This document shows positions 1 through 64,000 of a DNA stretch of 64,000 nt, in pieces. A model generated the notes under the pieces. That model was not told where the DNA came from, made no database searches, and was given only the letters and a program-made list of their open reading frames with translations. Both the position numbers and the translations under genes were made by a program. The DNA is from Candidatus Eiseniibacteriota bacterium (GTDB taxonomy: Bacteria; Eisenbacteria; RBG-16-71-46; CAIMUX01). How positions within the stretch are numbered: position 1 is the stretch's first letter; the number at the start of each line of letters is the position of its first letter. The DNA lies in NCBI GenBank assembly GCA_903844735.1, contig CAIMUX010000121.1, positions 1 to 64,000 of the forward strand, written 5' to 3'.

Positions 1-252
1 GGCGGGCTCCGTCGGGAGAAGGGTCGGTCAGCGTGCTGTACTGGCGGGCTCCGTCGGGAGAAGGGTCGGTCAGCGTGCTGTACTGGCGGACGCCGTCGTG
101 AGAACGGTCGGTCAGCATGCTGTACCGGCGGGCTCCGTCGTGAGAACGGTCGGTCAGCATGCTGTACTGACGGGCTCCGTCGTGAGAACGGTCGGTCAGC
201 ATGCTGTACTGGCGGGCTCCGTCGGGAGAAGGGTCGGTCAGCGTGCTGTACT
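1..252. repeat. 42-bp tandem repeat array (six copies)
   Basis: Six head-to-tail copies of a 42-bp unit start at 1, 43, 85, 127, 169 and 211, and the array probably continues left of the window. Two linked variants occur in the order A A B B B A. Type A has GTCGGGAGAAGGGTC and GCGTG. Type B has GTCGTGAGAACGGTC and GCATG. In type B the unit contains the 10-bp perfect palindrome CAGCATGCTG. Because 42 is divisible by three, one plus-strand frame reads as a 14-residue peptide repeat, but no start site, ribosome binding site or recognisable domain supports a gene. I read it as a minisatellite or protein-binding array. Confidence 0.9.
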
Positions 253-274
253 CGTGTCGGAACGATTGCGCACG

Positions 275-294
275 GCAGTACAGCATGCTGACCG
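275..294. repeat. Inverted partial copy of the 42-bp unit
   Basis: These 20 bases are the reverse complement of the right half of the 42-bp unit (the part containing CAGCATGCTG). They lie 22 bp beyond the last direct copy. They could pair with the last unit to form a hairpin or cruciform, or mark the boundary of the array. Confidence 0.75.
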
Positions 295-659
295 GGCTCT
301 GGACGGCCGAAACCCGGGGTGGAGCTTTCGGACCGGGTGTTTTCGCGATTGCTTTTCACTTTTCAGCACTGCGACCGAGCCGGCGCACAACAAAAGCTGG
401 CTCTGTGGCGACCTCGCTGATGACCTGCGCGGCGGCGTCCCGCGGGGAGCGGGGTCGGCCGAGGGGGGAGCGCGGTGAAAGACAGAGTCGGGAAGGCGGA
501 ACGGTGCGTGGCCCGGGCGCACCGGGGACTGGGAAAATGCGGCCAACCCTGGTCACAACGGCATCGGGCGGGGTCCCGCGCGACCCGCCCTTGCTTCCGA
601 TTGCCTCGGGGTGTGGCGTGGAACCCGCCGTGGTGTGGTGATGAAGCACGACCCGCTCG
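295..659. other. Non-coding interval, no gene seen
   Basis: No reading frame here has a ribosome binding site or recognisable protein sequence. The interval lies downstream of the last gene of the glycine-cleavage operon, which ends at 660. I saw no convincing terminator hairpin with a T-tract. Confidence 0.5.
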
Positions 660-1784
660 TCAGCCCTCGATCATCTCCACATTGGCCCGCGGCAAGGTCT
701 CCACCGAGCCGTCGGGGAACCTCACCCGCAGCACGCGAACCTTAGCCTCGGACTCCACGGACTGCAACTCCGGCGGCAGCTCCACCACCTCACCCAACGA
801 GCCGAAGTGCGGCATGCGGATCACGCGCACCGGACTTCCCACCGTCATCCCAAGGTTCTCCGCTTCCTGCTCCGCCGCCCGGACCACCGGTTTGCCCATC
901 GGAATCACAATCTCCGGCCGCATGACACCGGCCCGGATCTGTGTGGCGCCGTTGACCGAGACTCTCCGGCCGCGGAACTTGTCGAGGAGCGCAAAGGTGC
1001 GGTTGGCGATGGTCATCCGACCGAAACCCTCGGTGATCACCACGGTGAGGCCGAGCTGCTCGCTGCCGGTGATCGCCACGCCGAGGTCGTAGCCCAAGAG
1101 CTGCTTTAGGACCGCATCGTCGAGCCCACCGGCGACGAGCGCCTTGACGCCGAGCTGCTGGGCCCGCCGGATCGACTCGATGCTGAGATACGCGCCGCCG
1201 ACCACCACCTTGCCCGCGTGCTCGGGTTTCAGCATCCCCGGATCGAGATCTTTCGCCGGGTCCTCGAGCGCCAGTTCGAGCAGGCCGCACGTCTCACCGC
1301 CCACGCCGAAGATCCCCTGGATGAACGCCCCCTCAGCCTCCACCACCGCCCCCTCGCCCGGGAGAATCTCGGTCACAACGCCGTCGATGTAGGCGTCCAC
1401 CTCGACCGGCATCGGCGGCTCGCGCAGGATGACCTGCCCGGTCACCGCGGAGATGCTCTCGATGGTGCCGTCGCAGGGCGACTTGCAGGTGTTCTTCATC
1501 AGGCCGAAGAAGCTCTTGGACAGGGCGATGACCTCGTCCTTCGCCACACAGGCCCCTTCCTTCTTCAGCATGACGCCGGGGAGGTCAGCCTGGTGGACAC
1601 CGAGGATGCTCGCCGCTTTCACCGGCTGGACGTTGCCCGGCAGCTCGGTGCGCGCCACCACCGTCTCGGCCTTGACCTCGTCACCCTTCTTCGCCACCAC
1701 CTGCCCCTTGAGGGGTAGGCGGCGCGTCTTCACGATGTGGGTCCGTTCGGTTACCCGCAGTCCGGGGGTATAGGCATGCGCCAC
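660..1784 (-). CDS. Conserved protein of unknown function, barrel-sandwich-like N-terminus and KOW-like C-terminus
   Basis: This 374-residue protein is the last gene of the glycine-cleavage operon, 45 bp after the GlmL-like gene. The start is GTG at 1784, with AGGAGG about 11 bases upstream. Its N-terminal half is rich in short beta strands with lipoyl- or biotinyl-like turns (LPLKGQVVAKKGDEVKAET; CDGTIESISAVTGQVI), so a barrel-sandwich-hybrid fold is likely. I see no modified lysine of the usual MKM or EAVKA type. The last 60 residues (GSLGEVVELPP, then FPDGSVETLPRANVEMIEG) resemble a KOW/SH3-like barrel. There is no signal peptide or membrane segment. The function is unknown. Its position directly behind a GlmL/MutL-type ATPase suggests a partner of that protein. 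Confidence 0.8.
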   Translation of the reverse strand: MAHAYTPGLRVTERTHIVKTRRLPLKGQVVAKKGDEVKAETVVARTELPGNVQPVKAASILGVHQADLPGVMLKKEGACVAKDEVIALSKSFFGLMKNTCKSPCDGTIESISAVTGQVILREPPMPVEVDAYIDGVVTEILPGEGAVVEAEGAFIQGIFGVGGETCGLLELALEDPAKDLDPGMLKPEHAGKVVVGGAYLSIESIRRAQQLGVKALVAGGLDDAVLKQLLGYDLGVAITGSEQLGLTVVITEGFGRMTIANRTFALLDKFRGRRVSVNGATQIRAGVMRPEIVIPMGKPVVRAAEQEAENLGMTVGSPVRVIRMPHFGSLGEVVELPPELQSVESEAKVRVLRVRFPDGSVETLPRANVEMIEG

Positions 1785-1829
1785 CTTCTTGTTCCTCCTC
1801 CTGCGCGACCGCCACGGCCACGCCCGTCG

Positions 1830-3734
1830 CTACCAGCGCGCGATCGACTCCCCCGGGTAGGCCTCGAGGGCCAGCGACCATTCCTTCAGCTTCTTGATCC
1901 GGGTCACCTGGTCGGCCGGCATGGCAAACGGCTGACGTCCGCGACAGTCGAGGAGGATCCCCGCCTGTCCGCCGGTCAGCGAGGCCTTCACGGCCTTCCC
2001 CTTCCCCGCGCCCAGGTCGAACCCCGAGGCCGGCTCCAGCGTCGCGTCTGCTTTTTCGCCCAGTTCGAGCGGGATTCTCCGCATGCCACCGTACGGGACC
2101 TCCACGACCTGCTCGCCGCCGGGCAAGCGAATCGTCGCCTTCAGACACTTCTGCCCTTCCTTGCCGGTGCCGATGGGCGCCACCGCCGTGCCGAGGCGGA
2201 TGAGGCAGTCGAGGATGAAGACATCGGTGGCCGCCTTGCGCCGCTGCTCGGCGAGCGGATCGCCCGGGGGCGCGTCGGCCAGCACGCCGAGCTGCGGCAT
2301 CATGAAGATCGAGTCAACCGCCAGCTCGGTGATCCCCTCCGGCAGGAAGGCGTCCAGCATCATCCAGGCCGATTGCACACGCCGCGGAGCGTGCGAGAGA
2401 ACACCCCCCGACCCGACCAGGAGGTCTAAGGTGCGAAGGTTGATGAGCGTCTCGCCCGAGGCGCTCTGTTCAAACGTGTCGGAAATGGTGCGCTCCTGCT
2501 GCACACCCTTCAGGCCGACAGCCAGGCTCTTGTGCTGCTCGAACGCCAGACGCAACGCCTCGCGCGAGATCGCCTGCTCGATGACGAGCTCGTCCAGCAT
2601 GGAGGGGATGGTGGTGGGCCGGATCATCTTGTTCTTGATCCGGTTGCGCAGGTCCGACTCATCGATGGCGAACGGGACCCAGCGCATGATATTGGCCAGC
2701 CCCGCCTCGGCGAGGACATTGCTCACCGAGTAGGACATGCCGAGGTTGGCGCTCACCGTGCGGTTGAAGACTTCCGCGAAGTAGCTGAACACGTCGGTCG
2801 TCGCCCCGCCGATGTCGACGCCGATGACCTGGATCTTCTCGCGCTGGGCCACGGCTTGGATCATCTCGCCCACCGCCGCGGGGGTCGGCTTGATCGGGTT
2901 GGGCGCCGTCCACTCCATCAGGGTCGGGTAGCCCGGCGCGTGCTTCATCACGTGCTCCATGAACTGGTTGTGGATCTCGTGCCGTGCCGGCATGAGGTTC
3001 TCCCGTTCCATGGAGGGGCGGAGGTTGTCGGTCACAACCAACGCGGTCTTGTGGCCTAGGGTAGCGACGACATCGGGGACGGCGTCCTTGTTGCCGGAGT
3101 AGATCACCGGCAGCTCGTAGCCGCCGCCGAGGCGGGCCTTGGGGTCGGCCGCGGCGATGATCTCGGCCAGCTCCACAACGTGGGTCTTGGTGCCGCCGTC
3201 AGTGCCGCCGGAGAGGAGGATCATGTCCGGGCGGAGATCGCGGATACGCCGGATCTTCTGGTGCGGCAGACGACCGTCGTTGGTGGCGATGATGTCCATG
3301 ACGATGGCGCCGGCGCCGAGGGCGGCACGCTGGGCGCTCTCACCGGTCATCGACTTGACCACACCGGTGACCATCATCTGCAGGCCGCCCCCCGCGCTCG
3401 AGGTGGAGACATAGAGGTCGACCCCCTTGTCCCCCTGCTGCGGCGTAATGATCCGCTCGCCGTCGAGGATGGTCCGGCCCGGGCTTTCTTGCCTGACCAG
3501 CTCTTCCACCTCCCCCACGGCGTTCAGGACTCCGCGTGTCACATCCTCGAAGGGAGCCTCCACCGTGGTCGGGGCTTCTCCGCGCACCACCAGGCGGTAG
3601 GTGTCTCCCCGTTTCTCGATGAGGATCGCCTTGGTGGTGGTCGAGCCGCAGTCGGTGGCCAGGATCGACCTCAGCTCGGTCACTTCCTTCGCCGACGTTG
3701 CCTTGTTCCCCTGCTTGTCGTCCTTCGCCATCAT
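1830..3734 (-). CDS. GlmL/MutL-family ASKHA ATPase (reactivase-like)
   Basis: This protein of about 634 residues belongs to the family named after the chaperone of B12-dependent glutamate mutase (GlmL/MutL). The ASKHA phosphate-1 motif is visible as ATDCGSTTTKA near residue 28. A second phosphate-binding motif reads VIGVDIGGATTDVFSYF, and there is an adenosine-type loop LLSGGTDGG. The start is ATG at 3734, which overlaps the previous stop as ATGA, or ATG at 3731. GGGGGA lies immediately upstream. Family members reactivate adenosylcobalamin mutases, but no mutase subunit (glmS or glmE) is encoded in this window. The gene instead lies in one operon with the glycine cleavage genes. The family call is firm. 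The actual client is unknown. Confidence 0.85.
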   Translation of the reverse strand: MMAKDDKQGNKATSAKEVTELRSILATDCGSTTTKAILIEKRGDTYRLVVRGEAPTTVEAPFEDVTRGVLNAVGEVEELVRQESPGRTILDGERIITPQQGDKGVDLYVSTSSAGGGLQMMVTGVVKSMTGESAQRAALGAGAIVMDIIATNDGRLPHQKIRRIRDLRPDMILLSGGTDGGTKTHVVELAEIIAAADPKARLGGGYELPVIYSGNKDAVPDVVATLGHKTALVVTDNLRPSMERENLMPARHEIHNQFMEHVMKHAPGYPTLMEWTAPNPIKPTPAAVGEMIQAVAQREKIQVIGVDIGGATTDVFSYFAEVFNRTVSANLGMSYSVSNVLAEAGLANIMRWVPFAIDESDLRNRIKNKMIRPTTIPSMLDELVIEQAISREALRLAFEQHKSLAVGLKGVQQERTISDTFEQSASGETLINLRTLDLLVGSGGVLSHAPRRVQSAWMMLDAFLPEGITELAVDSIFMMPQLGVLADAPPGDPLAEQRRKAATDVFILDCLIRLGTAVAPIGTGKEGQKCLKATIRLPGGEQVVEVPYGGMRRIPLELGEKADATLEPASGFDLGAGKGKAVKASLTGGQAGILLDCRGRQPFAMPADQVTRIKKLKEWSLALEAYPGESIARW

Positions 3735-4312
3735 TCCCCCGTGTCCGGGCGGCCGGGCCGGACCCGCTTCAGGATGCGCCGCCAGCGTGGCAGCTCTCCC
3801 GGCAGGCCGGCGGTACGGCGCGCAGTCTGGTTCTCCGCGCGCGGCTCCTTCTCCGGTCGCTTCGCGCCGCTCTCCTGTTGCTTCTCTCCGGTCGTCTGCC
3901 GCTTCTCGTCCTTCGCCTGCTGCTTCTCGGCCTTCGCCCGCTTCTTCTCCCCCTTCTCCCGCTCCCGCGCGTCTTCGTCCATGTCCTCGATCCTGCGCAG
4001 GAGCTTCTCTATGTTGCTGCGGTCCTCCAACAGGGCGACGAAGCGATCGTAACTCGCCACCGTGAGGACACTCTTCACGAAGGGCTCCAGGAACACCAGC
4101 ACCTGGCTCCCCACGTAGCTGAGCGGCTTGGTCGATTCGAGGAAGAAGATAGCCGGGACGGCCAGACCCATGCGCACCACCCGGGCGGCCACGGCGTCGA
4201 GGAGCTTCCGGTCTTCCTCCTCCGAGTCCAGTTCCGGCGAGGTCCCCGGGGCCGGTGGCCGTCCCGAGGCCGGTGGGAGCCCCGAGACAGGTGGGACCAC
4301 AGAGCCGCTCAC
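3731..4312 (-). CDS. Small hypothetical protein with charged C-terminal tail
   Basis: This 193-residue protein starts at GTG 4312, which overlaps the preceding stop as GTGA. It ends in an ATGA overlap with the GlmL-like gene, so translational coupling is likely on both sides. Residues 1-35 are Pro/Gly/Ser-rich. Residues 40-95 form a hydrophobic helical core (AVPAIFFLESTKPLSYVG; VLVFLEPFVKSVL). Residues 105-170 are a Lys/Glu/Arg-rich, probably coiled-coil stretch (EREKGEKKRAKAEKQQAK). There is no signal peptide. The family is not recognised. A membrane-associated adaptor is possible because its neighbour is a membrane protein. Confidence 0.7.
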   Translation of the reverse strand: MSGSVVPPVSGLPPASGRPPAPGTSPELDSEEEDRKLLDAVAARVVRMGLAVPAIFFLESTKPLSYVGSQVLVFLEPFVKSVLTVASYDRFVALLEDRSNIEKLLRRIEDMDEDAREREKGEKKRAKAEKQQAKDEKRQTTGEKQQESGAKRPEKEPRAENQTARRTAGLPGELPRWRRILKRVRPGRPDTGE

Positions 4313-4941
4313 CGCTCCGTCTCCTTCCCGCCCCGCTTGCCGGGCCCGAGCCAGGCAGCCTGTGGACAGCGGGCACGCACCACGTCTTTGATTGCCGTCG
4401 CCTCTCCCCCATCAAACAGCAGCCGCGTCGATCGGTACGGCTCGATGAACGTCCGCCGCCGATATGGGCTCAGCGTGAGCCCGTGCCGGTCCTCGTAGAC
4501 CCTCCGAAACGAGGCCCACGGAGTCCGCACCTTCGAGAACGCTTTCTGCACCCCCAGCTCCAAAGCACCCGCCTCGTAGCGGCTCGGCAGAAAGAACGTC
4601 TCCAGCGAGAGGAAGAGCACCCCGGCCGAAAAGACGCCCCAGAACAACGAGCGTGTCCAGAAACCCAGCACCAGCGAGGCCACCATGATGCCGAGGCCGA
4701 CGAGCGCCCCGAGCACCCGCCGCCGCAGCAGCGGGTGGGCAACCCAGACCAGAGGCACGATCACGGCCGTCGCCGACTCGTCGATGATCGGCAGCGAAGC
4801 ATTCGCCATCGCCGCTTCGTCGATAGCCGACAGCGCGACACTCGCCGTCGCCGACTGGTCGATGACCGACGGCGCGCCCTCCGGAGTCGGCATCTCATCC
4901 GGAGCCGGCGGCGCGCTCTTCGACTCTACCGGCTCGGCCAT
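4309..4941 (-). CDS. Hypothetical membrane protein with 13-residue repeats
   Basis: This 210-residue protein starts at ATG 4941 and overlaps the end of gcvPB by 16 bp. Its N-terminal third carries three imperfect 13-residue repeats around the motif S-V-I-D-Q-S-A-T-A. Two adjacent hydrophobic helices follow at about residues 78-120 (LGALVGLGIMVASLVLGF; LFWGVFSAGVLFLSLETFF). The last 85 residues are a soluble, Arg-rich domain (RTPWASFRRVYEDRHGLTL; YRRRTFIEPYRSTRLLFDGG). This two-helix-plus-beta layout is reminiscent of small PH-like membrane domains, but I do not recognise a family. The 4-bp overlap with the next gene indicates cotranslation. Confidence 0.72.
   Translation of the reverse strand: MAEPVESKSAPPAPDEMPTPEGAPSVIDQSATASVALSAIDEAAMANASLPIIDESATAVIVPLVWVAHPLLRRRVLGALVGLGIMVASLVLGFWTRSLFWGVFSAGVLFLSLETFFLPSRYEAGALELGVQKAFSKVRTPWASFRRVYEDRHGLTLSPYRRRTFIEPYRSTRLLFDGGEATAIKDVVRARCPQAAWLGPGKRGGKETER
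4766..4882 (-). repeat. Three 39-bp repeats inside the membrane-protein gene
   Basis: Three imperfect 39-bp units begin at about 4766, 4805 and 4844. They encode three 13-residue units of the form (S/P)-x-I-D-(E/Q)-(S/A)-A-x-A. The period is a multiple of three, so the frame is kept. Confidence 0.7.
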
Positions 4942-6425
4942 TCCCAGCGCAGCTTCAGCGCTCGCGCCGCTCCCGCTTCGTCCAGCCTTCCCACCGGCGT
5001 CCAGTGCGGCGACGTGGCAAGAACCTCGGGACAGCTCCGCGCCTCTTCCGCGATGTTGCGCAGGCTGACGGCGAACGAATCGAGGCTCGCGCGCGACTCC
5101 GTCTCCGTCGGCTCGATCATGAAACAATCGGGCACGATGAGCGGAAAGCTCACCGTCGGAGCGTGGAAGCCGTCGTCGAGGAGCCGCTTCGCCGCATCGA
5201 TGTTTTTCACCCCGAACTTGCGCATCCAGGCCAGCGAGGTGACGAACTCGTGCAGAAACGGGCCCGGATGTGAGGCCGGGTAGTCATCCTCGACTTGCTT
5301 GGCCAGGTAGTTGGCGTTGACGATGGCGCCGCGGCTGACCTCGGCCAGCCCTTCGGGGCCGAGCGAGCGCAGGTAGGCGTAGGCGCGCAGAATGATCCCG
5401 ACATTGCCGAAAAACGGGTGCAGCCGTCCGACCGAGTCCGGCGCCTCCTCGATCCAGCGAAAACGGTCGCCCTCCTTCACCACCCGCGGCACCGGCAGGA
5501 ACCGCGCCAGCGCAGCCTTCACGCCGACCGGACCCGAACCCGGACCGCCCCCGCCGTGCGGCGTGGAGAACGTCTTGTGCAGGTTGATGTGGACGATGTC
5601 GGCGCCAATGTCACCGGGCCGCACCAGCCCCACGAGAGCGTTCAGGTTCGCCCCGTCCATGTAGACGAGCCCGTCCACCGAGTGGATCAGGTCGGCCATC
5701 TCCTGGAAGCGCGTCTCGAAGAGGCCGACCGTATTCGGGTTCGTAACCATGATTCCCGCGACATGCAGGCCGATCCGCGAGCGCAAGCGGTCGAGGTCGA
5801 GTCGCCCGTCCGGGCCGGATGCGACCTCCTCGACGTCATAGCCCACCAGACGCACGGTCGCCGGGTTCGTGCCGTGGGCCGAGTCGGGAACGAGGATGGT
5901 GGTCTTGGCGTTCTTCTTTGCCTGGTGATACGCACGGACGAGCTTGATCCCCAGCATCTCCCCCTGCGCTCCGGCCGCGGGATGCAGGCTGATCTCGTCC
6001 ATCCCCACCACCGCCGCCAGCTCCCGGGAGAAGTCCCACAGGAGCTCGAGCATTCCCTGACAGGCCTCAGCCGGAGCCAGCGGGTGCAGCGCGGCGAGAT
6101 CGGGGCGGCCGCTCAGTTCCTCGTTGATCTTGGGGTTGTACTTCATCGTGCAGGAACCGAGCGGATAGAGCGCCTTGTCAACATGGTGGTTGAGGCTCGA
6201 CAAGTTGATGTAGTGGCGCACGACCTCGGGCTCGTTCACGGCAGGCAGGTGCGCGGCGACCTGCCGACGCGTCGCGCCAGGCAACAGCGTGCCCGGATCC
6301 TTCCGCGGGACTTCCATCGGGGGCAAGCGATACCCCGCAGCCCCGGGCGTGTCCTTCTCGAAGATCACTGGGACATTCTTGCGGCGTTTGCGCACGAGGA
6401 TGTCGCCCTCACATTGATTGTCCAC
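4926..6425 (-). CDS. gcvPB: Glycine dehydrogenase (decarboxylating) subunit 2
   Basis: This is the C-terminal half of the split P-protein. Together with GcvPA it decarboxylates glycine using PLP and passes the aminomethyl group to lipoyl-GcvH. The PLP lysine lies in HINLHKTFSTPHGGGGPG, followed by the Gly-rich loop GPGSGPVGVK. Other family signatures are YPLGSCTMKYNPKINE and PDSAHGTNPATVRL. GTG at 6425 is the preferred start because GGAGGA sits just before it. An upstream GTG at 6437 would place that Shine-Dalgarno sequence inside the gene. Length is about 499 residues, normal for the family. It is the fourth gene of the gcvT-gcvH-gcvPA-gcvPB run, and the next gene overlaps its end. Confidence 0.96.
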   Translation of the reverse strand: MDNQCEGDILVRKRRKNVPVIFEKDTPGAAGYRLPPMEVPRKDPGTLLPGATRRQVAAHLPAVNEPEVVRHYINLSSLNHHVDKALYPLGSCTMKYNPKINEELSGRPDLAALHPLAPAEACQGMLELLWDFSRELAAVVGMDEISLHPAAGAQGEMLGIKLVRAYHQAKKNAKTTILVPDSAHGTNPATVRLVGYDVEEVASGPDGRLDLDRLRSRIGLHVAGIMVTNPNTVGLFETRFQEMADLIHSVDGLVYMDGANLNALVGLVRPGDIGADIVHINLHKTFSTPHGGGGPGSGPVGVKAALARFLPVPRVVKEGDRFRWIEEAPDSVGRLHPFFGNVGIILRAYAYLRSLGPEGLAEVSRGAIVNANYLAKQVEDDYPASHPGPFLHEFVTSLAWMRKFGVKNIDAAKRLLDDGFHAPTVSFPLIVPDCFMIEPTETESRASLDSFAVSLRNIAEEARSCPEVLATSPHWTPVGRLDEAGAARALKLRWEWPSR

Positions 6426-6437
6426 AATTCCTCCCAC

Positions 6438-6481
6438 AGCTTTCGGGCTTCAGGCTTCGGGCTTCGGGCCTCGGACTTCCG
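6438..6481 (-). repeat. GAAGCCC-type degenerate repeat tract
   Basis: The spacer between gcvPA and gcvPB consists mainly of imperfect 7-8 bp units which read GAAGCCC or GAAGTCC on the minus strand. Similar tracts occur at 12690-12730, 22190-22232 and 26800-26865, always between genes. Confidence 0.65.
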
Positions 6482-6496
6482 GAGAAGCCTCCCCGC

Positions 6497-7882
6497 TTAT
6501 GCTCTCAGCGTCTTGGTCAGGACCTCGGCATAGCGGTCGAGCTCCGCGCGCGTCCGCTTTTCCGTCACCGCCACCAGGAGCTGCCGAGCCCTGCCTGCGT
6601 CGATGCGGCCCAGGTCGAGACCGGCCAGGATCCCCTCGTCGCGCAGCATCCGCGCCACTACGGGTCCCGCCGGGACAGGCAGCTCGACGGCAAACTCCTG
6701 GAAGAACGGCCCCGCATGAACCCGGCGCACGCCGGGGATGGCGGCCAACTTCTCTTCCAGGTAGTGCGCTTTCTGCAGGCACTGGTCGGCCGTCTCGCGC
6801 AGCCCCTCGGGACCGAGCAGCGCGAAGTAGATCGTCACGCCCAGGGCCATCAGATTGTTGTTGGTGCAGATGTTCGACGTCGCCTTGTCACGCCGGATAT
6901 GCTGCTCGCGCGTCTGCAGCGTGAGCACGAAGCCGCGATGGCCGTCCTGGTCGTTGGCTTCGGCGACCAGCCTACCGGGCATCCGCCGCACGAGTTCCTT
7001 CTTGGCCGCGAAGTAACCGCACAGCGGGCCGCCGTACTGCGGCGGGTTGCCGCACGACTGGGCCTCGCCCACCGTGATGTCGGCACCCAGCGCCCCGGGC
7101 GACTCCAGCAGGCCGAGGCTCACGAGGTCAGCCGAAATCACGGCGAGGGCACCGGCGGCATGCGTCGCTTCCACCAGCGGACCCGCATCCTCGACGATGC
7201 CGAAGAAGTTCGGGTTCTGTAGAACCAACGCGGCGACGTTTCCACCGGCAGCACTCCCGCCGGCCGTGCTCCCATCGATCAGGGCACGCAGCGCCGCTAG
7301 ATCGGTCCGACCATCCGCGCCGAGCGGCACCGTGACCAGATCGAGCCCCGGTCCATCCGCGTAGGTCTCCATCACCTGTCGCGCGTGCGGGTGCAGCGCC
7401 GCCGAAACAAGCACGCGGTTACGGCCGGTGACCGAGGAGGCCAGCAGCACAGCCTCGGCCGCCGCGGAACCGCCGTCGTAGACCGATGCGTTGGCCACGT
7501 CCATGCCGGTCAGCTCACAGAGGATCGACTGGAACTCATAGATCGTCGCTAGGGTCCCCTGCGCCACCTCCGCCTGGTAGGGCGTGTAGGCGGTATAGAA
7601 CTCGCTGCGCAGGGTGAGCTGACGGATCGCCGCGGGAATGAGGTGATCATACAAGCCGGCACCGAGAAAGCTCGGCACCTTCTCGGGATCGTAGTTGCGC
7701 GCGCCCAGGCCGCGGAAGAGCCGCCGCAGCTCTTCCTCGCTCATCCCCGGTGGGATGTCGACCGGAGCCCGCTGGCGCGCCGTCTCCGGAATCCCCACCA
7801 GAAGATCCTCGAAGCAAGAGACTCCAATGGCCCGAAGCAGGTCGCGCTCTTCCGTGGGGCCGTGCCCGACGTATCCGGCCAT
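6497..7882 (-). CDS. gcvPA: Glycine dehydrogenase (decarboxylating) subunit 1
   Basis: This 461-residue N-terminal half of the P-protein forms the heterotetramer with GcvPB. Recognisable family segments are FLGAGLYDHLIPAAIRQL near residue 72, YTPYQAEVAQGTLATIYEF, ANASVYDGGSAAAEAV, and GEAQSCGNPPQYGGPLCGY. The PLP lysine is in GcvPB, as expected for the split form. The ATG start lies 1 bp after the gcvH stop, so the genes are translated from one message. A slightly unusual Ala/Gly-rich loop (TAGGSAAGGN) falls near residue 215. Confidence 0.96.
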   Translation of the reverse strand: MAGYVGHGPTEERDLLRAIGVSCFEDLLVGIPETARQRAPVDIPPGMSEEELRRLFRGLGARNYDPEKVPSFLGAGLYDHLIPAAIRQLTLRSEFYTAYTPYQAEVAQGTLATIYEFQSILCELTGMDVANASVYDGGSAAAEAVLLASSVTGRNRVLVSAALHPHARQVMETYADGPGLDLVTVPLGADGRTDLAALRALIDGSTAGGSAAGGNVAALVLQNPNFFGIVEDAGPLVEATHAAGALAVISADLVSLGLLESPGALGADITVGEAQSCGNPPQYGGPLCGYFAAKKELVRRMPGRLVAEANDQDGHRGFVLTLQTREQHIRRDKATSNICTNNNLMALGVTIYFALLGPEGLRETADQCLQKAHYLEEKLAAIPGVRRVHAGPFFQEFAVELPVPAGPVVARMLRDEGILAGLDLGRIDAGRARQLLVAVTEKRTRAELDRYAEVLTKTLRA

Positions 7883-7883
7883 C

Positions 7884-8279
7884 TCAGTGACCGCCTGCCA
7901 GACCCGCCACGAGCTTTTCGTAATCGGCCGGCGAGAGGAGCTGGTCGATCTGCGTGGCGTCGAGCACCTTCGTCTTGATCATCCAGCCGTCACCATGGGG
8001 AGACTTGTTGACTACGGTGGGGTCGTCGCCGATGGCGGCGTTAATCTCGACCACCTCGCCGTTCACCGGGCTGAAGAGGTCGCTGACCGCCTTCACCGCT
8101 TCAACCGAGCCGAACGGCTGCTCCGCGACCAGCTTCACTCCGACCTTCGGCAGCTCAACGAAGACGATGTCTCCGAGCGCCGACTGGGCATAATCCGTGA
8201 TGCCGACGAGGACGATATCTCCCTCGACGCGGACCCACTCGTGCTCCTTCGTGTACCGGCAATCCTGTGGGACGTTCAT
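7884..8279 (-). CDS. gcvH: Glycine cleavage system H protein
   Basis: This 131-residue lipoyl carrier shuttles the aminomethyl group between the P, T and L proteins. The lipoylation site is the lysine in GSVEAVKAVSDLFSP near residue 63. The N-terminus CRYTKEHEWVRVEGD is typical, and the length matches the family. It lies 48 bp after gcvT and 1 bp before gcvPA. No lipoate ligase, lipoyl synthase or L-protein gene occurs in the window. Confidence 0.97.
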   Translation of the reverse strand: MNVPQDCRYTKEHEWVRVEGDIVLVGITDYAQSALGDIVFVELPKVGVKLVAEQPFGSVEAVKAVSDLFSPVNGEVVEINAAIGDDPTVVNKSPHGDGWMIKTKVLDATQIDQLLSPADYEKLVAGLAGGH

Positions 8280-8327
8280 GAATGCAAACCCCTCCCTTTC
8301 TGCTCCCTTTCCGCTCCCCGATCCGAC

Positions 8328-9446
8328 CTATTTGTGAGACGCGTGCTTGTAGAATGGGCGCTCCACCACGCGGGCGGGCACCTTGGCACCCCGGATATCC
8401 ACTTCCAGCTCCGTACCCACCGCCGAAAGCGCCGGCGGCACGAATCCGAGCCCCATCCCCTGCTTGAGTGAAGGGCAGAACCCACCGCTGGTCACGATGC
8501 CAACCTCACGGCCACCGACAAAAAGCGCCTGGCCATGGCGGGGCATCCGCTGCCCCTCCACCGCGAAACCGACGATCGAGCGCGTGAGACCCGCCGCCTT
8601 CTGGGCCGCGAGCGCGTCCTTGCCGATGAAATCGGTCTTCTTCATCTTGACGGTCCAACCGATGCCGCCCTCGAGCGGGCTCACATCCAGGTTCAGTTCG
8701 TTCCCGTAGAGGCAGTAGCACATCTCGAGGCGCAGTGTGTCGCGGGCACCGAGGCCGATGGGAGCGGCGCCGATCGATTCGCCCGCGTGCAACAGAGCCC
8801 GCCATAGATCCCGCGAGCGTCCGGAGGATACGTAGATCTCAAAGCCGTCTTCGCCGGTGTAACCGTTACGTGAGACCACAACGTCCTTGATACCCGCCAC
8901 CGTCGCTACGAGGAACCGGTAGTAACCGATGGTGTTGAGATCCGCCGCGACCAGCGGACGGATGACCTCTTCGGCCCGCGGCCCCTGGAATGCGAGCTGG
9001 GCCAGTTCTGTGCTCCGATCGTTCACCTCTACCGGCGGGCCCACCCACGCCAGCGCCCGCGTCTCCATCCAATCCCAAATGCGGCTCAGGTTGCCTGCGT
9101 TGGCCACCACCATGACACGGTCGGCCATCCGATAGACGGTCACGTCGTCCAAGACACCGCCGTCCTCACGGCACATGGCGGCATAGAGAAGCTGCCCCGG
9201 CTCGGCCTTCTCCAGGTCGTTGGTGATGAGATCGTGGACAAAAGGAACCGCACCCGGACCGGTGACTTCGAAGCGCCCCATATGGGACACGTCGAACAGC
9301 CCCACCGCGGTGCGAACGATCTCGTGCTCGCGAAGAATCCCGGTCGGATACTGTACCGGCATTTCCCATTGGTTGAAGTCCACCAACTTGGCCTGGTGGT
9401 TGACATGCTCGTGGAACAACGGAGTCCGCTTGAGATTACCGCCCAT
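8328..9446 (-). CDS. gcvT: Aminomethyltransferase (glycine cleavage T protein)
   Basis: This 372-residue protein transfers the methylene group from aminomethyl-GcvH to tetrahydrofolate and releases ammonia. Signatures are VGLFDVSHMGRFEVTGPGA near residue 48, the folate-domain segment YTGEDGFEIYV, the loop GARDTLRLE, and the C-terminal barrel ending in FYKHASHK. The start is ATG 9446 with GGGAGGAGGGG just upstream. It is the first gene of the eight-gene operon. I looked for a glycine riboswitch in the 200 bp upstream and saw none of its conserved core. Confidence 0.96.
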   Translation of the reverse strand: MGGNLKRTPLFHEHVNHQAKLVDFNQWEMPVQYPTGILREHEIVRTAVGLFDVSHMGRFEVTGPGAVPFVHDLITNDLEKAEPGQLLYAAMCREDGGVLDDVTVYRMADRVMVVANAGNLSRIWDWMETRALAWVGPPVEVNDRSTELAQLAFQGPRAEEVIRPLVAADLNTIGYYRFLVATVAGIKDVVVSRNGYTGEDGFEIYVSSGRSRDLWRALLHAGESIGAAPIGLGARDTLRLEMCYCLYGNELNLDVSPLEGGIGWTVKMKKTDFIGKDALAAQKAAGLTRSIVGFAVEGQRMPRHGQALFVGGREVGIVTSGGFCPSLKQGMGLGFVPPALSAVGTELEVDIRGAKVPARVVERPFYKHASHK

Positions 9447-9660
9447 GCACCCCTCCTCCCATCATCCTGGACCCGATCAGCTATGGACGGTACCACATCG
9501 GAGGGCCTCGCATCCAGGGCCACGTGCAGCGGCGCGTCCGCGGTCCGGGCCGCGGGATTCGATCGCAACGGGTTGGTTGGGCTTGCCTCGTCGTACGCAA
9601 GAACCTCGTAACTCACTTCCCACAAGAACTTTCCGCCCTGGTGATCCACACCGAAATCGA

Positions 9661-9905
9661 ATGGAAACACTGACATCGTCGCTCACCGACCGCTTCCGGG
9701 CGATGCTTCTGTCCCGGACCGATCCGGCTTTGGAGAACGCGGTCTTGCGCCGGCAACTCACGATCTTCCAGAGGAATCTGAAGCATCCACGATCTCGAAT
9801 CAGGGATCGCGTCTTGTGGGTCGTCCTCCGCAGGCTCGGGTCGGCGTGGGGGCAGATTTCTCGACTCCTCGTTCGCAATCACGACGGCGTTTTCGGGCGG
9901 TCCGG
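9661..9905 (+). pseudogene. Transposase/integrase N-terminal remnant
   Basis: The plus-strand frame from ATG 9661 begins with residues typical of the N-terminus of rve-type (DDE) transposases. ALENAVLRRQLTIFQRN is followed by RSRIRDRVLWVVLRRLG. In intact relatives the next segment reads roughly VKPETVxxWHRxGF, and here LLVRNHDGVFGRSG may be its decayed equivalent. The catalytic DDE domain is absent. The frame then runs into the end of the opposite-strand kinase gene. I saw no terminal inverted repeats or target-site duplication. The rest of 9447-9989 holds no gene I can support. Confidence 0.55.
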
Positions 9906-9989
9906 CAGATGTCCACCAAGGCTCTACCGAATCGATCCGAAAACCCACACCGGGCAACACCCGCCGGCTATACTTCCGCTCCTCAACGG

Positions 9990-12170
9990 CTACCGCTCGT
10001 ACTGAAACACCGTCACCGGCACCGAGCTAGCCTCCGACATCCCATAGAACCGCCCGAGTTGCTCAAACAGTTCCGCCAGCCCTTCCTCGTCCCGCGCCGT
10101 CGACCAGAGCACTTTCACAGCCGTGCCGCAATGCCCCTGCTCAATCTCCTCGACGCCCGGTAGGGTCGCAAGGATCGTCCCATGCATACCAAGGCGCCGC
10201 AGGATGAGGTACGCCGTGAGGAACTCGGGTTGCCGCCCCGGGTCGAACTGGACGAAAGTCTCGAGCGTGCGCTCTCCTCGCTTGAGGGCGCAGAGGACCT
10301 GCAACTCCAGCGTCGGCGTGAGAGCGAAAGTTCGTCCCAGGAGGTCGGCCTCGCCGTCGGCGGCATGCCCCGCCAGGCCACTTTCCGCCTCTGCCACCAG
10401 ACGGTCGCGGAGCCGCTCGTCCACCTCGGGGAAGGCGCCCAGGGGAGCGTCGGCCGCCCGCAAGAGCCAGCCTGCGGCGTCGAGCAACAGGTCCACCCGC
10501 CGCGGATCCAGCTCCACGCGGTGGGCACGCAGGAGGTCCAGAAGCGTCTCGAGGTGGTGAGCCGTTCCGGCTGCGGCCTCCGCCTCCAGCATGGTAAAGT
10601 CACCCTTGGCCGCATGCAGGCGCCGGAACGCCTCGTGCAGCGGCTCGATCTCACCGGGGTTCGATTCCAGGTCGAGGAGCGACTCCTGCAGCTTCTGGAG
10701 GCTTTGCCGGAGTTCCGAGCGCAGTTCCTCGGCATCGGCGGCCTGGAGGTGCAGCGTCGCGCCGGCGGACGCCGCGGCTGTGGCTTCGCTCACGCCGGCG
10801 GCCCTGGCTCCAGCGCCGGCCCCGGCCTTCGGCCCAGCCCCGGCCCCGGAGCTTTCGCCCTGCCCGCCCGACCGTTCCCGCCTCGCACCCGAAACAGATG
10901 CGGTCCCCAATCCCGACTCGCCTCCCGTCGGCCCGCTTCCGACCGCACCCCCATCGCCAAGCGCCTCCGAGGCCAGAGCATCGACATTGAGGGTCAATCC
11001 GAGTCGGCCCCCGGTGAAGACCGCGGTCCCCGCGATGGCGCGCGCCCGGTCCCAGGTGCCGTTGAGCGGAACATTGACGAGCTTCTGAGGCCCGAGGAAC
11101 TCGGTGATCGAAAGGGCGATGCGGCCTGCCTTCCCCTGGACCACGACCACCGGAATGGGATCGGGCTTTTCCTCTGCCGGTGGTTCGCCCAGGAGATCGA
11201 GGAGATCGTGCAGGACCAAAGGCTCGCCCCGATGCGTGAAGTAACGGCCTCGCCCGAGAGCATTCTTGACCTGTGCCGCGTTGACTGCGAGCGAGGAAAC
11301 GACATGTTCGATCGGCAGTGCGAACAACCGGTGCCCGGCGCGCATCGTCAGGGCATCGACGATGTTCACAGCGCGCAGCTTGGGCACGGTGAGCCGGAAG
11401 ATCGTCTCCTGCCCCAGTGTGGTTTCCACCGCCACCGTCCCACCGAAGTCCTCCACGGTGGTGCGCACGAGGTCGAGCCCGACGCCGCGCCCTGAGGTGG
11501 CGGTCACCGCCGCGGCCATCGAAAACCCGGGTCGGCAAAGGATGTCAGCGAGGCTCGCCCCTTCCACGGGCAGGCCGCGAGAGAGCGCCTCCGCCCGCAC
11601 CGCCTCGGCATCGATGCCGCGCCCGTCATCGGAGACCGCGATCTCGGTGTGATGCTCGCGATCCACGGCCGTGACGGTAACCCTTCCCTGCGGCGGCTTC
11701 CCGGCCCGCGCGCGCTCGAGAGGTGCTTCCAGGCCGTGGTCGACCGCGTTGCGCAGAAGGTGAAGCAGCGGGTCGACCAGCCGCTCGGCAAGAGCCTTGT
11801 CGACGAGGGTCTCCTCTCCCTCGAAAAGAAGCTCGGCGTCACGTCCGAGCGTGCGGACCAGATCGCGTACCGGGCGGCGGAAAAGGCGCAGGGTCTCGCC
11901 GATTTCCACCAGACGGATCGCCATGACCAGATCGTGCAAATCCTGACTCACGCGCCGCGACGCCTCGTTGCTGGTCTTGACCACCTCGAGGCTCTCCGGC
12001 CGCAGTACCTGCCCGAGCGTCACCGATTCCCGCACGCGCCGCTCCAACTCCTGGAGGTTCGCACTGGTGATGATCACTTCTCCCGCGAGCGAGAGGAGAC
12101 GGTCGAGGTGCGTGATACGCACCTGCATTCGGTCGATGGTGCCTCGCCGCACCTGCAGCAGCTCAGTCAT
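9990..12170 (-). CDS. CheA-family histidine kinase with permuted domain order (P3-P4-P5-P1-P2)
   Basis: This is a chemotaxis-type kinase of about 726 residues. It starts at ATG 12170 and overlaps the response-regulator gene by 8 bp. In order it has a dimerisation helix pair (about 1-85), an HATPase domain with N-box LRNAVDHGLE at 139-148, G1 VSDDGRGID and G2 VTATSGRGVGLDLV, then a CheW/P5 domain (about 265-420). A low-complexity Gly/Ala/Ser linker spans about 425-470. An Hpt-like domain follows, with FRRLHAAKGDF placing the phosphorylatable histidine at H519. The protein ends with a P2-like regulator-binding domain. In canonical CheA the Hpt and P2 domains are N-terminal. No MCP, CheW, CheR or CheB gene is near, so the pathway it controls may not be motility. 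Confidence 0.85.
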   Translation of the reverse strand: MTELLQVRRGTIDRMQVRITHLDRLLSLAGEVIITSANLQELERRVRESVTLGQVLRPESLEVVKTSNEASRRVSQDLHDLVMAIRLVEIGETLRLFRRPVRDLVRTLGRDAELLFEGEETLVDKALAERLVDPLLHLLRNAVDHGLEAPLERARAGKPPQGRVTVTAVDREHHTEIAVSDDGRGIDAEAVRAEALSRGLPVEGASLADILCRPGFSMAAAVTATSGRGVGLDLVRTTVEDFGGTVAVETTLGQETIFRLTVPKLRAVNIVDALTMRAGHRLFALPIEHVVSSLAVNAAQVKNALGRGRYFTHRGEPLVLHDLLDLLGEPPAEEKPDPIPVVVVQGKAGRIALSITEFLGPQKLVNVPLNGTWDRARAIAGTAVFTGGRLGLTLNVDALASEALGDGGAVGSGPTGGESGLGTASVSGARRERSGGQGESSGAGAGPKAGAGAGARAAGVSEATAAASAGATLHLQAADAEELRSELRQSLQKLQESLLDLESNPGEIEPLHEAFRRLHAAKGDFTMLEAEAAAGTAHHLETLLDLLRAHRVELDPRRVDLLLDAAGWLLRAADAPLGAFPEVDERLRDRLVAEAESGLAGHAADGEADLLGRTFALTPTLELQVLCALKRGERTLETFVQFDPGRQPEFLTAYLILRRLGMHGTILATLPGVEEIEQGHCGTAVKVLWSTARDEEGLAELFEQLGRFYGMSEASSVPVTVFQYER

Positions 12171-12576
12171 GGTGTAACACCCTCGCAATCACACGGGCCA
12201 GGAATTCCCGGTCGAACGGCTTGGGAATGTAGTCGTCCGCCCCGAGCTTGAGGGCGCGGACCACGCTCTTCGCGTCACTCTGGGTGGAGACCATGACCAC
12301 CGGCGTGCGATCGTACCAGGATGCCTGGTGCAGCCGGGCGCAGAACTCGAAACCGTCCATGCGCGGCATGCTGATGTCGCAGAAGATGAGCCCGGCGGCG
12401 TGCGGATTGCCCTCGAGAAGGTCAAGTGCGATGCGGCCGTCCCCCGCCTCGATCACGTCGAGGCCGAGCGGTTCGAGGTGTGACCGGAAGATACGGCGCG
12501 TGGCCGTGGAGTCATCAATGACTAAGGCGCGCGTCCCGGGAACCAGGACCGTCGCCACCTCGTTCGACCAGCTCAT
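12163..12576 (-). CDS. CheY-like single-domain response regulator
   Basis: This receiver of about 137 residues has no output domain. The acidic pocket is D21-D22, the phosphoacceptor is D67 in FCDISMPRMDG, and the conserved lysine is K119 in YIPKPF. The start is ATG 12576 with GGGAGGG about 8 bases upstream. It directly precedes and overlaps the CheA-like kinase gene, its obvious partner. It acts in the cytoplasm through an unknown target. Confidence 0.92.
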   Translation of the reverse strand: MSWSNEVATVLVPGTRALVIDDSTATRRIFRSHLEPLGLDVIEAGDGRIALDLLEGNPHAAGLIFCDISMPRMDGFEFCARLHQASWYDRTPVVMVSTQSDAKSVVRALKLGADDYIPKPFDREFLARVIARVLHHD

Positions 12577-12689
12577 GCCGGAACCCTCCCATCGCTGCCG
12601 CAAGGGCGAACCGCCCCCTCAGGGACTATCGGCCGGCGGGCGACGGGACTTGCGGATTCCGGTCGGAAGTCGGGCGGTGACGATTCAGG

Positions 12690-12784
12690 TAGTCAGAAGC
12701 GAGAAGTCAGAAGCCAGAAGTCCGAAGTCAGGAATCAGAATGAGGACACTCCTCGACGAGATTTGAGGAGTTGGGGGCGTGGCA
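12690..12784 (-). repeat. Dispersed intergenic element, copy A
   Basis: Within the spacer 12577-12913, a tract of degenerate GAAGTCAGAA-type units (12690-12730) runs into a 58-bp block at 12727-12784. That block matches the reverse complement of 26755-26812 at 52 of 58 positions. The strand given is nominal. The rest of this 337-bp spacer shows no gene. Confidence 0.85.
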
Positions 12785-12913
12785 AAAGACCCATCCGTAT
12801 GCGCTTGGGGCCTACGGTTTGTCTCGGCAGTCCTCCGATCCGAAACGTATGGACTATCGTCTCGATCTCGGCCCGCTGTCATCGTGAATTCCTGCTCCTG
12901 AACGACTCGATTC

Positions 12914-14677
12914 TCATCCAAGCCGCTCGGACGGCCGCCGAAGGCCATGCACCCGAACCCGGCTGTGAAGATGCTGTCGGCTGATGCCCAGATCCTTCGC
13001 GGCGCGCGTGATATTCCAGTTGTGGCGGCGAAGCACCGTTTCCAGCATCTCCCGCTCGAACTGGCCCGAAGCCTCCTGGAGCGTCCCCTCCGACGACGGC
13101 GGAACATCCTCCGGTGTGAGGTCGGAGAGCTGCATCCTAAGCTGCGCCTCGTCAACTTGCTTGCCATCGGGAACCAGGGCACAAGCCCCTTCGATAACGT
13201 ACCGGAGTTGGCGGACATTCCCGGGCCACGAGTACGTGAGAAGTAACGTTCGCGCCCGATCGGTGAGGCCGTTGATGCGCCGGGGCGAGCGCCGGATCGC
13301 CTCCGCCAGGAAGTGATCCACGAGGAGCGGGAGGTCTTCGCGTCGATCACGCAGCGGAGGCAGCTCGAGACGGATGCCGGCCAAGCGGAAATACAGGTCT
13401 TCGCGGAACGACCGGTCCTTCACCATCGCCCGGACATCGGCATTCGTGGCGGAGACAACCCGCACATCGGCCCGGCGGGTCTCGCTTTCCCCCACCCGAC
13501 GGAATTCGCCGCTTTCCAGAAAGCGAAGCAGCTTCACCTGCATCTGGGGCGGCATGTCGCCTACCTCGTCGAGAAAGAAGGTGCCCCCGTCGGCCTGCTC
13601 CACCAGCCCCGGGTTGTCCTGCACTGCGCCGGTGAACGCCCCGCGGCGATGGCCGAAGACGAGGCTGTCGAGAAGCTCCGCGGGAAAGCCGGCGCAGTTG
13701 ACAGGGACGAACGGTCCGCCCTTGCGCAGCCCCTCGGTGTGGAGCGCTCGTGCCACCAGATCCTTGCCGGTACCGCTCTCGCCGAGAAGCAGGACCGGGA
13801 TGTCGGTGTCCTTCAGCAGCCGGATCCGATCAAAGAGCGTGGTCATCGCCGGGCTGCGACCGAGCATACGCGCGAAGCCGGTCCCGGCCTGCGCCTCCGC
13901 CCGCAGGGTCTCGTTCTCGCGGGTCAGCAATAGGTGCGCTTCCTCCAGCCGACGCAGCTCACGCGCGTTCATCAGGCAGACAGCAGCCTGCGAGGCAAAC
14001 GCCTCCAGGAATGGGATCTCCTGTGGGGTGCTTCGCAGGCCGGGTACCGAGCTGTCGAGGTAGAGCACGCCGCGGGGCGCACCATGCTCGCGGAGCGGCA
14101 CGCACACGGCCGCGTAGGTGTCCAGGGCCCGAATGGAGCGCGCCTCACGCAGCTCGGGAAGAAAGGCCGTGTTCTCCACCGGGATGACGCGGTTCTCGCG
14201 CAGGCACGCGCGGGCCAACGTCTCGGAAACGGTCGAGGCCTCCGGCGCCAATACTTCCCGGGCCGCCCCCCGCGCCTGCACTACCCGAAGGTGACCATGG
14301 TCCTCCACCAGAAGAAGGCCGCGTTCCGCGCCGCTGAGCACGACCGCGCCGTCGAGAACCGCCTCCAACAGCCGGTCCGGGTCTAGGATGGAAGAGAGCT
14401 CGCGCGAGATTTCCAGCAGTCGCCAGAGCCCCTGGCGCTCTCTCTCCAAAGCGGCCGCGACCTCGGCCTCTTCGGCCCGCGCCTGGGCGAGAAGCCCTCG
14501 TTCTTGCGGAGAGACTCCGACGCGGCGCTGCAGGAGGGCCGCCGGGCCGGTCGGCGGCGACGCCATTTCCGGCGACGCGATCTTCGGCGGCGATGCGACT
14601 TCCGGCAAAGGACGAGGAACGGAGACCGGTGGCGGCGTCACGTTGTCGCTACTGCTCTCGAACTCATGGAATCCCAC
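12914..14677 (-). CDS. GAF-domain sigma-54-dependent transcriptional activator
   Basis: This 587-residue enhancer-binding protein has no receiver domain. The N-terminus is a Pro-rich region (about 1-45), followed by a short coiled coil (60-85) and a GAF domain (about 90-240). The AAA+ domain has Walker A GESGTGKD at 299-306, the sigma-54 contact loop GAFTGA at 346-351 and Walker B GGTFFLDEVGD. The C-terminal Fis-type helix-turn-helix reads NITRAAKDLGISRQHLHSR. The intact GAFTGA predicts that it activates RpoN holoenzyme, with the GAF domain sensing a small ligand. It follows the FG-GAP protein gene by 14 bp, so the two are probably cotranscribed. Confidence 0.94.
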   Translation of the reverse strand: MGFHEFESSSDNVTPPPVSVPRPLPEVASPPKIASPEMASPPTGPAALLQRRVGVSPQERGLLAQARAEEAEVAAALERERQGLWRLLEISRELSSILDPDRLLEAVLDGAVVLSGAERGLLLVEDHGHLRVVQARGAAREVLAPEASTVSETLARACLRENRVIPVENTAFLPELREARSIRALDTYAAVCVPLREHGAPRGVLYLDSSVPGLRSTPQEIPFLEAFASQAAVCLMNARELRRLEEAHLLLTRENETLRAEAQAGTGFARMLGRSPAMTTLFDRIRLLKDTDIPVLLLGESGTGKDLVARALHTEGLRKGGPFVPVNCAGFPAELLDSLVFGHRRGAFTGAVQDNPGLVEQADGGTFFLDEVGDMPPQMQVKLLRFLESGEFRRVGESETRRADVRVVSATNADVRAMVKDRSFREDLYFRLAGIRLELPPLRDRREDLPLLVDHFLAEAIRRSPRRINGLTDRARTLLLTYSWPGNVRQLRYVIEGACALVPDGKQVDEAQLRMQLSDLTPEDVPPSSEGTLQEASGQFEREMLETVLRRHNWNITRAAKDLGISRQHLHSRVRVHGLRRPSERLG

Positions 14678-14691
14678 GATCCGTTCTCCTC

Positions 14692-16461
14692 TCAGTGGAC
14701 GAGGGTGATTCGCGCCGTGCGCGGTGTCTTCGATCCGTCGACGCGAACCAGATAGACTCCGGCGCCCGCGGAACGACCGTCGTCGTCTCGGCCATCCCAG
14801 GCGAGGCCTATCCCCGACGCACCGTCGGCGCGGTGGAGAACCCGCACGAGGCGTCCCTCAGAGCTGAAGATCATGGCGCGCGGCGCCGTGGCTGCGAGGC
14901 CTGAGAACTGCACCATGCTCCCGATGCGCGCCGGGTTCGGAACCACGCTCAGCGCGAGCGGATCTCCCGCCGCCGCGACCGGTGGCGTCGCCGCCGGCGC
15001 GAGACGATTACGGAAGACGTACTCGCCGATGGCCGAGTCCCAGTTGCTGACCGCCAGGTCCAGGGCGAGCGAGCCCGTGTAGTGAACGGTGAGGGGCACG
15101 CCGGGCCCCGGCGGATTTCCGATGGTGAGCCAACCCTGCTCCCCACTAGAAGAGAACTGCGAGTGGCCGAGCGGCACCCCATCCACCTCCACCGACTGCA
15201 CGCGGACCGGGCGGCGCGGCAGCGTGAACAGACGCCGCGTCCCGTCCCCCGTGAAGAGCGCTGTGAGGTCCGGCTGCAGGCCGTCGTTGTCCACGTCCTC
15301 CCAGGCGATGTTCTCGATGACGCTGTTGGTGGTCGATTGCCAGGCCGGAACGGTCGGGAGGACGCCCGCCTGGTTCTCGTAGATTCGCACAGTGCCCCAC
15401 CAGGAACCGGCGGCGAGGTCCAAGTCCCCGTCAGCGTCCGCATCACCGAAGGAAACATGCGAGCCGTATCCGTCGAAGGCGGAGGTCCAGACCGGGATCG
15501 CGCCCAGGGCTCCGGCGCCATTGTTCAGGAAGAGCTTGACCCGCCCGTTCCCTACTCCACCGATGACTTGATTGTTGTCCGCCACGGCGAGGTCGAGCCC
15601 GCCGTCGCCGTTCAGATCTCCGAGGCAAAGTGTGTTGCCGTAGTCGTGCCCGTCCTGACTCCGCCACGCCGGCGTGTCTTGCAGGGTCGTGCCGGTCCCG
15701 AGGTAGACTTCGTTCGGCTCCGCGGGCAGGCCGCTCCCGCTGCTAGCCCCCGCGAAAGCCAGATCGAGGATGCCGTCCCCGTTGACGTCGCCCCAGGTGA
15801 CATCGAGCCCGGCGTGGTTGTCGGCCGACTGCCAGTAGGGCATCGTATCGAGCGTGCCGCCGACATTGCGAAAGACCCGGTACCTCTCTAGGATGTGGTT
15901 GTACGGCTCACCCGCCGCGCAGGCGAGATCAGGGCGCCCATCCATGTTGACGTCGCCGAACGCCACCGAAAAACAGTAGAAGCTCGTCGAGCAGGTACAG
16001 ATCGGGTTGGCGCTGAAGGTGCCGTCACCATTGCCCCGATAAAGCTTCACCTTCCCCGGCGTGCTGAAACCTCCGGCGCCGACGTAGACCGCCACGGCGC
16101 AGTCGAGCATGCCGTCACCATCGACATCCGCGAGGTCGAGATGCCCGTGGTAGTCGATGTCGCTGGAGGTCCAGGTGGGCGTGGCGGGAAAACTCCCCCC
16201 GAGATTGCGGAAGACGACCAGCGGTTGGCGGGCCATGTCGTTCCCGTTGGCCACGACCAGATCGGGCAGATTGTCGCCGTCGAGATCCCGCAGCGCGCAA
16301 CCGGTGCCATAGCGACTTAGCGGCGTGCCCTGCCAGTCGGGCTGGGCGGGGAATTGGATCGCCGCGGTCGCGGTCGTCCCACTCCAGACCAGAAGGAGAA
16401 ACACCAGGAAGCACGGGCGAGAAAAACGGGGACAAGGCGGTTGACCGCATTCCTGCGGCAT
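14692..16461 (-). CDS. Secreted FG-GAP/VCBS-repeat protein with FlgD/T9SS-like C-terminal domain
   Basis: This 589-residue exported protein has a signal peptide (FLVFLLLVWSGTTATAA, about residues 17-33) and then a run of FG-GAP/VCBS repeats. These carry calcium-binding-like loops such as DLDGDNLPDLVVANG, DVDGDGMLDCAVA, DVNGDGILDLAFAG and DADADGDLDLAAG, and probably form a beta propeller. The last 90 residues match FlgD-Ig/type IX-like sorting domains (LALSVVPNPARIGS ... GRLVRVLHR ... WDGRDDDGRSAGAGVYLVRV). It is likely cell-surface or secreted. A good sigma-70 promoter lies upstream at 16528-16557. The sigma-54 activator gene follows. Confidence 0.88.
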   Translation of the reverse strand: MPQECGQPPCPRFSRPCFLVFLLLVWSGTTATAAIQFPAQPDWQGTPLSRYGTGCALRDLDGDNLPDLVVANGNDMARQPLVVFRNLGGSFPATPTWTSSDIDYHGHLDLADVDGDGMLDCAVAVYVGAGGFSTPGKVKLYRGNGDGTFSANPICTCSTSFYCFSVAFGDVNMDGRPDLACAAGEPYNHILERYRVFRNVGGTLDTMPYWQSADNHAGLDVTWGDVNGDGILDLAFAGASSGSGLPAEPNEVYLGTGTTLQDTPAWRSQDGHDYGNTLCLGDLNGDGGLDLAVADNNQVIGGVGNGRVKLFLNNGAGALGAIPVWTSAFDGYGSHVSFGDADADGDLDLAAGSWWGTVRIYENQAGVLPTVPAWQSTTNSVIENIAWEDVDNDGLQPDLTALFTGDGTRRLFTLPRRPVRVQSVEVDGVPLGHSQFSSSGEQGWLTIGNPPGPGVPLTVHYTGSLALDLAVSNWDSAIGEYVFRNRLAPAATPPVAAAGDPLALSVVPNPARIGSMVQFSGLAATAPRAMIFSSEGRLVRVLHRADGASGIGLAWDGRDDDGRSAGAGVYLVRVDGSKTPRTARITLVH

Positions 16462-16527
16462 GAAGCTCCCTCCCGGGTGGCGTCCGCCTCACGACGGTCG
16501 CAGGGAAACGTGGGGTGACACCGAATC

Positions 16528-16557
16528 AGGATAGCAATCCCAGGCAGACACCGTCAA
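16528..16557 (-). promoter_or_regulatory. Sigma-70-type promoter for the FG-GAP gene
   Basis: On the minus strand, TTGACG (16557-16552) and TATCCT (16533-16528) are separated by 18 bp. The -10 lies about 70 bp from the ATG at 16461. Confidence 0.65.
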
Positions 16558-16570
16558 CTTCTGGTTACAT

Positions 16571-16595
16571 CCCTGAGACTCGGAGTACGGAACGA
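16571..16595. repeat. 25-bp dispersed repeat (copy 1)
   Basis: This 25-bp sequence is identical at 24 of 25 positions to 22157-22181, in the same orientation. It lies just downstream of the stop of the GT2 gene and upstream of the FG-GAP promoter. Confidence 0.8.
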
Positions 16596-16606
16596 CTTCC
16601 CATCCT

Positions 16607-17293
16607 TCAATCCGCAAAGTGGTACCGGAGAATACAGGCAACCGCGTTCACCCCGTCCCGCCAGCCGATCTTCTTCCCGTCCGCGTACGTCCGGCCGTAG
16701 TAGGAGATCGACGTTTCGTAGATGCGCACGCGGCGGCGGGCCAGCTTGGCCGTGACCTCGGGCTCGAAACCAAAGCGGTTTGAGCGCAGGGGTATCGACT
16801 GGATGATTTCGCGACGGAACGCCTTGTAGCAGGTCTCCATGTCGGTCAGGTTCAGGTTGGTACACATGTTGGAGAACGTGGTCAGGAACTTGTTGCCGAG
16901 ATAGTGCCAGTACATGTGGACCCGGTGGGGTCCGGCCAGGAAGCGGGATCCGTAGACGGCATCCGCCTCGCCTTTCTCTATCGGCCCCACCAGGCACCCG
17001 TACTCGCCTGGGTCGTACTCGAGGTCGGCATCCTGGATCAGCACGACGTCATTGCGGGCCTGGCCGATGGCGGTGCGGATGGCCGCCCCCTTCCCCTGGT
17101 TCTTCTCGTGGAAGAAAACCCGGACCTGAGGGTGGGAATAGTCTCGCAGAAACTCGCGGGTGCCATCGGTGGAACAGTCGTCGACGACGAGGAGTTCTTT
17201 CTCGAACGGCACGGTGAGCACGCGGCGCAGGATCTCTTCGATCGTTCGGCGCTCATTGTAGACCGGGATCACTACCGACAGTGAGACGGGCAC
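16607..17293 (-). CDS. Family 2 glycosyltransferase (dolichyl-phosphate-mannose-synthase-like)
   Basis: This GT-A glycosyltransferase of about 228 residues probably uses a nucleotide sugar and a polyprenyl-phosphate or surface-glycan acceptor. The family start [17 protein letters not shown], the nucleotide-binding [10 protein letters not shown], and the metal-binding DAD in [12 protein letters not shown] are all present. Later motifs ([19 protein letters not shown]) match DPM1-like enzymes. There is no membrane anchor. GTG 17293 is chosen because AGGAGG lies 5 bases upstream, although a TTG at 17326 would add 11 residues. About 120 bp without features separates it from the GT4 gene. Confidence 0.9.
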
Positions 17294-17449
17294 CACATCC
17301 TCCTGGTCAAGAACCTCGATCTGCAACCTCGGATCGATACCGCAAGGACTACGCAGGGAGACTCGAGTCTTCCGTCACGGCCGCTGAGGGCGCGTCGTTG
17401 CCCGTTGACCGCACGACTCCTAGCGTGCGCTCAGCCTACCAGCGGGTGA

Positions 17450-18748
17450 TCACCCTGGCCAACCCAGTTCCCCATAGGCGGCGAGAATCCCCTTCACGGT
17501 CGCCGATTCATCGTAGTCGGCGAGCCGCGTCGCCGCCGCCACTCGCCACTCCGCACGCGCCTCCGGAACGCCGAGAAGTCGGCGCGCCGCCGCGCCCCAG
17601 GTTTCCAGCGACCAGGGCAGACAGCCCGCCGCCAGACACCCGGTCAGCACCCCCGGCACCCCGCCCACCGGCGTGGCGAGGACCGGAGTTCCTTCCGCCA
17701 TCGACTCGAGCAAGGCGTAGGGCAACCCCTCCCACCGCGACGGCAGCAGCAGGAGGTCGGCGGCCGCGAGTACGGGCCCGGGGTCTTCGATTTCGCCGGT
17801 CCAGAGAATCGATCCGCCGAGCCCCATCCTTTCTTCGGCTGCGCGTAGCTCCGGCTCCAGCGAACCCGCGCCACAGATCACTGCGCGAAGGGCGGGTGCC
17901 GCGGAAATCGCGGTGCCCGTGGCACCCGAAGCTGGTTCGCCTCGCAGGCTCTGCAACAACTCCAGCACGCGCAGCGGCGCCTTCTGCACCGCCAGTCTGC
18001 CGACAAACGCGAGGATCGGCTCATCCGGAGTGAATCCGAGTGCTGACCGCGCTGCCTGCCGCCGTTCGGGGGTTCCGGCTCCGGGAGGGATCGTGATGCC
18101 GTTGGACACGACGCGCAGGAGCCGCATGGGTAGTCTGGCCACGTGCTCCATCCACGCAGCGTCGGCCTCGCAGACGCAAAGGGTCCGATGCGCGAGGCGA
18201 GACTTGACACCTTCCCATCGGCGCAATGAGGGAAAGCGAGTGTAGGGCGGCCGCAGCCGCTCGGGGATGCCGTGGCGGGTGTCGACGATGATGGGCACCC
18301 GCGCGAGGCGCGCTGCCAAGCTCGGGAGTCGCCCGGCGTGGGCATGCATCAGAATCGGGCGGTGCTCGCGGAAGAGTCGGACGAGCCCCGCCACATAGCG
18401 ACGACTGTCCAGGCGCGGACGGTGATACCACGCAGCGCCGAGCGCCACCGCGTCGTCGGCCAGCGGTCCCGGCTGGGAGGTTACAAGAAGGACAGGGGTG
18501 CCGTATGCCCGCAATCCGCGGAGAAGCCCGAGAACATGCCGCTCGGTGCCGGCACGTCCGGCGCCGTCGAGCACCAGCGCCACGGTCCCATCACCCTCGC
18601 GGGCGATGCCCGCTCGCCCATCGCCGCCGAGCACGAACGTCGCGGCTTCCCCACCCGGGCGGGTCGAACCGGCCTCGAAGCGGGTAGAGCCAGCCTCGCG
18701 ACGGCCCATGCCGACCGCGTACATCGCGTGCCGGGATTCGCCGCTCAT
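17450..18748 (-). CDS. GT4-family glycosyltransferase (group 1)
   Basis: This is a GT-B glycosyltransferase of about 432 residues. The N-terminal domain carries DGAGRAGTERHVLGLLRGL. The C-terminal nucleotide-sugar domain carries PILAFVGRLAVQKAPLRVLEL and the E-x7-E region LLPSRWEGLPYALLESMA. The start is ATG 18748 with GGGGAGG five bases upstream. An upstream start would run into the protease gene, whose stop lies at 18768. The first 50 residues contain a short duplication (EAGSTRFEAGSTR). Together with the GT2 gene it suggests surface-polysaccharide or glycolipid synthesis. The sugar and acceptor cannot be told. Confidence 0.92.
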   Translation of the reverse strand: MSGESRHAMYAVGMGRREAGSTRFEAGSTRPGGEAATFVLGGDGRAGIAREGDGTVALVLDGAGRAGTERHVLGLLRGLRAYGTPVLLVTSQPGPLADDAVALGAAWYHRPRLDSRRYVAGLVRLFREHRPILMHAHAGRLPSLAARLARVPIIVDTRHGIPERLRPPYTRFPSLRRWEGVKSRLAHRTLCVCEADAAWMEHVARLPMRLLRVVSNGITIPPGAGTPERRQAARSALGFTPDEPILAFVGRLAVQKAPLRVLELLQSLRGEPASGATGTAISAAPALRAVICGAGSLEPELRAAEERMGLGGSILWTGEIEDPGPVLAAADLLLLPSRWEGLPYALLESMAEGTPVLATPVGGVPGVLTGCLAAGCLPWSLETWGAAARRLLGVPEARAEWRVAAATRLADYDESATVKGILAAYGELGWPG

Positions 18749-18767
18749 TCGAGCCTCCCCCGCTTCC

Positions 18768-19700
18768 TCAGAATGAGAACGGCACCGGGGTGAAGGTAAC
18801 GATGAAGACCACCATGGCGAAGATGCCGAGGGCACGCCGTCGTCGGTCGAGCGGGATCTCGTCGTCGTAGGCGGGTGGGTGGCCACGGCGCGCGAAGAGC
18901 AGCAGCAGTGCTGCGAGGACGAACCACTCGTGATGGAACATCGCGAGGACGATCACGCCCACCAGCGCCGACCAGGTAATGAGCCTGGCGCGGCGGCCGA
19001 ACAGCCCATAGAGAACATGTCCGCCGTCGAGCTGTCCCACCGGGAGCAAGTTGAGTGATGTAAGAAACAACCCGGCCCAACCCGCGTACCCTACCGGATG
19101 CAGCAACACCTCCATTCCGGTCGCCTGGTGCGGATGGATCAGTGCCTCGAGCCCGAAAAGCGCCAGCGAGCTGCCAAGGTTGATCTGCCCGGTATCGGGC
19201 AAAGGGGTCGGCACCAGCGTGGAGTGCGCCAGACCGTAGGCCAGCGCAATGATCGAAGGCACGAGACCCGCCAGAGGCCCGGCGATGCCGATGTCAAAGA
19301 CCGCCTTGCGGCTGGCGATCCGTTGACGCATCAGGATCAGAGCCCCGAGAGTCCCGAAAGGGGACGCCAAGACGGGCACATGGGAAAACGGCAACCTCAG
19401 CGGGAAGAACGGAATGAAAAACGGGAGCGTCGAACGCACCCGATAGCGACGGCACATGAAGTAGTGCCCAAGTTCGTGGGAGAGGAGAATCACCATCACG
19501 GTCGCGGCGTAGGCCGAACCGTTGGTGAGCGCCGTGGAAAAGGCGGTGGCGACGAAGAGCCCCACGCAGAGCGCCACCTGCGTGGGCGGGTGCCAGGGAC
19601 GCGGCTGAGGCGGTCCGAGGAACGGCCGGTAGGGACCGTACCACCTCGGGACCGCCTCCGGCCGTTCCTCGCGCTCAGGATCGGGCGGGAGTGACTCCAT
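18768..19700 (-). CDS. Site-2-protease-family (M50) intramembrane metalloprotease
   Basis: This 310-residue multi-spanning membrane protein has the zinc motif HELGH at 75-79 (ILLSHELGHYFMCRRY). The third ligand motif is NLLPVGQLDGGHVLY. At least six hydrophobic helices are visible. The layout, with a cytoplasmic Pro-rich N-terminus and no PDZ domain, resembles plant EGY and bacterial EGY-like S2P enzymes rather than RseP. It would cut a transmembrane substrate, which is unknown here. It sits between malic enzyme and the glycosyltransferases with 20-35 bp spacers, so cotranscription is plausible. Confidence 0.92.
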   Translation of the reverse strand: MESLPPDPEREERPEAVPRWYGPYRPFLGPPQPRPWHPPTQVALCVGLFVATAFSTALTNGSAYAATVMVILLSHELGHYFMCRRYRVRSTLPFFIPFFPLRLPFSHVPVLASPFGTLGALILMRQRIASRKAVFDIGIAGPLAGLVPSIIALAYGLAHSTLVPTPLPDTGQINLGSSLALFGLEALIHPHQATGMEVLLHPVGYAGWAGLFLTSLNLLPVGQLDGGHVLYGLFGRRARLITWSALVGVIVLAMFHHEWFVLAALLLLFARRGHPPAYDDEIPLDRRRRALGIFAMVVFIVTFTPVPFSF

Positions 19701-19733
19701 GCCGATTCCGGGTCGATCCGGCGGCCGTGCCGC

Positions 19734-22004
19734 TCACCGACCCTTCGCGTCCTCCAGCATGCCGGCCTCGACCACGGCGAAGGCCGTCATGTTCAAGATG
19801 TCATTCATTTCTGACTGCGGCTGGAGCACGTGCACCGGTTTCGCCATCCCCTGGAGGATGGGTCCGATCTGCTCCGCTCCGCCCAGCCGCTGCACGAGTT
19901 TGTAAGCGGCGTTGGCCGCCTCAAGCACCGTGAAGATGAGGACATTCGCCGTCCCCCCCGCGAGCTTGCTGAAGGGAAACAGGCTGGAGAGGAGCCCGGG
20001 GACCACGGCGGTATCGGCATGCACCGGCCCGTCGACGACCAAGTCCGGCTCTTCCTTCGCGAGGATGCGCAGCGCCTCCTCCACTTCCGCGATCCCCGGC
20101 CCACGGGCGGTCCCGAAGTTGGAGTAAGAGATGAACGCCACCCGCGGGATGACGCCGAATTCACGCGCCGTCTGCGCCGTCTGCCGCGCGATCTCGGCCA
20201 GGGCCCGGCCATCCGGCCGGATGTTGACGGTTGTATCGGCGAAGAAGTACATCTGGTCACGTGTGAGCATGACGTGGACGCCGCTGACCCGGCTCGCCCC
20301 CGACTTGAGTCCAACGATCTGCACGCAAGGACGGATCGTCTCGGGAAGTCTCTGGGCGATCCCGGCGATCATGCCATCGGCGTCTCCCAGCCGCACCATC
20401 ATCGCACCGAATTCGTTCGCCGAACGCATGGCGATCCGCGCGCCATCCAGGGTCTCCCCCTTGCGCTGCCGCAGGCGGTAGTACTCCTGGACATAGGCAT
20501 CGAACCGCGGGTCGTGCTCCGGATCGATGATCACGGTGTCGCCGAGGTCGAGATCGAGCTCGCGGCACTCCTGTTCGATCACCTCACGGCGTCCGATGAG
20601 GATCGGATGGGCCATCTTCTCCTCGCGCACCATGGCGGTGGCGCGGAGGATGCGGCGGTTCTCCCCCTCGGGGTAGACGATCCGCTTGGGTGCGCTGCGC
20701 GCCTTGTGGATGATCGTGCGCATGACCCCGCGGGTCTTCCCGAGCAGACTCTCCAGCTGGTCGCGGTACTCGTCGAGATCAAGCGGCTTCTGCGCCACCC
20801 CGGTTTCCATGGCTGCGCGCGCCACGGCCAAGGCCTCCCAGACCAACACGCGCGAATCGAACGGCTTGGGGATCAGGTACTCGCGGCCGAAGTGGAAATA
20901 TTGGTCGCCATACGCTTTGCTGACCGAGTCGGGCACATCCTGCTTGGCCAGCTCCGCGAGGGCGCGGGTGGCCGCCATCTTCATCGCTTCGTTGATGGTG
21001 GTGGCGCGGCAATCCAGCGCTCCGCGGAAGATGAAGGGGAAGCCGAGAACGTTGTTGACCTGGTTCGGGTAGTCGGACCGCCCGGTGGCCATGATGACGT
21101 CCTTGCGAGCGGCCACCGCATCCGGGTAGGTGATCTCAGGATCCGGGTTGGCCATCGCGAAAACGATCGGGTTCGCGTTCATGTGCTTCAACCACTCGGG
21201 CTTCAACAACCCCTTCCCGGAGAGGCCGAGGAAGACGTCGGCTCCCTTCAGCGCGTCCTCCAGCGTGCGCGCCGAGGTCTCGCGGGCGAACTGCTCCTTG
21301 TAGGGGTTCATCCCTTCGGTGCGGCCTTTGTAGATCACGCCTTTCGTGTCGAGCATGAGAATGTTCTCGAGCCGGATCCCGAGGCTGATGTAGTGCTTGG
21401 AGCAGGCAATGCCGGAGGCGCCGGCGCCGGAAACCACAACTCTCGTATCTGACGCTTTGCGCCCAGTCAGTTCGAGAGCGTTGATGAGCGCGGCCCCCGA
21501 AATGATGGCCGTGCCGTGCTGGTCATCGTGGAAAACCGGGATCTTCATCGTGCGCTTCAGCTCTTCCTCAATGATGAAGCATTCGGGCGCTTTGATGTCC
21601 TCGAGATTGATCCCACCAAAGGTGGGTTCCAGAAGCTGGCAGGTGCGGATGATCTCCTGCGGGTCCAGGCTGTCGATCTCGATGTCGAAGACATCAATGT
21701 CGGCAAAGCGCTTGAAGAGGACCCCCTTCCCCTCCATCACCGGCTTGCCGGCCAGAGCGCCGAGGTTGCCTAGCCCCAGCACGGCGGTACCGTTGCTGAT
21801 CACCGCTACGAGGTTTCCGCGCGCGGTGTACTCGAAGGCCAGGTCAGGGTCCTTCTCGATCTCGAGACACGGTTCCGCCACCCCCGGGGTGTAGGCCAGC
21901 GAGAGATCCCTCTGCGTCAAGCACGGCTTGGTCGAGTTCACCTCGATCTTTCCCTTACGCCCTCGGCTGTGGTACTCCAGTGCGTCGCTCAATTTCTTCG
22001 TCAT
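19734..22004 (-). CDS. maeB: NADP-dependent malic enzyme with C-terminal phosphotransacetylase-like domain
   Basis: This 756-residue MaeB-type fusion oxidatively decarboxylates malate to pyruvate, producing NADPH. All catalytic features of the malic-enzyme half are present. These are Tyr in LAYTPGVAEPC, the general-base lysine K93 in KPVMEGKGVLFK, metal ligands E135-D136 in NLEDIKAPEC, D160-D161 in VFHDDQHGTAI, the Rossmann VVSGAGASGIA and the substrate Asn segment SDYPNQVNN. The C-terminal half (from about 430) is a phosphate-acetyltransferase-like domain, often regulatory (YPEGENRRILRA; FISYSNFG). The start ATG 22004 has GGGAGGAGGAATC before it. A degenerate paralogue lies at 33583-35841. 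Confidence 0.96.
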   Translation of the reverse strand: MTKKLSDALEYHSRGRKGKIEVNSTKPCLTQRDLSLAYTPGVAEPCLEIEKDPDLAFEYTARGNLVAVISNGTAVLGLGNLGALAGKPVMEGKGVLFKRFADIDVFDIEIDSLDPQEIIRTCQLLEPTFGGINLEDIKAPECFIIEEELKRTMKIPVFHDDQHGTAIISGAALINALELTGRKASDTRVVVSGAGASGIACSKHYISLGIRLENILMLDTKGVIYKGRTEGMNPYKEQFARETSARTLEDALKGADVFLGLSGKGLLKPEWLKHMNANPIVFAMANPDPEITYPDAVAARKDVIMATGRSDYPNQVNNVLGFPFIFRGALDCRATTINEAMKMAATRALAELAKQDVPDSVSKAYGDQYFHFGREYLIPKPFDSRVLVWEALAVARAAMETGVAQKPLDLDEYRDQLESLLGKTRGVMRTIIHKARSAPKRIVYPEGENRRILRATAMVREEKMAHPILIGRREVIEQECRELDLDLGDTVIIDPEHDPRFDAYVQEYYRLRQRKGETLDGARIAMRSANEFGAMMVRLGDADGMIAGIAQRLPETIRPCVQIVGLKSGASRVSGVHVMLTRDQMYFFADTTVNIRPDGRALAEIARQTAQTAREFGVIPRVAFISYSNFGTARGPGIAEVEEALRILAKEEPDLVVDGPVHADTAVVPGLLSSLFPFSKLAGGTANVLIFTVLEAANAAYKLVQRLGGAEQIGPILQGMAKPVHVLQPQSEMNDILNMTAFAVVEAGMLEDAKGR

Positions 22005-22156
22005 GATTCCTCCTCCTCCCGTGGCCCCGGCGGGCCCCCGGGACCCGCTCTACCCGCGGCCCGCTACCCGTAGCCCGCCACCCGCGACTGCGACCGTCCA
22101 GAGCCGCAACTGGCAGTCTGCGGCCGCGACCGCGGGAAGACAAACGGAATCCGCTC

Positions 22157-22232
22157 CCCTGAGACTCGGAGTAAGGAACGAATACGGCTGGCTTCGGGCT
22201 TCGGGCTTCGGACTTCACGCTTCGGGCCTGAA
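22157..22232. repeat. 25-bp repeat (copy 2) followed by GAAGCCC-type tract
   Basis: Positions 22157-22181 repeat 16571-16595 with one mismatch. The adjoining 22190-22232 is a tract of imperfect units that read GAAGCCC or GAAGTCC on the minus strand, like those at 6438-6481. Confidence 0.8.
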
Positions 22233-22334
22233 AGCGTCGAGCCGTCTCGGCATGCCACGAATCAACTCGCCGTACCGGGCCACGGGTTCGGCGTGGTCCC
22301 CCGCACTCATGGTCTGCCGTCCCGAAGCCTGAAC

Positions 22335-22363
22335 TCCAAAGCCTTCCGCACGGCGTGTATACT
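22335..22363 (+). promoter_or_regulatory. Possible sigma-70-type promoter for the Mrp gene
   Basis: A good -10 (TATACT, 22358-22363) lies 17 bp after a poor -35 (TCCAAA, 22335-22340), about 70 bp before the TTG start at 22434. Confidence 0.4.
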
Positions 22364-22433
22364 CGGCGGACGCCCCCCGGTACCGAGGCGCGCGGGACAG
22401 GCCCGCGCGGCCCGTGTGCGGAAAGGAGTTCCC

Positions 22434-23486
22434 TTGCCTGACGCCCAAACTCTCGTGGAGGCCCTGCGGAAGGTCCTCTTCCCGGGAATCGAACGCGACA
22501 TCGTCTCTCTCGGCTACCTCAAGGACGTCCGCGAGGAGGACGGTCGTTTCGTCGTTCGCCTGGAGCTCTCGACAAACCAGCAGGGAGCCGGCGAACGGAT
22601 CGAGGAGGAGGCACACGTCGCGCTGCGCGCCACCGGGGTCCCCTACCGACTGGACATGCGCGTCCGCTACCTCCCCTCGGGAGCGGAGGAAGCCGAGGCC
22701 GAGCCGGAGCGGCTGCTCGACGGGGTACCGGTCAAGATCGCCGTGGCCAGCGGCAAGGGGGGGGTGGGCAAGTCGACTGTCGCGGCCAATCTCGCCATCG
22801 GCCTGGCCCGGCTTGGCGTCAGGACCGGGCTCCTCGATGCCGACATTTACGGCCCGTCGATCCCGATGATGCTCGGCCTGGAGGGGGCGCAGCCACGCGT
22901 GGCGGACCACCGGATGGAACCAGTGGAGCGCTACGGCATCCGCTCCATGTCGATCGGCTACCTGGTGGACCGCCATACTCCGATGGTCTGGCGAGGCCCG
23001 ATGGCCGGCAAGGCAATCGAGCAGTTGATGAGCGACGTCGATTGGGAGGGAACCGAGGCGATCGTCTTCGATCTTCCCCCCGGCACCGGCGACATCCACA
23101 TTTCTATCTCGCAGAAAATCCGACTCACCGGCGCGATCATCGTCACAACCCCCCAGGAGGTGGCTCTCATCGACGCCGGCAAGGGCGTCTCCATGTTTCG
23201 CAAGGTTTCGGTGCCGATCCTCGGCCTCGTGGAAAACATGAGCCTCTTCATTTGCCCGCACTGCAACGGCCAGACCGAGATCTTCGGCTCTGGCGGCGGC
23301 GCGCGCGAGGCAGAGCGTCTGGGCGTCCCTCTCCTCGGGCAAATTCCGATCGACCCCCAGGTGGTTCTGGGTGGGGACGAAGGCTCCCCGATTCTCGTGC
23401 GCAACCCGGAATCTCCCGCCGGCCAGGCGTTCCTGGAGCTCGCCGCCCGCGTGGCCGGAATGACCGGCCTTCGCCCCTCGGGCTAG
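22434..23486 (+). CDS. Mrp/NBP35-family P-loop ATPase (Fe-S carrier)
   Basis: This protein of about 350 residues scaffolds and transfers Fe-S clusters in the cytoplasm. It has an N-terminal DUF59/MIP18-like domain (about 1-90), then the deviant Walker A KGGVGKST in VASGKGGVGKSTVAANLA. The switch segments LLDADIYGPSIPMML and FDLPPGTGDIHISI follow. The cluster-binding pair is C-P-H-C in MSLFICPHCNGQTEIFG. The TTG at 22434 is the likely start, with AAAGGAG 6 bases upstream. It fits the family start better than the upstream ATG at 22293, whose extension is unlike the family. Confidence 0.94.
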   Translation: MPDAQTLVEALRKVLFPGIERDIVSLGYLKDVREEDGRFVVRLELSTNQQGAGERIEEEAHVALRATGVPYRLDMRVRYLPSGAEEAEAEPERLLDGVPVKIAVASGKGGVGKSTVAANLAIGLARLGVRTGLLDADIYGPSIPMMLGLEGAQPRVADHRMEPVERYGIRSMSIGYLVDRHTPMVWRGPMAGKAIEQLMSDVDWEGTEAIVFDLPPGTGDIHISISQKIRLTGAIIVTTPQEVALIDAGKGVSMFRKVSVPILGLVENMSLFICPHCNGQTEIFGSGGGAREAERLGVPLLGQIPIDPQVVLGGDEGSPILVRNPESPAGQAFLELAARVAGMTGLRPSG

Positions 23487-23595
23487 ACGCCGGCGGCCGG
23501 GAAGCCCGCAGATCCTTCCCCGAACTCAAGACAGCCGACTCGGCGGACGATAGATATCCCGTCGGCAGTCAGGTCTTTCTGGGGAGGAGTACACG

Positions 23596-24663
23596 TTGGA
23601 TCCGGCGATGAACGGCGCGGCGAATCCGGACCGCCCGGACTACCAGGTGGCCCTCTGCTGTCCTGCCTGCGGGGAACGCTCGTTACAGCGGGTCATGAAG
23701 TCCAACCTGCTCCTCCCGGTGCGGGTCCCGGGGCACCCGTTCTTGCGCGCCTACACCTGGTCTGACGGCAAGCCCAGAGAGTCACATCCGTTGCATTTCG
23801 GTGTCTGTTTCTGCCCGTGCTGCCACTACCCGGATATCGAGGCCGACTTTCGCGATGGAGCGGGCCGCACCCACGACATCAGCCGTACGCTACGACGGTT
23901 CTTCGTGGAGCAGTTGGTCGGATGGGGCCGGCCACTCGCCGACATTCTCGGAACCGGCATGGAGAGCATGGAAGACCCCGAGCGGACGACGCGTCTCCAC
24001 CTCGCGGCCATCGCGACGCAACGTCTGATCTATCCCGAACTGTGGCGCCGCCGCGAGATCGGGCAGCTCTATCTTCGTCTGGCTTGGCTCTACCTAGACG
24101 AGAAGCACCTGCGCTGGGATCCGGATCACCCCACCGCACCGCCTACCTACGAGATCGAAGGACCGGGCTACGCACGGATGCAGGCAGTGCTCGCCCAGCT
24201 TGAACCGATCCGCGCGGCGTGGCCCGAGATTCCCCTGGACGAAGAGTCGACCCGACGCGAGGTCCTCAAGTTCCACCAGGAGGCGTACACCCGGCACAGC
24301 GGCACCCTCACGCCGGAAGAGAGCGTGGCCGATGAGCGTCTCCTGGCCGTTCTGTTCGGCTTGAACGGGGACCAGGAGATGGCGAAAGAAATGTTCGAGC
24401 GTGCCCTCGACTCCTGCATCCGGCTGCGCCAGGAAGCCACCCAGCAGCAGTCAGGGGCCTGGAACAGCGGCCTCAGCGCCACCGAGACCAAAGCGCTCGC
24501 GATCCGCATCCAACGTCTCAGCAAGAGCGCCGAGGGGATTAGGGATGAGATGAACACGGCATTCCCTCCCCCCAAGGCCCGGGTGTCGGCTCTCCCGCCT
24601 TCGCGCAGGAGCACCACCGCATCATCTCCCAAGAAAAGGCGGATCTTCGGCATCTTCGGCTAG
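23596..24663 (+). CDS. DUF2225-family protein
   Basis: This 355-residue protein has two paired-cysteine motifs near the N-terminus (CCPACGER and CFCPCCHYPDIEADF), so a zinc site is likely. A helical region with TPR-like character follows (RREIGQLYLRLAWLYLDEK; AVLFGLNGDQEMAKEMFERAL). A basic, Ser-rich tail (SPKKRRIFGIFG) ends it. The layout matches DUF2225, whose function is not established. The start is TTG 23596, supported by GGGGAGGAG 6 bases upstream. It lies between the Mrp gene and trmB with about 110 bp before it. Confidence 0.85.
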   Translation: MDPAMNGAANPDRPDYQVALCCPACGERSLQRVMKSNLLLPVRVPGHPFLRAYTWSDGKPRESHPLHFGVCFCPCCHYPDIEADFRDGAGRTHDISRTLRRFFVEQLVGWGRPLADILGTGMESMEDPERTTRLHLAAIATQRLIYPELWRRREIGQLYLRLAWLYLDEKHLRWDPDHPTAPPTYEIEGPGYARMQAVLAQLEPIRAAWPEIPLDEESTRREVLKFHQEAYTRHSGTLTPEESVADERLLAVLFGLNGDQEMAKEMFERALDSCIRLRQEATQQQSGAWNSGLSATETKALAIRIQRLSKSAEGIRDEMNTAFPPPKARVSALPPSRRSTTASSPKKRRIFGIFG

Positions 24664-24672
24664 GAGCCCTGC

Positions 24673-24678
24673 TAGACT
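24673..24678 (+). promoter_or_regulatory. Candidate extended -10 for a leaderless trmB transcript
   Basis: TAGACT, preceded by TGC, ends 7 bases before the ATG of trmB. Transcription would then begin at or next to the start codon. trmB has no Shine-Dalgarno sequence. No -35 is visible. Confidence 0.3.
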
Positions 24679-24685
24679 CTCTCGC

Positions 24686-25381
24686 ATGACCCGAAATCGC
24701 CTGCTCCCCGCCCCGGTGGAAGAGATGCCGTGCGTGCTGGCGCCCGGCCGGCTCACGCCACCCCTCGACTGGCGCGCCATCTTCGGTCGCACCGGCGAGG
24801 TGGAGATCGAAATCGGCTGTGGCAAGGGACGTTATATCGTGGAGGCGGCCCGGCTCCGGCCCGGCTCCGATCTCGTGGGAGTCGAGCGGGCCGGGAAGTG
24901 GTTTCGCCGTGCCGTCCAGCGCGCGCATCGCTCCAGCCTTCCCAACCTCCGGCTCGTGCAGGCCGATGCGTTCGATTTCCTGGCCCGCTGGGTTCCGCCC
25001 GGTTCCGCCGCGGCGGTTCATGTGTATTTCCCCGACCCGTGGCCGAAGCAACGGCACGGCAAGCGGCGACTGCTCCAGTCGACTTTCTACCACCTTGCCG
25101 CCCGGGCGCTCTCGACGACCGGATGGCTGTACCTCGCCTCCGACGTAGAGCCATACTTTCAGACCGCCGTGGCGGAGATCGCGGCCCTGGGTCTTTTCGA
25201 GCCACAGCCATGGCCGGAGGATGCACCGGATCGGATCCCCACCAATTTCGCCGTCAAGTACGCCAGGGAAGGGCGCCCGCTCTTCTATGCGCGCTACTCG
25301 ATGCTTACTGGGAGGCTGCGCGCGGAGATGGAGCCCAGCCCTTTCCCCGTGATAGTCTCCCTGGCCGGGGAGGAAACATGA
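24686..25381 (+). CDS. trmB: tRNA (guanine-N7-)-methyltransferase
   Basis: This 231-residue SAM-dependent enzyme makes m7G46 in tRNA. The SAM-binding loop is EIEIGCGKGRYIVEAA, and the acidic ribose contact is in DLVGVERAGK. The hallmark VYFPDPWPKQRHGKRRL is intact, as is the C-terminal TNFAVKYAREG. The stop TGA overlaps the ATG of the next gene by 4 bp. Length is normal for the family. Confidence 0.96.
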   Translation: MTRNRLLPAPVEEMPCVLAPGRLTPPLDWRAIFGRTGEVEIEIGCGKGRYIVEAARLRPGSDLVGVERAGKWFRRAVQRAHRSSLPNLRLVQADAFDFLARWVPPGSAAAVHVYFPDPWPKQRHGKRRLLQSTFYHLAARALSTTGWLYLASDVEPYFQTAVAEIAALGLFEPQPWPEDAPDRIPTNFAVKYAREGRPLFYARYSMLTGRLRAEMEPSPFPVIVSLAGEET

Positions 25382-25833
25382 CGCAGCGAACCGAATGGCA
25401 CGACTACTTCATGCGGATCGCCGAAGAAGTGGCGACCAGGGGTACCTGTGACCGACGCCGGGTGGGAGCGCTCATCGTGCGGGACCGGATGATCCTTTCG
25501 ACCGGCTACAACGGGAGTGTCCGCGGGATGCCGCACTGTGACGAGGCCGGCCACATGATGGAAGACGACCACTGCGTGGCGACGATTCATGCCGAGGCGA
25601 ACGCCATCCTCCAGGCCGCGCGCAACGGCGTGCGGATAGAGGGGGCGGAGATCTACACCACCGCCAGCCCGTGCTGGAACTGTTTCAAGATGATCACCAA
25701 TGCCGGGATTACGCGGATCTATTACGGCGCCTTCTACCGGGAGCGCCGGATTTTCGAGGTCGCCGAACGGCTGGGAATCGAGCTGATCGACCTTTCCGCC
25801 GGCCGGGACGACCTACGGGAGGAAAGAGACTGA
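25378..25833 (+). CDS. dCMP deaminase / ComEB-type cytidine deaminase-fold protein
   Basis: This 151-residue zinc enzyme probably converts dCMP to dUMP in thymidylate synthesis. The zinc site is HAEANAIL plus PCWNCFKMI. RRRVGALIVRDRMILSTGYNG is the usual N-terminal strand, and GMPHCDEAGH is typical of the dCMP branch. It starts at ATG 25378 inside the ATGA overlap with trmB, so the two are translationally coupled. An upstream extension in the same frame is only the shadow of trmB. Confidence 0.93.
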   Translation: MTQRTEWHDYFMRIAEEVATRGTCDRRRVGALIVRDRMILSTGYNGSVRGMPHCDEAGHMMEDDHCVATIHAEANAILQAARNGVRIEGAEIYTTASPCWNCFKMITNAGITRIYYGAFYRERRIFEVAERLGIELIDLSAGRDDLREERD

Positions 25834-25900
25834 AGGGACGCCCGGGACGGGCCGATGCATGACGCGGGGCCGGGTCGCCGGCAGGCAAGGAGGAGGACCG

Positions 25901-26581
25901 ATGACGAGGGAACGGACCGGCTCGAGTCACGACGGGCAGCGGAAACGGCCGACGAATCGCACAGGACGCGCCGAAGACGACGAGGACGACGAGGAAGAGA
26001 CTCCATCCGAGGAGACGAAGAAGGGCGAAGGCGAGGAGTCCCGCATGGCGGAGAAATTCCTCCGTGCTCGGACCATCCTAGTCTCCGAGCCGATCAGTAG
26101 CGATCTCGCCAAGCGGATTTACCAGGGACTGATCCTCCTCGAGTCGGAGGATGCGGAAAAAATGATCACTGTGGTGATCAACTCCCCTGGCGGCGAGGCC
26201 GACACCGGCTTCGGAATCTACGACATGATGCGCTTCGTCGGCCCGCCGATTCGCACGGTGGTCGCCGGGCTGTGCGCCTCGGCCGCGGTGATGGTATTCC
26301 TGGCGGCTGAGAAAGATCAACGCTTCAGCCTGCCGAACTCGCGGTTCTTGCTCCATCAGCCGTCGTCAGCCAACTTCGGCCAGGCCTCCGATCTCGAGAT
26401 CGCCTCGCGCGAGATCTTAAAACTGCGGGACCGCTACAACGAAATCGTGGCCGGGGAGACAGGCAAGACGCTCCAGCAGGTCACCGAGGACACCGACCGC
26501 GATTTCTGGATGTCGGCCCAGGACGCCGACGAGTACGGACTGGTTTCCAAGGTGGTCACGCATCGCAAGGAGATGGGCTGA
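25901..26581 (+). CDS. clpP: ClpP-family serine protease
   Basis: This is the proteolytic subunit of the Clp system. The catalytic triad is recognisable: Ser in GLCASAAVMVF, His in RFLLHQPSS and Asp in DTDRDFWMSAQDADEYGL. The start at ATG 25901 has GGAGGAGGACCG before it and gives 226 residues, with an acidic N-terminal extension of about 48 (DEDDEEETPSEETKKGEGEE). A second in-frame ATG at 26045 also has a good site (GAGGAG) and would give the usual mature N-terminus MAEKFLRARTI. Either the extension is a propeptide or two forms are made. No clpX or clpA is adjacent. Confidence 0.9.
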   Translation: MTRERTGSSHDGQRKRPTNRTGRAEDDEDDEEETPSEETKKGEGEESRMAEKFLRARTILVSEPISSDLAKRIYQGLILLESEDAEKMITVVINSPGGEADTGFGIYDMMRFVGPPIRTVVAGLCASAAVMVFLAAEKDQRFSLPNSRFLLHQPSSANFGQASDLEIASREILKLRDRYNEIVAGETGKTLQQVTEDTDRDFWMSAQDADEYGLVSKVVTHRKEMG

Positions 26582-26754
26582 GACGCAGGTCCCGCGGGAT
26601 AGCCGCGCTCACGGAGTGCGGTCCATCGCGCCGCTGTGGAAACGGTGGCCCGACGACAGGCCGGGCCGCCGTCTTGCGAACGGCTCCCGGCCGAGCGGCC
26701 ATAACGGCCTCGTTACTACTCAAGCAAACAGGACTCCGGAGTCAGAATTCAGAA

Positions 26755-26865
26755 TGCCACACCACCAAGTCCTCACATCTCGTCGAGGAGCGTCCTCATT
26801 CTGACTCCTGACTACTGGATTCTGACTCCTGACTTCCGGCCTCTGATTACTGAACAGATTCCCCG
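26755..26865 (+). repeat. Dispersed intergenic element, copy B
   Basis: In the convergent spacer between clpP and mdh, 26755-26812 is the inverted counterpart of 12727-12784 (52 of 58 identical). The flank up to 26865 carries degenerate units that read TTCTGACTCCTGAC, mirroring the tract beside copy A. The rest of 26582-26869 shows no gene and no clear terminator. The strand given is nominal. Confidence 0.85.
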
Positions 26866-26869
26866 GCCT

Positions 26870-27877
26870 CTACGTCCGGAGCAACTTGTCGACTTCCCGG
26901 CAGGTCTTCTGTACTGCATCCGCCGATAGCGCCAGACCGTTCTTTTCCTGTGCGGTCAGGTCCACCTCGATGATCCGCTCGATCCCGTTCTTGCCGATGA
27001 TCGCGGGCACGCCGACGAAGAGATCCCGCACGCCGTACTCCCCCTGCAGCAGGCAGCACACGGCCAGGATCTTCTTCTTGTCATAGATGATCGCCTCGGC
27101 CATCTCGAGCGCGCTCAGCGCCGGCGAGACGAAGGCGGAGCCGAAGCCGAGGAGTCCGACCACCTCGCCGCCCGCCTTGCGCGTCCGGTCTTCGATCGCG
27201 TCCAGCCGGTCGGGTGCGATGAACGACTCGACGGGCATGCCCGCGATGCGGCAACAACTGCGCACCGGAACCATGGTGTCACCGTGCCCGCCCAGCACCA
27301 TCGCCTCGACGTTTTCCACGCTGACCCCGGCCTCCTGCGCCACGAAGTACCGATAGCGAGCGGAGTCGAGCACCCCCGCCATGCCCAGCAGGCGACTCTT
27401 CGGCACACCGAGTCTCTTGTACAAGGTATACACGATGGCGTCGAGGGGATTGGCAATCGATATGATCATCGCCCTGGGACAGTGCTTCCGGATGGCGTCG
27501 GCCACCTCCCCGGTGACCTTGAGATTGATCGCCAGCAACTCCTCGCGCGAAGGGAACGTCCCGTCGGCACGCGCCTTGCGCGGCACCCCGGCGGTGTTGA
27601 TGACCATGTCGCACCCGTCGAGAATGTCGTAGTCCCGGCTTGCCTGGAGCACGACATCGCTGCCGATGAGCGGTGCCCCTTCGGCGATGTCCAGAGCCTT
27701 GCCCTGGGCGACCGATTGCTTGCGCACCACGGCCTGCTTCTCGGAAGGATCGTTCGGGTTAACGAAGGGAGCGGGGTCGGTCACGGCCACGACCCTGGCG
27801 AGGCGCCGGCGGGCCAGTTCCTGCACGAGAACGCCGCCGATGAATCCGCCGCCGATGACGCCGATCTTGTCCAACAC
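26870..27877 (-). CDS. mdh: Malate dehydrogenase (LDH/MDH family)
   Basis: This NAD-dependent enzyme of about 335 residues interconverts malate and oxaloacetate. The Rossmann start is KIGVIGGGFIGGVLVQEL. The catalytic loop reads VINTAGVPRKARADGTFPSR, with the substrate-binding Arg. ANPLDAIVYTLYK and the catalytic His in LGGHGDTMVPV follow. The Arg in GVPRK where LDHs have GAxQ supports MDH over LDH. GTG 27877 is the preferred start because AAAGGAG lies 8 bases upstream. It diverges from the giant dikinase-like gene. Confidence 0.94.
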   Translation of the reverse strand: MLDKIGVIGGGFIGGVLVQELARRRLARVVAVTDPAPFVNPNDPSEKQAVVRKQSVAQGKALDIAEGAPLIGSDVVLQASRDYDILDGCDMVINTAGVPRKARADGTFPSREELLAINLKVTGEVADAIRKHCPRAMIISIANPLDAIVYTLYKRLGVPKSRLLGMAGVLDSARYRYFVAQEAGVSVENVEAMVLGGHGDTMVPVRSCCRIAGMPVESFIAPDRLDAIEDRTRKAGGEVVGLLGFGSAFVSPALSALEMAEAIIYDKKKILAVCCLLQGEYGVRDLFVGVPAIIGKNGIERIIEVDLTAQEKNGLALSADAVQKTCREVDKLLRT

Positions 27878-27997
27878 GGGTCGGTCTCCTTTCATGGATT
27901 TCGGCCGGGGCCACGCCATCGAGAGCGTTCCGGCCGGCCGGTGTCTGCATGCCGATGCGCGTCAGACGACGAGGAAAGCGCCGCCGCATCATCGAGA

Positions 27998-28025
27998 AGC
28001 ATCACCGGAAGGCCGTGATTGTCAA
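27998..28025 (-). promoter_or_regulatory. Possible sigma-70-type promoter for mdh
   Basis: A perfect -35 (TTGACA, 28025-28020) is followed after 16 bp by a weak -10 (GATGCT, 28003-27998), about 120 bp before the mdh start. The remaining 27878-28146 holds nothing else I can support. Confidence 0.4.
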
Positions 28026-28146
28026 GCTCTCTTGCGGCGATCTGAGAGTCGGAGCAATCCAGCTTCGGTCAGACGCACGCCCACCGAGATCGCCACGAAG
28101 ATGGAGTCGCGGCCGGGAAGAGAGTATTCTTTGGCGGGTAACACGA

Positions 28147-31100
28147 ATGGATGAAGAGACACCCAAATCGCCGACGCCGACGACGGGTCTGGATCGCCCC
28201 CTCGAAGCCACGGGCCTCGAGGGGCCCTCCGAGACCACGCGCCTCGATGGGCCCTCCGAACGCACGGACTTCGCCCCCCCCCCGCAATACACCGGGACCA
28301 ATTTCGGGGCACTGGAGCCCGCGCTTCGGGACCTGGAATCCCAGTTCACGCTGGTCATGGGCCGTCCGGAGCGCGTCGTGGAGGCGTGCCGAATCCTCTC
28401 CGTCCAACTCGAGGCGGCGGACGACCCGGACCTCGCGGATCGTTGCCACGCTCGGGTAGTCACTCAACTGCACGTGCGGCAGGGCGGCGTCGCGCAAGCG
28501 CTGATCCCCTTCCTGGAGGAGCGAGCGCGGCGCGGACCGAACCCTCGCCGCATTATCCTGAGCCTCCTCGTAGCCCGCGATGATGTTGCGCGGCGCCACG
28601 GGCTTCGACTGGCGTGCGAGATGATCGAGTCGGGGCGGATCGCAGCCGACGTCGCGGCGATCCGGGGCCTGGCGTTCGCGATCGAGGAAGACGAGGCTGC
28701 GGGGAGGGATGTCGCGCTTCTGGAGCGGGTCAGAGATGCCTTGCGGGGCATCAATCTCGCCCCCACGTCTGGGGAGCTGGTGGACCACGGGCCGGTTGCG
28801 CGTGGTGCGGAACCCCTCTCCCCCGCTTCCGCTGGGCTGCACGACCGGCTTGAGGCGCTTCTCCTGCAGGCGCCGGACCCGAGAGTGCGATTCCTGGCCG
28901 CCCGGCTCCTCGATCTCCCGGGAACCCCCGTGCCCGCTGACCGGCTGGCGCGCCTCTTCGGCGCCGAGACGGCTGCCGTGCTCGCCCCGTATCTGGCGTT
29001 CACGCGGGCCACGCACCGCAACATGGTGGAGCTGACCCCCGAATCACGAGTTTCCCCCGCGCTCCTTTCCTCGATGCAGGACGCGGAGCGCGCCCTCGGC
29101 CGGCCCCTGCTCGGCGAAGTGCTGGGCGAACTCGGCTGGGACCGCCTCGCCTGGGGCATCTCGTGCCGACGCCTCGTGGGCTTGAGCCTGGACGGAGGGT
29201 TCCCGCTCGCCGTCACGCCGGCCGAGGCGATGCTCCTCGACTCGTGCGGGCCCGCGCGGCGCACATGGGACCGTTTCCTCGTCGTGGCCCATGGTGGGTC
29301 GGCGTCGGGTGAGAACGACAACGACATGGAAGCGACGGCCGTCCAGCGGTTTCGCAAGTATAACATCCTCCACGCGGAATTGCTGGGCGAAATCCTCGAG
29401 GTCGCGCCACTCACCCCCGCCAAGGTGCGCCGGATCGTCGAACGAATGGAACAGGTGGTCAGCCACTTCGCCGTTCTGTTCAGAGAGCATTCCGAGGATG
29501 CGACGCGGGTCGAAGCCTGCTTCGCCGCCCTCCGCGATCGGGCCATCCGGCTGATGGCGGAGGCGCCCGATGACCAGCCGCTGCAGGCCGAGGTGGCCCG
29601 CGTCGTGCAGATGTTCGAGGATCCGCGATCACTTGACGATGTGCGCACGCTGCACGGCCTCAAGCGCTACCTGCACCAGCAGGGACTGCGTCTCGCGTTT
29701 CGCGCTTTCCGTTCCGGTCGCGCAACCAACCGGACCGTCGACGTAGCCATCGCCAACGCCAGTCGCGTCCTCCAGGTGGTTCGGCGGATTCGCTACATCG
29801 ACTTCGAACCGGACCCGGGAGCCGAGCCGGGAGATCTCCCCTACCCGGTCGCCCTCATCGCTGAGGTACTGGGCCGCCGCCTCGTCCACGGAAAGATCGA
29901 GTCGCCCGACTTCGAGATCCTGGCCTACGGGAACGAAATCCAGATCTTCATCGGGTTCCGTAATCATCCGGTTTTCCTGCGCCTCGATCTCTCGCCGCCC
30001 CAGCGCGGCGGCATGATCGACCTTGAATACTACGGCGTGAGCCAGTACGAGCTCGACCGCCACCCCGATCTTTCGCTTCAGTGGGTGCAGCGGGTGTTCC
30101 GCCGCCTCGACTTTGACGTCCGCGTCGAACAGTTCCGTCTGCACATCCGCTACGACAAGGAGCGGGCGCTCGACTTGGGCGACCTCCTCGCGCATGTGCG
30201 CATCCTCGGTTACCTCTTGCCCCACTTGATGGACCTCGACTGGGTGATCGCCGTGCTCGACTATCCAGAGACGGCCAAGGCGCAGGTCGCCGACGCGTGG
30301 GCCGACCTCATTCCTGACTGGGGCTGGCTCCCGATCGCGGAACTTCTGACCGCGGACCGACGGCACATCCTGCGCGGAATCGCCGCGGACCCGGCGGGAG
30401 AACGCGAGGTCCGCTGGGATGGACACGGGGAGTATCGCGACCGATTCATTGGCGTGCCCGATCGGGCGGTATGGGGTCGGATCCGTGCGCAACTCGAAGC
30501 GGGCGGCCTGGCCCGGTTTGTCCCCTGGCCGGAGTTGACCGAACTTCCGGTCGCGCAAATTCCGCTGGAGAAGTTTCTCTTCACGCCCCTCCGCGAGGCC
30601 GTACACCTCGGAGGCCTGCGAGAGACTCATGCGGGGCCCATGCCGACGGCTCCCGACGGGACACCCTCACCGCACGAGGCCGAGGCGTTAGCACAGATCC
30701 TTCTCCGCGGCGGGGCGCCCCTCGATGAAGCGGCGAGGATCGCCACCGTCGTCGGATCGATCGAGCGACATCTTCGCTTCGTCACGAGCGGCAGCATCCA
30801 GGGGTACCCGGTCCAGCGGGCCACGCTTGTTTTGCGCGGCGAGCGGGTGGAATTGTCGGTCCTGAGGGACGCCGACGGCATCGCGCGACTCGCGCTCGCT
30901 GACGACTGCCCGATGCAGAGCTGGACCGGCACCCGCGGTCGATCGCATCTCGGCGTCGGACCCCGACTCGATTGCCGCGAGCTGATTCGGCGGCTGCGTC
31001 GCGACAACTACGTGGCCGTCGCCTACGAGTCGCCAATCGAGCAGGACGGCCGACGGGCGGCGCTCACTGCCGTCTTCGCCGCACCGAACGCGCTGGCCCC

Positions 31101-33576
31101 GCCCGGCCACTCCCCCGGCGACCTAGTCATCGAGGGGATCGTAGCCTCGTCCGGCAGGGCGGCCGGTTTTGCACGCCTTGGCACCGAAGGGCGCTCGCTG
31201 GATGAGCTGGACGGTGCCATCCTCTTCGCTCCTGCGTTCCGGCCGGACGACACGCCGCTTCTTCGCCGGTCTGCCGCGATTGTCTCGACCGGTGGAGGGA
31301 TTCTGAGCCACGCCGGGCTGATAGCACTCGAACTGCACAAGCCCGCGCTCGTCATCTCCGGTCGTTGGAGGAAGGATCCCACCGATGGGGGCACGGCCTC
31401 CTTCGAGGGGACGCCGGATGGCAGCAGCGCGCTCGCCTACCGGCACTTCGACTTTCGGGAGGACGAGCGGGCGATCGGTCCGTACGCTGTGCTCCTGCGG
31501 CGCGACCTGCACGAGCGTGAGCAGATTCTTCGCGAGGGAGATCTTGTCGTGGTGGACGCCGAAGTCGGAACCCTCACCGTTCTCGGGCAGGATCGCGACG
31601 CCCTCGCTCTCCAGCGAGAGCTGCGCCAAATCGACACGGTCGCCGGGGAGCTGGGACGGGAAGAGGCCGGACCCCGGCTCCTTCTCCTGCGCGGGCGGTG
31701 GCACCGGGCTGTGCACCAATTGAAGAAGCTCCTTTCCCGCATCGACCGACCCGCGCTAGCGCGCCACGCCGCGCGGGAGCTGCTCTTCGCGCGCAGCGCC
31801 CCGTCGTCGATGCCCGGCCGCGACGACGTCGGAGGGCTGCTCCACGCGCTCTTCGCGAATGCGGCGGTAGGCGAGGCCGCCCGGCTGGCGGCGCGGCGAC
31901 AGCACGTCGAACTGGCCCGGCGGCACGGGGCCTATGTCCGCGAGGCGCTGAGGATCATCCCGATCACGGACAGCGTGCCGGAAATTCTTCACCTCCGCCT
32001 GGGTGTGATCCAGGTGCGCAGGCGCCTCGACGCGCTCGCCCGACTGCTGAACTCGGTCGGCATGGCCACGGCCTATGCCGGACAGCATCCGGACCTCGAC
32101 TTCTGCGCGCGGCGGCGCCTCGATGAACTGCGGGAACAGCTTCGCCGTGAGTTGGCGTCGACCTCGGACAAGGAAGGAACATCGGACGCGGCAAGTGCCA
32201 CCAACGATGGCGGGCCGTCCTGGATCCGGCGGCATCGTCTCGAACGTCTGGAGTCGCTAGAACGCGTGTTGCCCGGAGCGGATGATACGGCCGTCACTTC
32301 CGCGGAGAGCGCGATTCCCCGGGAGAGCGCGGCCTCCTACGAGGGCGCGGCCGGCGCGGATGGACTGAGAGATCGGCAAACCGATCGACCGGAGAGAGCC
32401 AGGAGCCTCGCAGCGCAGCGTCGCGACTTGGCACGCCGTCTCCCCGGGCGCCTGATCCTCGACTCCCGGGACGGCGGACGCGAGCTCGCTCCCCTCATCG
32501 GTAGCAAGGGCGCCAACCTCGGCGAGATCGCACGGATCCTCGGACCCGATCGGGTCCCTCCGTGGTTTGCCACTACCGACGCGGCGTTTCAGGAGCTCAT
32601 GGCCGGTCCACCGGGTCGCGCGGCCGCGGCGGTGGGTATTGATGCGGCTTGCCCGTCGCTGGCAGCGGCCATCGACGAAATCCTGGGGCGACCGGACAGC
32701 CGCGCAGCACGGAAGGCAGCGGCCATCCGGCAGCTCTGGGAAGGAGTGCCGCTTTCCCCGCGCCTCGAGGCCGAGATCGACGCGGCGTACCACGCCCTGG
32801 GAGAGGGGTGCTTCGTCGCCATCCGCTCTTCCGCCTTCGAGGAAGACACAGAGGGCAGCTCGTGGGCCGGACAGTTCGACACTTTCCTTTTCATCCAGAG
32901 CGAAGAGGCGGTGCGCGATCACGTCAAACTGGCGATGGCGAGCCTGTGGACCGAGCGGGCCCTCGTTCACCGCGAGGAGGACGGCGACGTGACGACGCGG
33001 CGAGGCGACGGCGATGTCGTATCGAGCGAAGAGGCCGGCGACCCGACGATGGGGCGAGGTGGCGGCGTCATCGTCCAGAGAATCGTGGACGCACGGGTGG
33101 CCGGCGTGCTGCACACCCTGTCCGCCACCGCCGGCCAGGCCCGCGAGATGGTCATCAACGTCGGCCTCGGTCTCGGCGAGGGGGTCGTCTCGGGGACGGT
33201 CGAGGTGGACCACATCGTCGTCTCGCGCGAAACCTCCCTCGAAGAGGATCCCCTCCGCGTTCACTACCTCGTGGGCGACAAGAGCAGCCGGATCGTCTTC
33301 GACCGGCTCGCCGGCTCCGGGACGCGCCGCGAGGAGACCCTCTACCACCAGCGCTTGCGTGCGGCCCTCGAGTACAGCGATCTCGGAGATCTCGTCCGCG
33401 CCGCCGCGAGCTTAGAGCGCGTCTACGGGTTCCCCCTCGATATCGAGTTCGCCTTCGAGGAGGACTCCCTCTACATTCTTCAGGTGCGACCCATCGTCGC
33501 CTTTCAGAACGCGCTGCGCGCGACGCTCGAACAGGCCCCGCTGACCCCGGTCGTCGCGCACGGCGGAAAGGATTAG
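28147..33576 (+). CDS. Giant PEP-synthase/PPDK-related dikinase with glucan-water-dikinase-like domain order
   Basis: This protein is about 1809 residues long. Residues 13-39 are three 9-residue repeats (TGLEGPSET type). The next 950 residues are helical and beta-rich and are not recognised. A phosphohistidine (PEP-utiliser) domain covers about 993-1108, with H1055 in STGGGILSHAGLIALELHKPA. A helical linker follows, then an ATP-grasp PPDK-N domain at about 1436-1793 (GSKGANLGEIARIL; IRSSAFEEDTEGSSWAGQFDTF; YILQVRPIVAF). A charged low-complexity insert (about 1612-1635) interrupts the ATP-grasp domain. The usual PEP/pyruvate TIM barrel is missing. PEP synthase and PPDK put the ATP-grasp domain first, whereas glucan water dikinase puts it last, as here. 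The acceptor is unknown. The ATG at 28147 lacks a clear Shine-Dalgarno sequence. A MaeB paralogue follows by 6 bp. Confidence 0.85.
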   Translation: MDEETPKSPTPTTGLDRPLEATGLEGPSETTRLDGPSERTDFAPPPQYTGTNFGALEPALRDLESQFTLVMGRPERVVEACRILSVQLEAADDPDLADRCHARVVTQLHVRQGGVAQALIPFLEERARRGPNPRRIILSLLVARDDVARRHGLRLACEMIESGRIAADVAAIRGLAFAIEEDEAAGRDVALLERVRDALRGINLAPTSGELVDHGPVARGAEPLSPASAGLHDRLEALLLQAPDPRVRFLAARLLDLPGTPVPADRLARLFGAETAAVLAPYLAFTRATHRNMVELTPESRVSPALLSSMQDAERALGRPLLGEVLGELGWDRLAWGISCRRLVGLSLDGGFPLAVTPAEAMLLDSCGPARRTWDRFLVVAHGGSASGENDNDMEATAVQRFRKYNILHAELLGEILEVAPLTPAKVRRIVERMEQVVSHFAVLFREHSEDATRVEACFAALRDRAIRLMAEAPDDQPLQAEVARVVQMFEDPRSLDDVRTLHGLKRYLHQQGLRLAFRAFRSGRATNRTVDVAIANASRVLQVVRRIRYIDFEPDPGAEPGDLPYPVALIAEVLGRRLVHGKIESPDFEILAYGNEIQIFIGFRNHPVFLRLDLSPPQRGGMIDLEYYGVSQYELDRHPDLSLQWVQRVFRRLDFDVRVEQFRLHIRYDKERALDLGDLLAHVRILGYLLPHLMDLDWVIAVLDYPETAKAQVADAWADLIPDWGWLPIAELLTADRRHILRGIAADPAGEREVRWDGHGEYRDRFIGVPDRAVWGRIRAQLEAGGLARFVPWPELTELPVAQIPLEKFLFTPLREAVHLGGLRETHAGPMPTAPDGTPSPHEAEALAQILLRGGAPLDEAARIATVVGSIERHLRFVTSGSIQGYPVQRATLVLRGERVELSVLRDADGIARLALADDCPMQSWTGTRGRSHLGVGPRLDCRELIRRLRRDNYVAVAYESPIEQDGRRAALTAVFAAPNALAPPGHSPGDLVIEGIVASSGRAAGFARLGTEGRSLDELDGAILFAPAFRPDDTPLLRRSAAIVSTGGGILSHAGLIALELHKPALVISGRWRKDPTDGGTASFEGTPDGSSALAYRHFDFREDERAIGPYAVLLRRDLHEREQILREGDLVVVDAEVGTLTVLGQDRDALALQRELRQIDTVAGELGREEAGPRLLLLRGRWHRAVHQLKKLLSRIDRPALARHAARELLFARSAPSSMPGRDDVGGLLHALFANAAVGEAARLAARRQHVELARRHGAYVREALRIIPITDSVPEILHLRLGVIQVRRRLDALARLLNSVGMATAYAGQHPDLDFCARRRLDELREQLRRELASTSDKEGTSDAASATNDGGPSWIRRHRLERLESLERVLPGADDTAVTSAESAIPRESAASYEGAAGADGLRDRQTDRPERARSLAAQRRDLARRLPGRLILDSRDGGRELAPLIGSKGANLGEIARILGPDRVPPWFATTDAAFQELMAGPPGRAAAAVGIDAACPSLAAAIDEILGRPDSRAARKAAAIRQLWEGVPLSPRLEAEIDAAYHALGEGCFVAIRSSAFEEDTEGSSWAGQFDTFLFIQSEEAVRDHVKLAMASLWTERALVHREEDGDVTTRRGDGDVVSSEEAGDPTMGRGGGVIVQRIVDARVAGVLHTLSATAGQAREMVINVGLGLGEGVVSGTVEVDHIVVSRETSLEEDPLRVHYLVGDKSSRIVFDRLAGSGTRREETLYHQRLRAALEYSDLGDLVRAAASLERVYGFPLDIEFAFEEDSLYILQVRPIVAFQNALRATLEQAPLTPVVAHGGKD
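28183..28263 (+). repeat. Three 27-bp repeats at the start of the dikinase-like gene
   Basis: Three imperfect in-frame 27-bp units encode TGLDRPLEA, TGLEGPSET and TRLDGPSER (residues 13-39). Confidence 0.75.
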
Positions 33577-33582
33577 AACGGC

Positions 33583-35841
33583 ATGATCCGACGCGAAGAA
33601 AGCCTCCGGTACCACGAGGGAGACCGGCCGGGCAAGATCGAAGTCAAGATGAGCAAGCCCTGCCTGAGCCCGCGGGAGATGCGCCTGGCCTACCTTCCCG
33701 GTGTCGCATGGCCCGTGCGGGAGATCGCCGACAACCCGGCCAACGTCTGGCGCTACACCGCGCGCGGCAACCTCGTCGGAATGGTGAGCAACGGGAGCGC
33801 AGTCCCCGGGCTCGGTGACGTGGGCCCCGCCGCCGCCAAGCCGATCCAGGAGGGGATCGCACTGCTCTTCAAGCGGTTCGCCGACATCGACGTCTTCGAT
33901 CTGGAGCTCGACGCGCGGGACCCGGAACGGATCGTCGACTTGGTGCGCACGCTGGAGCCGACCTTCGGCGCGATTTGCATCAAGGACATCCGCGCGCCCG
34001 AGGGGCTCGAGATTTATGATCGGCTGCGGGAGACGATGTCGATCCCTGTCTTCCACGAGAATTTGTACAGCACCGCGATCGTGGCCATGGCGGCTCTGAT
34101 CAACGCCCTCGACCTCGCGGACAAGGAGATCTCGTCGGTGCGGGTTGTCATCTGCGGCGCCGGCACCGTCGGTCTCGGGTGCGCGCGCCTGCTCACGGCG
34201 CTGGGCCACCCCCCCGAGAACCTGCTCCTCTACGACATCCGGGGGCTCGTCTCCCCCGACCGGGAAGACCTGCACAGATACCAGAGGGACTTCGCCCGCG
34301 ACGACGCGGCGCGCACCTTGGAGCAGGGGCTCAGGGGCGCCGATGTGTTCCTCGGCGCCTCCACGGGCGGCGTTCTGACCCCCGAGATGATCCGCTCGAT
34401 GAGCCGCTTTCCGATCGTCTTCGGCATGGCCACGCCGGCCCCTGAGATCGCCTACCAGGAGGCGCGCAGCACGCGGCGCGATGCCATCGTGGGCACGAGT
34501 TTCGGACAGGACCCGAATGCCATCGTCGACCTCCTGAGCTTCCCCTATGTTTTCCGCGGCGCCCTCGACGTGCAGGCCAAGGGAATCTCCGAACGGATGA
34601 TGCTGGCCGCGGCGCGCAGCCTCGCCGAGCTGGCGCGCGAGGAGGTCCCGGAGGAGGTGAGCCGCGCCTACGGCGACGAATCGTTCACGTTCGGCCCGGA
34701 CTACCTCCTGCCCATGCCGATCGATCCGCGCATCCTCGTGCGGCAGTCGGCCGCCGTCGCGCGGCAGGCGATGGAGGAAGGCCTCGCCGGTCGCTCCGTG
34801 CCGGTGGACGGGTACGAGGAGTCGCTCGCGGTGCGCCTCGGAACCACCCGCGAGTTGGTTCGCCGGCTCATCACCAAGGCGCGTTCCGTCAACCCGCGGA
34901 TCGTCCTGCCCGAAGGAACGAGCGAGAAGATCCTCCGCGCCTGCGCCCTTCTCATCGACGAGGGAATCGCCAACCCGATCTTGGTCGGCACCGAAGAGGA
35001 CGTGCACCGTGCGGCCGAACGCCTCGGGATCGACCTCGGCGGCGTCGCCATCGTCGACCCGGCCCACAGCCCGCACTTCGACGCCTACGCGGCGGAGTAC
35101 CTCACCCTCTGCGGTCGGCGCGGTGTGACTCCCGACCTCGCACGGACCCGGATGACCCACGCCCGGCACTTCGCGGCACTGATGCTACACAAAGGCGACG
35201 CCGACATGATGATCTGCGGCGCCACCGACCACTACGCCGAGTCGATGCGAACCGTCCTGGAGATTATCGGCCCCGCCCCCGGCGTGCGGCGGATCTCCAG
35301 CTTGCACATGGTCCACCGTCCCAAGGAGGTCTACTTCCTCGCGGACTGCTCCGTGAACATCGAGCCGGATGCCGAGGATCTCGCCGAGATCGCGCTGCTT
35401 GCCGCGCGGACCGTGCGCGCGCTTGGGATCGAGCCACGAGTGGCGATGTTGTCGTTCTCCAACTTTGGAAGCGTCGATCACCCGCTGGCGCGCAAGGTGC
35501 GGACAGCCACGCGGATCGCGCGCGAGCGGAACCCCGGGCTTGTTATCGAGGGGGAACTCCAGCTTGAGACGGCGCTCGACGCGAAGATCCGGCGGCGGTA
35601 CTTTCCGTTTTCGGATCTCACGCAGAATGCGAACGTTCTTGTTTTCCCCGACTTGCAGTCGGGGAATCTCTCGTTGCACTTGTTGCAACAGATCGGCGAG
35701 GGGATCGCGGTGGGTCCGATCTTGATGGGGACGCGGCTGCCGGTGCACGTGATCCAGCAGGGATCACCGGTGGATGATGTGGTGAATCTGGCGGCGGTGG
35801 GGGCGTTGCAGGTGGCGGGGGCGCTGACTGGAGGGATGTAG
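33583..35841 (+). CDS. MaeB-like malic enzyme/phosphotransacetylase paralogue with lost malic-enzyme active site
   Basis: This 752-residue protein aligns along its whole length with the MaeB at 19734-22004, but the malic-enzyme half has lost key residues. The catalytic lysine motif MEGK is QEGI (I92). The metal-ligand pair ED is KD (K134). The DDQHG segment is ENLYS (E159-N160), ANPDPE is ATPAPE, and YPNQVNN is DPNAIVD. The Tyr region LAYLPGVA and the nucleotide fold [17 protein letters not shown] remain. The phosphotransacetylase-like half (from about 435: [30 protein letters not shown]) looks intact. There are no stops or frameshifts, so it is under selection. It may be a regulatory or re-purposed protein working with the dikinase-like product, from which it is 6 bp away. 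Confidence 0.9.
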
Positions 35842-36027
35842 CTGGGCGGCGAGCAGCGCCCGACACGCCAAGACTTCTGCGCGGCGCTGAAGTTGTTCAC
35901 AAAGAACCTGCCGGTCGGAGACCCCGTGCGGTCTTCATCCGAAACAGCGCATGGCAAGGCACCCGATGCCGCTTGGCCCGATGATCGACCGGCCCGATCG
36001 CGCAGGTTCGGCCGGCGGCGGTGGCTT

Positions 36028-36240
36028 CCGTGCGTGGCGCTCGTCCCGGGCACGATCATGGCCCTGGTCGGTGCTGGGCAGTCCGGCGCCGAACGCGTGA
36101 ACTGCAGCGAGTATCCGCGCTGGGTCGGACGCTGGAGCCATCAGCGTCGCCGTTCGGGGAGACATCGCCTGCGTGCCTTGGCCCGCCGGTGGCGCTCCGA
36201 AAGGCAACCTCGGTCTCACGAACCGGGCGATCACTGGCTT
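36028..36240 (+). pseudogene. Frameshifted N-terminal remnant of an LVIVD-repeat secreted protein
   Basis: In one frame, a signal-peptide-like stretch (WLPCVALVPGTIMALVGAG) leads into NCSEYPRWVGRW. From about 36130 the reading continues only after a frameshift, as AGAISVAVRGDIACVPWPAGG. The order cysteine, EYxxWVG, then VAVxGDxAxV is the typical beginning of LVIVD-repeat proteins. No further repeats follow. The surrounding 35842-36297 has no intact gene. A GC-rich hairpin at 35846-35863 just after the MaeB-like stop could be a weak terminator. Confidence 0.5.
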
Positions 36241-36297
36241 CAGATTGGCCACTCGACATTCTTCCCGCACGGGACACGGCGGGACAGACAACACCAC

Positions 36298-37761
36298 TCA
36301 GAAACGCGGACCGGCCAAGGCCTGGGCCTCAAACCCATTTCCATCCGTGGCGAGGTCGAGGCTCAACAGACCGGCGAACGGCACGACGAGGCGGAGCCCC
36401 GCTCCGACGCCCCAACGCCCGCGCACGCTGCCCCGGGACCAATCGCCACGATTCCAGATCGCCCCAGCGTCGACGAAAACCGCTCCATCGACGGTGAGAT
36501 CGAAGGTATTCGAAAACGGCGGCGGCAGGGTAATCTCCCAGCGGGGAAGCAGCGGGAGGCGCTCCTCCACCCACCCCGACCAGCGATTGTCCCCTTCGTA
36601 GACATCGGGGCGGTGCCCGCGCAGGTCCGTGGGACCACCGAGGTCCAGCCTTAGAAACGCGGGCACGCCCCCGCGGCTCACGACCGTGCGGGAGGCGAGC
36701 GTGAGCACCGCCACGCCCGCGGCGCGAACGAGCATGGCGTCGAGCGCGTACCGCTCCATCGCCAAGCTCCCACCGAGGAGCCCGCCGTGAGCCGCGGCCC
36801 GCACCGCGAGTACCTCACCATGGCGCGGGCGTGCTCGATAGTCGCGCGTATCGATCCGCGCTCCGGCCTCGAACCAGCGATGGTCATCGCGGCGCGAGGT
36901 GGCGGCGCCCGTGAAGTCGGGCGGGGGGGTCGCGTCGGGGTGCGCACGCACCTGCTCCCAGCCCGCACCGAACGGGAAGGACAGATGCAGCCCGCGCATC
37001 GGAGCAAGCCCGGCATTGATTCCAGAGTGCCGTTCGATCGAGCCCTGCGAGAGACTCCGAGTCCGCCGCAGGCTCCCCTGCGCGCTGAAGCCAAGCCGCC
37101 GGCCGAGCACCCAGCGGGTCGCGTATCCGGCCTGCAGATAGCGCCGCGCTCCCGTCCCGGCGGCGATCCACGCAGACCGGGCCATGCCGCCGAGGTTCAG
37201 CGTTGACGCAGAAGCACCGTAGGTGAAGCCCTGTCCCTGTTCCCACGAAAGGGTCGGCAATGCGAGAAAATCGGGACGCTCACGCACACGGACAACGAGA
37301 ATCGGACGATCAAGGCCTCGATCGCGCCGAGGGACAAGGCTCACACTGGCGAAGAGGCCGAGATCGAGCAGACGCAATCGATCGCGCTCCAGATGATCCC
37401 AGTCGAGATGTGCCCCGGCACGGGCGGATAACTCGCGGCGCACGATCAGCGAACGGGTTCGATCGAGTCCCTGGATCTCCACCGCGAGAAGCGGCCGGTC
37501 GATCCAGAGTCCCGGATCCTCGGTTGCCGCGCCGGAGGCCGGGAAAGAGACGGCGACCAACGACACCAGCAGCAGCGTCACCTGCACCGACAGCCGAGGC
37601 ACCTGCCCCGGCCGCCGAATCACCCAGGACGACCTGACCTTTCGAGGCACCGAAACCAGGGGAGAACACGAGGGGCGGGGGCGCATGCCAAGACCGACGC
37701 GAGCCGTCACTTCGGCACTAGGGCGATGGCCCAGTAACCTTGAGGCTGGAGGTGCCGTCAT
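36298..37761 (-). CDS. Omp85-family outer-membrane protein (POTRA plus beta barrel)
   Basis: The product has up to 487 residues. A signal-like hydrophobic stretch (VTLLLVSLVAVSFPASGA) ends near residue 79. One POTRA-like domain follows (LLAVEIQGLDRTRSLIVRREL ... LRLLDLGLFASVSLVPRRD). The rest is a beta barrel with alternating strands. It includes a Gly/Arg loop (LGGPTDLRGHRPD) at the position of the Omp85 VRGY/F motif and ends in GPRF, a terminal-Phe signature. ATG 37761 overlaps the preceding stop as ATGA, but an internal ATG at 37686 or a later start would give a more normal signal peptide. The role could be outer-membrane insertion or secretion. It is shorter than BamA. Confidence 0.78.
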   Translation of the reverse strand: MTAPPASRLLGHRPSAEVTARVGLGMRPRPSCSPLVSVPRKVRSSWVIRRPGQVPRLSVQVTLLLVSLVAVSFPASGAATEDPGLWIDRPLLAVEIQGLDRTRSLIVRRELSARAGAHLDWDHLERDRLRLLDLGLFASVSLVPRRDRGLDRPILVVRVRERPDFLALPTLSWEQGQGFTYGASASTLNLGGMARSAWIAAGTGARRYLQAGYATRWVLGRRLGFSAQGSLRRTRSLSQGSIERHSGINAGLAPMRGLHLSFPFGAGWEQVRAHPDATPPPDFTGAATSRRDDHRWFEAGARIDTRDYRARPRHGEVLAVRAAAHGGLLGGSLAMERYALDAMLVRAAGVAVLTLASRTVVSRGGVPAFLRLDLGGPTDLRGHRPDVYEGDNRWSGWVEERLPLLPRWEITLPPPFSNTFDLTVDGAVFVDAGAIWNRGDWSRGSVRGRWGVGAGLRLVVPFAGLLSLDLATDGNGFEAQALAGPRF

Positions 37762-38195
37762 TCATTCCCCGAGCTCCCGGAGTCGATCGCCCTAACCATC
37801 AAGAAGCCGACCCCCGCGGCCCCGGTGGCATACAGCAAGGTCTTGGCCGGGTCACGCCGTACGATGGCGACGGAGTCGACCGCAGCCAGCGCCATGTGGT
37901 GGGCGTGGATCTCATCCTCGTAGTAAACCCCGGCATGATCCGCCGTGCCCCCTTTGGAGGATGATCGCTCGACCGTGATTTTGTACTCACCCACCACTGT
38001 GTCGGGATAGACCGCGACGCGCAGAAACTCGTATTTCGCCCCACCCTGAAGGAAGACCACGCTTCGGGCAAAGACATCCCCGGGGTGCAGACTGTCGTGA
38101 CGGATCACCCGGGATGACGTGCATCCCGCCCCCCCGACCGCAAGCCCCGCCGGCACCAGGAGAAGCGCCCAAAGCACCAGGGAACGGACTTTCAT
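37758..38195 (-). CDS. Small predicted lipoprotein
   Basis: This 145-residue protein has a signal peptide and lipobox (LLVPAGLAVGGAGC), so it should be acylated at Cys25. The mature part is beta-rich (VVFLQGGAKYEFLRVAVYPD). It ends with a hydrophobic stretch (LLYATGAAGVGFLMVRAI) that could be a second membrane anchor or a glycine-zipper-like helix. The family is not recognised. Its stop overlaps the start of the Omp85-like gene, so the two are probably partners in the envelope. A palindrome-containing promoter lies upstream. Confidence 0.82.
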   Translation of the reverse strand: MKVRSLVLWALLLVPAGLAVGGAGCTSSRVIRHDSLHPGDVFARSVVFLQGGAKYEFLRVAVYPDTVVGEYKITVERSSSKGGTADHAGVYYEDEIHAHHMALAAVDSVAIVRRDPAKTLLYATGAAGVGFLMVRAIDSGSSGNE

Positions 38196-38217
38196 GATGG
38201 CGAGCCCTCCGACTTTG

Positions 38218-38242
38218 AGTATAGCAGGGTTTCGAAACCCTG
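38218..38242 (-). promoter_or_regulatory. Extended -10 promoter overlapped by an 18-bp perfect palindrome
   Basis: On the minus strand TGC-TATACT (TATACT at 38223-38218) is a good extended -10, about 23 bp before the lipoprotein start. Immediately upstream, 38225-38242 is a perfect 18-bp palindrome with the half-site CAGGGTTTC, in the position of a repressor operator. The same palindrome could alternatively form a small hairpin after mutS. Confidence 0.5.
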
Positions 38243-38275
38243 GGTCCGCTCACACCGGCAGATCACACGGGCGAT

Positions 38276-40936
38276 TCACGCCGGCGACTCGCCATCGAGT
38301 TCGCCTCGCCAGCGGTGGAGCAGCTCCAGCGCCTCCAAAGGCGTCAAGCGATCGGGGTTGAGCCCCCGCATCTCCCGCAGGGGGCCAGGCTCGGGCGGAG
38401 CGAAGAGAGAAAGCTGCGTCGCGGCGGCTACGGCGCCCGGAGCGGCCCATGTGGTCCCGCCAACCGCCCCGCCGGCTGCCGCGCTCCCCCGACGTTCCAG
38501 CCCGAGCAGGATCTCCTTGGCCCGATCAATAACCGCATCCGGCACCCCGGCCAGACGCGCCACCTGAATGCCATAGCTGCGGTCCGCCGCTCCCTCCACA
38601 ACGCGACGAAGGAAGACCACCCGGTCGCCCCACTCCTTCACCTCGACGTTGAGGTTGGCAAAACCGCGGCCCGCCGCCGCCAGGCGCGTCAACTCATGGA
38701 AGTGCGTGGCGAAAAGGGTGCGCGGGCGTGGTCCCGCGGGTGATTCCAGCGCCTCGGCGACCGCCCAGGCTATGGCCAAGCCGTCGTAGGTAGAGGTTCC
38801 GCGCCCAACCTCGTCGAGAAGGACTAGGCTGCGTGACGTGGCATGGTGCAGGATCCGGCTTGTCTCGATCATCTCGACAAGGAAGGTCGACTGCCCGCGG
38901 GCCAGGGCATCCTGGGCCCCCACCCGGGTGAATATGCGGTCACAGAGCCCCACTACCGCCTCGCGGGCGGGGATGAAGGAACCCAGATGAGTGAGGACCG
39001 CAATGAGGCCAACCTGGCGCAGGTATGTCGATTTTCCTGCCATGTTCGGACCCGTCAAAATCGCAACGGGACGTTCCGTCGTCTCGATGTCGGTATCATT
39101 GGCCACGAACTTTCCCGCACCCAGCGCCTGCTCCACCACCGGATGGCGACCATCCCGGATGCGCAGCACCGGCTCCTCCGAGAGCGCCGGCCGCACCCAC
39201 CGCCCGCCCGCCGCTGCTTCGGCCAGAGCTTGCAGGAAATCGAGCCCTGAGAGCGCCGAGGCGAGTCCCTGCAGTACGACGGTCTGCGCCCTCACCTCCG
39301 TGCCGAGGGACTCGAACAGTTCTCTCTCCAAGCGCAGCGCCCCCTCCTCGGCGTGAAGGATCTTCTCCTCGAATTCCTTCAGCTCGGGAGTGATGAACCG
39401 CTCGGCTCCGGCGAGTGTCTGCTTCCGTTGGTAGCGCTCCGGCACCCGCACCAACTGCGATTGCGTGACCTCGAGAAAGTAGCCGAAAACACGATTGAAT
39501 CCGATCTTGAGCCCCGCAATGCCGGTGCTCGCACGTTCTTCCTCCTGCAATCGCGCCACCCAGGACTTGGCGTCGCGCGCCATCCCCCGCAGCTCGTCGA
39601 GACGCGGATCCCACCCCTCGCGGAACACGCCACCGGCGGAAAGAAGCGCCGGCGGCTGGTCGTCCAGGGACGCATCAAGTCGCGTCCGCAGCGCAGGCAG
39701 CACCAGCGAGTCGAACGCGGGGAGCCGGGTACCCGATGGGACCGAGGCGGTGAGGCGCTGGAGTTCCGGCACGGCGCGAAGCGTCGAACGCAACGCGGAA
39801 AAATCACGCGGCTGCGCCCGGCCACAGTGGAGACGCCCCAGAATCCGCTCCAGATCGGCGGTTCCTCTCAATGCCAGACGAATCTCGGCGCGAAGACGCC
39901 CGTCGAGGAGTGTCTCCACCGCGTCTTCTCGTTCCAGAATCTCCGCGGCACGAGCCGGCGGTCGGCGCAGCTCGCGACGGAGCCGCCGGGTGCCCCCTGG
40001 GGTCAGGGTGCGATCCAGCACGCCGAAGAGGGTCGAGGCGGCGGCGCCCCCCGGCATCGGCTCTAGGATCTCCAGCGAGCGCAGCGTCGCCTCGTCGAGA
40101 ATGAGCCCCTCATCCGGGCGCAGCAACCGCGGCGGGCGCAGGTGCTTCAACTCCGATTGTTTCTGCTTCCGAGCGTACTCGAGAAGTGCGCCGGCAGCTC
40201 CGAGGGCCGGGCCCAGATCCTCGGCCTCGAAGGCGTCGAGGCTTTGCACCGCGAACTGATCGAGCAGAAGCCGGCGTCCCCGATCGCGACCGAACTCCCA
40301 CGGCTCCACTTCGGAGCGAAACGGCGCCACCGCCAAATCCGCCAGCAACGGGAGCGATGCGGCCGCGGCATCCCGGGAGACGAGCACCTCCGCCGGGGCC
40401 AAGCGCGCCAATTCCTCGCGGGCCCGTTCGGAGTCGAGATCGCCGAGGAGAAAACGCCCCGTGGAAATGTCCGCCGCGGCAAGGCCCACGAGATCTCCCT
40501 CGAGCTTGAGGGCTACGAGGAAGTTGTCGCTGCCCGCCGCAAGCACGCCGTCGTTGAGGGTGGTGCCCGGCGAGAGAACCTCGGTCACGCGCCGCTCTAG
40601 GAGCTTCTTCCCCTTCCCCGGCTCCTCCACCTGTTCGCAGATCGCGACGCGATGGCCGGCCCGCAGGAGTTTCGCGACGTAGCTTTCAGCCTGATGCCAG
40701 GGGAAACCTGCCAATGGAATCGGCTCGGGGTCGCCCGCGTTGCGGCTGGTGAGGACGACGCCGGTTTCGCGGGAGAGGAGATGAGCATCCTCGAAAAATG
40801 TCTCGTAGAAGTCGCCCATGCGGAAGAGCAGGAGTGCGTCGGGGTGCTCCGCCTTGGCCCGCAGATACTGCCCCATCATGGGGGACTCGGTCGGCGCCCG
40901 GCGCCGCTTCCCGTCGTCCCCCTCGGCGCGCTTCAA
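38276..40936 (-). CDS. mutS: DNA mismatch repair protein MutS
   Basis: This MutS of about 886 residues recognises mismatches and loops. The mismatch-reading F-x-E lies at F43-Y44-E45 in LLLFRMGDFYETFFEDA, after the family landmark SPMMGQYL. The ABC ATPase has Walker A TGPNMAGKST near residue 627, Walker B in LVLLDEVGRGTSTYDGLAIAWA and the signature region around GQSTFLVEM. TTG 40936 is the likely start. It overlaps the stop of the SPOR gene as TTGA and leaves 18 residues before PMM. The C-terminus is close to the minimal MutS end. No mutL mismatch-repair gene is nearby (the GlmL/MutL gene at 1830 is unrelated). Confidence 0.96.
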   Translation of the reverse strand: MKRAEGDDGKRRRAPTESPMMGQYLRAKAEHPDALLLFRMGDFYETFFEDAHLLSRETGVVLTSRNAGDPEPIPLAGFPWHQAESYVAKLLRAGHRVAICEQVEEPGKGKKLLERRVTEVLSPGTTLNDGVLAAGSDNFLVALKLEGDLVGLAAADISTGRFLLGDLDSERAREELARLAPAEVLVSRDAAAASLPLLADLAVAPFRSEVEPWEFGRDRGRRLLLDQFAVQSLDAFEAEDLGPALGAAGALLEYARKQKQSELKHLRPPRLLRPDEGLILDEATLRSLEILEPMPGGAAASTLFGVLDRTLTPGGTRRLRRELRRPPARAAEILEREDAVETLLDGRLRAEIRLALRGTADLERILGRLHCGRAQPRDFSALRSTLRAVPELQRLTASVPSGTRLPAFDSLVLPALRTRLDASLDDQPPALLSAGGVFREGWDPRLDELRGMARDAKSWVARLQEEERASTGIAGLKIGFNRVFGYFLEVTQSQLVRVPERYQRKQTLAGAERFITPELKEFEEKILHAEEGALRLERELFESLGTEVRAQTVVLQGLASALSGLDFLQALAEAAAGGRWVRPALSEEPVLRIRDGRHPVVEQALGAGKFVANDTDIETTERPVAILTGPNMAGKSTYLRQVGLIAVLTHLGSFIPAREAVVGLCDRIFTRVGAQDALARGQSTFLVEMIETSRILHHATSRSLVLLDEVGRGTSTYDGLAIAWAVAEALESPAGPRPRTLFATHFHELTRLAAAGRGFANLNVEVKEWGDRVVFLRRVVEGAADRSYGIQVARLAGVPDAVIDRAKEILLGLERRGSAAAGGAVGGTTWAAPGAVAAATQLSLFAPPEPGPLREMRGLNPDRLTPLEALELLHRWRGELDGESPA

Positions 40937-42150
40937 AGTCCGACCCGGACGACGCGCCAACCCAATCCGGTGCAACGGGCCAGCGCCGACTCCTCCGCGT
41001 CCTCCCGCGTGCGATAGCGGCCAAAGCGAAGCCGATGCCACGTCACACCCTCGACCTCTTCGGCCTCGACGAGTACCGGGAGGCCGAGGCCCTGGAGGCG
41101 TCGCGCCTCGACAGCGGCGCGCTGGGCGTCATGGTAAGAACCGAGTTGCACAGTGAAAGGGGCGTCTCCGGCGGCTCGGGCGCTCGCCGCGCCCGCCGCC
41201 CCAGCCACTGCGCCAGTCGCGGCCCCGGCCACCGTACGGTCCACCGTGCCGTCCGATGCACCGCCCGGCGCCATCCCCGCGCCGCCCTCGGGTGGCAGGC
41301 CCTCTCGCGGGACCACGCCCTGGATCGAGCCGGGATCGGCTGACGACGCCACCACGGCCTCGACGAACGGTGTAGCGGTGGAATCACTGTTCCCGGAGGA
41401 GCCAACGGAAGCGGTCGGCGGCCGCGCCGGCCGCATCACCTGCACCAACGCATACTCCGGCGACATCGCACAGGCCGGACCCCACGCACGCACCGTGAGC
41501 CAGCCGGGATCACCCCCGGCGGCGCCTGATGCGGCGGCCAGGCCGAACCGATAGAGCAGCGGCCCTAGACAGCCGGCTCGGCGGGCATCCGCTTCGAGCT
41601 CGATGTATCCGCGCAGGGCGCTCTCCACCCGCCCCACACGCAACTCGCCGTCGAGGCGCGCCACACGAGCGAGGACCGCCACCACTCCCTGACTCCGGTC
41701 GCCTGACTCGCTCTCCTGCACCCGGCCAAGAAGATTGCGGCATTGCGCGACCCAGAAATCCGACTCCGAGCGTTCGAGCGGCCCGCCGTTGATCTCTCGC
41801 GCCTTTTCAAACCAGGTGAGGGCCGTCTCCGCGTCGCCGGCCCCATAGTGGTAGTGCCCTACCCAGAGAGCCGCGCGGGCCGCGATCAAGTCATCACCGG
41901 CATGATCGGATAGCCCCTCCATCACCTCGCGCGCCGCACCCGCGTTGGGCAGCAGCACCGCTTCGCGCAGGGCTTCGGGTCCACCACGCCCGGTGAGCCG
42001 GTCGCGCAGGTTGCGGAGGAGTCGAGGGCCGCGGGCGCCACTGTGGTCCTGGGCATGCGCGGGGCAAAGCCCCCCAGCGATCAGCCCCGCGGCAGGGCCG
42101 GTGCCCAGACCGAGGAGCACCAGGATCGAAAAGCGCATTCGGAACGGCAT
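40933..42150 (-). CDS. SPOR-domain secreted protein with TPR-like region
   Basis: This protein of about 405 residues starts at ATG 42150, with GGGGGAC just upstream. A signal peptide (FSILVLLGLGTGPAAGLIAGG) leads into helical TPR-like pairs (ARAALWVGHYHYGAGDAETA; DFWVAQCRNLLGRVQE). An Ala/Gly-rich low-complexity linker follows, then a C-terminal SPOR domain (FTVQLGSYHDAQRAAVEAR ... VTWHRLRFGRYRTREDAEESA). SPOR domains bind denuded peptidoglycan, so a periplasmic role at the wall or septum is likely. It overlaps mutS by 4 bp. Confidence 0.88.
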   Translation of the reverse strand: MPFRMRFSILVLLGLGTGPAAGLIAGGLCPAHAQDHSGARGPRLLRNLRDRLTGRGGPEALREAVLLPNAGAAREVMEGLSDHAGDDLIAARAALWVGHYHYGAGDAETALTWFEKAREINGGPLERSESDFWVAQCRNLLGRVQESESGDRSQGVVAVLARVARLDGELRVGRVESALRGYIELEADARRAGCLGPLLYRFGLAAASGAAGGDPGWLTVRAWGPACAMSPEYALVQVMRPARPPTASVGSSGNSDSTATPFVEAVVASSADPGSIQGVVPREGLPPEGGAGMAPGGASDGTVDRTVAGAATGAVAGAAGAASARAAGDAPFTVQLGSYHDAQRAAVEARRLQGLGLPVLVEAEEVEGVTWHRLRFGRYRTREDAEESALARCTGLGWRVVRVGL

Positions 42151-42296
42151 GAGTCCCCCGGGAATACCAGGCAGCCTGGCCCGGGCGACGCACCCGGGCG
42201 CGGCCGATCTTAGGAAGTCGCCCGCCGCCACGGCAACCCCAAAGGGCGCGACGCGGGCGGCGGGTCGAAACAGAAGCGAACGGAAGAGGGCGGAAA

Positions 42297-42326
42297 GGGG
42301 CGGGATCGCTTACGCGGCCCCGCCCC
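42297..42326 (-). terminator. Probable terminator after rpsA
   Basis: A stem of eight pairs (GGGGCGGG/CCCGCCCC) with a 14-base loop lies 24 bp beyond the rpsA stop. Only a short T-stretch (TTT) follows it on the minus strand. Confidence 0.5.
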
Positions 42327-42349
42327 CCATGACACATCCGGATCCGGAA

Positions 42350-44452
42350 TCAGGATTCGATGCCGTCGGATCCGGCGGCATCGGGCCGGATCTCCTCCGA
42401 CTCGATGTCGACCGAGCCTATCTCACCCGAAGCGATGGCGTCCAAGCCGCCGTCGTCCAAGCCGCCGTCGTCCAAGCCGCCGTCGTCCAAGCCGCCGTCG
42501 TCCAGGCCGCCGTCCGCCTCGTTCGCCTCGTCGTCCCCATCTTCGTCGTCGCGACGACCCTTGGCGCGCGGCCGAGCATCCTCCTCCCCACCCTCGGTCA
42601 CGGTGGCACGCTTGGCGGAGTACTTCTCGACGTACGCCTGCTTCGTCGCCTCATCCTGATCGAGGAGCCAACCCTTCACCGACAGGACCATGCGGTGGTT
42701 GGCAAGATCGATCCGGCTCACCTGGCACGACAGTTCGTCACCCTCGATGAAATTCTCTCCAGGGTGCTTCACGGTGTCGATTCCAAGCTGCCCGATCGGG
42801 ATGAATCCTTCCAGTTCCTTCTCAACCAGCACCACCACGCCGCGATCAATGGCCTTGGCCACGACCGCCTGCACGACGGAGTTGATCGGATACCGATCGA
42901 GGAGCTGAGGCCACGGATCGTCCCCGACCTGCTTCAAACCGAGACTGATCCGTCGCTTGTCCTTGTCCACCGACAGGACTTTCACATCAACCTGCTGCCC
43001 CTTCTTCAGGACCTCGGAAGGGTGGTTGATCCGCCGCATCCACGACATGTCGGAGATGTGAACAAGGCCGTCGATGCCATCCTCCAACTCCACGAAGGCG
43101 CCAAAGTTCGTCAGATTGCGAACCTTCCCCGAAATGACCAACCCAAGCGGGTACTTCTCATCAAGTGTGAGCCACGGATCCGGCTCGACCTGCTTGAGAC
43201 CGAGGGAGATCTTTTCGTTCCCCTTATCGACCTTCAAGACCATGCAATCCACATCCTGTCCTTCGGTAAGGATCTTGTTGGGGTGACGGATGTGCTTGGT
43301 CCAGGACATCTCGGAGATGTGGATGAGGCCTTCGACACCCCGCTCCAACTCGACGAAAGCGCCGTACTCCGTGATGGAAACGACACGACCTTGGATGCGG
43401 GTCCCGATCGGGTACTTGTCTTCGACCCGCTCCCACGGGTACTCCTGCAGTTGCTTCAAGCCAAGCGAGATCCGCTCCCGCTCCGGCTCGAAGGAGAGAA
43501 CCTTCACATCGAGCTTGTCGCCCACAGTGAGCACCTCCGACGGGTGCTTGATGCGGCCGTAGGAGATGTCGGTAATGTGGAGAAGGCCGTCGATGCCGCC
43601 CAGATCGATGAAGGCGCCGAAATCCGTGATGTTCTTGACGTATCCGGCGCGCAGTTGCCCCACCTCGAGCGTGCGGAGGATGTCATCCTTCGCGGAAGCG
43701 CGCTCCTCCTCGAGGACCAGGCGACGGCTGACCACGATGTTCCGGCGGCGCTTGTTCAGCTTGATGATCTTGAACTGGAGCACCTGGTGCATGAGGGACT
43801 CGATCGACTGCGGCGGACGCAGCGCGATCTGGCTCCCAGGAAGGAAAGCGTCCACGCCGAAGAGGTCGACGACAGCGCCGCCCTTGATCTTCCGCGCCAG
43901 CCGCCCTTCAACCACTTCGCCCTTCTCGGCGGCCTCTCTCACCCGGTCCCAGACCTTCACGAAGTCGGCGCGCTGCTTGGAGAGGACGACCAGTCCATCC
44001 TGGTTCTCCATCTTTTCCAAGAAGACATCCACTTCATCGCCCACCTTCACCGAATCGGCGTCCGCGAACTCTTCGAGGGGGATGATCCCCTCCGACTTGA
44101 AGCCGATGTCGACGACGACTTCGTTCTTGTTCACACGCAGAACCCGGCCTTTGAGAATCTCTCCCTCTTCGAGGTTCTTCATCGAGTCCTCGTAGAGTTC
44201 GAGCATCTCCTTGAGGGCCTCGTTGTCGGGATCCTCCTCGTCGTCGCGGTTGACGATGACGATGCTCGGCTTGCGCCGCGGCGCCTCGCCGTGCTCGCCA
44301 CCGCCGTCAGGGCCGCTTTCGTCGCGGACTACCGGGGAGAAGGGGCGGCGCGCAGGAGGGGGCGCCGCGGGAACGGAGGGCAGGCCGGGCGACAGAGGCG
44401 GCGCCACGGGCTGAGGGTTGGGCTGTGCACCTTCCAGACGATCTTCCATCAT
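42350..44452 (-). CDS. rpsA: 30S ribosomal protein S1
   Basis: This protein of about 700 residues has six S1 RNA-binding domains. The first two are divergent (GEILKGRVLRVNKNEVVVDI; GEVVEGRLARKIKGGAVVDL). Three are canonical, each with GxVxxxxxFGAF(V/I)(E/D)L and ISLGLKQ (VKNITDFGAFIDLGGIDG; VVSITEYGAFVELERG; VRNLTNFGAFVELEDG). The sixth is degenerate. It recruits mRNA to the 30S subunit. The N-terminus has a Pro-rich extension of about 90 residues. The C-terminus is an acidic tail with four GLDDG repeats, unusual for S1. The start is ATG 44452, after GGGAGG. A promoter lies at 44538-44565. Confidence 0.95.
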   Translation of the reverse strand: MMEDRLEGAQPNPQPVAPPLSPGLPSVPAAPPPARRPFSPVVRDESGPDGGGEHGEAPRRKPSIVIVNRDDEEDPDNEALKEMLELYEDSMKNLEEGEILKGRVLRVNKNEVVVDIGFKSEGIIPLEEFADADSVKVGDEVDVFLEKMENQDGLVVLSKQRADFVKVWDRVREAAEKGEVVEGRLARKIKGGAVVDLFGVDAFLPGSQIALRPPQSIESLMHQVLQFKIIKLNKRRRNIVVSRRLVLEEERASAKDDILRTLEVGQLRAGYVKNITDFGAFIDLGGIDGLLHITDISYGRIKHPSEVLTVGDKLDVKVLSFEPERERISLGLKQLQEYPWERVEDKYPIGTRIQGRVVSITEYGAFVELERGVEGLIHISEMSWTKHIRHPNKILTEGQDVDCMVLKVDKGNEKISLGLKQVEPDPWLTLDEKYPLGLVISGKVRNLTNFGAFVELEDGIDGLVHISDMSWMRRINHPSEVLKKGQQVDVKVLSVDKDKRRISLGLKQVGDDPWPQLLDRYPINSVVQAVVAKAIDRGVVVLVEKELEGFIPIGQLGIDTVKHPGENFIEGDELSCQVSRIDLANHRMVLSVKGWLLDQDEATKQAYVEKYSAKRATVTEGGEEDARPRAKGRRDDEDGDDEANEADGGLDDGGLDDGGLDDGGLDDGGLDAIASGEIGSVDIESEEIRPDAAGSDGIES
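42446..42505 (-). repeat. Four 15-bp repeats in the rpsA tail
   Basis: Four near-perfect copies of a 15-bp unit (GCCGCCGTCGTCCAA on the plus strand) encode GLDDG repeats close to the S1 C-terminus. Copy number could easily vary between strains. Confidence 0.9.
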
Positions 44453-44537
44453 GGATCCAGAGCCTCCCGAAACGGGGTCAGGGCCAAGCGGCCTACCGCA
44501 GAGGGCGTCTCCCTTCCGATCCGACCGCAAAGTTGTA

Positions 44538-44565
44538 AGTGTAGCAGGTCGACCGGTAGGTTCAA
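44538..44565 (-). promoter_or_regulatory. Sigma-70-type promoter for rpsA
   Basis: TTGAAC (44565-44560) and TACACT (44543-44538) are 16 bp apart, about 85 bp before the rpsA start and immediately after the plsC stop. Confidence 0.6.
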
Positions 44566-44581
44566 CCAGGAAACGTAAGCG

Positions 44582-45208
44582 TCACGATCCGACGCAGAGG
44601 CGTGCGATGGCCGCCATGATCTCCAAGGCCGCATCCTCGTAGGCGCGACGCGCTTGCGTGGATTCGGACGGAGCGGCGAAGGACAGAGGCGGCCCGAAGC
44701 GGACATCGACCGGCACGCGGCGCAGGAGCGACCGGCGCGGATCCCAGGTCGCGCCGGCCCAGCAGGGGATGACCGGCACGCCGGAACGCACCGCCAGCAT
44801 CCCGATCCCGGGCTTGGCCTCGCCGACCCCTGGCCTGCGAATGCGCGTCCCCTCGGGAAAGACGATCAGGCCCTCCCCATCGCTTAGGATCTTGAGGGCC
44901 AGCGCGAGCGCGCGCCGGTCCGCACCGGTGCGCTCCACCGGCACGGCTCCGTAGGAGCGGATGAGCCACCCGAAAAGCGGGTTGGCAAATAGCTCGCGCT
45001 TGGAAAAGTAGCGCAACTCGCGCGGGAGACCGGCGCCGACGACCAGCGGATCGAGGTAGGACTTGTGGCTGGAGGCCAGGAGAAAGCCACCTTTGCGCGG
45101 AATGTTCTCGGTCCCCGACACGCGGTAACCCAAGAGGAGGTGCGCCGAAGCGCGAATCACTAGCTGGGCCAGCAAGTAGTGCGGACGCCGCACCGACGGC
45201 CCGGCCAT
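44582..45208 (-). CDS. plsC: 1-acyl-sn-glycerol-3-phosphate acyltransferase
   Basis: This acyltransferase of about 208 residues probably makes phosphatidic acid at the inner membrane. The catalytic H-x4-D motif is SSHKSYLDP. The glycerol-phosphate-binding block is IVFPEGTRIRRPG. LLAQLVIRASAHLLLGY near the N-terminus is a hydrophobic membrane-binding helix. The start is ATG 45208, with GGAAGG about 7 bases upstream and 1 bp after the cmk stop. The ATG at 45253 is less likely. The pairing after cmk is common in bacteria. Confidence 0.9.
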   Translation of the reverse strand: MAGPSVRRPHYLLAQLVIRASAHLLLGYRVSGTENIPRKGGFLLASSHKSYLDPLVVGAGLPRELRYFSKRELFANPLFGWLIRSYGAVPVERTGADRRALALALKILSDGEGLIVFPEGTRIRRPGVGEAKPGIGMLAVRSGVPVIPCWAGATWDPRRSLLRRVPVDVRFGPPLSFAAPSESTQARRAYEDAALEIMAAIARLCVGS

Positions 45209-45209
45209 C

Positions 45210-46001
45210 TCACCCTTCCTCGCCGGGGGCCGCCCGGCCGTCTCGGTCTTCATCGACGTGGCCCTGGCCCTGGGGCGGGGCGGCCGCCCTTATGCCTGCC
45301 GCCTGATGAAACGCCCGCAGGATCTCCTCCACCTGCGCCTCGACCGTGCAGGTCCCGGTGTCGAGGCAGAGCGCCTCCTCGGCCTCGCGCAGGGGCGCGT
45401 CGGCCCGTGTCGAGTCGCGCCGATCGCGCTCCTCCAGATCGCGGGCCACCTGCTCCTCCGACTGATCAATCCCCTGGCGCAGCAGGTCGAGTCGGCGGCG
45501 ACGCGCCCGCTCGGCAACACGCGCGATGAGGAAGACCTTGAGCGTGGCCTGCGGAAAGACCACGGTGCCGATGTCACGACCCTCCACCACCAGCGGACCG
45601 ATCCGGGCCGCTTCACGCAGGAGCCGTCCCACCCGAGCACGCACAGCCCCGTGAACCGCTAGTTGCGAAGCTCGGCGCGAGACCTCCGGAGTCCGCAGTT
45701 CCGCGCCGAGATCGCGCCCCTGGAGCAGAATGTGGAAGCGATCGGCAGCCGGTTCCAGGCGCAGCGGGATCGCCTCGATGGCGGCGGCGAAAGCCGGGGT
45801 AGCCGCGAGAGCGTGGGCAGCGGCGTGGCTCTCGCTCTCTTCACCCAGTGCTACGGCAATGGCGCGGTACAGGGCACCGGAATCGACGTAACAGAACCCG
45901 AGTCGCGCGGCCACCAGGGCGGCGCTCGTCGTCTTGCCCGTGCCCGCTCCGCCATCGATGGCAATGACCGGGTACAAAGACACCGCCTCGGACGCGTTCA
46001 T
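45210..46001 (-). CDS. cmk: Cytidylate kinase
   Basis: This kinase of about 263 residues phosphorylates CMP and dCMP. Walker A is AIDGGAGTGKTTSAALVA (Gly-Ala where many have Pro-Ser). YVDSGALYRAIA and VVEGRDIGTVVFP are the nucleotide-binding and LID-proximal motifs. RDLEERDRRDSTRADAPL is a family signature. The C-terminus has an extra 25-residue polar tail. It starts at ATG 46001 in an ATGA overlap with aroA, after GGGGGG. An upstream extension into aroA is not needed. Confidence 0.94.
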   Translation of the reverse strand: MNASEAVSLYPVIAIDGGAGTGKTTSAALVAARLGFCYVDSGALYRAIAVALGEESESHAAAHALAATPAFAAAIEAIPLRLEPAADRFHILLQGRDLGAELRTPEVSRRASQLAVHGAVRARVGRLLREAARIGPLVVEGRDIGTVVFPQATLKVFLIARVAERARRRRLDLLRQGIDQSEEQVARDLEERDRRDSTRADAPLREAEEALCLDTGTCTVEAQVEEILRAFHQAAGIRAAAPPQGQGHVDEDRDGRAAPGEEG

Positions 46002-47335
46002 GGCTGCTCCCCCCGCAGAATCGCCAGGCGTGCTAGAAACCCGGGGTCGCTGGTATCCACCATGGCGAGCGAATCGACCGTGACCTTCCCGTCCGCCGCG
46101 CAACCCGCAACCAGTGCCGACATCGCGATCCGGTGGTCGCCGTGTGACGCCACGTGTCCCCCGCGAAGGCCGCGGCCACCATGGACCCCAAACCCCTCCT
46201 GCTCCTCCTCCACATGTACACCGAGCGCGCGCAGGAGACCGCAGGTGCTGCGCACCCGATCCGACTCCTTGACGCGCAGTTCGCCGACATCGGTGAAGCG
46301 GCTCACGCCTTCCGCACAGGCGGCCGCGACCGCCAGGATCGGCACCTCGTCAATAAGTCTCGGCACCTCCGTCCCGCCCACATCCACGGCCCGCAGAAGC
46401 CCGTGTTCGATCGTGATCGAGCCGGTCGGTTCAGGCCCCGCGGGTGGGTCGGGACGAATGTCGAGCCGCGCGCCCATACGCTGCAACACATCCAGCGCCC
46501 CGGTACGCGTTGGGTTCAACCCGACCCCATCCACCGTGACGCGACTCCCGGGCGTAATCGCCGCGGCCACCAGGACGAAGAGCGCGGCTGAGATGTCGCC
46601 CGGCACGCGCCACTCGCGCCCCTGGAGTTCCGCGCCGGCATCCAAGCGAACCGAATAGGCGTCGACCAGGCTCGCCTGGTCCCGGACTCCCCTGTCGTGA
46701 CACTGCAGATCGTGATCCCCCGAACCGACCCGAGACACCTGCAGCGGCGCACCCATCCAGGCCAGCATCCGCTCGGTATGATCGCGGGACGGCCGCGGCT
46801 CACGCACGCACACGCTCCCTTGGCGAAGGCCGAGCCCCGCGAGAAGCACAGCCGACTTCACCTGCGCGCTTCCGGTGACATTCTCAAAATCAAGAGCCCG
46901 CAGGACCGCCCCGCGCACCGCCAGCGGTGCCAGCATCCCCTCCCGCGCGTCAACACGGGCCCCCATCGCCTGGAGAGGGCGGATGATCCGTTCCATCGGT
47001 CGGCCGCGAAGAGAACTGTCGCCGGTCAGGACGGCGAAGAACGGGCGCGCGGCAAGGGCGCCGGCCAAGAGGCGCAAACCCGTACCGGAATTGCCCAGAT
47101 CGAGGACATCCTCCGGCTCGCGCAGGCCGTTCCCATCGATGATCCAATGGTCAGGATGACACCGCACCATCACACCCAGCGACTCTACCGCCCGCCGAGT
47201 GGCGGCACAATCCTCGCCGGGGTTGGGGTCATGCACGACGCTGCGCCCGCGTGCGAGTGCGGCCAGCAGCACGCCGCGGTGCGTGATCGATTTGTCCGAC
47301 ACCACCCGGATGGTTCCGATGAGCGGCCGGTTCAT
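45998..47335 (-). CDS. aroA: 3-phosphoshikimate 1-carboxyvinyltransferase (EPSP synthase)
   Basis: This 445-residue enzyme condenses shikimate-3-phosphate and PEP in aromatic amino acid synthesis. Motifs include VSDKSITHRGVLLAALA at the N-terminus and LDLGNSGTGLRLLAGAL, the PEP-binding loop. SAQVKSAVLLAGL, the catalytic region LIDEVPILAVAAA and ELRVKESDR follow. The sequence LGNSGTGLR differs from the enteric GNAGTAMR form, resembling Gram-positive-type enzymes. It lies 10 bp downstream of rluB and overlaps cmk. Confidence 0.95.
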   Translation of the reverse strand: MNRPLIGTIRVVSDKSITHRGVLLAALARGRSVVHDPNPGEDCAATRRAVESLGVMVRCHPDHWIIDGNGLREPEDVLDLGNSGTGLRLLAGALAARPFFAVLTGDSSLRGRPMERIIRPLQAMGARVDAREGMLAPLAVRGAVLRALDFENVTGSAQVKSAVLLAGLGLRQGSVCVREPRPSRDHTERMLAWMGAPLQVSRVGSGDHDLQCHDRGVRDQASLVDAYSVRLDAGAELQGREWRVPGDISAALFVLVAAAITPGSRVTVDGVGLNPTRTGALDVLQRMGARLDIRPDPPAGPEPTGSITIEHGLLRAVDVGGTEVPRLIDEVPILAVAAACAEGVSRFTDVGELRVKESDRVRSTCGLLRALGVHVEEEQEGFGVHGGRGLRGGHVASHGDHRIAMSALVAGCAADGKVTVDSLAMVDTSDPGFLARLAILRGEQP

Positions 47336-47345
47336 GGCGCGTGCC

Positions 47346-48074
47346 TCAGAGAATCAGACCGGAACGCTTGGCGAGAAGCTCGCGCTCCAGTTCGGTGAGC
47401 GGCCGAATCCCTCCCGGTTCGAGATCGTTGAGGAGGAGCCCGGCGAAAGAAACGCGGCGCAGAACAAGCACGCGAAGATCAAAAGCCCTGAAGATCCGTC
47501 GCACTTCCCGATACTTCCCCTCATGGAGTGTGATGCGCACCCGCGCCGGATCGTGCCGACGACCGATGAGGCGCGCCTTGGCCGGCCCGCTGTGGCCGCC
47601 ACGTCCGATCGGGACCCCTCCCGCCTCAATGGCCCGAAGGGTGTGAACTCCAGGCGGGGGCGTGACCCAGGCGACGTAGGTGCGTTCATGATGGAAGCGC
47701 GGATGCAACAGCCGCTCAGCCAGCTCCCCGTTGTTCGTGAAGAGTAGGAGTCCCTCGGTGGCCCGGTCGAGTCGTCCCACCGGAAAGACTCGCCCGCGCA
47801 GCCGCCCCAGAAGCTCGTCCACTGTCTTGCGGCCGCGCTCATCGGCACGAGTGGTCACATACCCGGCGAGTTTATACATGACGTAGTACAACCAGCGGCG
47901 CGGCGCCCGCACCCGCTCACCGTCGGAGCAGACATTGTCGGTACCCGGTTCGACCTCGTGCCCCGGAAACGTGACGATCACACCGTTGACCTCGATGCGA
48001 CCTTCCCGAACCAGGTCCTCACACGAGCGGCGCGAGCCGAGTCCGGCCGCCGCGAGGAAACGGTTCAGACGCAT
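47346..48074 (-). CDS. RsuA/RluB-family rRNA pseudouridine synthase
   Basis: This 242-residue enzyme has an N-terminal S4 domain (MRLNRFLAAAGLGSRRSCEDL). The catalytic Asp lies in FPVGRLDRATEGLLLFTN. GKYREVRRIFRAF is the conserved late motif. It modifies a uridine in 23S rRNA (RluB-type) or 16S rRNA (RsuA-type). The scpB neighbourhood favours RluB. It overlaps scpB by 10 bp. Confidence 0.93.
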   Translation of the reverse strand: MRLNRFLAAAGLGSRRSCEDLVREGRIEVNGVIVTFPGHEVEPGTDNVCSDGERVRAPRRWLYYVMYKLAGYVTTRADERGRKTVDELLGRLRGRVFPVGRLDRATEGLLLFTNNGELAERLLHPRFHHERTYVAWVTPPPGVHTLRAIEAGGVPIGRGGHSGPAKARLIGRRHDPARVRITLHEGKYREVRRIFRAFDLRVLVLRRVSFAGLLLNDLEPGGIRPLTELERELLAKRSGLIL

Positions 48075-48862
48075 GGTCCCGCGCCGAGCCCGGCGATTTC
48101 TGTGCCGGCACCGACCTCACTCGCATGGGAAACCGGCTCAAAGCCGTTCGTCGTCAGAGCCCGGCGAATCTCGGGATCATCCAGGGGATCCTCGCCAAGC
48201 AGCGCCTCAAGTTCCTGAGGGCTAGGCAGGTCAGCCAACGAATTGAGCCCGAAGTAGCGCAGAAAATCCTCGGTGGTGCCATAGAGAAGCGGACGGCCCA
48301 GGGCCTGACTGCGTCCCTTCACCGTGACCAGGTTCCGCTCGAGCAGCGTGTGGAAGACCTGCCCCGAGTCGACGCCGCGGATCTCCTCCACCTCGCCGCG
48401 CGTGATCGGCTGCCGATAGGCAACGATGGCGAGAGTCTCCATGGCCGCACGCGACAGGCGCGTGCGCTTCTTCCCGACAAGAAAACGGGTCACGAACTCG
48501 TGCATCTCCGGGTCAGTGCGGATCTGCCACCCGCCGGCGCAAGGGAGCAGGCGGAAACCGGCCTCCATCGCGTCGTAGTCGGCAGCCATCTCCTGCAGCT
48601 CGCACAGCAAGTCATCGTCGGTCCGTTCGGGCAACGCGGCCTGAAGCTGTTCCACAGTGACGGGCCGATCGGTAGCGAACAGGACCGCCTCGAGGATCCG
48701 TCGCAAGCCAGGGCCCTGGGCACGTTCCTCCTCGGCGAGGTGCGGGAACAATCGGGTCGCCGGCATCTCCGTCTCGCCCGGCCCCGACGCCGCGGACGGC
48801 GCATAGGTGTCGAAGGAGGAAGCGACCGGATCGGCAGCGTGGACGTCATCCATTTCGCTCAT
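48065..48862 (-). CDS. scpB: Segregation and condensation protein B
   Basis: This 265-residue winged-helix dimer forms the SMC-ScpAB complex. Typical segments are LRRILEAVLFATDRPVTVEQL, the second winged helix METLAIVAYRQPITRGEVEEIRG, and LYGTTEDFLRYFGLNSLADLP. A disordered N-terminus of about 45 residues precedes them. ATG 48862 overlaps the scpA stop as ATGA. The start could also be ATG 48853. Confidence 0.95.
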   Translation of the reverse strand: MSEMDDVHAADPVASSFDTYAPSAASGPGETEMPATRLFPHLAEEERAQGPGLRRILEAVLFATDRPVTVEQLQAALPERTDDDLLCELQEMAADYDAMEAGFRLLPCAGGWQIRTDPEMHEFVTRFLVGKKRTRLSRAAMETLAIVAYRQPITRGEVEEIRGVDSGQVFHTLLERNLVTVKGRSQALGRPLLYGTTEDFLRYFGLNSLADLPSPQELEALLGEDPLDDPEIRRALTTNGFEPVSHASEVGAGTEIAGLGAGPCV

Positions 48863-49707
48863 GTCAACTCCTCGTCCGTCTCGGGCAGGAATGGCCCCAA
48901 GGCCCCCTCCCGGACGGAACGGGCCAGGACCCAGATTTCCTCAAGGGCACGGCGCTGCCACAACTGAAGCTGTTGCATGCGGGCAAGCTCCAGGATAGCG
49001 AGAAACGTGACCGCAATCTCCATCCGCAACCACGGACGGCGCAGGAGACGGGAAAACGGTATCCCGCTCCCCGGGCCGCCCGGAATCTCCTCGAGCTCCT
49101 CGCCCGACGCCAGTCGGCCGCGCACCCACTCCAGTTGGTCTTCGAGCCGGATCTCTTCCAAGTGGACATGATGGTCCGCAGCGGGCTCCTTCCGGTCCAG
49201 CAGGTCGCGCAGGTACTCGAACAGATCGATGAGCCGCGGTTCGCGCAGAGGATATGCATGCCCTGCGCCCACGCTGGCCACCGTCCCCACCGGATGCCGG
49301 CGCGCTTGGGCCGCCTCCATGCGCAGGAGCGAGCGGGCCGCCTCGCGATATTTCTTGTACTCGACGAGGCGCGCGATCAGCCCCTCGCGGGTCAGCGGCT
49401 CCACGTCCTCGTCGGTCTCGGGCAGGGCCGATGGGCGTGGGAGCAAGTTCTGGCTCTTGATGCGCATGAGCGTGGCGGCCATAACGAGGAAATCGCCTGC
49501 CACCTCGATGTTCAGAGCGTGCAGGCTAGCAAGATACTCGAGGTACTGTCGGGTGATCCGCGAGATGGAGATCTCCCAGATCTCTACTTGGTCCCTCTTG
49601 ATGAGGTGCAAGAGCAGGTCCAGCGGCCCCTCGAAGGCATCTAGGTGGACAGGGTGGCCCCGGAACTGGGAGGCATCCGCTTCCTGCACACCATGGGCTA
49701 GATACAC
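48859..49707 (-). CDS. scpA: Segregation and condensation protein A
   Basis: This kleisin of about 282 residues bridges the SMC heads. The family start is LDAFEGPLDLLLHLIKRDQVEI, then FLVMAATLMRIKSQNLLP. The C-terminal winged helix contains MEIAVTFLAILELARMQQ. GTG 49707 is preferred because GGAGGGG lies 8 bases upstream. The frame is open further back, but that part reads as non-coding Arg/Gly-rich sequence. It is the first gene of scpA-scpB-rluB-aroA-cmk-plsC. Confidence 0.94.
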   Translation of the reverse strand: MYLAHGVQEADASQFRGHPVHLDAFEGPLDLLLHLIKRDQVEIWEISISRITRQYLEYLASLHALNIEVAGDFLVMAATLMRIKSQNLLPRPSALPETDEDVEPLTREGLIARLVEYKKYREAARSLLRMEAAQARRHPVGTVASVGAGHAYPLREPRLIDLFEYLRDLLDRKEPAADHHVHLEEIRLEDQLEWVRGRLASGEELEEIPGGPGSGIPFSRLLRRPWLRMEIAVTFLAILELARMQQLQLWQRRALEEIWVLARSVREGALGPFLPETDEELT

Positions 49708-49986
49708 TGCGACGATCCCCTCCGGGCCCAGCGTGGCCCACTCCGACCCCTCGGCTGGCGATCCCGCACCAGCCAGCCCGACCAACTGTCCCCACCGGTC
49801 GGCCCGACGGGCGGTCCCTACCGGCCAGCCTCTCCGGCCGGCCGTTGTGGCCGTCCGGCTCCCTGCATTCCCGAGCCGCACGGATCGTTCGCTCCGCAGC
49901 TCCCGGCGGTCCGCCCGCCCGTGCCCTCGGGAGCGCCGTTGCAAAGCGCGCCCCGATCGCTTTCCTCGTGAGCCCCCGAGAGCGAT
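49708..49986 (-). other. Long, GC-rich 5' leader of the scpA operon
   Basis: About 270 bases separate the promoter at 49987-50015 from the scpA start. The leader is full of GGCCGG, CCGGTC and GGTCGGGCTGG blocks that could fold extensively. No peptide with a ribosome binding site and no known riboswitch was recognised. Confidence 0.5.
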
Positions 49987-50015
49987 AACATACTCGGAGG
50001 TATGGGGTCCGTCAA
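49987..50015 (-). promoter_or_regulatory. Sigma-70-type promoter for the scpA operon
   Basis: TTGACG (50015-50010) and TATGTT (49992-49987) are separated by exactly 17 bp. Confidence 0.65.
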
Positions 50016-50062
50016 GCCCCATGCATCTTTGCGGGTGGAGAACAATTCGGGGATCATAAGCA

Positions 50063-50094
50063 GCGCGCGGCCCCGCTGTTGCGGGACCGCGCGC
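50063..50094. terminator. Strong GC hairpin, probable terminator or attenuator
   Basis: Two 14-base arms (GCGCGCGGCCCCGC and GCGGGACCGCGCGC) pair at 13 of 14 positions around a TGTT loop. It lies between the PrcB-like lipoprotein and scpA. There is no T-tract on either side, so intrinsic termination is not certain. Confidence 0.5.
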
Positions 50095-50409
50095 CGGACA
50101 CTGGGCCGGAAGGTCTCCTCCCCGATTGTGCAAGTCAGTGAGTGGAACGGTTACGCGACTCCATCCTGGTTTCCCGCCAGCAAAGATTCGTCCACCTTCC
50201 TTCCAGCCAGCCTCGTACCGGGACAACGTGTCGCCGCCCCGCAAACTGCGCAAACAAGTAGCCACGCGTTCGCCCGGACGGTCTCCGCAAGCGCGAGCGA
50301 CGCGCGGGAGAGGCAGGCCAACTCGAGTGATCTGATCCCGGGCCGGTCCCCCTCTCGCGACTGAAGCCGCGGCATGGCGCCGAACCGGCGACGGTCAACC
50401 TCGCCGAAC
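50095..50409. other. Intergenic stretch, no supported gene
   Basis: A minus-strand frame with a CxxCG pair (CAVCGAATRCPGTRLAG) is open here, but it has no ribosome binding site or recognisable family. I do not call it. Confidence 0.4.
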
Positions 50410-51336
50410 TCACAAGCCACTCCCGGCCGGCGAAGGAGGCGAGCAGTCCTTCTCCGTAGTCGTGTCCTCAAACAGCATCTCTTCCGGGTGGCGATCGAGG
50501 GCCACCAGCACGAACGGTTGCGTGATCTGAGCCCCTACGGCAGAGGTTGGGCAAGGTGTGACGCGATGAAAGCGAAGGCAGAACCAAGTGATCTTGCCGG
50601 ATGTTTCGCTGTCCGTCCCGGTCTGGATGATCTCCGCGCTCTCGAACGCCACGCTGTACTCCGTGCTTGGCCGATCACCCAACCACTCGGCAACCACGAT
50701 TTGACGGCCGAAATCGACAACAGGCACGGCGACCGGCCGGTCGGGAGCATGCGCCCGGAGAAAACGCGCGAGCGCGTCTCGGTCTTGTAGGACCGCGCGC
50801 ACCGGTTGATGCAGCGCGCTATGGGTTCCACCGAGTAGAAGCTGGAACGACACAGAGACCGGCTTCGGGGTCTGCCTCGAGGTGCCCACCTCCGAAAGAA
50901 ACTCCTGCAGCCGGCGGGCCGACGCCGGGACCGCGCTGTTGGAGCTGTCGCAGGAACCAAAGACGAACGTTCGCACCATGCCCCCGCCCGCCACCGTCAT
51001 AACAAAGCCGCCGATGGGACAGGGATCCGGTGCCGCAAACGAAGCAAGGGGAAGGGCGTCGATAAGGCCGGCCAGCGCCTCCATATTCCTTCCCGAGAGA
51101 AGCCCCCGGGACGACACCACATCGCCCTTCCTGACAACCAGGGTGAGCGCACCGTCGGAACGCACGCTGACTTCGGAGACCGAGTTCTCCGCTCGGCCCC
51201 CGGCTTCGACGCGCGTCTCCACAAGAACCACTTGATCCCAGGAATGCCACTGCGGCATGGGAGACGTGACGTGCTCCCTGCCGCAGCCCGCAGCGGCCAT
51301 TCCGAGAACCAGGATTGTGATGAGGAAGTTCTTCAT
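50410..51336 (-). CDS. Predicted lipoprotein with PrcB-like C-terminal domain
   Basis: This protein of about 308 residues starts at ATG 51336. The signal peptide and lipobox (LITILVLGMAAAGC) predict acylation at Cys18. The middle part contains a two-cysteine loop. The last 115 residues follow the PrcB C-terminal pattern: a DF strand (VDFGRQIVVAEWLGDRP), a Tyr strand (TEYSVAFESAEI), then ITQPFVLVALDR. PrcB-type domains occur in protease-complex subunits of oral spirochaetes and in many envelope proteins of unknown role. A sigma-54-like promoter sits just upstream. Confidence 0.75.
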   Translation of the reverse strand: MKNFLITILVLGMAAAGCGREHVTSPMPQWHSWDQVVLVETRVEAGGRAENSVSEVSVRSDGALTLVVRKGDVVSSRGLLSGRNMEALAGLIDALPLASFAAPDPCPIGGFVMTVAGGGMVRTFVFGSCDSSNSAVPASARRLQEFLSEVGTSRQTPKPVSVSFQLLLGGTHSALHQPVRAVLQDRDALARFLRAHAPDRPVAVPVVDFGRQIVVAEWLGDRPSTEYSVAFESAEIIQTGTDSETSGKITWFCLRFHRVTPCPTSAVGAQITQPFVLVALDRHPEEMLFEDTTTEKDCSPPSPAGSGL

Positions 51337-51358
51337 GGCTACACCCACAGGAAGGTAC

Positions 51359-51375
51359 GGCCATTGGCGTGCCAA
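51359..51375 (-). promoter_or_regulatory. Sigma-54-like promoter (-24/-12) for the PrcB-like lipoprotein
   Basis: The minus strand reads TTGGCACGCCAATGGCC. The GG and GC dinucleotides are 10 bp apart, as RpoN requires. TTGGCAC is a perfect -24 block, and the -12 block is TGGC instead of TTGC. Transcription would begin about 12 bases before the ATG at 51336. An NtrC-type activator is encoded upstream at 53636-55030. Confidence 0.45.
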
Positions 51376-51503
51376 GATCGCAGGCTAGGCGCTCGCATTC
51401 GTATCTAACGCCCGGTGAATGGGTTAGCCTCATGCCTCGCCGAACGGGTCCGGCCCGGCAGGTACCCCCGGACTCTTGGGGCTTCAGCTTTCTGACGTCT
51501 CCC

Positions 51504-52661
51504 TCAGAAACCTGAGGACGAGCCGAAACTCCGGCTGATCCCGAATGAGGCCACCTGCTTGCGGTAGTACACACCGACGAGCAGGGCCTCGTTGCGATAC
51601 CAGCCGAGTCGCGCATCCAAATCCCAGCCGTGGCCGATCGGTCTCGCCAATCGCAGTACGATCGTGTTGTCGTCGTCCCCAGCCTCAATCTCGCCGGTAC
51701 GCGGAACGAAGAATTGGCGCAGCGCAGGCTCGGTATAGGTGGTTCGCTCAAGACTCCCATAGAACTGCCCGACCACGCGCCAGCCAACGGGACAGGAGAC
51801 GAGCCAAGTCACCTCTGGTCGCCGAAACGCACCGTCGATAGAATTCGAGGCCTCCAGGCGGAAACCCGCTTGGGCCTGAAAGATCAAGCGGCCGGTCCTG
51901 TGGAATCCCACGTGCAGGAATCGGTAATGATCAAGCCGGTCGGCGCCGAACCCGATCGTCAGCGGGTCCGAGCCGCGGTCCACACGCAGCGACGGGAAGC
52001 CGTGGCGCACGGTACCCAATTCGAGCCCACCTCGCAGAACCAGGCGCTGCCCCCAGGGATGCTCGTAAGCGAGATCGAAACCGCCCCCGGCCCGATCGAC
52101 CCGCGCCGTCCGGCGGAAGTTGAGTTGCCAGACGTCCAGGCGCGCCGCCAAAGATCCGCGCGGACCGACCGGAGCGACGCCGACGAAACGCCCCCAGGTG
52201 CGTTGATGCCCGCCGCTCGACGAATCAGGTCGGATCGCCGAATTAGGGCGCAGCGAATTGGGATACGTGCGCAGACCGTATCCGGCTTCCAGGGCCAGAC
52301 GATGCCGACCGGTCGCCGAAGCCAGATCCCAGGAAAGCGCTGCCTCCCCCTGCCGACGGTTCTCGCTGGAGTAGTCATGGAGCGACTCCGTCAGTCCGCG
52401 GAGCGAGAATCCGGCGCGAGAGGAGAGTGGCAGCTCGGTGGCCTGCAGTTGGACCTCCCCCAGCAGGCGAAGCGAGCCGGCAGTGCGGCGTCCCACGACT
52501 TCGATGGCCTCGAAGACATTGCTGTCGTGCACGAAAGAGGTCTGCAGGCGCCCCCCGCCACGCAACGCCCCAGCCATCGCCACGCCCGGAAGAAGCGCTA
52601 GGAGTGCCGCCAAACCACGCGTCACCATCCGAACGCGGGCTCGTCGCTCAACGCTGAGCAT
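51504..52661 (-). CDS. Predicted outer-membrane beta-barrel protein
   Basis: This protein of about 385 residues starts at ATG 52661, overlapping the preceding gene by 14 bp. The signal peptide is RGLAALLALLPGVAMAGA. The rest consists of alternating amphipathic strands (LRGGGRLQTSFVHDSNVFE; HRLALEAGYGLRTYP; GRLIFQAQAGFRLEAS) and ends in GISRSFGSSSGF. A terminal Phe is the usual barrel-assembly signal. The family is not recognised. It may be a porin-like or secretion-related partner of the periplasmic coiled-coil protein before it. Confidence 0.75.
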   Translation of the reverse strand: MLSVERRARVRMVTRGLAALLALLPGVAMAGALRGGGRLQTSFVHDSNVFEAIEVVGRRTAGSLRLLGEVQLQATELPLSSRAGFSLRGLTESLHDYSSENRRQGEAALSWDLASATGRHRLALEAGYGLRTYPNSLRPNSAIRPDSSSGGHQRTWGRFVGVAPVGPRGSLAARLDVWQLNFRRTARVDRAGGGFDLAYEHPWGQRLVLRGGLELGTVRHGFPSLRVDRGSDPLTIGFGADRLDHYRFLHVGFHRTGRLIFQAQAGFRLEASNSIDGAFRRPEVTWLVSCPVGWRVVGQFYGSLERTTYTEPALRQFFVPRTGEIEAGDDDNTIVLRLARPIGHGWDLDARLGWYRNEALLVGVYYRKQVASFGISRSFGSSSGF

Positions 52662-53676
52662 CAGTCCCGCCCCCCACCCGCCGTCGGATGTCACCGGTCG
52701 CTCTCATCACGACCCCGAGTTCCCTGTCGATCGCCTTGAGATAGCCGTCGAGAAATCGGAGGAGTCGGTCGGATTCCTCGGGAGTCGCGGGGCTTGCGGC
52801 CAGGATCCGGTCGAGGTCTCCCCCCGAGCCGGCCCGGTCCCCGGCGCTGGCCCCACGCCGAGTGGAATCAGCGGTCGCGTTGTCAATCGGTGCACCACGG
52901 AATCGCACGGTTCCCGATGGCGAGACGCGCCCCCCTTCGTCCAGAAAGCTCAGGTCACGCAGGAGCCGGCCGGCCTCCTCGAGCGACCGCCGTTCCTCCG
53001 CCACTTCGGAACGCCGGGTTCGCACCCGGTCCCCAAGTTCCCGCAGCGCCCTGATGACCCCCTCGTGGTATCGGAGCTTTTCGGCCAGCGTTTCCGGCGT
53101 GTCGGTGCTGTCGGGAGGAATCAAAGGATAGCCGAGAAAGACCGGTCCGGCCAGCCAACCCTGCAGGCGCGTGCGCAGGGCCCGCAGGCGGAGCAGCTCC
53201 GCGGCCCCGGCTGCACCGCCGCTGTCACCGGCCAGCGCCGCCTCGATGACCGCAATCTGCCGTTCGCATTCCGGCAGTGCCAGCGTGGCCCGCTCCCGGC
53301 ATTCGGTCCGCCTCAGCACCAGTTCCAAATCGAGATCCTGCGCCTCGCGATCCAAACGGTCGGCCCGGCGCAAAAGGTCCTGTGGGGCGGCGGTCCCCCC
53401 CGCCCTCGCGGCCTCGATGCGCACCCCCAGGCTTTCGGCCCGGCCGAGGAGCTCTGCCCGTCGCGCCTCCGTACGAGCCTGCTCGTCGAGACAATCAACC
53501 ACATCTTCGGCCACTGTCGCCCGTGACCTCCCGGCCGACAGCATCACCAGGATGCTCACCGCCAGCACCGCCCCAAGGATACCCCGGTCCCCAACCGCGG
53601 AGTATCGTGTGCGGACCAGTCTCGGCTTCGACGTGTCAGTCTCCCAGTCCCGGCTCGACCAGCCCGTGCTTCTCAA
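52648..53676 (-). CDS. Exported coiled-coil protein of unknown function
   Basis: Up to 342 residues long, it begins inside the end of the NtrC-type gene. The start is uncertain. A TTG at 53676 and a GTG at 53568 are the only non-ATG options that keep the signal-like segment GILGAVLAVSILVMLSAG. The mature part is Arg/Glu/Leu-rich with heptad character (RRADRLDREAQDLDLELVLRR; RTRRSEVAEERRSLEEAGRLL), and a conserved-looking GPVFLGYPLIPPDS loop breaks it. The function is not known. Gene order suggests it is periplasmic and works with the barrel protein downstream. Confidence 0.65.
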   Translation of the reverse strand: MRSTGWSSRDWETDTSKPRLVRTRYSAVGDRGILGAVLAVSILVMLSAGRSRATVAEDVVDCLDEQARTEARRAELLGRAESLGVRIEAARAGGTAAPQDLLRRADRLDREAQDLDLELVLRRTECRERATLALPECERQIAVIEAALAGDSGGAAGAAELLRLRALRTRLQGWLAGPVFLGYPLIPPDSTDTPETLAEKLRYHEGVIRALRELGDRVRTRRSEVAEERRSLEEAGRLLRDLSFLDEGGRVSPSGTVRFRGAPIDNATADSTRRGASAGDRAGSGGDLDRILAASPATPEESDRLLRFLDGYLKAIDRELGVVMRATGDIRRRVGGGTDAQR

Positions 53677-55030
53677 GCTTGTAGTAGAGGACGCTCGGCT
53701 TCAGGTCGAGCAGCCGCGCGGCCTCGACCTTGACCCCGTCCGCCGCCTTCATGGCGCGGCAGATCATCTGCCGCTCCAACTCATCCACCGCCTCCCGCAA
53801 AGGCGGGAACCCCTCCGGGGCCCGCACCGCGAAACGTCCGCGTGGGGTCTCGAACGGCAGGTCCGCCGGAGTGATGCGGTCACCCCCGCACAGGACAATC
53901 GCCCGCTCGATGACGTTTTCCAGCTCACGCACGTTGCCCGGCCAGTCGTAGACCCGGAGGAAGTCCAGTGCATCCTTTGTCAGGGTGACGGGCGCGTGCC
54001 CCATCTCACGGCAGAGTCTTGAGATGAAGTGCTCGGCCAACAGCGGGATGTCCTCGCGACGCTCCCGCAGCGCCGGCACTTGCAGCGGGATCACGAAGAG
54101 CCTATAGAAGAGGTCCTCACGGAAACGGCCCGCGGCCATCTCTGCACGAAGGTCGCGGTTGGTGGCGGCCAGCACGCGCACGTCAACGGTGAGCGTTTCC
54201 TCGCCCCCCACTCGCTCGAAAGAACGCTCCTGGAGAACTCGCAGCAGCTTCACCTGCAGCGCCGGCGAAATCTCGGCGATCTCGTCGAGGAGAATGGAGC
54301 CGCCGTCGGCCAGCTCAAAGCGGCCGCGTCTGCGCCGGACCGCGCCAGTGAAGGCTCCTTTCTCGTGGCCGAACAGCTCGCTCTCAAGAAGTCCCTCGGC
54401 TAGCGCTCCGCAGTTCACCTTTACGAAAGCGCCCCCGCCCCTTCGGCTGCGGCGATGAATCGCGCGTGCTACCACCTCTTTCCCGGTTCCGCTCTCGCCG
54501 AGGATCAGGACCGAGCTGGGCGAGGCGGCCACCTTCTCCACCTGACCCAGCAGTTCCAGCATCGGTGCGCTTCGACCGACGATCCGCCCTTCGTCGAAGA
54601 TCTCGTCGACCTCGGCCCGCAGGAGATCGGTCTGCTCGCGCTCATGCTCCAGCAGGTCGCGCTCCTCGATGATGGCGAGAACGCGGCGGACCTTCTCGAT
54701 GAGTTGGGCCATCGAGAACGGCTTCACGAGAAAGTCGAACGCCCCTGCCCTCATCGCCTCCACCGCCGCTTCCACGGTGGCAAACGCGGTCATGAGGACG
54801 ACCTCGCTGCGCGGAGACCGGCCCCGCACGAAGCGGAGCAGCTCGAGGCCGCCCTCCGGTGATTCCAGCCGCAGATCGGTGAGGACGAGCCCGGCCGGCT
54901 CTCGCTCGAATGCGGCTTTCGCCTCCGCCGCGCTCCCGACCCCCTCCACGCCGCACCTGAGCGCCCCCAGCACCTCGACCACCGCTTCCCGCAAGGTCTC
55001 TTGGTCCTCGACCACGAGGATCCGCCTCAC
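53636..55030 (-). CDS. NtrC-family sigma-54-dependent response regulator
   Basis: This 464-residue protein has a receiver domain with E8-D9, phosphoacceptor D52 and K103. The AAA+ domain has Walker A GESGTGKE at 178-185, GAFTGA at 225-230 and Walker B GGSILLDEIAE. A Fis-type helix-turn-helix (GVKVEAARLLDLKPSVLYYKL) ends it. Phosphorylation by the adjacent kinase should switch on RpoN-dependent promoters, possibly the one at 51359-51375. ATG 55030 overlaps the histidine-kinase stop as ATGA. Confidence 0.96.
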   Translation of the reverse strand: MRRILVVEDQETLREAVVEVLGALRCGVEGVGSAAEAKAAFEREPAGLVLTDLRLESPEGGLELLRFVRGRSPRSEVVLMTAFATVEAAVEAMRAGAFDFLVKPFSMAQLIEKVRRVLAIIEERDLLEHEREQTDLLRAEVDEIFDEGRIVGRSAPMLELLGQVEKVAASPSSVLILGESGTGKEVVARAIHRRSRRGGGAFVKVNCGALAEGLLESELFGHEKGAFTGAVRRRRGRFELADGGSILLDEIAEISPALQVKLLRVLQERSFERVGGEETLTVDVRVLAATNRDLRAEMAAGRFREDLFYRLFVIPLQVPALRERREDIPLLAEHFISRLCREMGHAPVTLTKDALDFLRVYDWPGNVRELENVIERAIVLCGGDRITPADLPFETPRGRFAVRAPEGFPPLREAVDELERQMICRAMKAADGVKVEAARLLDLKPSVLYYKLEKHGLVEPGLGD

Positions 55031-56532
55031 TTTCCCTCCTTCGCCGCCGGGCCCGCACCACGGAGGATGACCGTGAACCGCGCGCCACCACCGACCGTGG
55101 CGCCGAACTCCACGGTAGCGCCGTTCAGGTGGCAGAGACGGCGCACGATGGCGAGACCCAGCCCAGCCCCGGCAGCCTTCGTCGTGTAGAACGGCTCGAA
55201 AATCCGTTCGCTCGCCTCAGGGGTGATCCCCGGTCCCTCGTCCTCGACGCTGACGCGAAGCGCACCCCCAACGCCGCGCGCTACCCTCACCCGCACCTTG
55301 CTCCCCGCCGGTCCAGCCTCCACGGCGTTCAAGACGAGATTTCGAAGAATCTGCCGCAGGTGATTCGGGTCAACCCAGGCCGTAACCGTCGCCATTCCGG
55401 CAGCCTCGAACACCCCGAGAATTCCCCGGAGGTGGGCCTGCGGCGCCACGGCGTCCAGGATTTCCGCCCCCACGTCCACAAGATCGACCAGTTCCGGCGC
55501 GGCCACCGCGGGCCGAGCAAAAAGCAGGAACTCATCGACAATCGCCCCCAGCCGGTCCATCTCGCGGAGCATCTTGCCGAGGCGCTTTCGCGCCGACTCC
55601 CCGGTCGCCGGGTCGGCAGATAAGATCTCGGCGTAGAGCCGGATGCCGCCCAAGGGGTTTCGAATCTCGTGGGCCACCCCCGCCACCATGGCACGTTGCT
55701 CGCGATCGCGCGCCTCTAGGCCGAGACGCATCTGCTCGAGGGTAGCGGCCAGGAGACCAATCTCGTCACGACCCGCGGCCGGGGCCGGGCGTGACAGGTC
55801 ACCCGCGCCGAGACTTCGGGCCCAGGGGACGATCTTGCCCAGGGGCCCGGTCAGAGTCCGCGCCAACGGCGCCGCCAGAAGAAAGGCCGCGAGAATCCCC
55901 CCGGCGCCGATGGCAAAGACACGAGCGCGCAGCTTTTCCACCGCACCCAAGAAATCGGCGTCGGCCATCACCCCGACCAGTCCCACGACCCGCCCCTCCG
56001 ACAGCACCGGAACGTACCCGGTCTTGCGGTACTGTCGGTCGGCATCAAGGAACAGCGGCGCCGCGACGGGCCGCCCAGCCCGCACCGCTCGCATCTCCAC
56101 GCGGTCGGTTCGCAACTGTGAGAGCGACGTGCCGGCGGACACCGTACCGTCGGTATCGAGGAAGGAACGCCCCGTCGTGTCGGCAAGAAAAATCCGGCGC
56201 ACACCGGTTCGCTCACGCAGCCGTAACAGCACCGTACGGCGGGGCCGGCGGAGATCAAAGCGGTCATCAGACCCCACAGCGCTGAGGAGGGCGGGGACGA
56301 ACTCGGGCCGGATCAGTTCCACTGCCGCCGCACCCACCGACTGGAGCCGCAACGCCATCTCGTCTTCTAGTTCGCGTCGGGCCTGGCTGGCCACTAGCAC
56401 GGCGGCGACGGTCAGAAGCAGGGCTGCCAGCAGAGCCAAGGAAAGGAAGAGACGCGTGCGAATGCCGAAAAGCCACAGGCGGGGCGGATCGGGATCATGG
56501 GGTCCTAGACGCGGGTACCCGCCCGTGCTCAT
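55027..56532 (-). CDS. Membrane sensor histidine kinase
   Basis: This 501-residue partner of the NtrC-type regulator has two membrane helices (about 26-48, LFLSLALLAALLLTVAAVLV; about 205-227, FAIGAGGILAAFLLAAPLA). They flank a periplasmic region of about 155 residues. A HAMP segment follows, then the H-box MVAGVAHEIRNPLGGI. The catalytic domain has N-box NLVLNAVEA, G1 VEDEGPGI and G2 GLGLAIV. The start ATG 56532 follows GGGAGGGG. The signal it senses is not evident. Confidence 0.95.
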   Translation of the reverse strand: MSTGGYPRLGPHDPDPPRLWLFGIRTRLFLSLALLAALLLTVAAVLVASQARRELEDEMALRLQSVGAAAVELIRPEFVPALLSAVGSDDRFDLRRPRRTVLLRLRERTGVRRIFLADTTGRSFLDTDGTVSAGTSLSQLRTDRVEMRAVRAGRPVAAPLFLDADRQYRKTGYVPVLSEGRVVGLVGVMADADFLGAVEKLRARVFAIGAGGILAAFLLAAPLARTLTGPLGKIVPWARSLGAGDLSRPAPAAGRDEIGLLAATLEQMRLGLEARDREQRAMVAGVAHEIRNPLGGIRLYAEILSADPATGESARKRLGKMLREMDRLGAIVDEFLLFARPAVAAPELVDLVDVGAEILDAVAPQAHLRGILGVFEAAGMATVTAWVDPNHLRQILRNLVLNAVEAGPAGSKVRVRVARGVGGALRVSVEDEGPGITPEASERIFEPFYTTKAAGAGLGLAIVRRLCHLNGATVEFGATVGGGARFTVILRGAGPAAKEGK

Positions 56533-56574
56533 ACAGTACGCCCCTCCCGATTGCGGTGACGGTTCCCGTCGCGG

Positions 56575-56604
56575 AGCCTAGCAGAGCCCGTCGAGAGACA
56601 ACAA
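56575..56604 (-). promoter_or_regulatory. Possible sigma-70-type promoter for the histidine kinase operon
   Basis: TTGTTG (56604-56599), an 18-bp spacer, then TAGGCT (56580-56575) preceded by TGC, about 40 bp before the kinase start. Confidence 0.4.
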
Positions 56605-56630
56605 GTCGCGGCCTAGCAACCTTAAGTCAC

Positions 56631-56665
56631 AAAAAAGCCCGGGCGGCTCACAGGCCGTCCGGGTC
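56631..56665 (-). terminator. Rho-independent terminator after tRNA-Leu
   Basis: On the minus strand a GC-rich stem (CCCGGACGGC paired with GCCGCCCGGG around CTGTGA, one mismatch) is followed by C and six T residues. It closes the pgk-tpiA-secG-tRNA unit. Confidence 0.88.
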
Positions 56666-56673
56666 TTCCGTCA

Positions 56674-56758
<85 letters not shown>

Positions 56759-56812
56759 AACCGAATCGAAAACAGCAAGCCATGGCCCCCAAGCCGCGCC
56801 CGGAGCTACAGC

Positions 56813-57202
56813 CTAGTTGCCCCCCGGAGCGGGGAGCGGCGTGCCACCCGTACCGCCACCGCCCGTACCATCACCGCCCCCCGGGGAGGAGTCCGGCGGA
56901 GGGAGTGCCGGCGCGGAGCTCGTGGTCTTGGGGATGAGCCCCTTACCACCGCCGCCGCCGGTGACAGACTTGGCCGAGGTCAGGACGGCTAGAGTCAGGC
57001 TGGTGAGCATGAACGCTCCGCCGAGAACCCAGGTGGCCTTGCCGAGAAAATCGACGGCGCCACGGCCGCCAAAAAGGGTCTGGTTCCCGCCACCTCCGCC
57101 GAAGGCCCCGGCGAGACCTCGCCCCTTGCCGGACTGCAGGAGCACGACCACCATGAGAACAAGGGACACCACAACATGCAAGATCAGCATCACGACATAC
57201 AT
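56813..57202 (-). CDS. secG: Preprotein translocase subunit SecG
   Basis: This 129-residue Sec translocon subunit has two membrane helices ([21 protein letters not shown] and [20 protein letters not shown]). The conserved [18 protein letters not shown] loop lies between them, with [16 protein letters not shown] after it. The C-terminus is a Pro/Gly-rich low-complexity tail of about 40 residues, longer than usual. The tpiA-secG-tRNA-Leu order is common in bacteria. Confidence 0.95.
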
Positions 57203-57278
57203 CGATCAACTCCTCAAGAAGCCCCCGACAACACGTAAACGCTGAAACTACCAGCTACAATCAGCCATCGTCAAGTGG

Positions 57279-58031
57279 TCATTTCGCCGCAGCGATGCCC
57301 AGGAAGGAGGCAGCCTCCAGGCTGGCCCCACCAACGAGGACACCGTTGATCTCCGGTCGCGAGAGAAGCTCGGCGGCGTTCCCCGGCTTGACGCTCCCCC
57401 CATAGAGGAGCGGTACCCCCGACCCGGCGGCGCCCCACCTTTCCACCAACTGCCCGCGGAGGAATCGGTGGGCAGTCTCCGCCTGATCGGGAGTTGCCGT
57501 CCGACCGGTGCCGATGGCCCAGACCGGTTCGTAGGCCACCACCAGCTTTGCGAGGTCTGCCCCGGAAACCTCACCCAGCCCCAGGCGAACCTGGGACGCG
57601 ACCACCGCCTCGGTCTGGCCGGCCTCACGTTCCGCCAGGGTTTCGCCGAGGCAGAAGACCGGTTCGAGGCCGGCATCCAGGGCCGCTCGAACCTTGCAAG
57701 CGAGAAAGGCATCGTCTTCGGCGAAGAGCGCCCGTCGCTCGGAGTGGCCTACGAGGACGTGGGTCGCTCCCGCCTCTATGAGCATCGCCGCCGAAATCTC
57801 ACCCGTGAACGCTCCCTCCCGCTGTGGATGGAGATTCTGCCCACCCACGCTGATCCGGCTGTAGCGGCATCGCTCCACCACTGCCGCGATCGCGGTAGCG
57901 GCCGGAAACACGAGGAGTTCCCGATCCGCGGGCACAGGTCCCGCGCCCGCGAGAATCCCGTTCACGAGAGCCAGTGCCTCGGATCGAGTGCGGTACATCT
58001 TCCAGTTACCTGCAATGATGGTGCGCGCCAT
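57279..58031 (-). CDS. tpiA: Triosephosphate isomerase
   Basis: This 250-residue glycolytic TIM barrel interconverts DHAP and glyceraldehyde-3-phosphate. Catalytic residues are present: Lys in AGNWKMYRT, His in VLVGHSERRALF and Glu in VVAYEPVWAIGTG. The phosphate loop is PLLYGGSVKPGNA. ATG 58031 with GGGAAGGGAG upstream is the start rather than the more distal ATG at 58073. It lies between pgk and secG. Confidence 0.97.
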   Translation of the reverse strand: MARTIIAGNWKMYRTRSEALALVNGILAGAGPVPADRELLVFPAATAIAAVVERCRYSRISVGGQNLHPQREGAFTGEISAAMLIEAGATHVLVGHSERRALFAEDDAFLACKVRAALDAGLEPVFCLGETLAEREAGQTEAVVASQVRLGLGEVSGADLAKLVVAYEPVWAIGTGRTATPDQAETAHRFLRGQLVERWGAAGSGVPLLYGGSVKPGNAAELLSRPEINGVLVGGASLEAASFLGIAAAK

Positions 58032-58090
58032 GATCTCCCTTCCCGGCGCCGTGGTTACCGGCGCGCGCTGCAAGACCTCCAGGCTGGTGT

Positions 58091-59281
58091 TTAGGGCCTC
58101 GGCGTGAGAGCGGCGACGCCGGGCAGCACTCTTCCCTCGAGGAACTCGAGAGAAGCGCCACCGCCGGTGCTGACATGACTCACCGCCGACTCGAGGCCCG
58201 CCTGGTTCACTGCTGCTGCGGAATCGCCTCCGCCAACCACGGTGATCGCCCCTGCCTTTGTGGCCTCGGCCAAGGCTCGGGCCACCGCGAGCGTTCCTTG
58301 AGCGAAGACCGGCACCTCGAAAACACCCATCGGGCCGTTCCAGAGGATGGTGCGAGCGCCCCGCAGAATGCCGGCGAACTCCTCCGCCGTGGCCGGACCG
58401 ATGTCACCTCCGGCAAGGTCGACCGGCATCGCCGAAACGGACACCACGCGCACGGGTGCCGAGCCGTCAAGGACCGTCGCCGCCAGCGTGTCCGAGGGCA
58501 ACATCAGCTTCCCGGCCCCGGGGCCGTGCAGCAGTTCGCGCGCCATCTCCACCCGATCGGCTTCCACCAGCGACTTCCCCACCTCATACCCCTCGGCCCG
58601 GAAAAACGTGAACGCCATGGCCCCGCCCACCAGTAGTCGGTCAACGCGAGGCAGCAGGTTGTGGATCACATCGATCTTGCCGGAGATTTTCGAGCCGCCG
58701 AGCACTGCGACGAACGGACGGGCCGGTGACTCCAGTGCAGAACCGAGGTAGTCCAACTCCTTCTCCATGAGCAGACCGGCCACGCTCGGCGAGAGAAAGC
58801 GGGTCACCCCCTCGGTGGAGGCGTGGGCCCGATGGGCGGAGCCGAAAGCGTCGTTCACGAAGAGATCGCCCAACGCGGCCAGTTGTCGCGCGAACACTGC
58901 ATCGTTCTTCTCCTCCTCCGCATGGAAGCGCACGTTCTCGAGGAGAAGTACGCCGCCGTCCGGGAGCGCGCGCGAGGCAGCCTCCGCCTCGGGACCGATG
59001 CAGTCATCGGCGAAACTCACCGAACCACCGAGAAGTTCCGTCAAACGGTCGGCCACCGGGCGCAGAGACTGCGCCCGGTCCGGCTTTCCCTTGGGCCGTC
59101 CGAGGTGCGACATGAGGATCACTTTCGCCCCGGCCTTCGAGAGGAAGCGGATCGTGGGCAGGGAGGCCTTGATCCGGGTGTCGTCGGCAACCTTCCCGTC
59201 TTTGAACGGCACATTGAAATCGACGCGAACGAGCGCTCTTCTTCCCGGCAGCGTCACCTGCCGCACGGTCGTTCTGTCCAA
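58091..59281 (-). CDS. pgk: Phosphoglycerate kinase
   Basis: This 396-residue glycolytic kinase carries ALVRVDFNVPFKDGKVADDTR and LMSHLGRPKGKPD near the N-terminus. FAVLGGSKISGKIDVI-type sequence, and VVGGGDSAAAVNQAG plus HVSTGGGASLEFLEG at the nucleotide end, complete the signature. The start is TTG 59281, with GAAGGGGG upstream. It is the first gene of the pgk-tpiA-secG-tRNA-Leu unit and has a clear promoter. Confidence 0.97.
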   Translation of the reverse strand: MDRTTVRQVTLPGRRALVRVDFNVPFKDGKVADDTRIKASLPTIRFLSKAGAKVILMSHLGRPKGKPDRAQSLRPVADRLTELLGGSVSFADDCIGPEAEAASRALPDGGVLLLENVRFHAEEEKNDAVFARQLAALGDLFVNDAFGSAHRAHASTEGVTRFLSPSVAGLLMEKELDYLGSALESPARPFVAVLGGSKISGKIDVIHNLLPRVDRLLVGGAMAFTFFRAEGYEVGKSLVEADRVEMARELLHGPGAGKLMLPSDTLAATVLDGSAPVRVVSVSAMPVDLAGGDIGPATAEEFAGILRGARTILWNGPMGVFEVPVFAQGTLAVARALAEATKAGAITVVGGGDSAAAVNQAGLESAVSHVSTGGGASLEFLEGRVLPGVAALTPRP

Positions 59282-59337
59282 GACGAACCCCCTTCTTTCG
59301 CGCCTGACGCGCGTTCAGTGTTTTCCCTGACGCCGGA

Positions 59338-59366
59338 ATCGTAGGAGCAAGCAGCATCAGCGTCAA
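59338..59366 (-). promoter_or_regulatory. Sigma-70-type promoter for pgk-tpiA-secG
   Basis: TTGACG (59366-59361) and TACGAT (59343-59338) are separated by 17 bp, about 57 bp before the pgk start. Confidence 0.7.
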
Positions 59367-59399
59367 CCGCTGGTCCCCGCGAGGACCCTGCGGTGGGCC

Positions 59400-60893
59400 T
59401 CACTGCAGGGTGCCGGGAGCGTTGGTGTAGACGAGCGTGTAGTCGCCGGTCCCCAACTCATCGACGAAGATGAACTTCAGGCCAAGCTTCTGGCCGGGAG
59501 TGATGTACTCCGGGAGGAGGGGATCGCCGCGGGTGGCGTATTCCCAAACTTCGTAGGCGCGGTTGTCGAATCGCGAGCGCCGCTTGGTCAGTCGACTGCT
59601 CGCCCCGTCGCCGGTCTCATCGTCGGCGGCCATTTCCTCGGGGATCGCCCCCCAAAGCAGGTTACCGTCATGGGGATTGAGCTCCGCACGGACCTCGTCC
59701 GCCGGTCCCAACCGGATGAAGACGCGCCCTCGGTCGGAGAGCATCCCCGTGCGCTGCCCTCGGAAAAACAGGTCGGCGTGGGCTCGGCGCTCCTCGAAGA
59801 CGCGCTCGAGCGAGTTGATTGCACCGGACTCACTCGGAGCGCGGCTGTTCCACAAATCGAGAAAGAACGTCTCCTGCGCTCCGCGATCAAGTTTCTCGAA
59901 TCTCTCAAACTCCGGGGACGGGAGGATAACGCGCGCAATATCTAGGAATTCGGCCTGGCTACGCATCCAGCTTCGTTCGTCCCATACCACTTGGAAAGCT
60001 CCCGTCGCCTGCGCCAACGGTTCACCCGCCCCGTCCAGGCGGTGGAGCGTGACCTCCATGCTGTAGGCACCGCCACGCAGCCCCGACAGATCATACCGCC
60101 GCAGCATCCAGGTAGCCTCCGCGGACACGGCCAGCGTCTCTCGCTCCGCGGCGACCTCTAGTAGGTCGGGTAGATGCAGCACACGTCGCGTCTCCACCAG
60201 CGCTCCGGCTTCCTTGCCCTCGCCGGGATACCGTTCCCAATAGACCGTGAGGAACGGTTGGAAAAGTCCGTAGTAGCGATAGGGGTTCGGCTCGAGGCGG
60301 GTCCGGACTCCGCTGAGCCCACCCCTCGCGACGTCCGCATCGACGGTCGCGCTTGGTCCCCAGGCGAAGAGGAGGTCGCTCAGCCTTCCCGGCACGGCCG
60401 GTTCCCCCTCCGGAACGATCCGCCCGGCAAGCTCGCCGTCGAGTCGCTTGTCTCGGAGTTGATCGACGAGTCCCCGCTTGCTTCGGTCCAGATCCTCCAC
60501 CCGCACGCGCAGACCGACTGTTCCTTCCACCCAGCGGGGAAAAAGCCGCAGCCACCCTCGAGAAACAGGAAAGCCGCCATCCTCACGTGAAGCCGCGGGC
60601 GGGAGCCGGACTTCCGTGCGAAAACGGCCGAGGGATCGCTTCCGCCGATCCAGCGGCTCGATCTCGACGGAGAGCCTCGCGCTGTCGTTCTCCGCTAGCA
60701 GGCTGTCCCGCGGGACGGAGATGGCCACCTCCACGATCGGGCCGTCGGGACCCCGGAATCGAGCGGCGTCCGCCTGAAACATGATGTTCCCGCGTGCCTC
60801 GAGGGGAAACACATCCTGGAGCGGATCGGAGGCAAATACCGGCCAGAACCCGGCTATCAGCGGCCATAGGAAAAGCAGCGCTTTTGATCCCAC
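59400..60893 (-). CDS. GWxTD-domain secreted protein
   Basis: This protein of about 497 residues starts at GTG 60893, five bases after GGAGGTGA. An earlier ATG at 60959 would place that Shine-Dalgarno sequence inside the gene. The signal peptide is ALLFLWPLIAGFWPVFA. The middle part is beta-rich. The C-terminal GWxTD-type domain reads QETFFLDLWNSRAPSESGA ... GMLSDRGRVFIRLGPADEV, where this protein has GMLSDRG in place of the eponymous motif. Such domains occur in exported proteins of FCB, acidobacterial and related genomes. Their role is unknown. Confidence 0.82.
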   Translation of the reverse strand: MGSKALLFLWPLIAGFWPVFASDPLQDVFPLEARGNIMFQADAARFRGPDGPIVEVAISVPRDSLLAENDSARLSVEIEPLDRRKRSLGRFRTEVRLPPAASREDGGFPVSRGWLRLFPRWVEGTVGLRVRVEDLDRSKRGLVDQLRDKRLDGELAGRIVPEGEPAVPGRLSDLLFAWGPSATVDADVARGGLSGVRTRLEPNPYRYYGLFQPFLTVYWERYPGEGKEAGALVETRRVLHLPDLLEVAAERETLAVSAEATWMLRRYDLSGLRGGAYSMEVTLHRLDGAGEPLAQATGAFQVVWDERSWMRSQAEFLDIARVILPSPEFERFEKLDRGAQETFFLDLWNSRAPSESGAINSLERVFEERRAHADLFFRGQRTGMLSDRGRVFIRLGPADEVRAELNPHDGNLLWGAIPEEMAADDETGDGASSRLTKRRSRFDNRAYEVWEYATRGDPLLPEYITPGQKLGLKFIFVDELGTGDYTLVYTNAPGTLQ

Positions 60894-60970
60894 CGGCTCA
60901 CCTCCGGCGTCCCGCACCTTCCCGGAGACAACAATCTGCGTCTCCGAGTCTTCCCTCACAAACGCAAGAA

Positions 60971-60993
60971 CCCCGGCCGCGCACCGGCCGGGG
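60971..60993 (-). terminator. Probable terminator after the PorV-like gene
   Basis: A perfect eight-pair stem (CCCCGGCC/GGCCGGGG) with a 7-base loop is followed on the minus strand by TTCTTGCGTTTG, a weak T-tract. It lies 30 bp after the stop at 61024. Confidence 0.6.
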
Positions 60994-61023
60994 CCCGATC
61001 GTTACGCCGTCTCCGAGACCGGC

Positions 61024-61962
61024 TCAGAACCGAAAGTCGACCGACACACGATGAACCGCCGGCATGGCGCCCATGTCGGTATACGCGTAGTCCACCCGGG
61101 CCTCGGAGTTCAGCGCGGCGGCGAGCTTGAAGCCGAGCCCGGCGCTGAATGTCTCCAGATCAGAGTTGAACTGGTACCCGCTTCGCACGAAGAAGAACTC
61201 CTTGAAGCCGTATTCCATCCCCCAGCTCGCCCGTTCGCTGTTGTCCGGCGGGTGACTGAAGTCACCGGCCATGAGAACCATCTGGCTGCCGGACTCGTAA
61301 AGGTTCATCGACATCCCGACCCTAAAGACGGTCGGCATCTTCACCTGACTCTCGATGAATGTCATGTCGCTACCGATATTTTGGATCGCCATTCCGATGC
61401 GGAGACTGCGGTATCCTGTGTTGTACAGCGTGCCGAAGTCGAAAATGACGGCGCTTCCTGTGTATGATGCGAGCGAGGACTGCAGGTAACTCGCACCGAT
61501 CCCGGCCGAGAACTTGTCGGTGAGCGAGCGGCCATACGTGACACCCAACGCCATGTCCCCCGAGTCAGACGATCGGCCCTCGCCCTCGGGACGAAAGACA
61601 GTACGGACCTGCTGCTCGTCCATGTAGAGGCTGCGGGCGCTGATCCCGATCGTCCCCGGGAGAAACCGGGTGTGGAAAAGATAGGTGGCCTGCGCGTAAC
61701 CGATATCCGCCAGCCAGGTCGTGTGATTGATGCTGAGTACGCCCTTCTGGATGCGGGCGATTCCCGCGGGGTTCCAATAGACAGCGGTCGCGTCATCGGC
61801 CACGGAGACAAACGAACTCCCCATGGCAACCGCCCGGGCGCCGATCCCGATCTTGAGGACCTGTCCTCCGATCGTACCGACCTTGGCGAACTGGCGCGCG
61901 CTGTGCGCCAAGCCCGGGCTGATCAAGGCCAATGCCACCATCAGGATCAAGATGCGCTTCAC
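61024..61962 (-). CDS. PorV/PorQ (UPF0164)-family outer-membrane protein
   Basis: This 312-residue barrel protein has signal peptide ILILMVALALISPGLAHSA. The family hallmark comes early in the mature part: IGIGARAVAMGSSFVSVADDATAVYWNPAG. The barrel ends in HRVSVDFRF. PorV relatives are the outer-membrane shuttle of the type IX secretion system and of related FadL-like proteins. It lies 43 bp after a large secreted protein with a T9SS-like C-terminus, so cargo and carrier may be encoded side by side. Confidence 0.88.
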   Translation of the reverse strand: MKRILILMVALALISPGLAHSARQFAKVGTIGGQVLKIGIGARAVAMGSSFVSVADDATAVYWNPAGIARIQKGVLSINHTTWLADIGYAQATYLFHTRFLPGTIGISARSLYMDEQQVRTVFRPEGEGRSSDSGDMALGVTYGRSLTDKFSAGIGASYLQSSLASYTGSAVIFDFGTLYNTGYRSLRIGMAIQNIGSDMTFIESQVKMPTVFRVGMSMNLYESGSQMVLMAGDFSHPPDNSERASWGMEYGFKEFFFVRSGYQFNSDLETFSAGLGFKLAAALNSEARVDYAYTDMGAMPAVHRVSVDFRF

Positions 61963-62005
61963 CCGACTCCTCCTTCGCTCCTGCCGCCCAGAGACCTTCT
62001 CGGCC

Positions 62006-64000
62006 TCAGCGAACCACCACGAAACGTCCCACCTTGCTCTTGCCGCCGCACTCCACCAAGTAGATGTAAATTCCGGCGACGATATCCTGCCCGTTCCGGC
62101 TAATCAGGTCCCAATAGACGTCTCCCTGCGCGCGACCACCGCCGGCACCCAGGTGATCGAGTGTCCTCACCAGATCGCCCGCCAATGTGTAGATCTTCAC
62201 CGTGCAGGCCTCATTCGGCAAACCCACGAACGCCAGCTTCGTTCCGGTCGGGTCGGCTTTGCTCGGCGTGAGATCCCATCCATTGGGGTTCTTTCCCGCG
62301 ATATATGGGTTCGGCACGACATAGATTCCGCCCAGATCGCCGGAGGGACTGGAGTCCCACCGCGGATACACGGCGTCTCTCTCCATCGCGGTGGGACTAC
62401 CCTCCAGAAGGATTCGCTTCCCCGTTCTCGAGTCCCACCAGGTGGCGAAAGCGGTGACATCATAGAAATAGATCATCCCGTTCTTGAGGCCCATCGTGTC
62501 TCGATAGCTATACCGCCCGATAGGGTACCGCCATTTGAACGCTTCGGTGGTATCGCTCGACCCGGTGGGAACAGGTCCGAACGAGTCAGGCGTCGCGTGG
62601 ACGTACCTAGGCTCCGAATCCTTCAGCAGGTAGTACGGCGAGTCGACGCCGAGGCTGTCCTCGGGATCAAGGGACAGGGCCGCAATCAGCTGCCAGTCGC
62701 TCGGCCCCGGCCCCGGCGATCCCACCGGCCGGTTCCAACCCTCGACGCGCCAGACTTTGTATCCCGTGAAAAGAATCGTCTTCTGAACCGGGTCCGCGAT
62801 AAGTTCAGCCTGGTTGTCCCACGCGATCTCGACCCAGCGATCGCCCGAGGTAGCATTGGCCGCAGGAGCCGGGGGAGCCACCGGACCCACCCAGTGAATG
62901 AGCGCTTCCAGGCCGGGGCCGTTTGCTGCCGCCGTGTTGTCAGGAAACAACGGGGTGCAGCACTCGCAGTCGTGATCCGCGTAGTTGTCAGGGATGCAAT
63001 AGCTCTCTTTGATCGTTCGAACAGTCGGGGTCAGCGAATCGCAAGGATCCTTGTAGATCAGCGGCTCGCCGACCACCAAAGCCCGGAGACATGTCTCTTT
63101 CCCGTTCATGCCGGTCAGGGGATCTCCATCCGCGTTGCGCCACTGACCGTTGTAGATGGTCTGGGCGTTCACCGCATTCGTCAGCATCCCGTTCAAGCCC
63201 GTGCCGACCACGAAAGCGACTTGGAGCTGCAAAACCTCCCCGGCCGCCATTTCTGAAAACGGCCCCGCAGAGAAACAATAACGGTAGTCGTCCGGCGCGC
63301 CGGTGATCCGCGTCGGTGTCGTCCCCGCTTGCAGCAGGTCGTACCGTTGTGTGTCATTGGCTGGATCGCCGGCGGGATATGGATTTCCTCCGTTGAAGAA
63401 ACGCGCCGTATGCACCTTCACTTCGGAGGGCGCCCGCTCGCCGGAAGGGTCGGTGGTGTGCCCGAGGAACATTCCCCCGAAGTAGCCTTCGACATCGCCG
63501 CCCATGGCCCCCGCCCCGTCATCCGGGACATCGTACATGTAGCAAATATTCAGAGACAGCTTCTGGTCGGCGCACTTCATGTGTGTGCCGGTCACCCGTT
63601 GATCGCACTCAAAGCTGACGGCCGGGTTGGTGAAAGTCGTGTCCCTGGCGTAAAAGGCCCCGCGGTCATCCGAGTAGTAGTCGGGGTTGCTTTTCGGCCC
63701 CACGTCGGAATCGACGAAAAAGCCGAGGTACACCTGGCGGAGTGTCTCGAATCCGTCGTTGACGATCTTGAAGTCCAATCCGATAAACTCGTTGGCACCC
63801 TCGGTCGACCAGGCATAGCTCTCCTGGTGGACGCGAACGCCGAGCGGCCGGTGCTCGGTCCAACGCGCTCGCGCCTCCTCGGTATAATCCCAGTACTCGC
63901 AGGAAAACATCTGCTGAGAGATCGCCGCAAAGTCCTCGTCAATCCTCCCGTCCCCATCGTCGTCCTTGCCGTTGACAGGATCCTCGTCGATGTTCCCGTC
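62006..64000 (-). CDS. Large secreted protein with C-terminal FlgD/T9SS-like sorting domain (5' end outside window)
   Basis: The frame is open to the right edge, giving 664 visible residues with the N-terminus missing. The first visible residues are an acidic, calcium-binding-like stretch (NGKDDDGDGRIDEDF). The long middle part contains cysteine pairs (CECCTPLF) and fibronectin-like strands (SGDRWVEIAWDNQAEL). The last 105 residues are a sorting-type domain: IYVVPNPYIAGKNP, FVGLPNEACTVKIYTLAGD, VAGIYIYLVECGG and FVVVR. It is probably a cell-surface protein. The PorV-like gene directly downstream supports this. Confidence 0.87.
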   Translation of the reverse strand, partial: DGNIDEDPVNGKDDDGDGRIDEDFAAISQQMFSCEYWDYTEEARARWTEHRPLGVRVHQESYAWSTEGANEFIGLDFKIVNDGFETLRQVYLGFFVDSDVGPKSNPDYYSDDRGAFYARDTTFTNPAVSFECDQRVTGTHMKCADQKLSLNICYMYDVPDDGAGAMGGDVEGYFGGMFLGHTTDPSGERAPSEVKVHTARFFNGGNPYPAGDPANDTQRYDLLQAGTTPTRITGAPDDYRYCFSAGPFSEMAAGEVLQLQVAFVVGTGLNGMLTNAVNAQTIYNGQWRNADGDPLTGMNGKETCLRALVVGEPLIYKDPCDSLTPTVRTIKESYCIPDNYADHDCECCTPLFPDNTAAANGPGLEALIHWVGPVAPPAPAANATSGDRWVEIAWDNQAELIADPVQKTILFTGYKVWRVEGWNRPVGSPGPGPSDWQLIAALSLDPEDSLGVDSPYYLLKDSEPRYVHATPDSFGPVPTGSSDTTEAFKWRYPIGRYSYRDTMGLKNGMIYFYDVTAFATWWDSRTGKRILLEGSPTAMERDAVYPRWDSSPSGDLGGIYVVPNPYIAGKNPNGWDLTPSKADPTGTKLAFVGLPNEACTVKIYTLAGDLVRTLDHLGAGGGRAQGDVYWDLISRNGQDIVAGIYIYLVECGGKSKVGRFVVVR

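Follow-up and report, generated by a model that had tools for sequence, protein, structure and literature searches.

The 64,000-nucleotide stretch of DNA analysed here (the window) carries a jointly inherited, strictly paired set of two genes: a giant dikinase (1809 aa, positions 28147-33576, forward strand) and, directly downstream, a hybrid malic enzyme with malic enzyme (ME) and PTA domains in which catalytic residues are replaced (the partner; 752 aa, 33583-35841, forward strand). The dikinase has both an ATP-grasp domain with its catalytic residues and a phosphohistidine domain with its catalytic His, and homology assigns these parts to the PEP synthase/PPDK superfamily. There is about an even chance that the two genes form a phosphotransfer system with the pseudo-malic-enzyme as its sensor or regulatory subunit. 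The swivelling-His dikinase mechanism gains functions by exchange of the acceptor domain, the known targets including rifampin, phenols, starch and proteins. In the present case, the acceptor-type domain is matched by none of the libraries used, and its only known setting is next to a malic enzyme that appears to have lost its chemistry. Should this proposal hold, evolution would have converted an active enzyme of the pyruvate-malate node into a dedicated part of a phosphotransfer machine. No description of this dikinase architecture was found in limited literature searches.

Domain architecture of the dikinase

The dikinase frame is open to position 33576 from 28147, the start chosen in an earlier sequence-only reading, which is plausible, or from an in-frame alternative start at 27949 that would give 1875 aa. 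The frame is thus open for 198 bp (27949-28146) upstream of the earlier start, and the malate/lactate dehydrogenase-like gene that points away from it begins at 27919; the position of the true dikinase start therefore affects the promoter region.

Pfam matches are found to PEP-utilizers at residues 1022-1127 (E 4e-10) and to PPDK_N at residues 1449-1786 (E 2e-55), bearing out the proposed order of a phosphohistidine domain before a C-terminal ATP-grasp domain. The phosphohistidine swivel domain spans residues 991-1130 (31117-31536), as delimited by Pfam, alignment and PDB profile matches to PEP synthase (PEPS), PPDK and PTS enzyme I, and H1055, singled out previously, is the His of GGGILSHAG (codon 31309-31311). 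The ATP-grasp domain occupies residues 1441-1790 (32467-33516) and carries K1454, R1560, E1767, Q1779 and R1781. Both catalytic domains match PEP synthase best. They are separated by a variable, mostly helical stretch of about 310 residues (1131-1440, 31537-32466; AF2 model of residues 985-1809), in which the Pfam scan identified no family, giving weak single-member matches alone. This stretch is in addition to a long N-terminus, which was rightly described as unrecognised, as residues 1-990 have no match to any Pfam family at the family's cut-off, to any PDB sequence or to any PHROG; its length is about 990 residues, not the 950 first given.

Within the N-terminus, residues 50-330 (28294-29136) are poorly conserved and helical, probably HEAT-like; AF2 secondary structure, a HEAT_2 match (E 0.04) and importin/HEAT-type Foldseek matches, none of them with E<=0.001, suggest HEAT repeats only weakly. 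Residues 485-760 (29599-30426) form a conserved core, proposed from conservation and alignments as the acceptor domain. The AF2 models of the two halves are moderate (mean pLDDT 66 and 65; pTM 0.47 for the N-terminal and 0.65 for the C-terminal half). In Foldseek, the C-terminal model matches structures of PEPS, RPH and HpeI with E as low as 1e-13, and the moderate N-terminal model has no Foldseek match with E<=0.001. In sequence and structure searches, the latter with this moderate model, the core matches no known fold or sequence; a viral structure library gave no match, and an RPH-like substrate domain was found neither by sequence nor by fold in the N-terminus (pTM 0.47). A T3SS-chaperone/YbjN-like fold was considered for the core from weak Foldseek hits to 2plg and ExsC, and was rejected when hhalign against E. 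coli YbjN failed (probability 0.2%).

The PEP/pyruvate barrel is absent from the dikinase, as had been stated: PEP-utilizers_C (PF02896) has no match in the frame by Pfam scan and genome search. A barrel concealed in the N-terminus was also looked for, and the region shows neither a barrel signature by sequence nor the alternating beta/alpha pattern of a TIM barrel in its AF2 secondary structure. In the genome of the window, PF02896 is found instead in a 999-aa PPDK frame (contig C138, 63673) and at 89609-90457 (reverse strand) on the contig of the window (C121), 25 kb past the window, in a 720-aa frame of roughly PTS enzyme I length. PPDK-type barrel frames (about 920-1000 aa, with only a 244-aa piece in G784) are present in all eight genomes that carry the dikinase, arguing that the giant dikinase is not the housekeeping PEP-forming enzyme. 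In seven of the eight there are also barrel frames of about 590-720 aa, presumably enzyme I from their length. Two other loci in the genome of the window (L012, contig C96, 2828-7863; L013, contig C30, 5675-8698) encode PPDK_N-type ATP-grasp proteins with no phosphohistidine domain apparent in their reading frames, one having a response-regulator-like and another a GAF-like N-terminus by eye.

Some of the genes around the pair belong to the PEP-pyruvate-malate node. The window has the malate dehydrogenase-like gene and a canonical hybrid malic enzyme, MaeB; OadB-like genes (oxaloacetate decarboxylase membrane subunit) adjoin the pair in the Ignavibacteriales loci L017 (14432-17422), L027 (370-1500) and L061 (1-1834), with an OadA-like gene also beside it in L017 and L061 (OadA and OadB named by eye from sequence), and there is a pyruvate kinase-like gene in L015. 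This context, together with the ME-like partner and an ATP-grasp domain closest to PEP synthase, would fit a rearranged or split enzyme making PEP from pyruvate (or oxaloacetate), with the N-terminal core or the partner standing in for the barrel. That reading is improbable given the separate PPDK-type barrel frames in 8/8 genomes and an N-terminus with no sign of a barrel. Nor does the dikinase look like a plain PEP synthase: it has neither the barrel nor the ATP-grasp/His/barrel order, and a barrel protein as long as PPDK is encoded elsewhere in its genome.

Distribution and conservation

The dikinase is known from eight genomes, that of the window and seven of the order Ignavibacteriales. 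Profile searches of 164 genomes from the order picked out these seven, and a search of 47 genomes from the phylum of the window found the gene in this one only. A collection scan with two short exact peptide patterns recovered three of the eight members, all three being relatives labelled Ignavibacteriales or Ignavibacteriaceae, so other phyla probably contain more of them. Scans of viral contigs found no relatives. The window dikinase is 30-35% identical to the seven others over its full length, and members share 30-65% identity among themselves. H1055, K1454, R1560, E1767, Q1779 and R1781 are kept wherever the sequence of a member extends over them; as seven more genomes carry the protein at full length with its catalytic residues, the frame is not a chance one. 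The possibility that the metagenome bin is contaminated was weighed. The dikinase gene has 68.5% GC, like its neighbours (66% for the window, on a contig of 114 kb), while the genomes of its relatives are AT-rich (33-40% GC), and thus an old transfer is likelier than contamination.

Conservation, measured as the share of columns identical in all sequences present, is lowest in residues 50-330 (2.5% invariant) and the helical linker (4.5%), and higher in the His domain (16%), the ATP-grasp domain (23%) and the core at 485-760 (25%). The highest value anywhere in the protein, 50% invariant positions, is reached over the 50 residues starting at 591, and the most conserved stretch, residues 586-700, lies within the N-terminus. 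Many of its invariant residues are charged (R605, N606, H607, R612, D614, D625, E635, H639, R668, D670, K671, E672, R673, D696, D698 and W699 are invariant in the core), and the charged and polar ones cluster around YGNE, FRNHP, GGMIDL, RYDKER and MDLDW. As the most conserved stretch, rich in invariant charged residues, the core may be an active or ligand site, and residues 586-700 probably hold the acceptor site. This lends support to the earlier suggestion that the N-terminus carries acceptor specificity.

Pairing and co-inheritance with the partner

The partner starts 6 bp past the dikinase stop in the window. At every one of the eight loci it lies directly 3' of the dikinase, with an overlap of a few bases at some; the other neighbours differ. 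In G060, where the dikinase is split over two contigs, its 3' part is 1 bp from the partner. A search of the 164 Ignavibacteriales-order genomes with a partner profile gave seven matches at 1317-1472 bits, one in each of the seven dikinase genomes and in no other. Below them come canonical enzymes, at 949 bits or less, and among the matches listed the two groups are clearly separated; very divergent or fragmentary orphan partners could lie among the lowest-scoring matches, beyond that listing. With genomes weighted equally and relatedness ignored, the chance of this overlap is 2e-12. The partners group together in a single clade (support 1.000) with a long stem, and dikinase and partner distances are correlated (r = 0.89), with 3 of 1500 permutations as high.

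Loss of malic enzyme residues in the partner

The partner has full-length homology to the two-domain ME-PTA enzymes (E 2e-203 to PDB chain 6zng). In Bdellovibrio MaeB, the catalytic residues are Y52, K107, E149 and D174, and the PTA domain of active MaeB serves as an acetyl-CoA sensor, binding this ligand and exerting control over the ME domain (PMC7902834). Partner residues were read by alignment to this enzyme, whose numbering is used for equivalent positions. In all eight partners Y52 is kept and the other three are replaced (K107 by I/M/T, E149 by K/Q, D174 by E/L); the N300 equivalent is also lost in most. The window copy has I92, K134 and E159 at replaced catalytic positions and T284 at the nicotinamide-contact Asn. 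The window holds its own internal control, since the canonical MaeB (19734-22004, reverse strand), 11.6 kb away and separate from the dikinase-partner module, keeps all catalytic residues, as do the 22 canonical homologues read (YKEDDN), which come from the top-ranked matches below the partner group. No description of a pseudo-malic-enzyme of this sort was found in a literature search of one open library.

Other features of the fold are retained. The Rossmann GAGxxG is kept in all but one of seven partners checked, and the D233/R242 equivalents are also present. Y576 and N718 are kept in the partners and Q683 in the seven checked; the partner PTA residue V746 is of the inactive sensor type (V/L/I). 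R535, an acetyl-CoA contact, is kept in the partners checked except for the window copy, where a Cys stands in its place, and none of the seven has Y721 or K722; their capacity to bind acetyl-CoA may thus be gone or altered. Sensing of acetyl-CoA by the partner is nevertheless plausible from its residues.

The altered ME pocket is itself conserved, 7/8 partners having HENLY[SG]TA, which could mean a new activity in place of a sensor role; the dikinase and partner would then catalyse two successive steps of a pathway. Conservation of K134, D135, E159, N160 and HENLY in 7/8 across two phyla, retention of GAGxxG and the D233/R242 equivalents, and the OadA-like and OadB-like genes beside the pair in some loci all fit such an enzyme. 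However, in the most divergent partner (L030/L037) most of these residues are gone, with T for I92, Q for K134, N for D135, L for E159 and SDN for GAG. This pattern is more in keeping with a structural or regulatory function, and a new activity is rather unlikely.

Proposed mechanism

The retained catalytic residues and conserved core of the dikinase, the adjacency in 8/8 loci, the co-inheritance and the loss of malic enzyme residues suggest that the dikinase and partner are a working pair. By analogy with the families, the ATP-grasp domain (1441-1790) would phosphorylate H1055 from ATP by the dikinase route, yielding AMP. The phosphohistidine domain would then swing to the core at 485-760, where the acceptor, perhaps a small and probably anionic compound of central metabolism, would be phosphorylated. 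The partner may be a malic enzyme scaffold that no longer carries out malic enzyme chemistry and that, presumably in a physical complex, signals the state of acetyl-CoA and/or dinucleotides to the dikinase, serving as its dedicated sensor or regulatory subunit, with regulation running from partner to dikinase. In its most specific form, this is an acetyl-CoA-gated dikinase with a new N-terminal acceptor domain that phosphorylates a central metabolite, turns ATP into AMP and is obligately controlled by a dead hybrid malic enzyme sensor, a combination that is possible but offered tentatively.

Comparison with known systems

PEP synthase is the closest relative of the catalytic domains, giving the best matches for ATP-grasp and His domains, and its catalytic Lys/Arg/Glu/Gln/Arg and His are kept in the dikinase. 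In PEP synthase and PPDK, however, the order is ATP-grasp, His, barrel, whereas in the dikinase it is reversed and the barrel is missing; relative to PEP synthase there are also the extra N-terminal residues and those between the catalytic domains.

Plant glucan water dikinase (GWD) has its His domain before its ATP-grasp domain, the same relative order as the dikinase, and this likeness, which extends to PWD and to the C-terminal position of the ATP-grasp, underlay the link to GWD drawn from sequence. That link does not stand up well: the carbohydrate-binding modules sought in the N-terminus were found by Pfam scan in none of the eight members, the catalytic domains are of PEPS type, the protein is bacterial, and its partner is an ME-PTA pseudo-malic-enzyme rather than a glycogen gene, with none among the neighbours inspected. 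It is thus very improbable that the dikinase is a bacterial glucan (polysaccharide) water dikinase. GWD has no solved structure (PMC12892837), making a comparison of folds impossible.

VadK (Rv1127c) of Mycobacterium tuberculosis is a barrel-less PPDK relative reported to act as a histidine kinase on methylcitrate-cycle enzymes (PMC13400623). The dikinase is likewise a barrel-less kinase of the PPDK superfamily, and VadK too is tied to central carbon metabolism (PMC13400623). The dikinase could by this analogy be a protein-phosphorylating regulator that hands phosphate on from His to proteins alone, either its partner or enzymes of central carbon metabolism, instead of to a small molecule, and its pairing with a catalytically dead metabolic enzyme would suit that role. 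VadK, however, is a simple ATP-grasp and His truncation that retains the PPDK order and has no large N-terminus, whereas the roughly 990 extra residues of the dikinase hold its most conserved part, suggesting a specific ligand or catalytic site; a regulator of this type is therefore unlikely. Phosphorylation of a metabolite in the core is the preferred reading. On the side of the partner, MaeB shares the ME and PTA domains, and differs in having the residues K107, E149 and D174 that are missing from 8/8 partners, and the N300 missing from most.

The two-component aromatic kinases HpeHI, CreHI and PpsAB (phenylphosphate synthase) have a substrate domain followed by the His domain on one chain and a separate ATP-grasp (PMC12167813). 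Whereas these have a second kinase subunit, the dikinase is a single chain with an ME-PTA partner, and its N-terminus has no detectable similarity to solved substrate-domain relatives such as RPH. The HpeI structure 9goj is nevertheless among the best matches of the dikinase ATP-grasp domain. The core lies in the same place as the substrate domain of HpeH, in front of the His domain, and the subunits of HpeHI or PpsAB, if fused, would give the order seen in the dikinase (PMC12167813).
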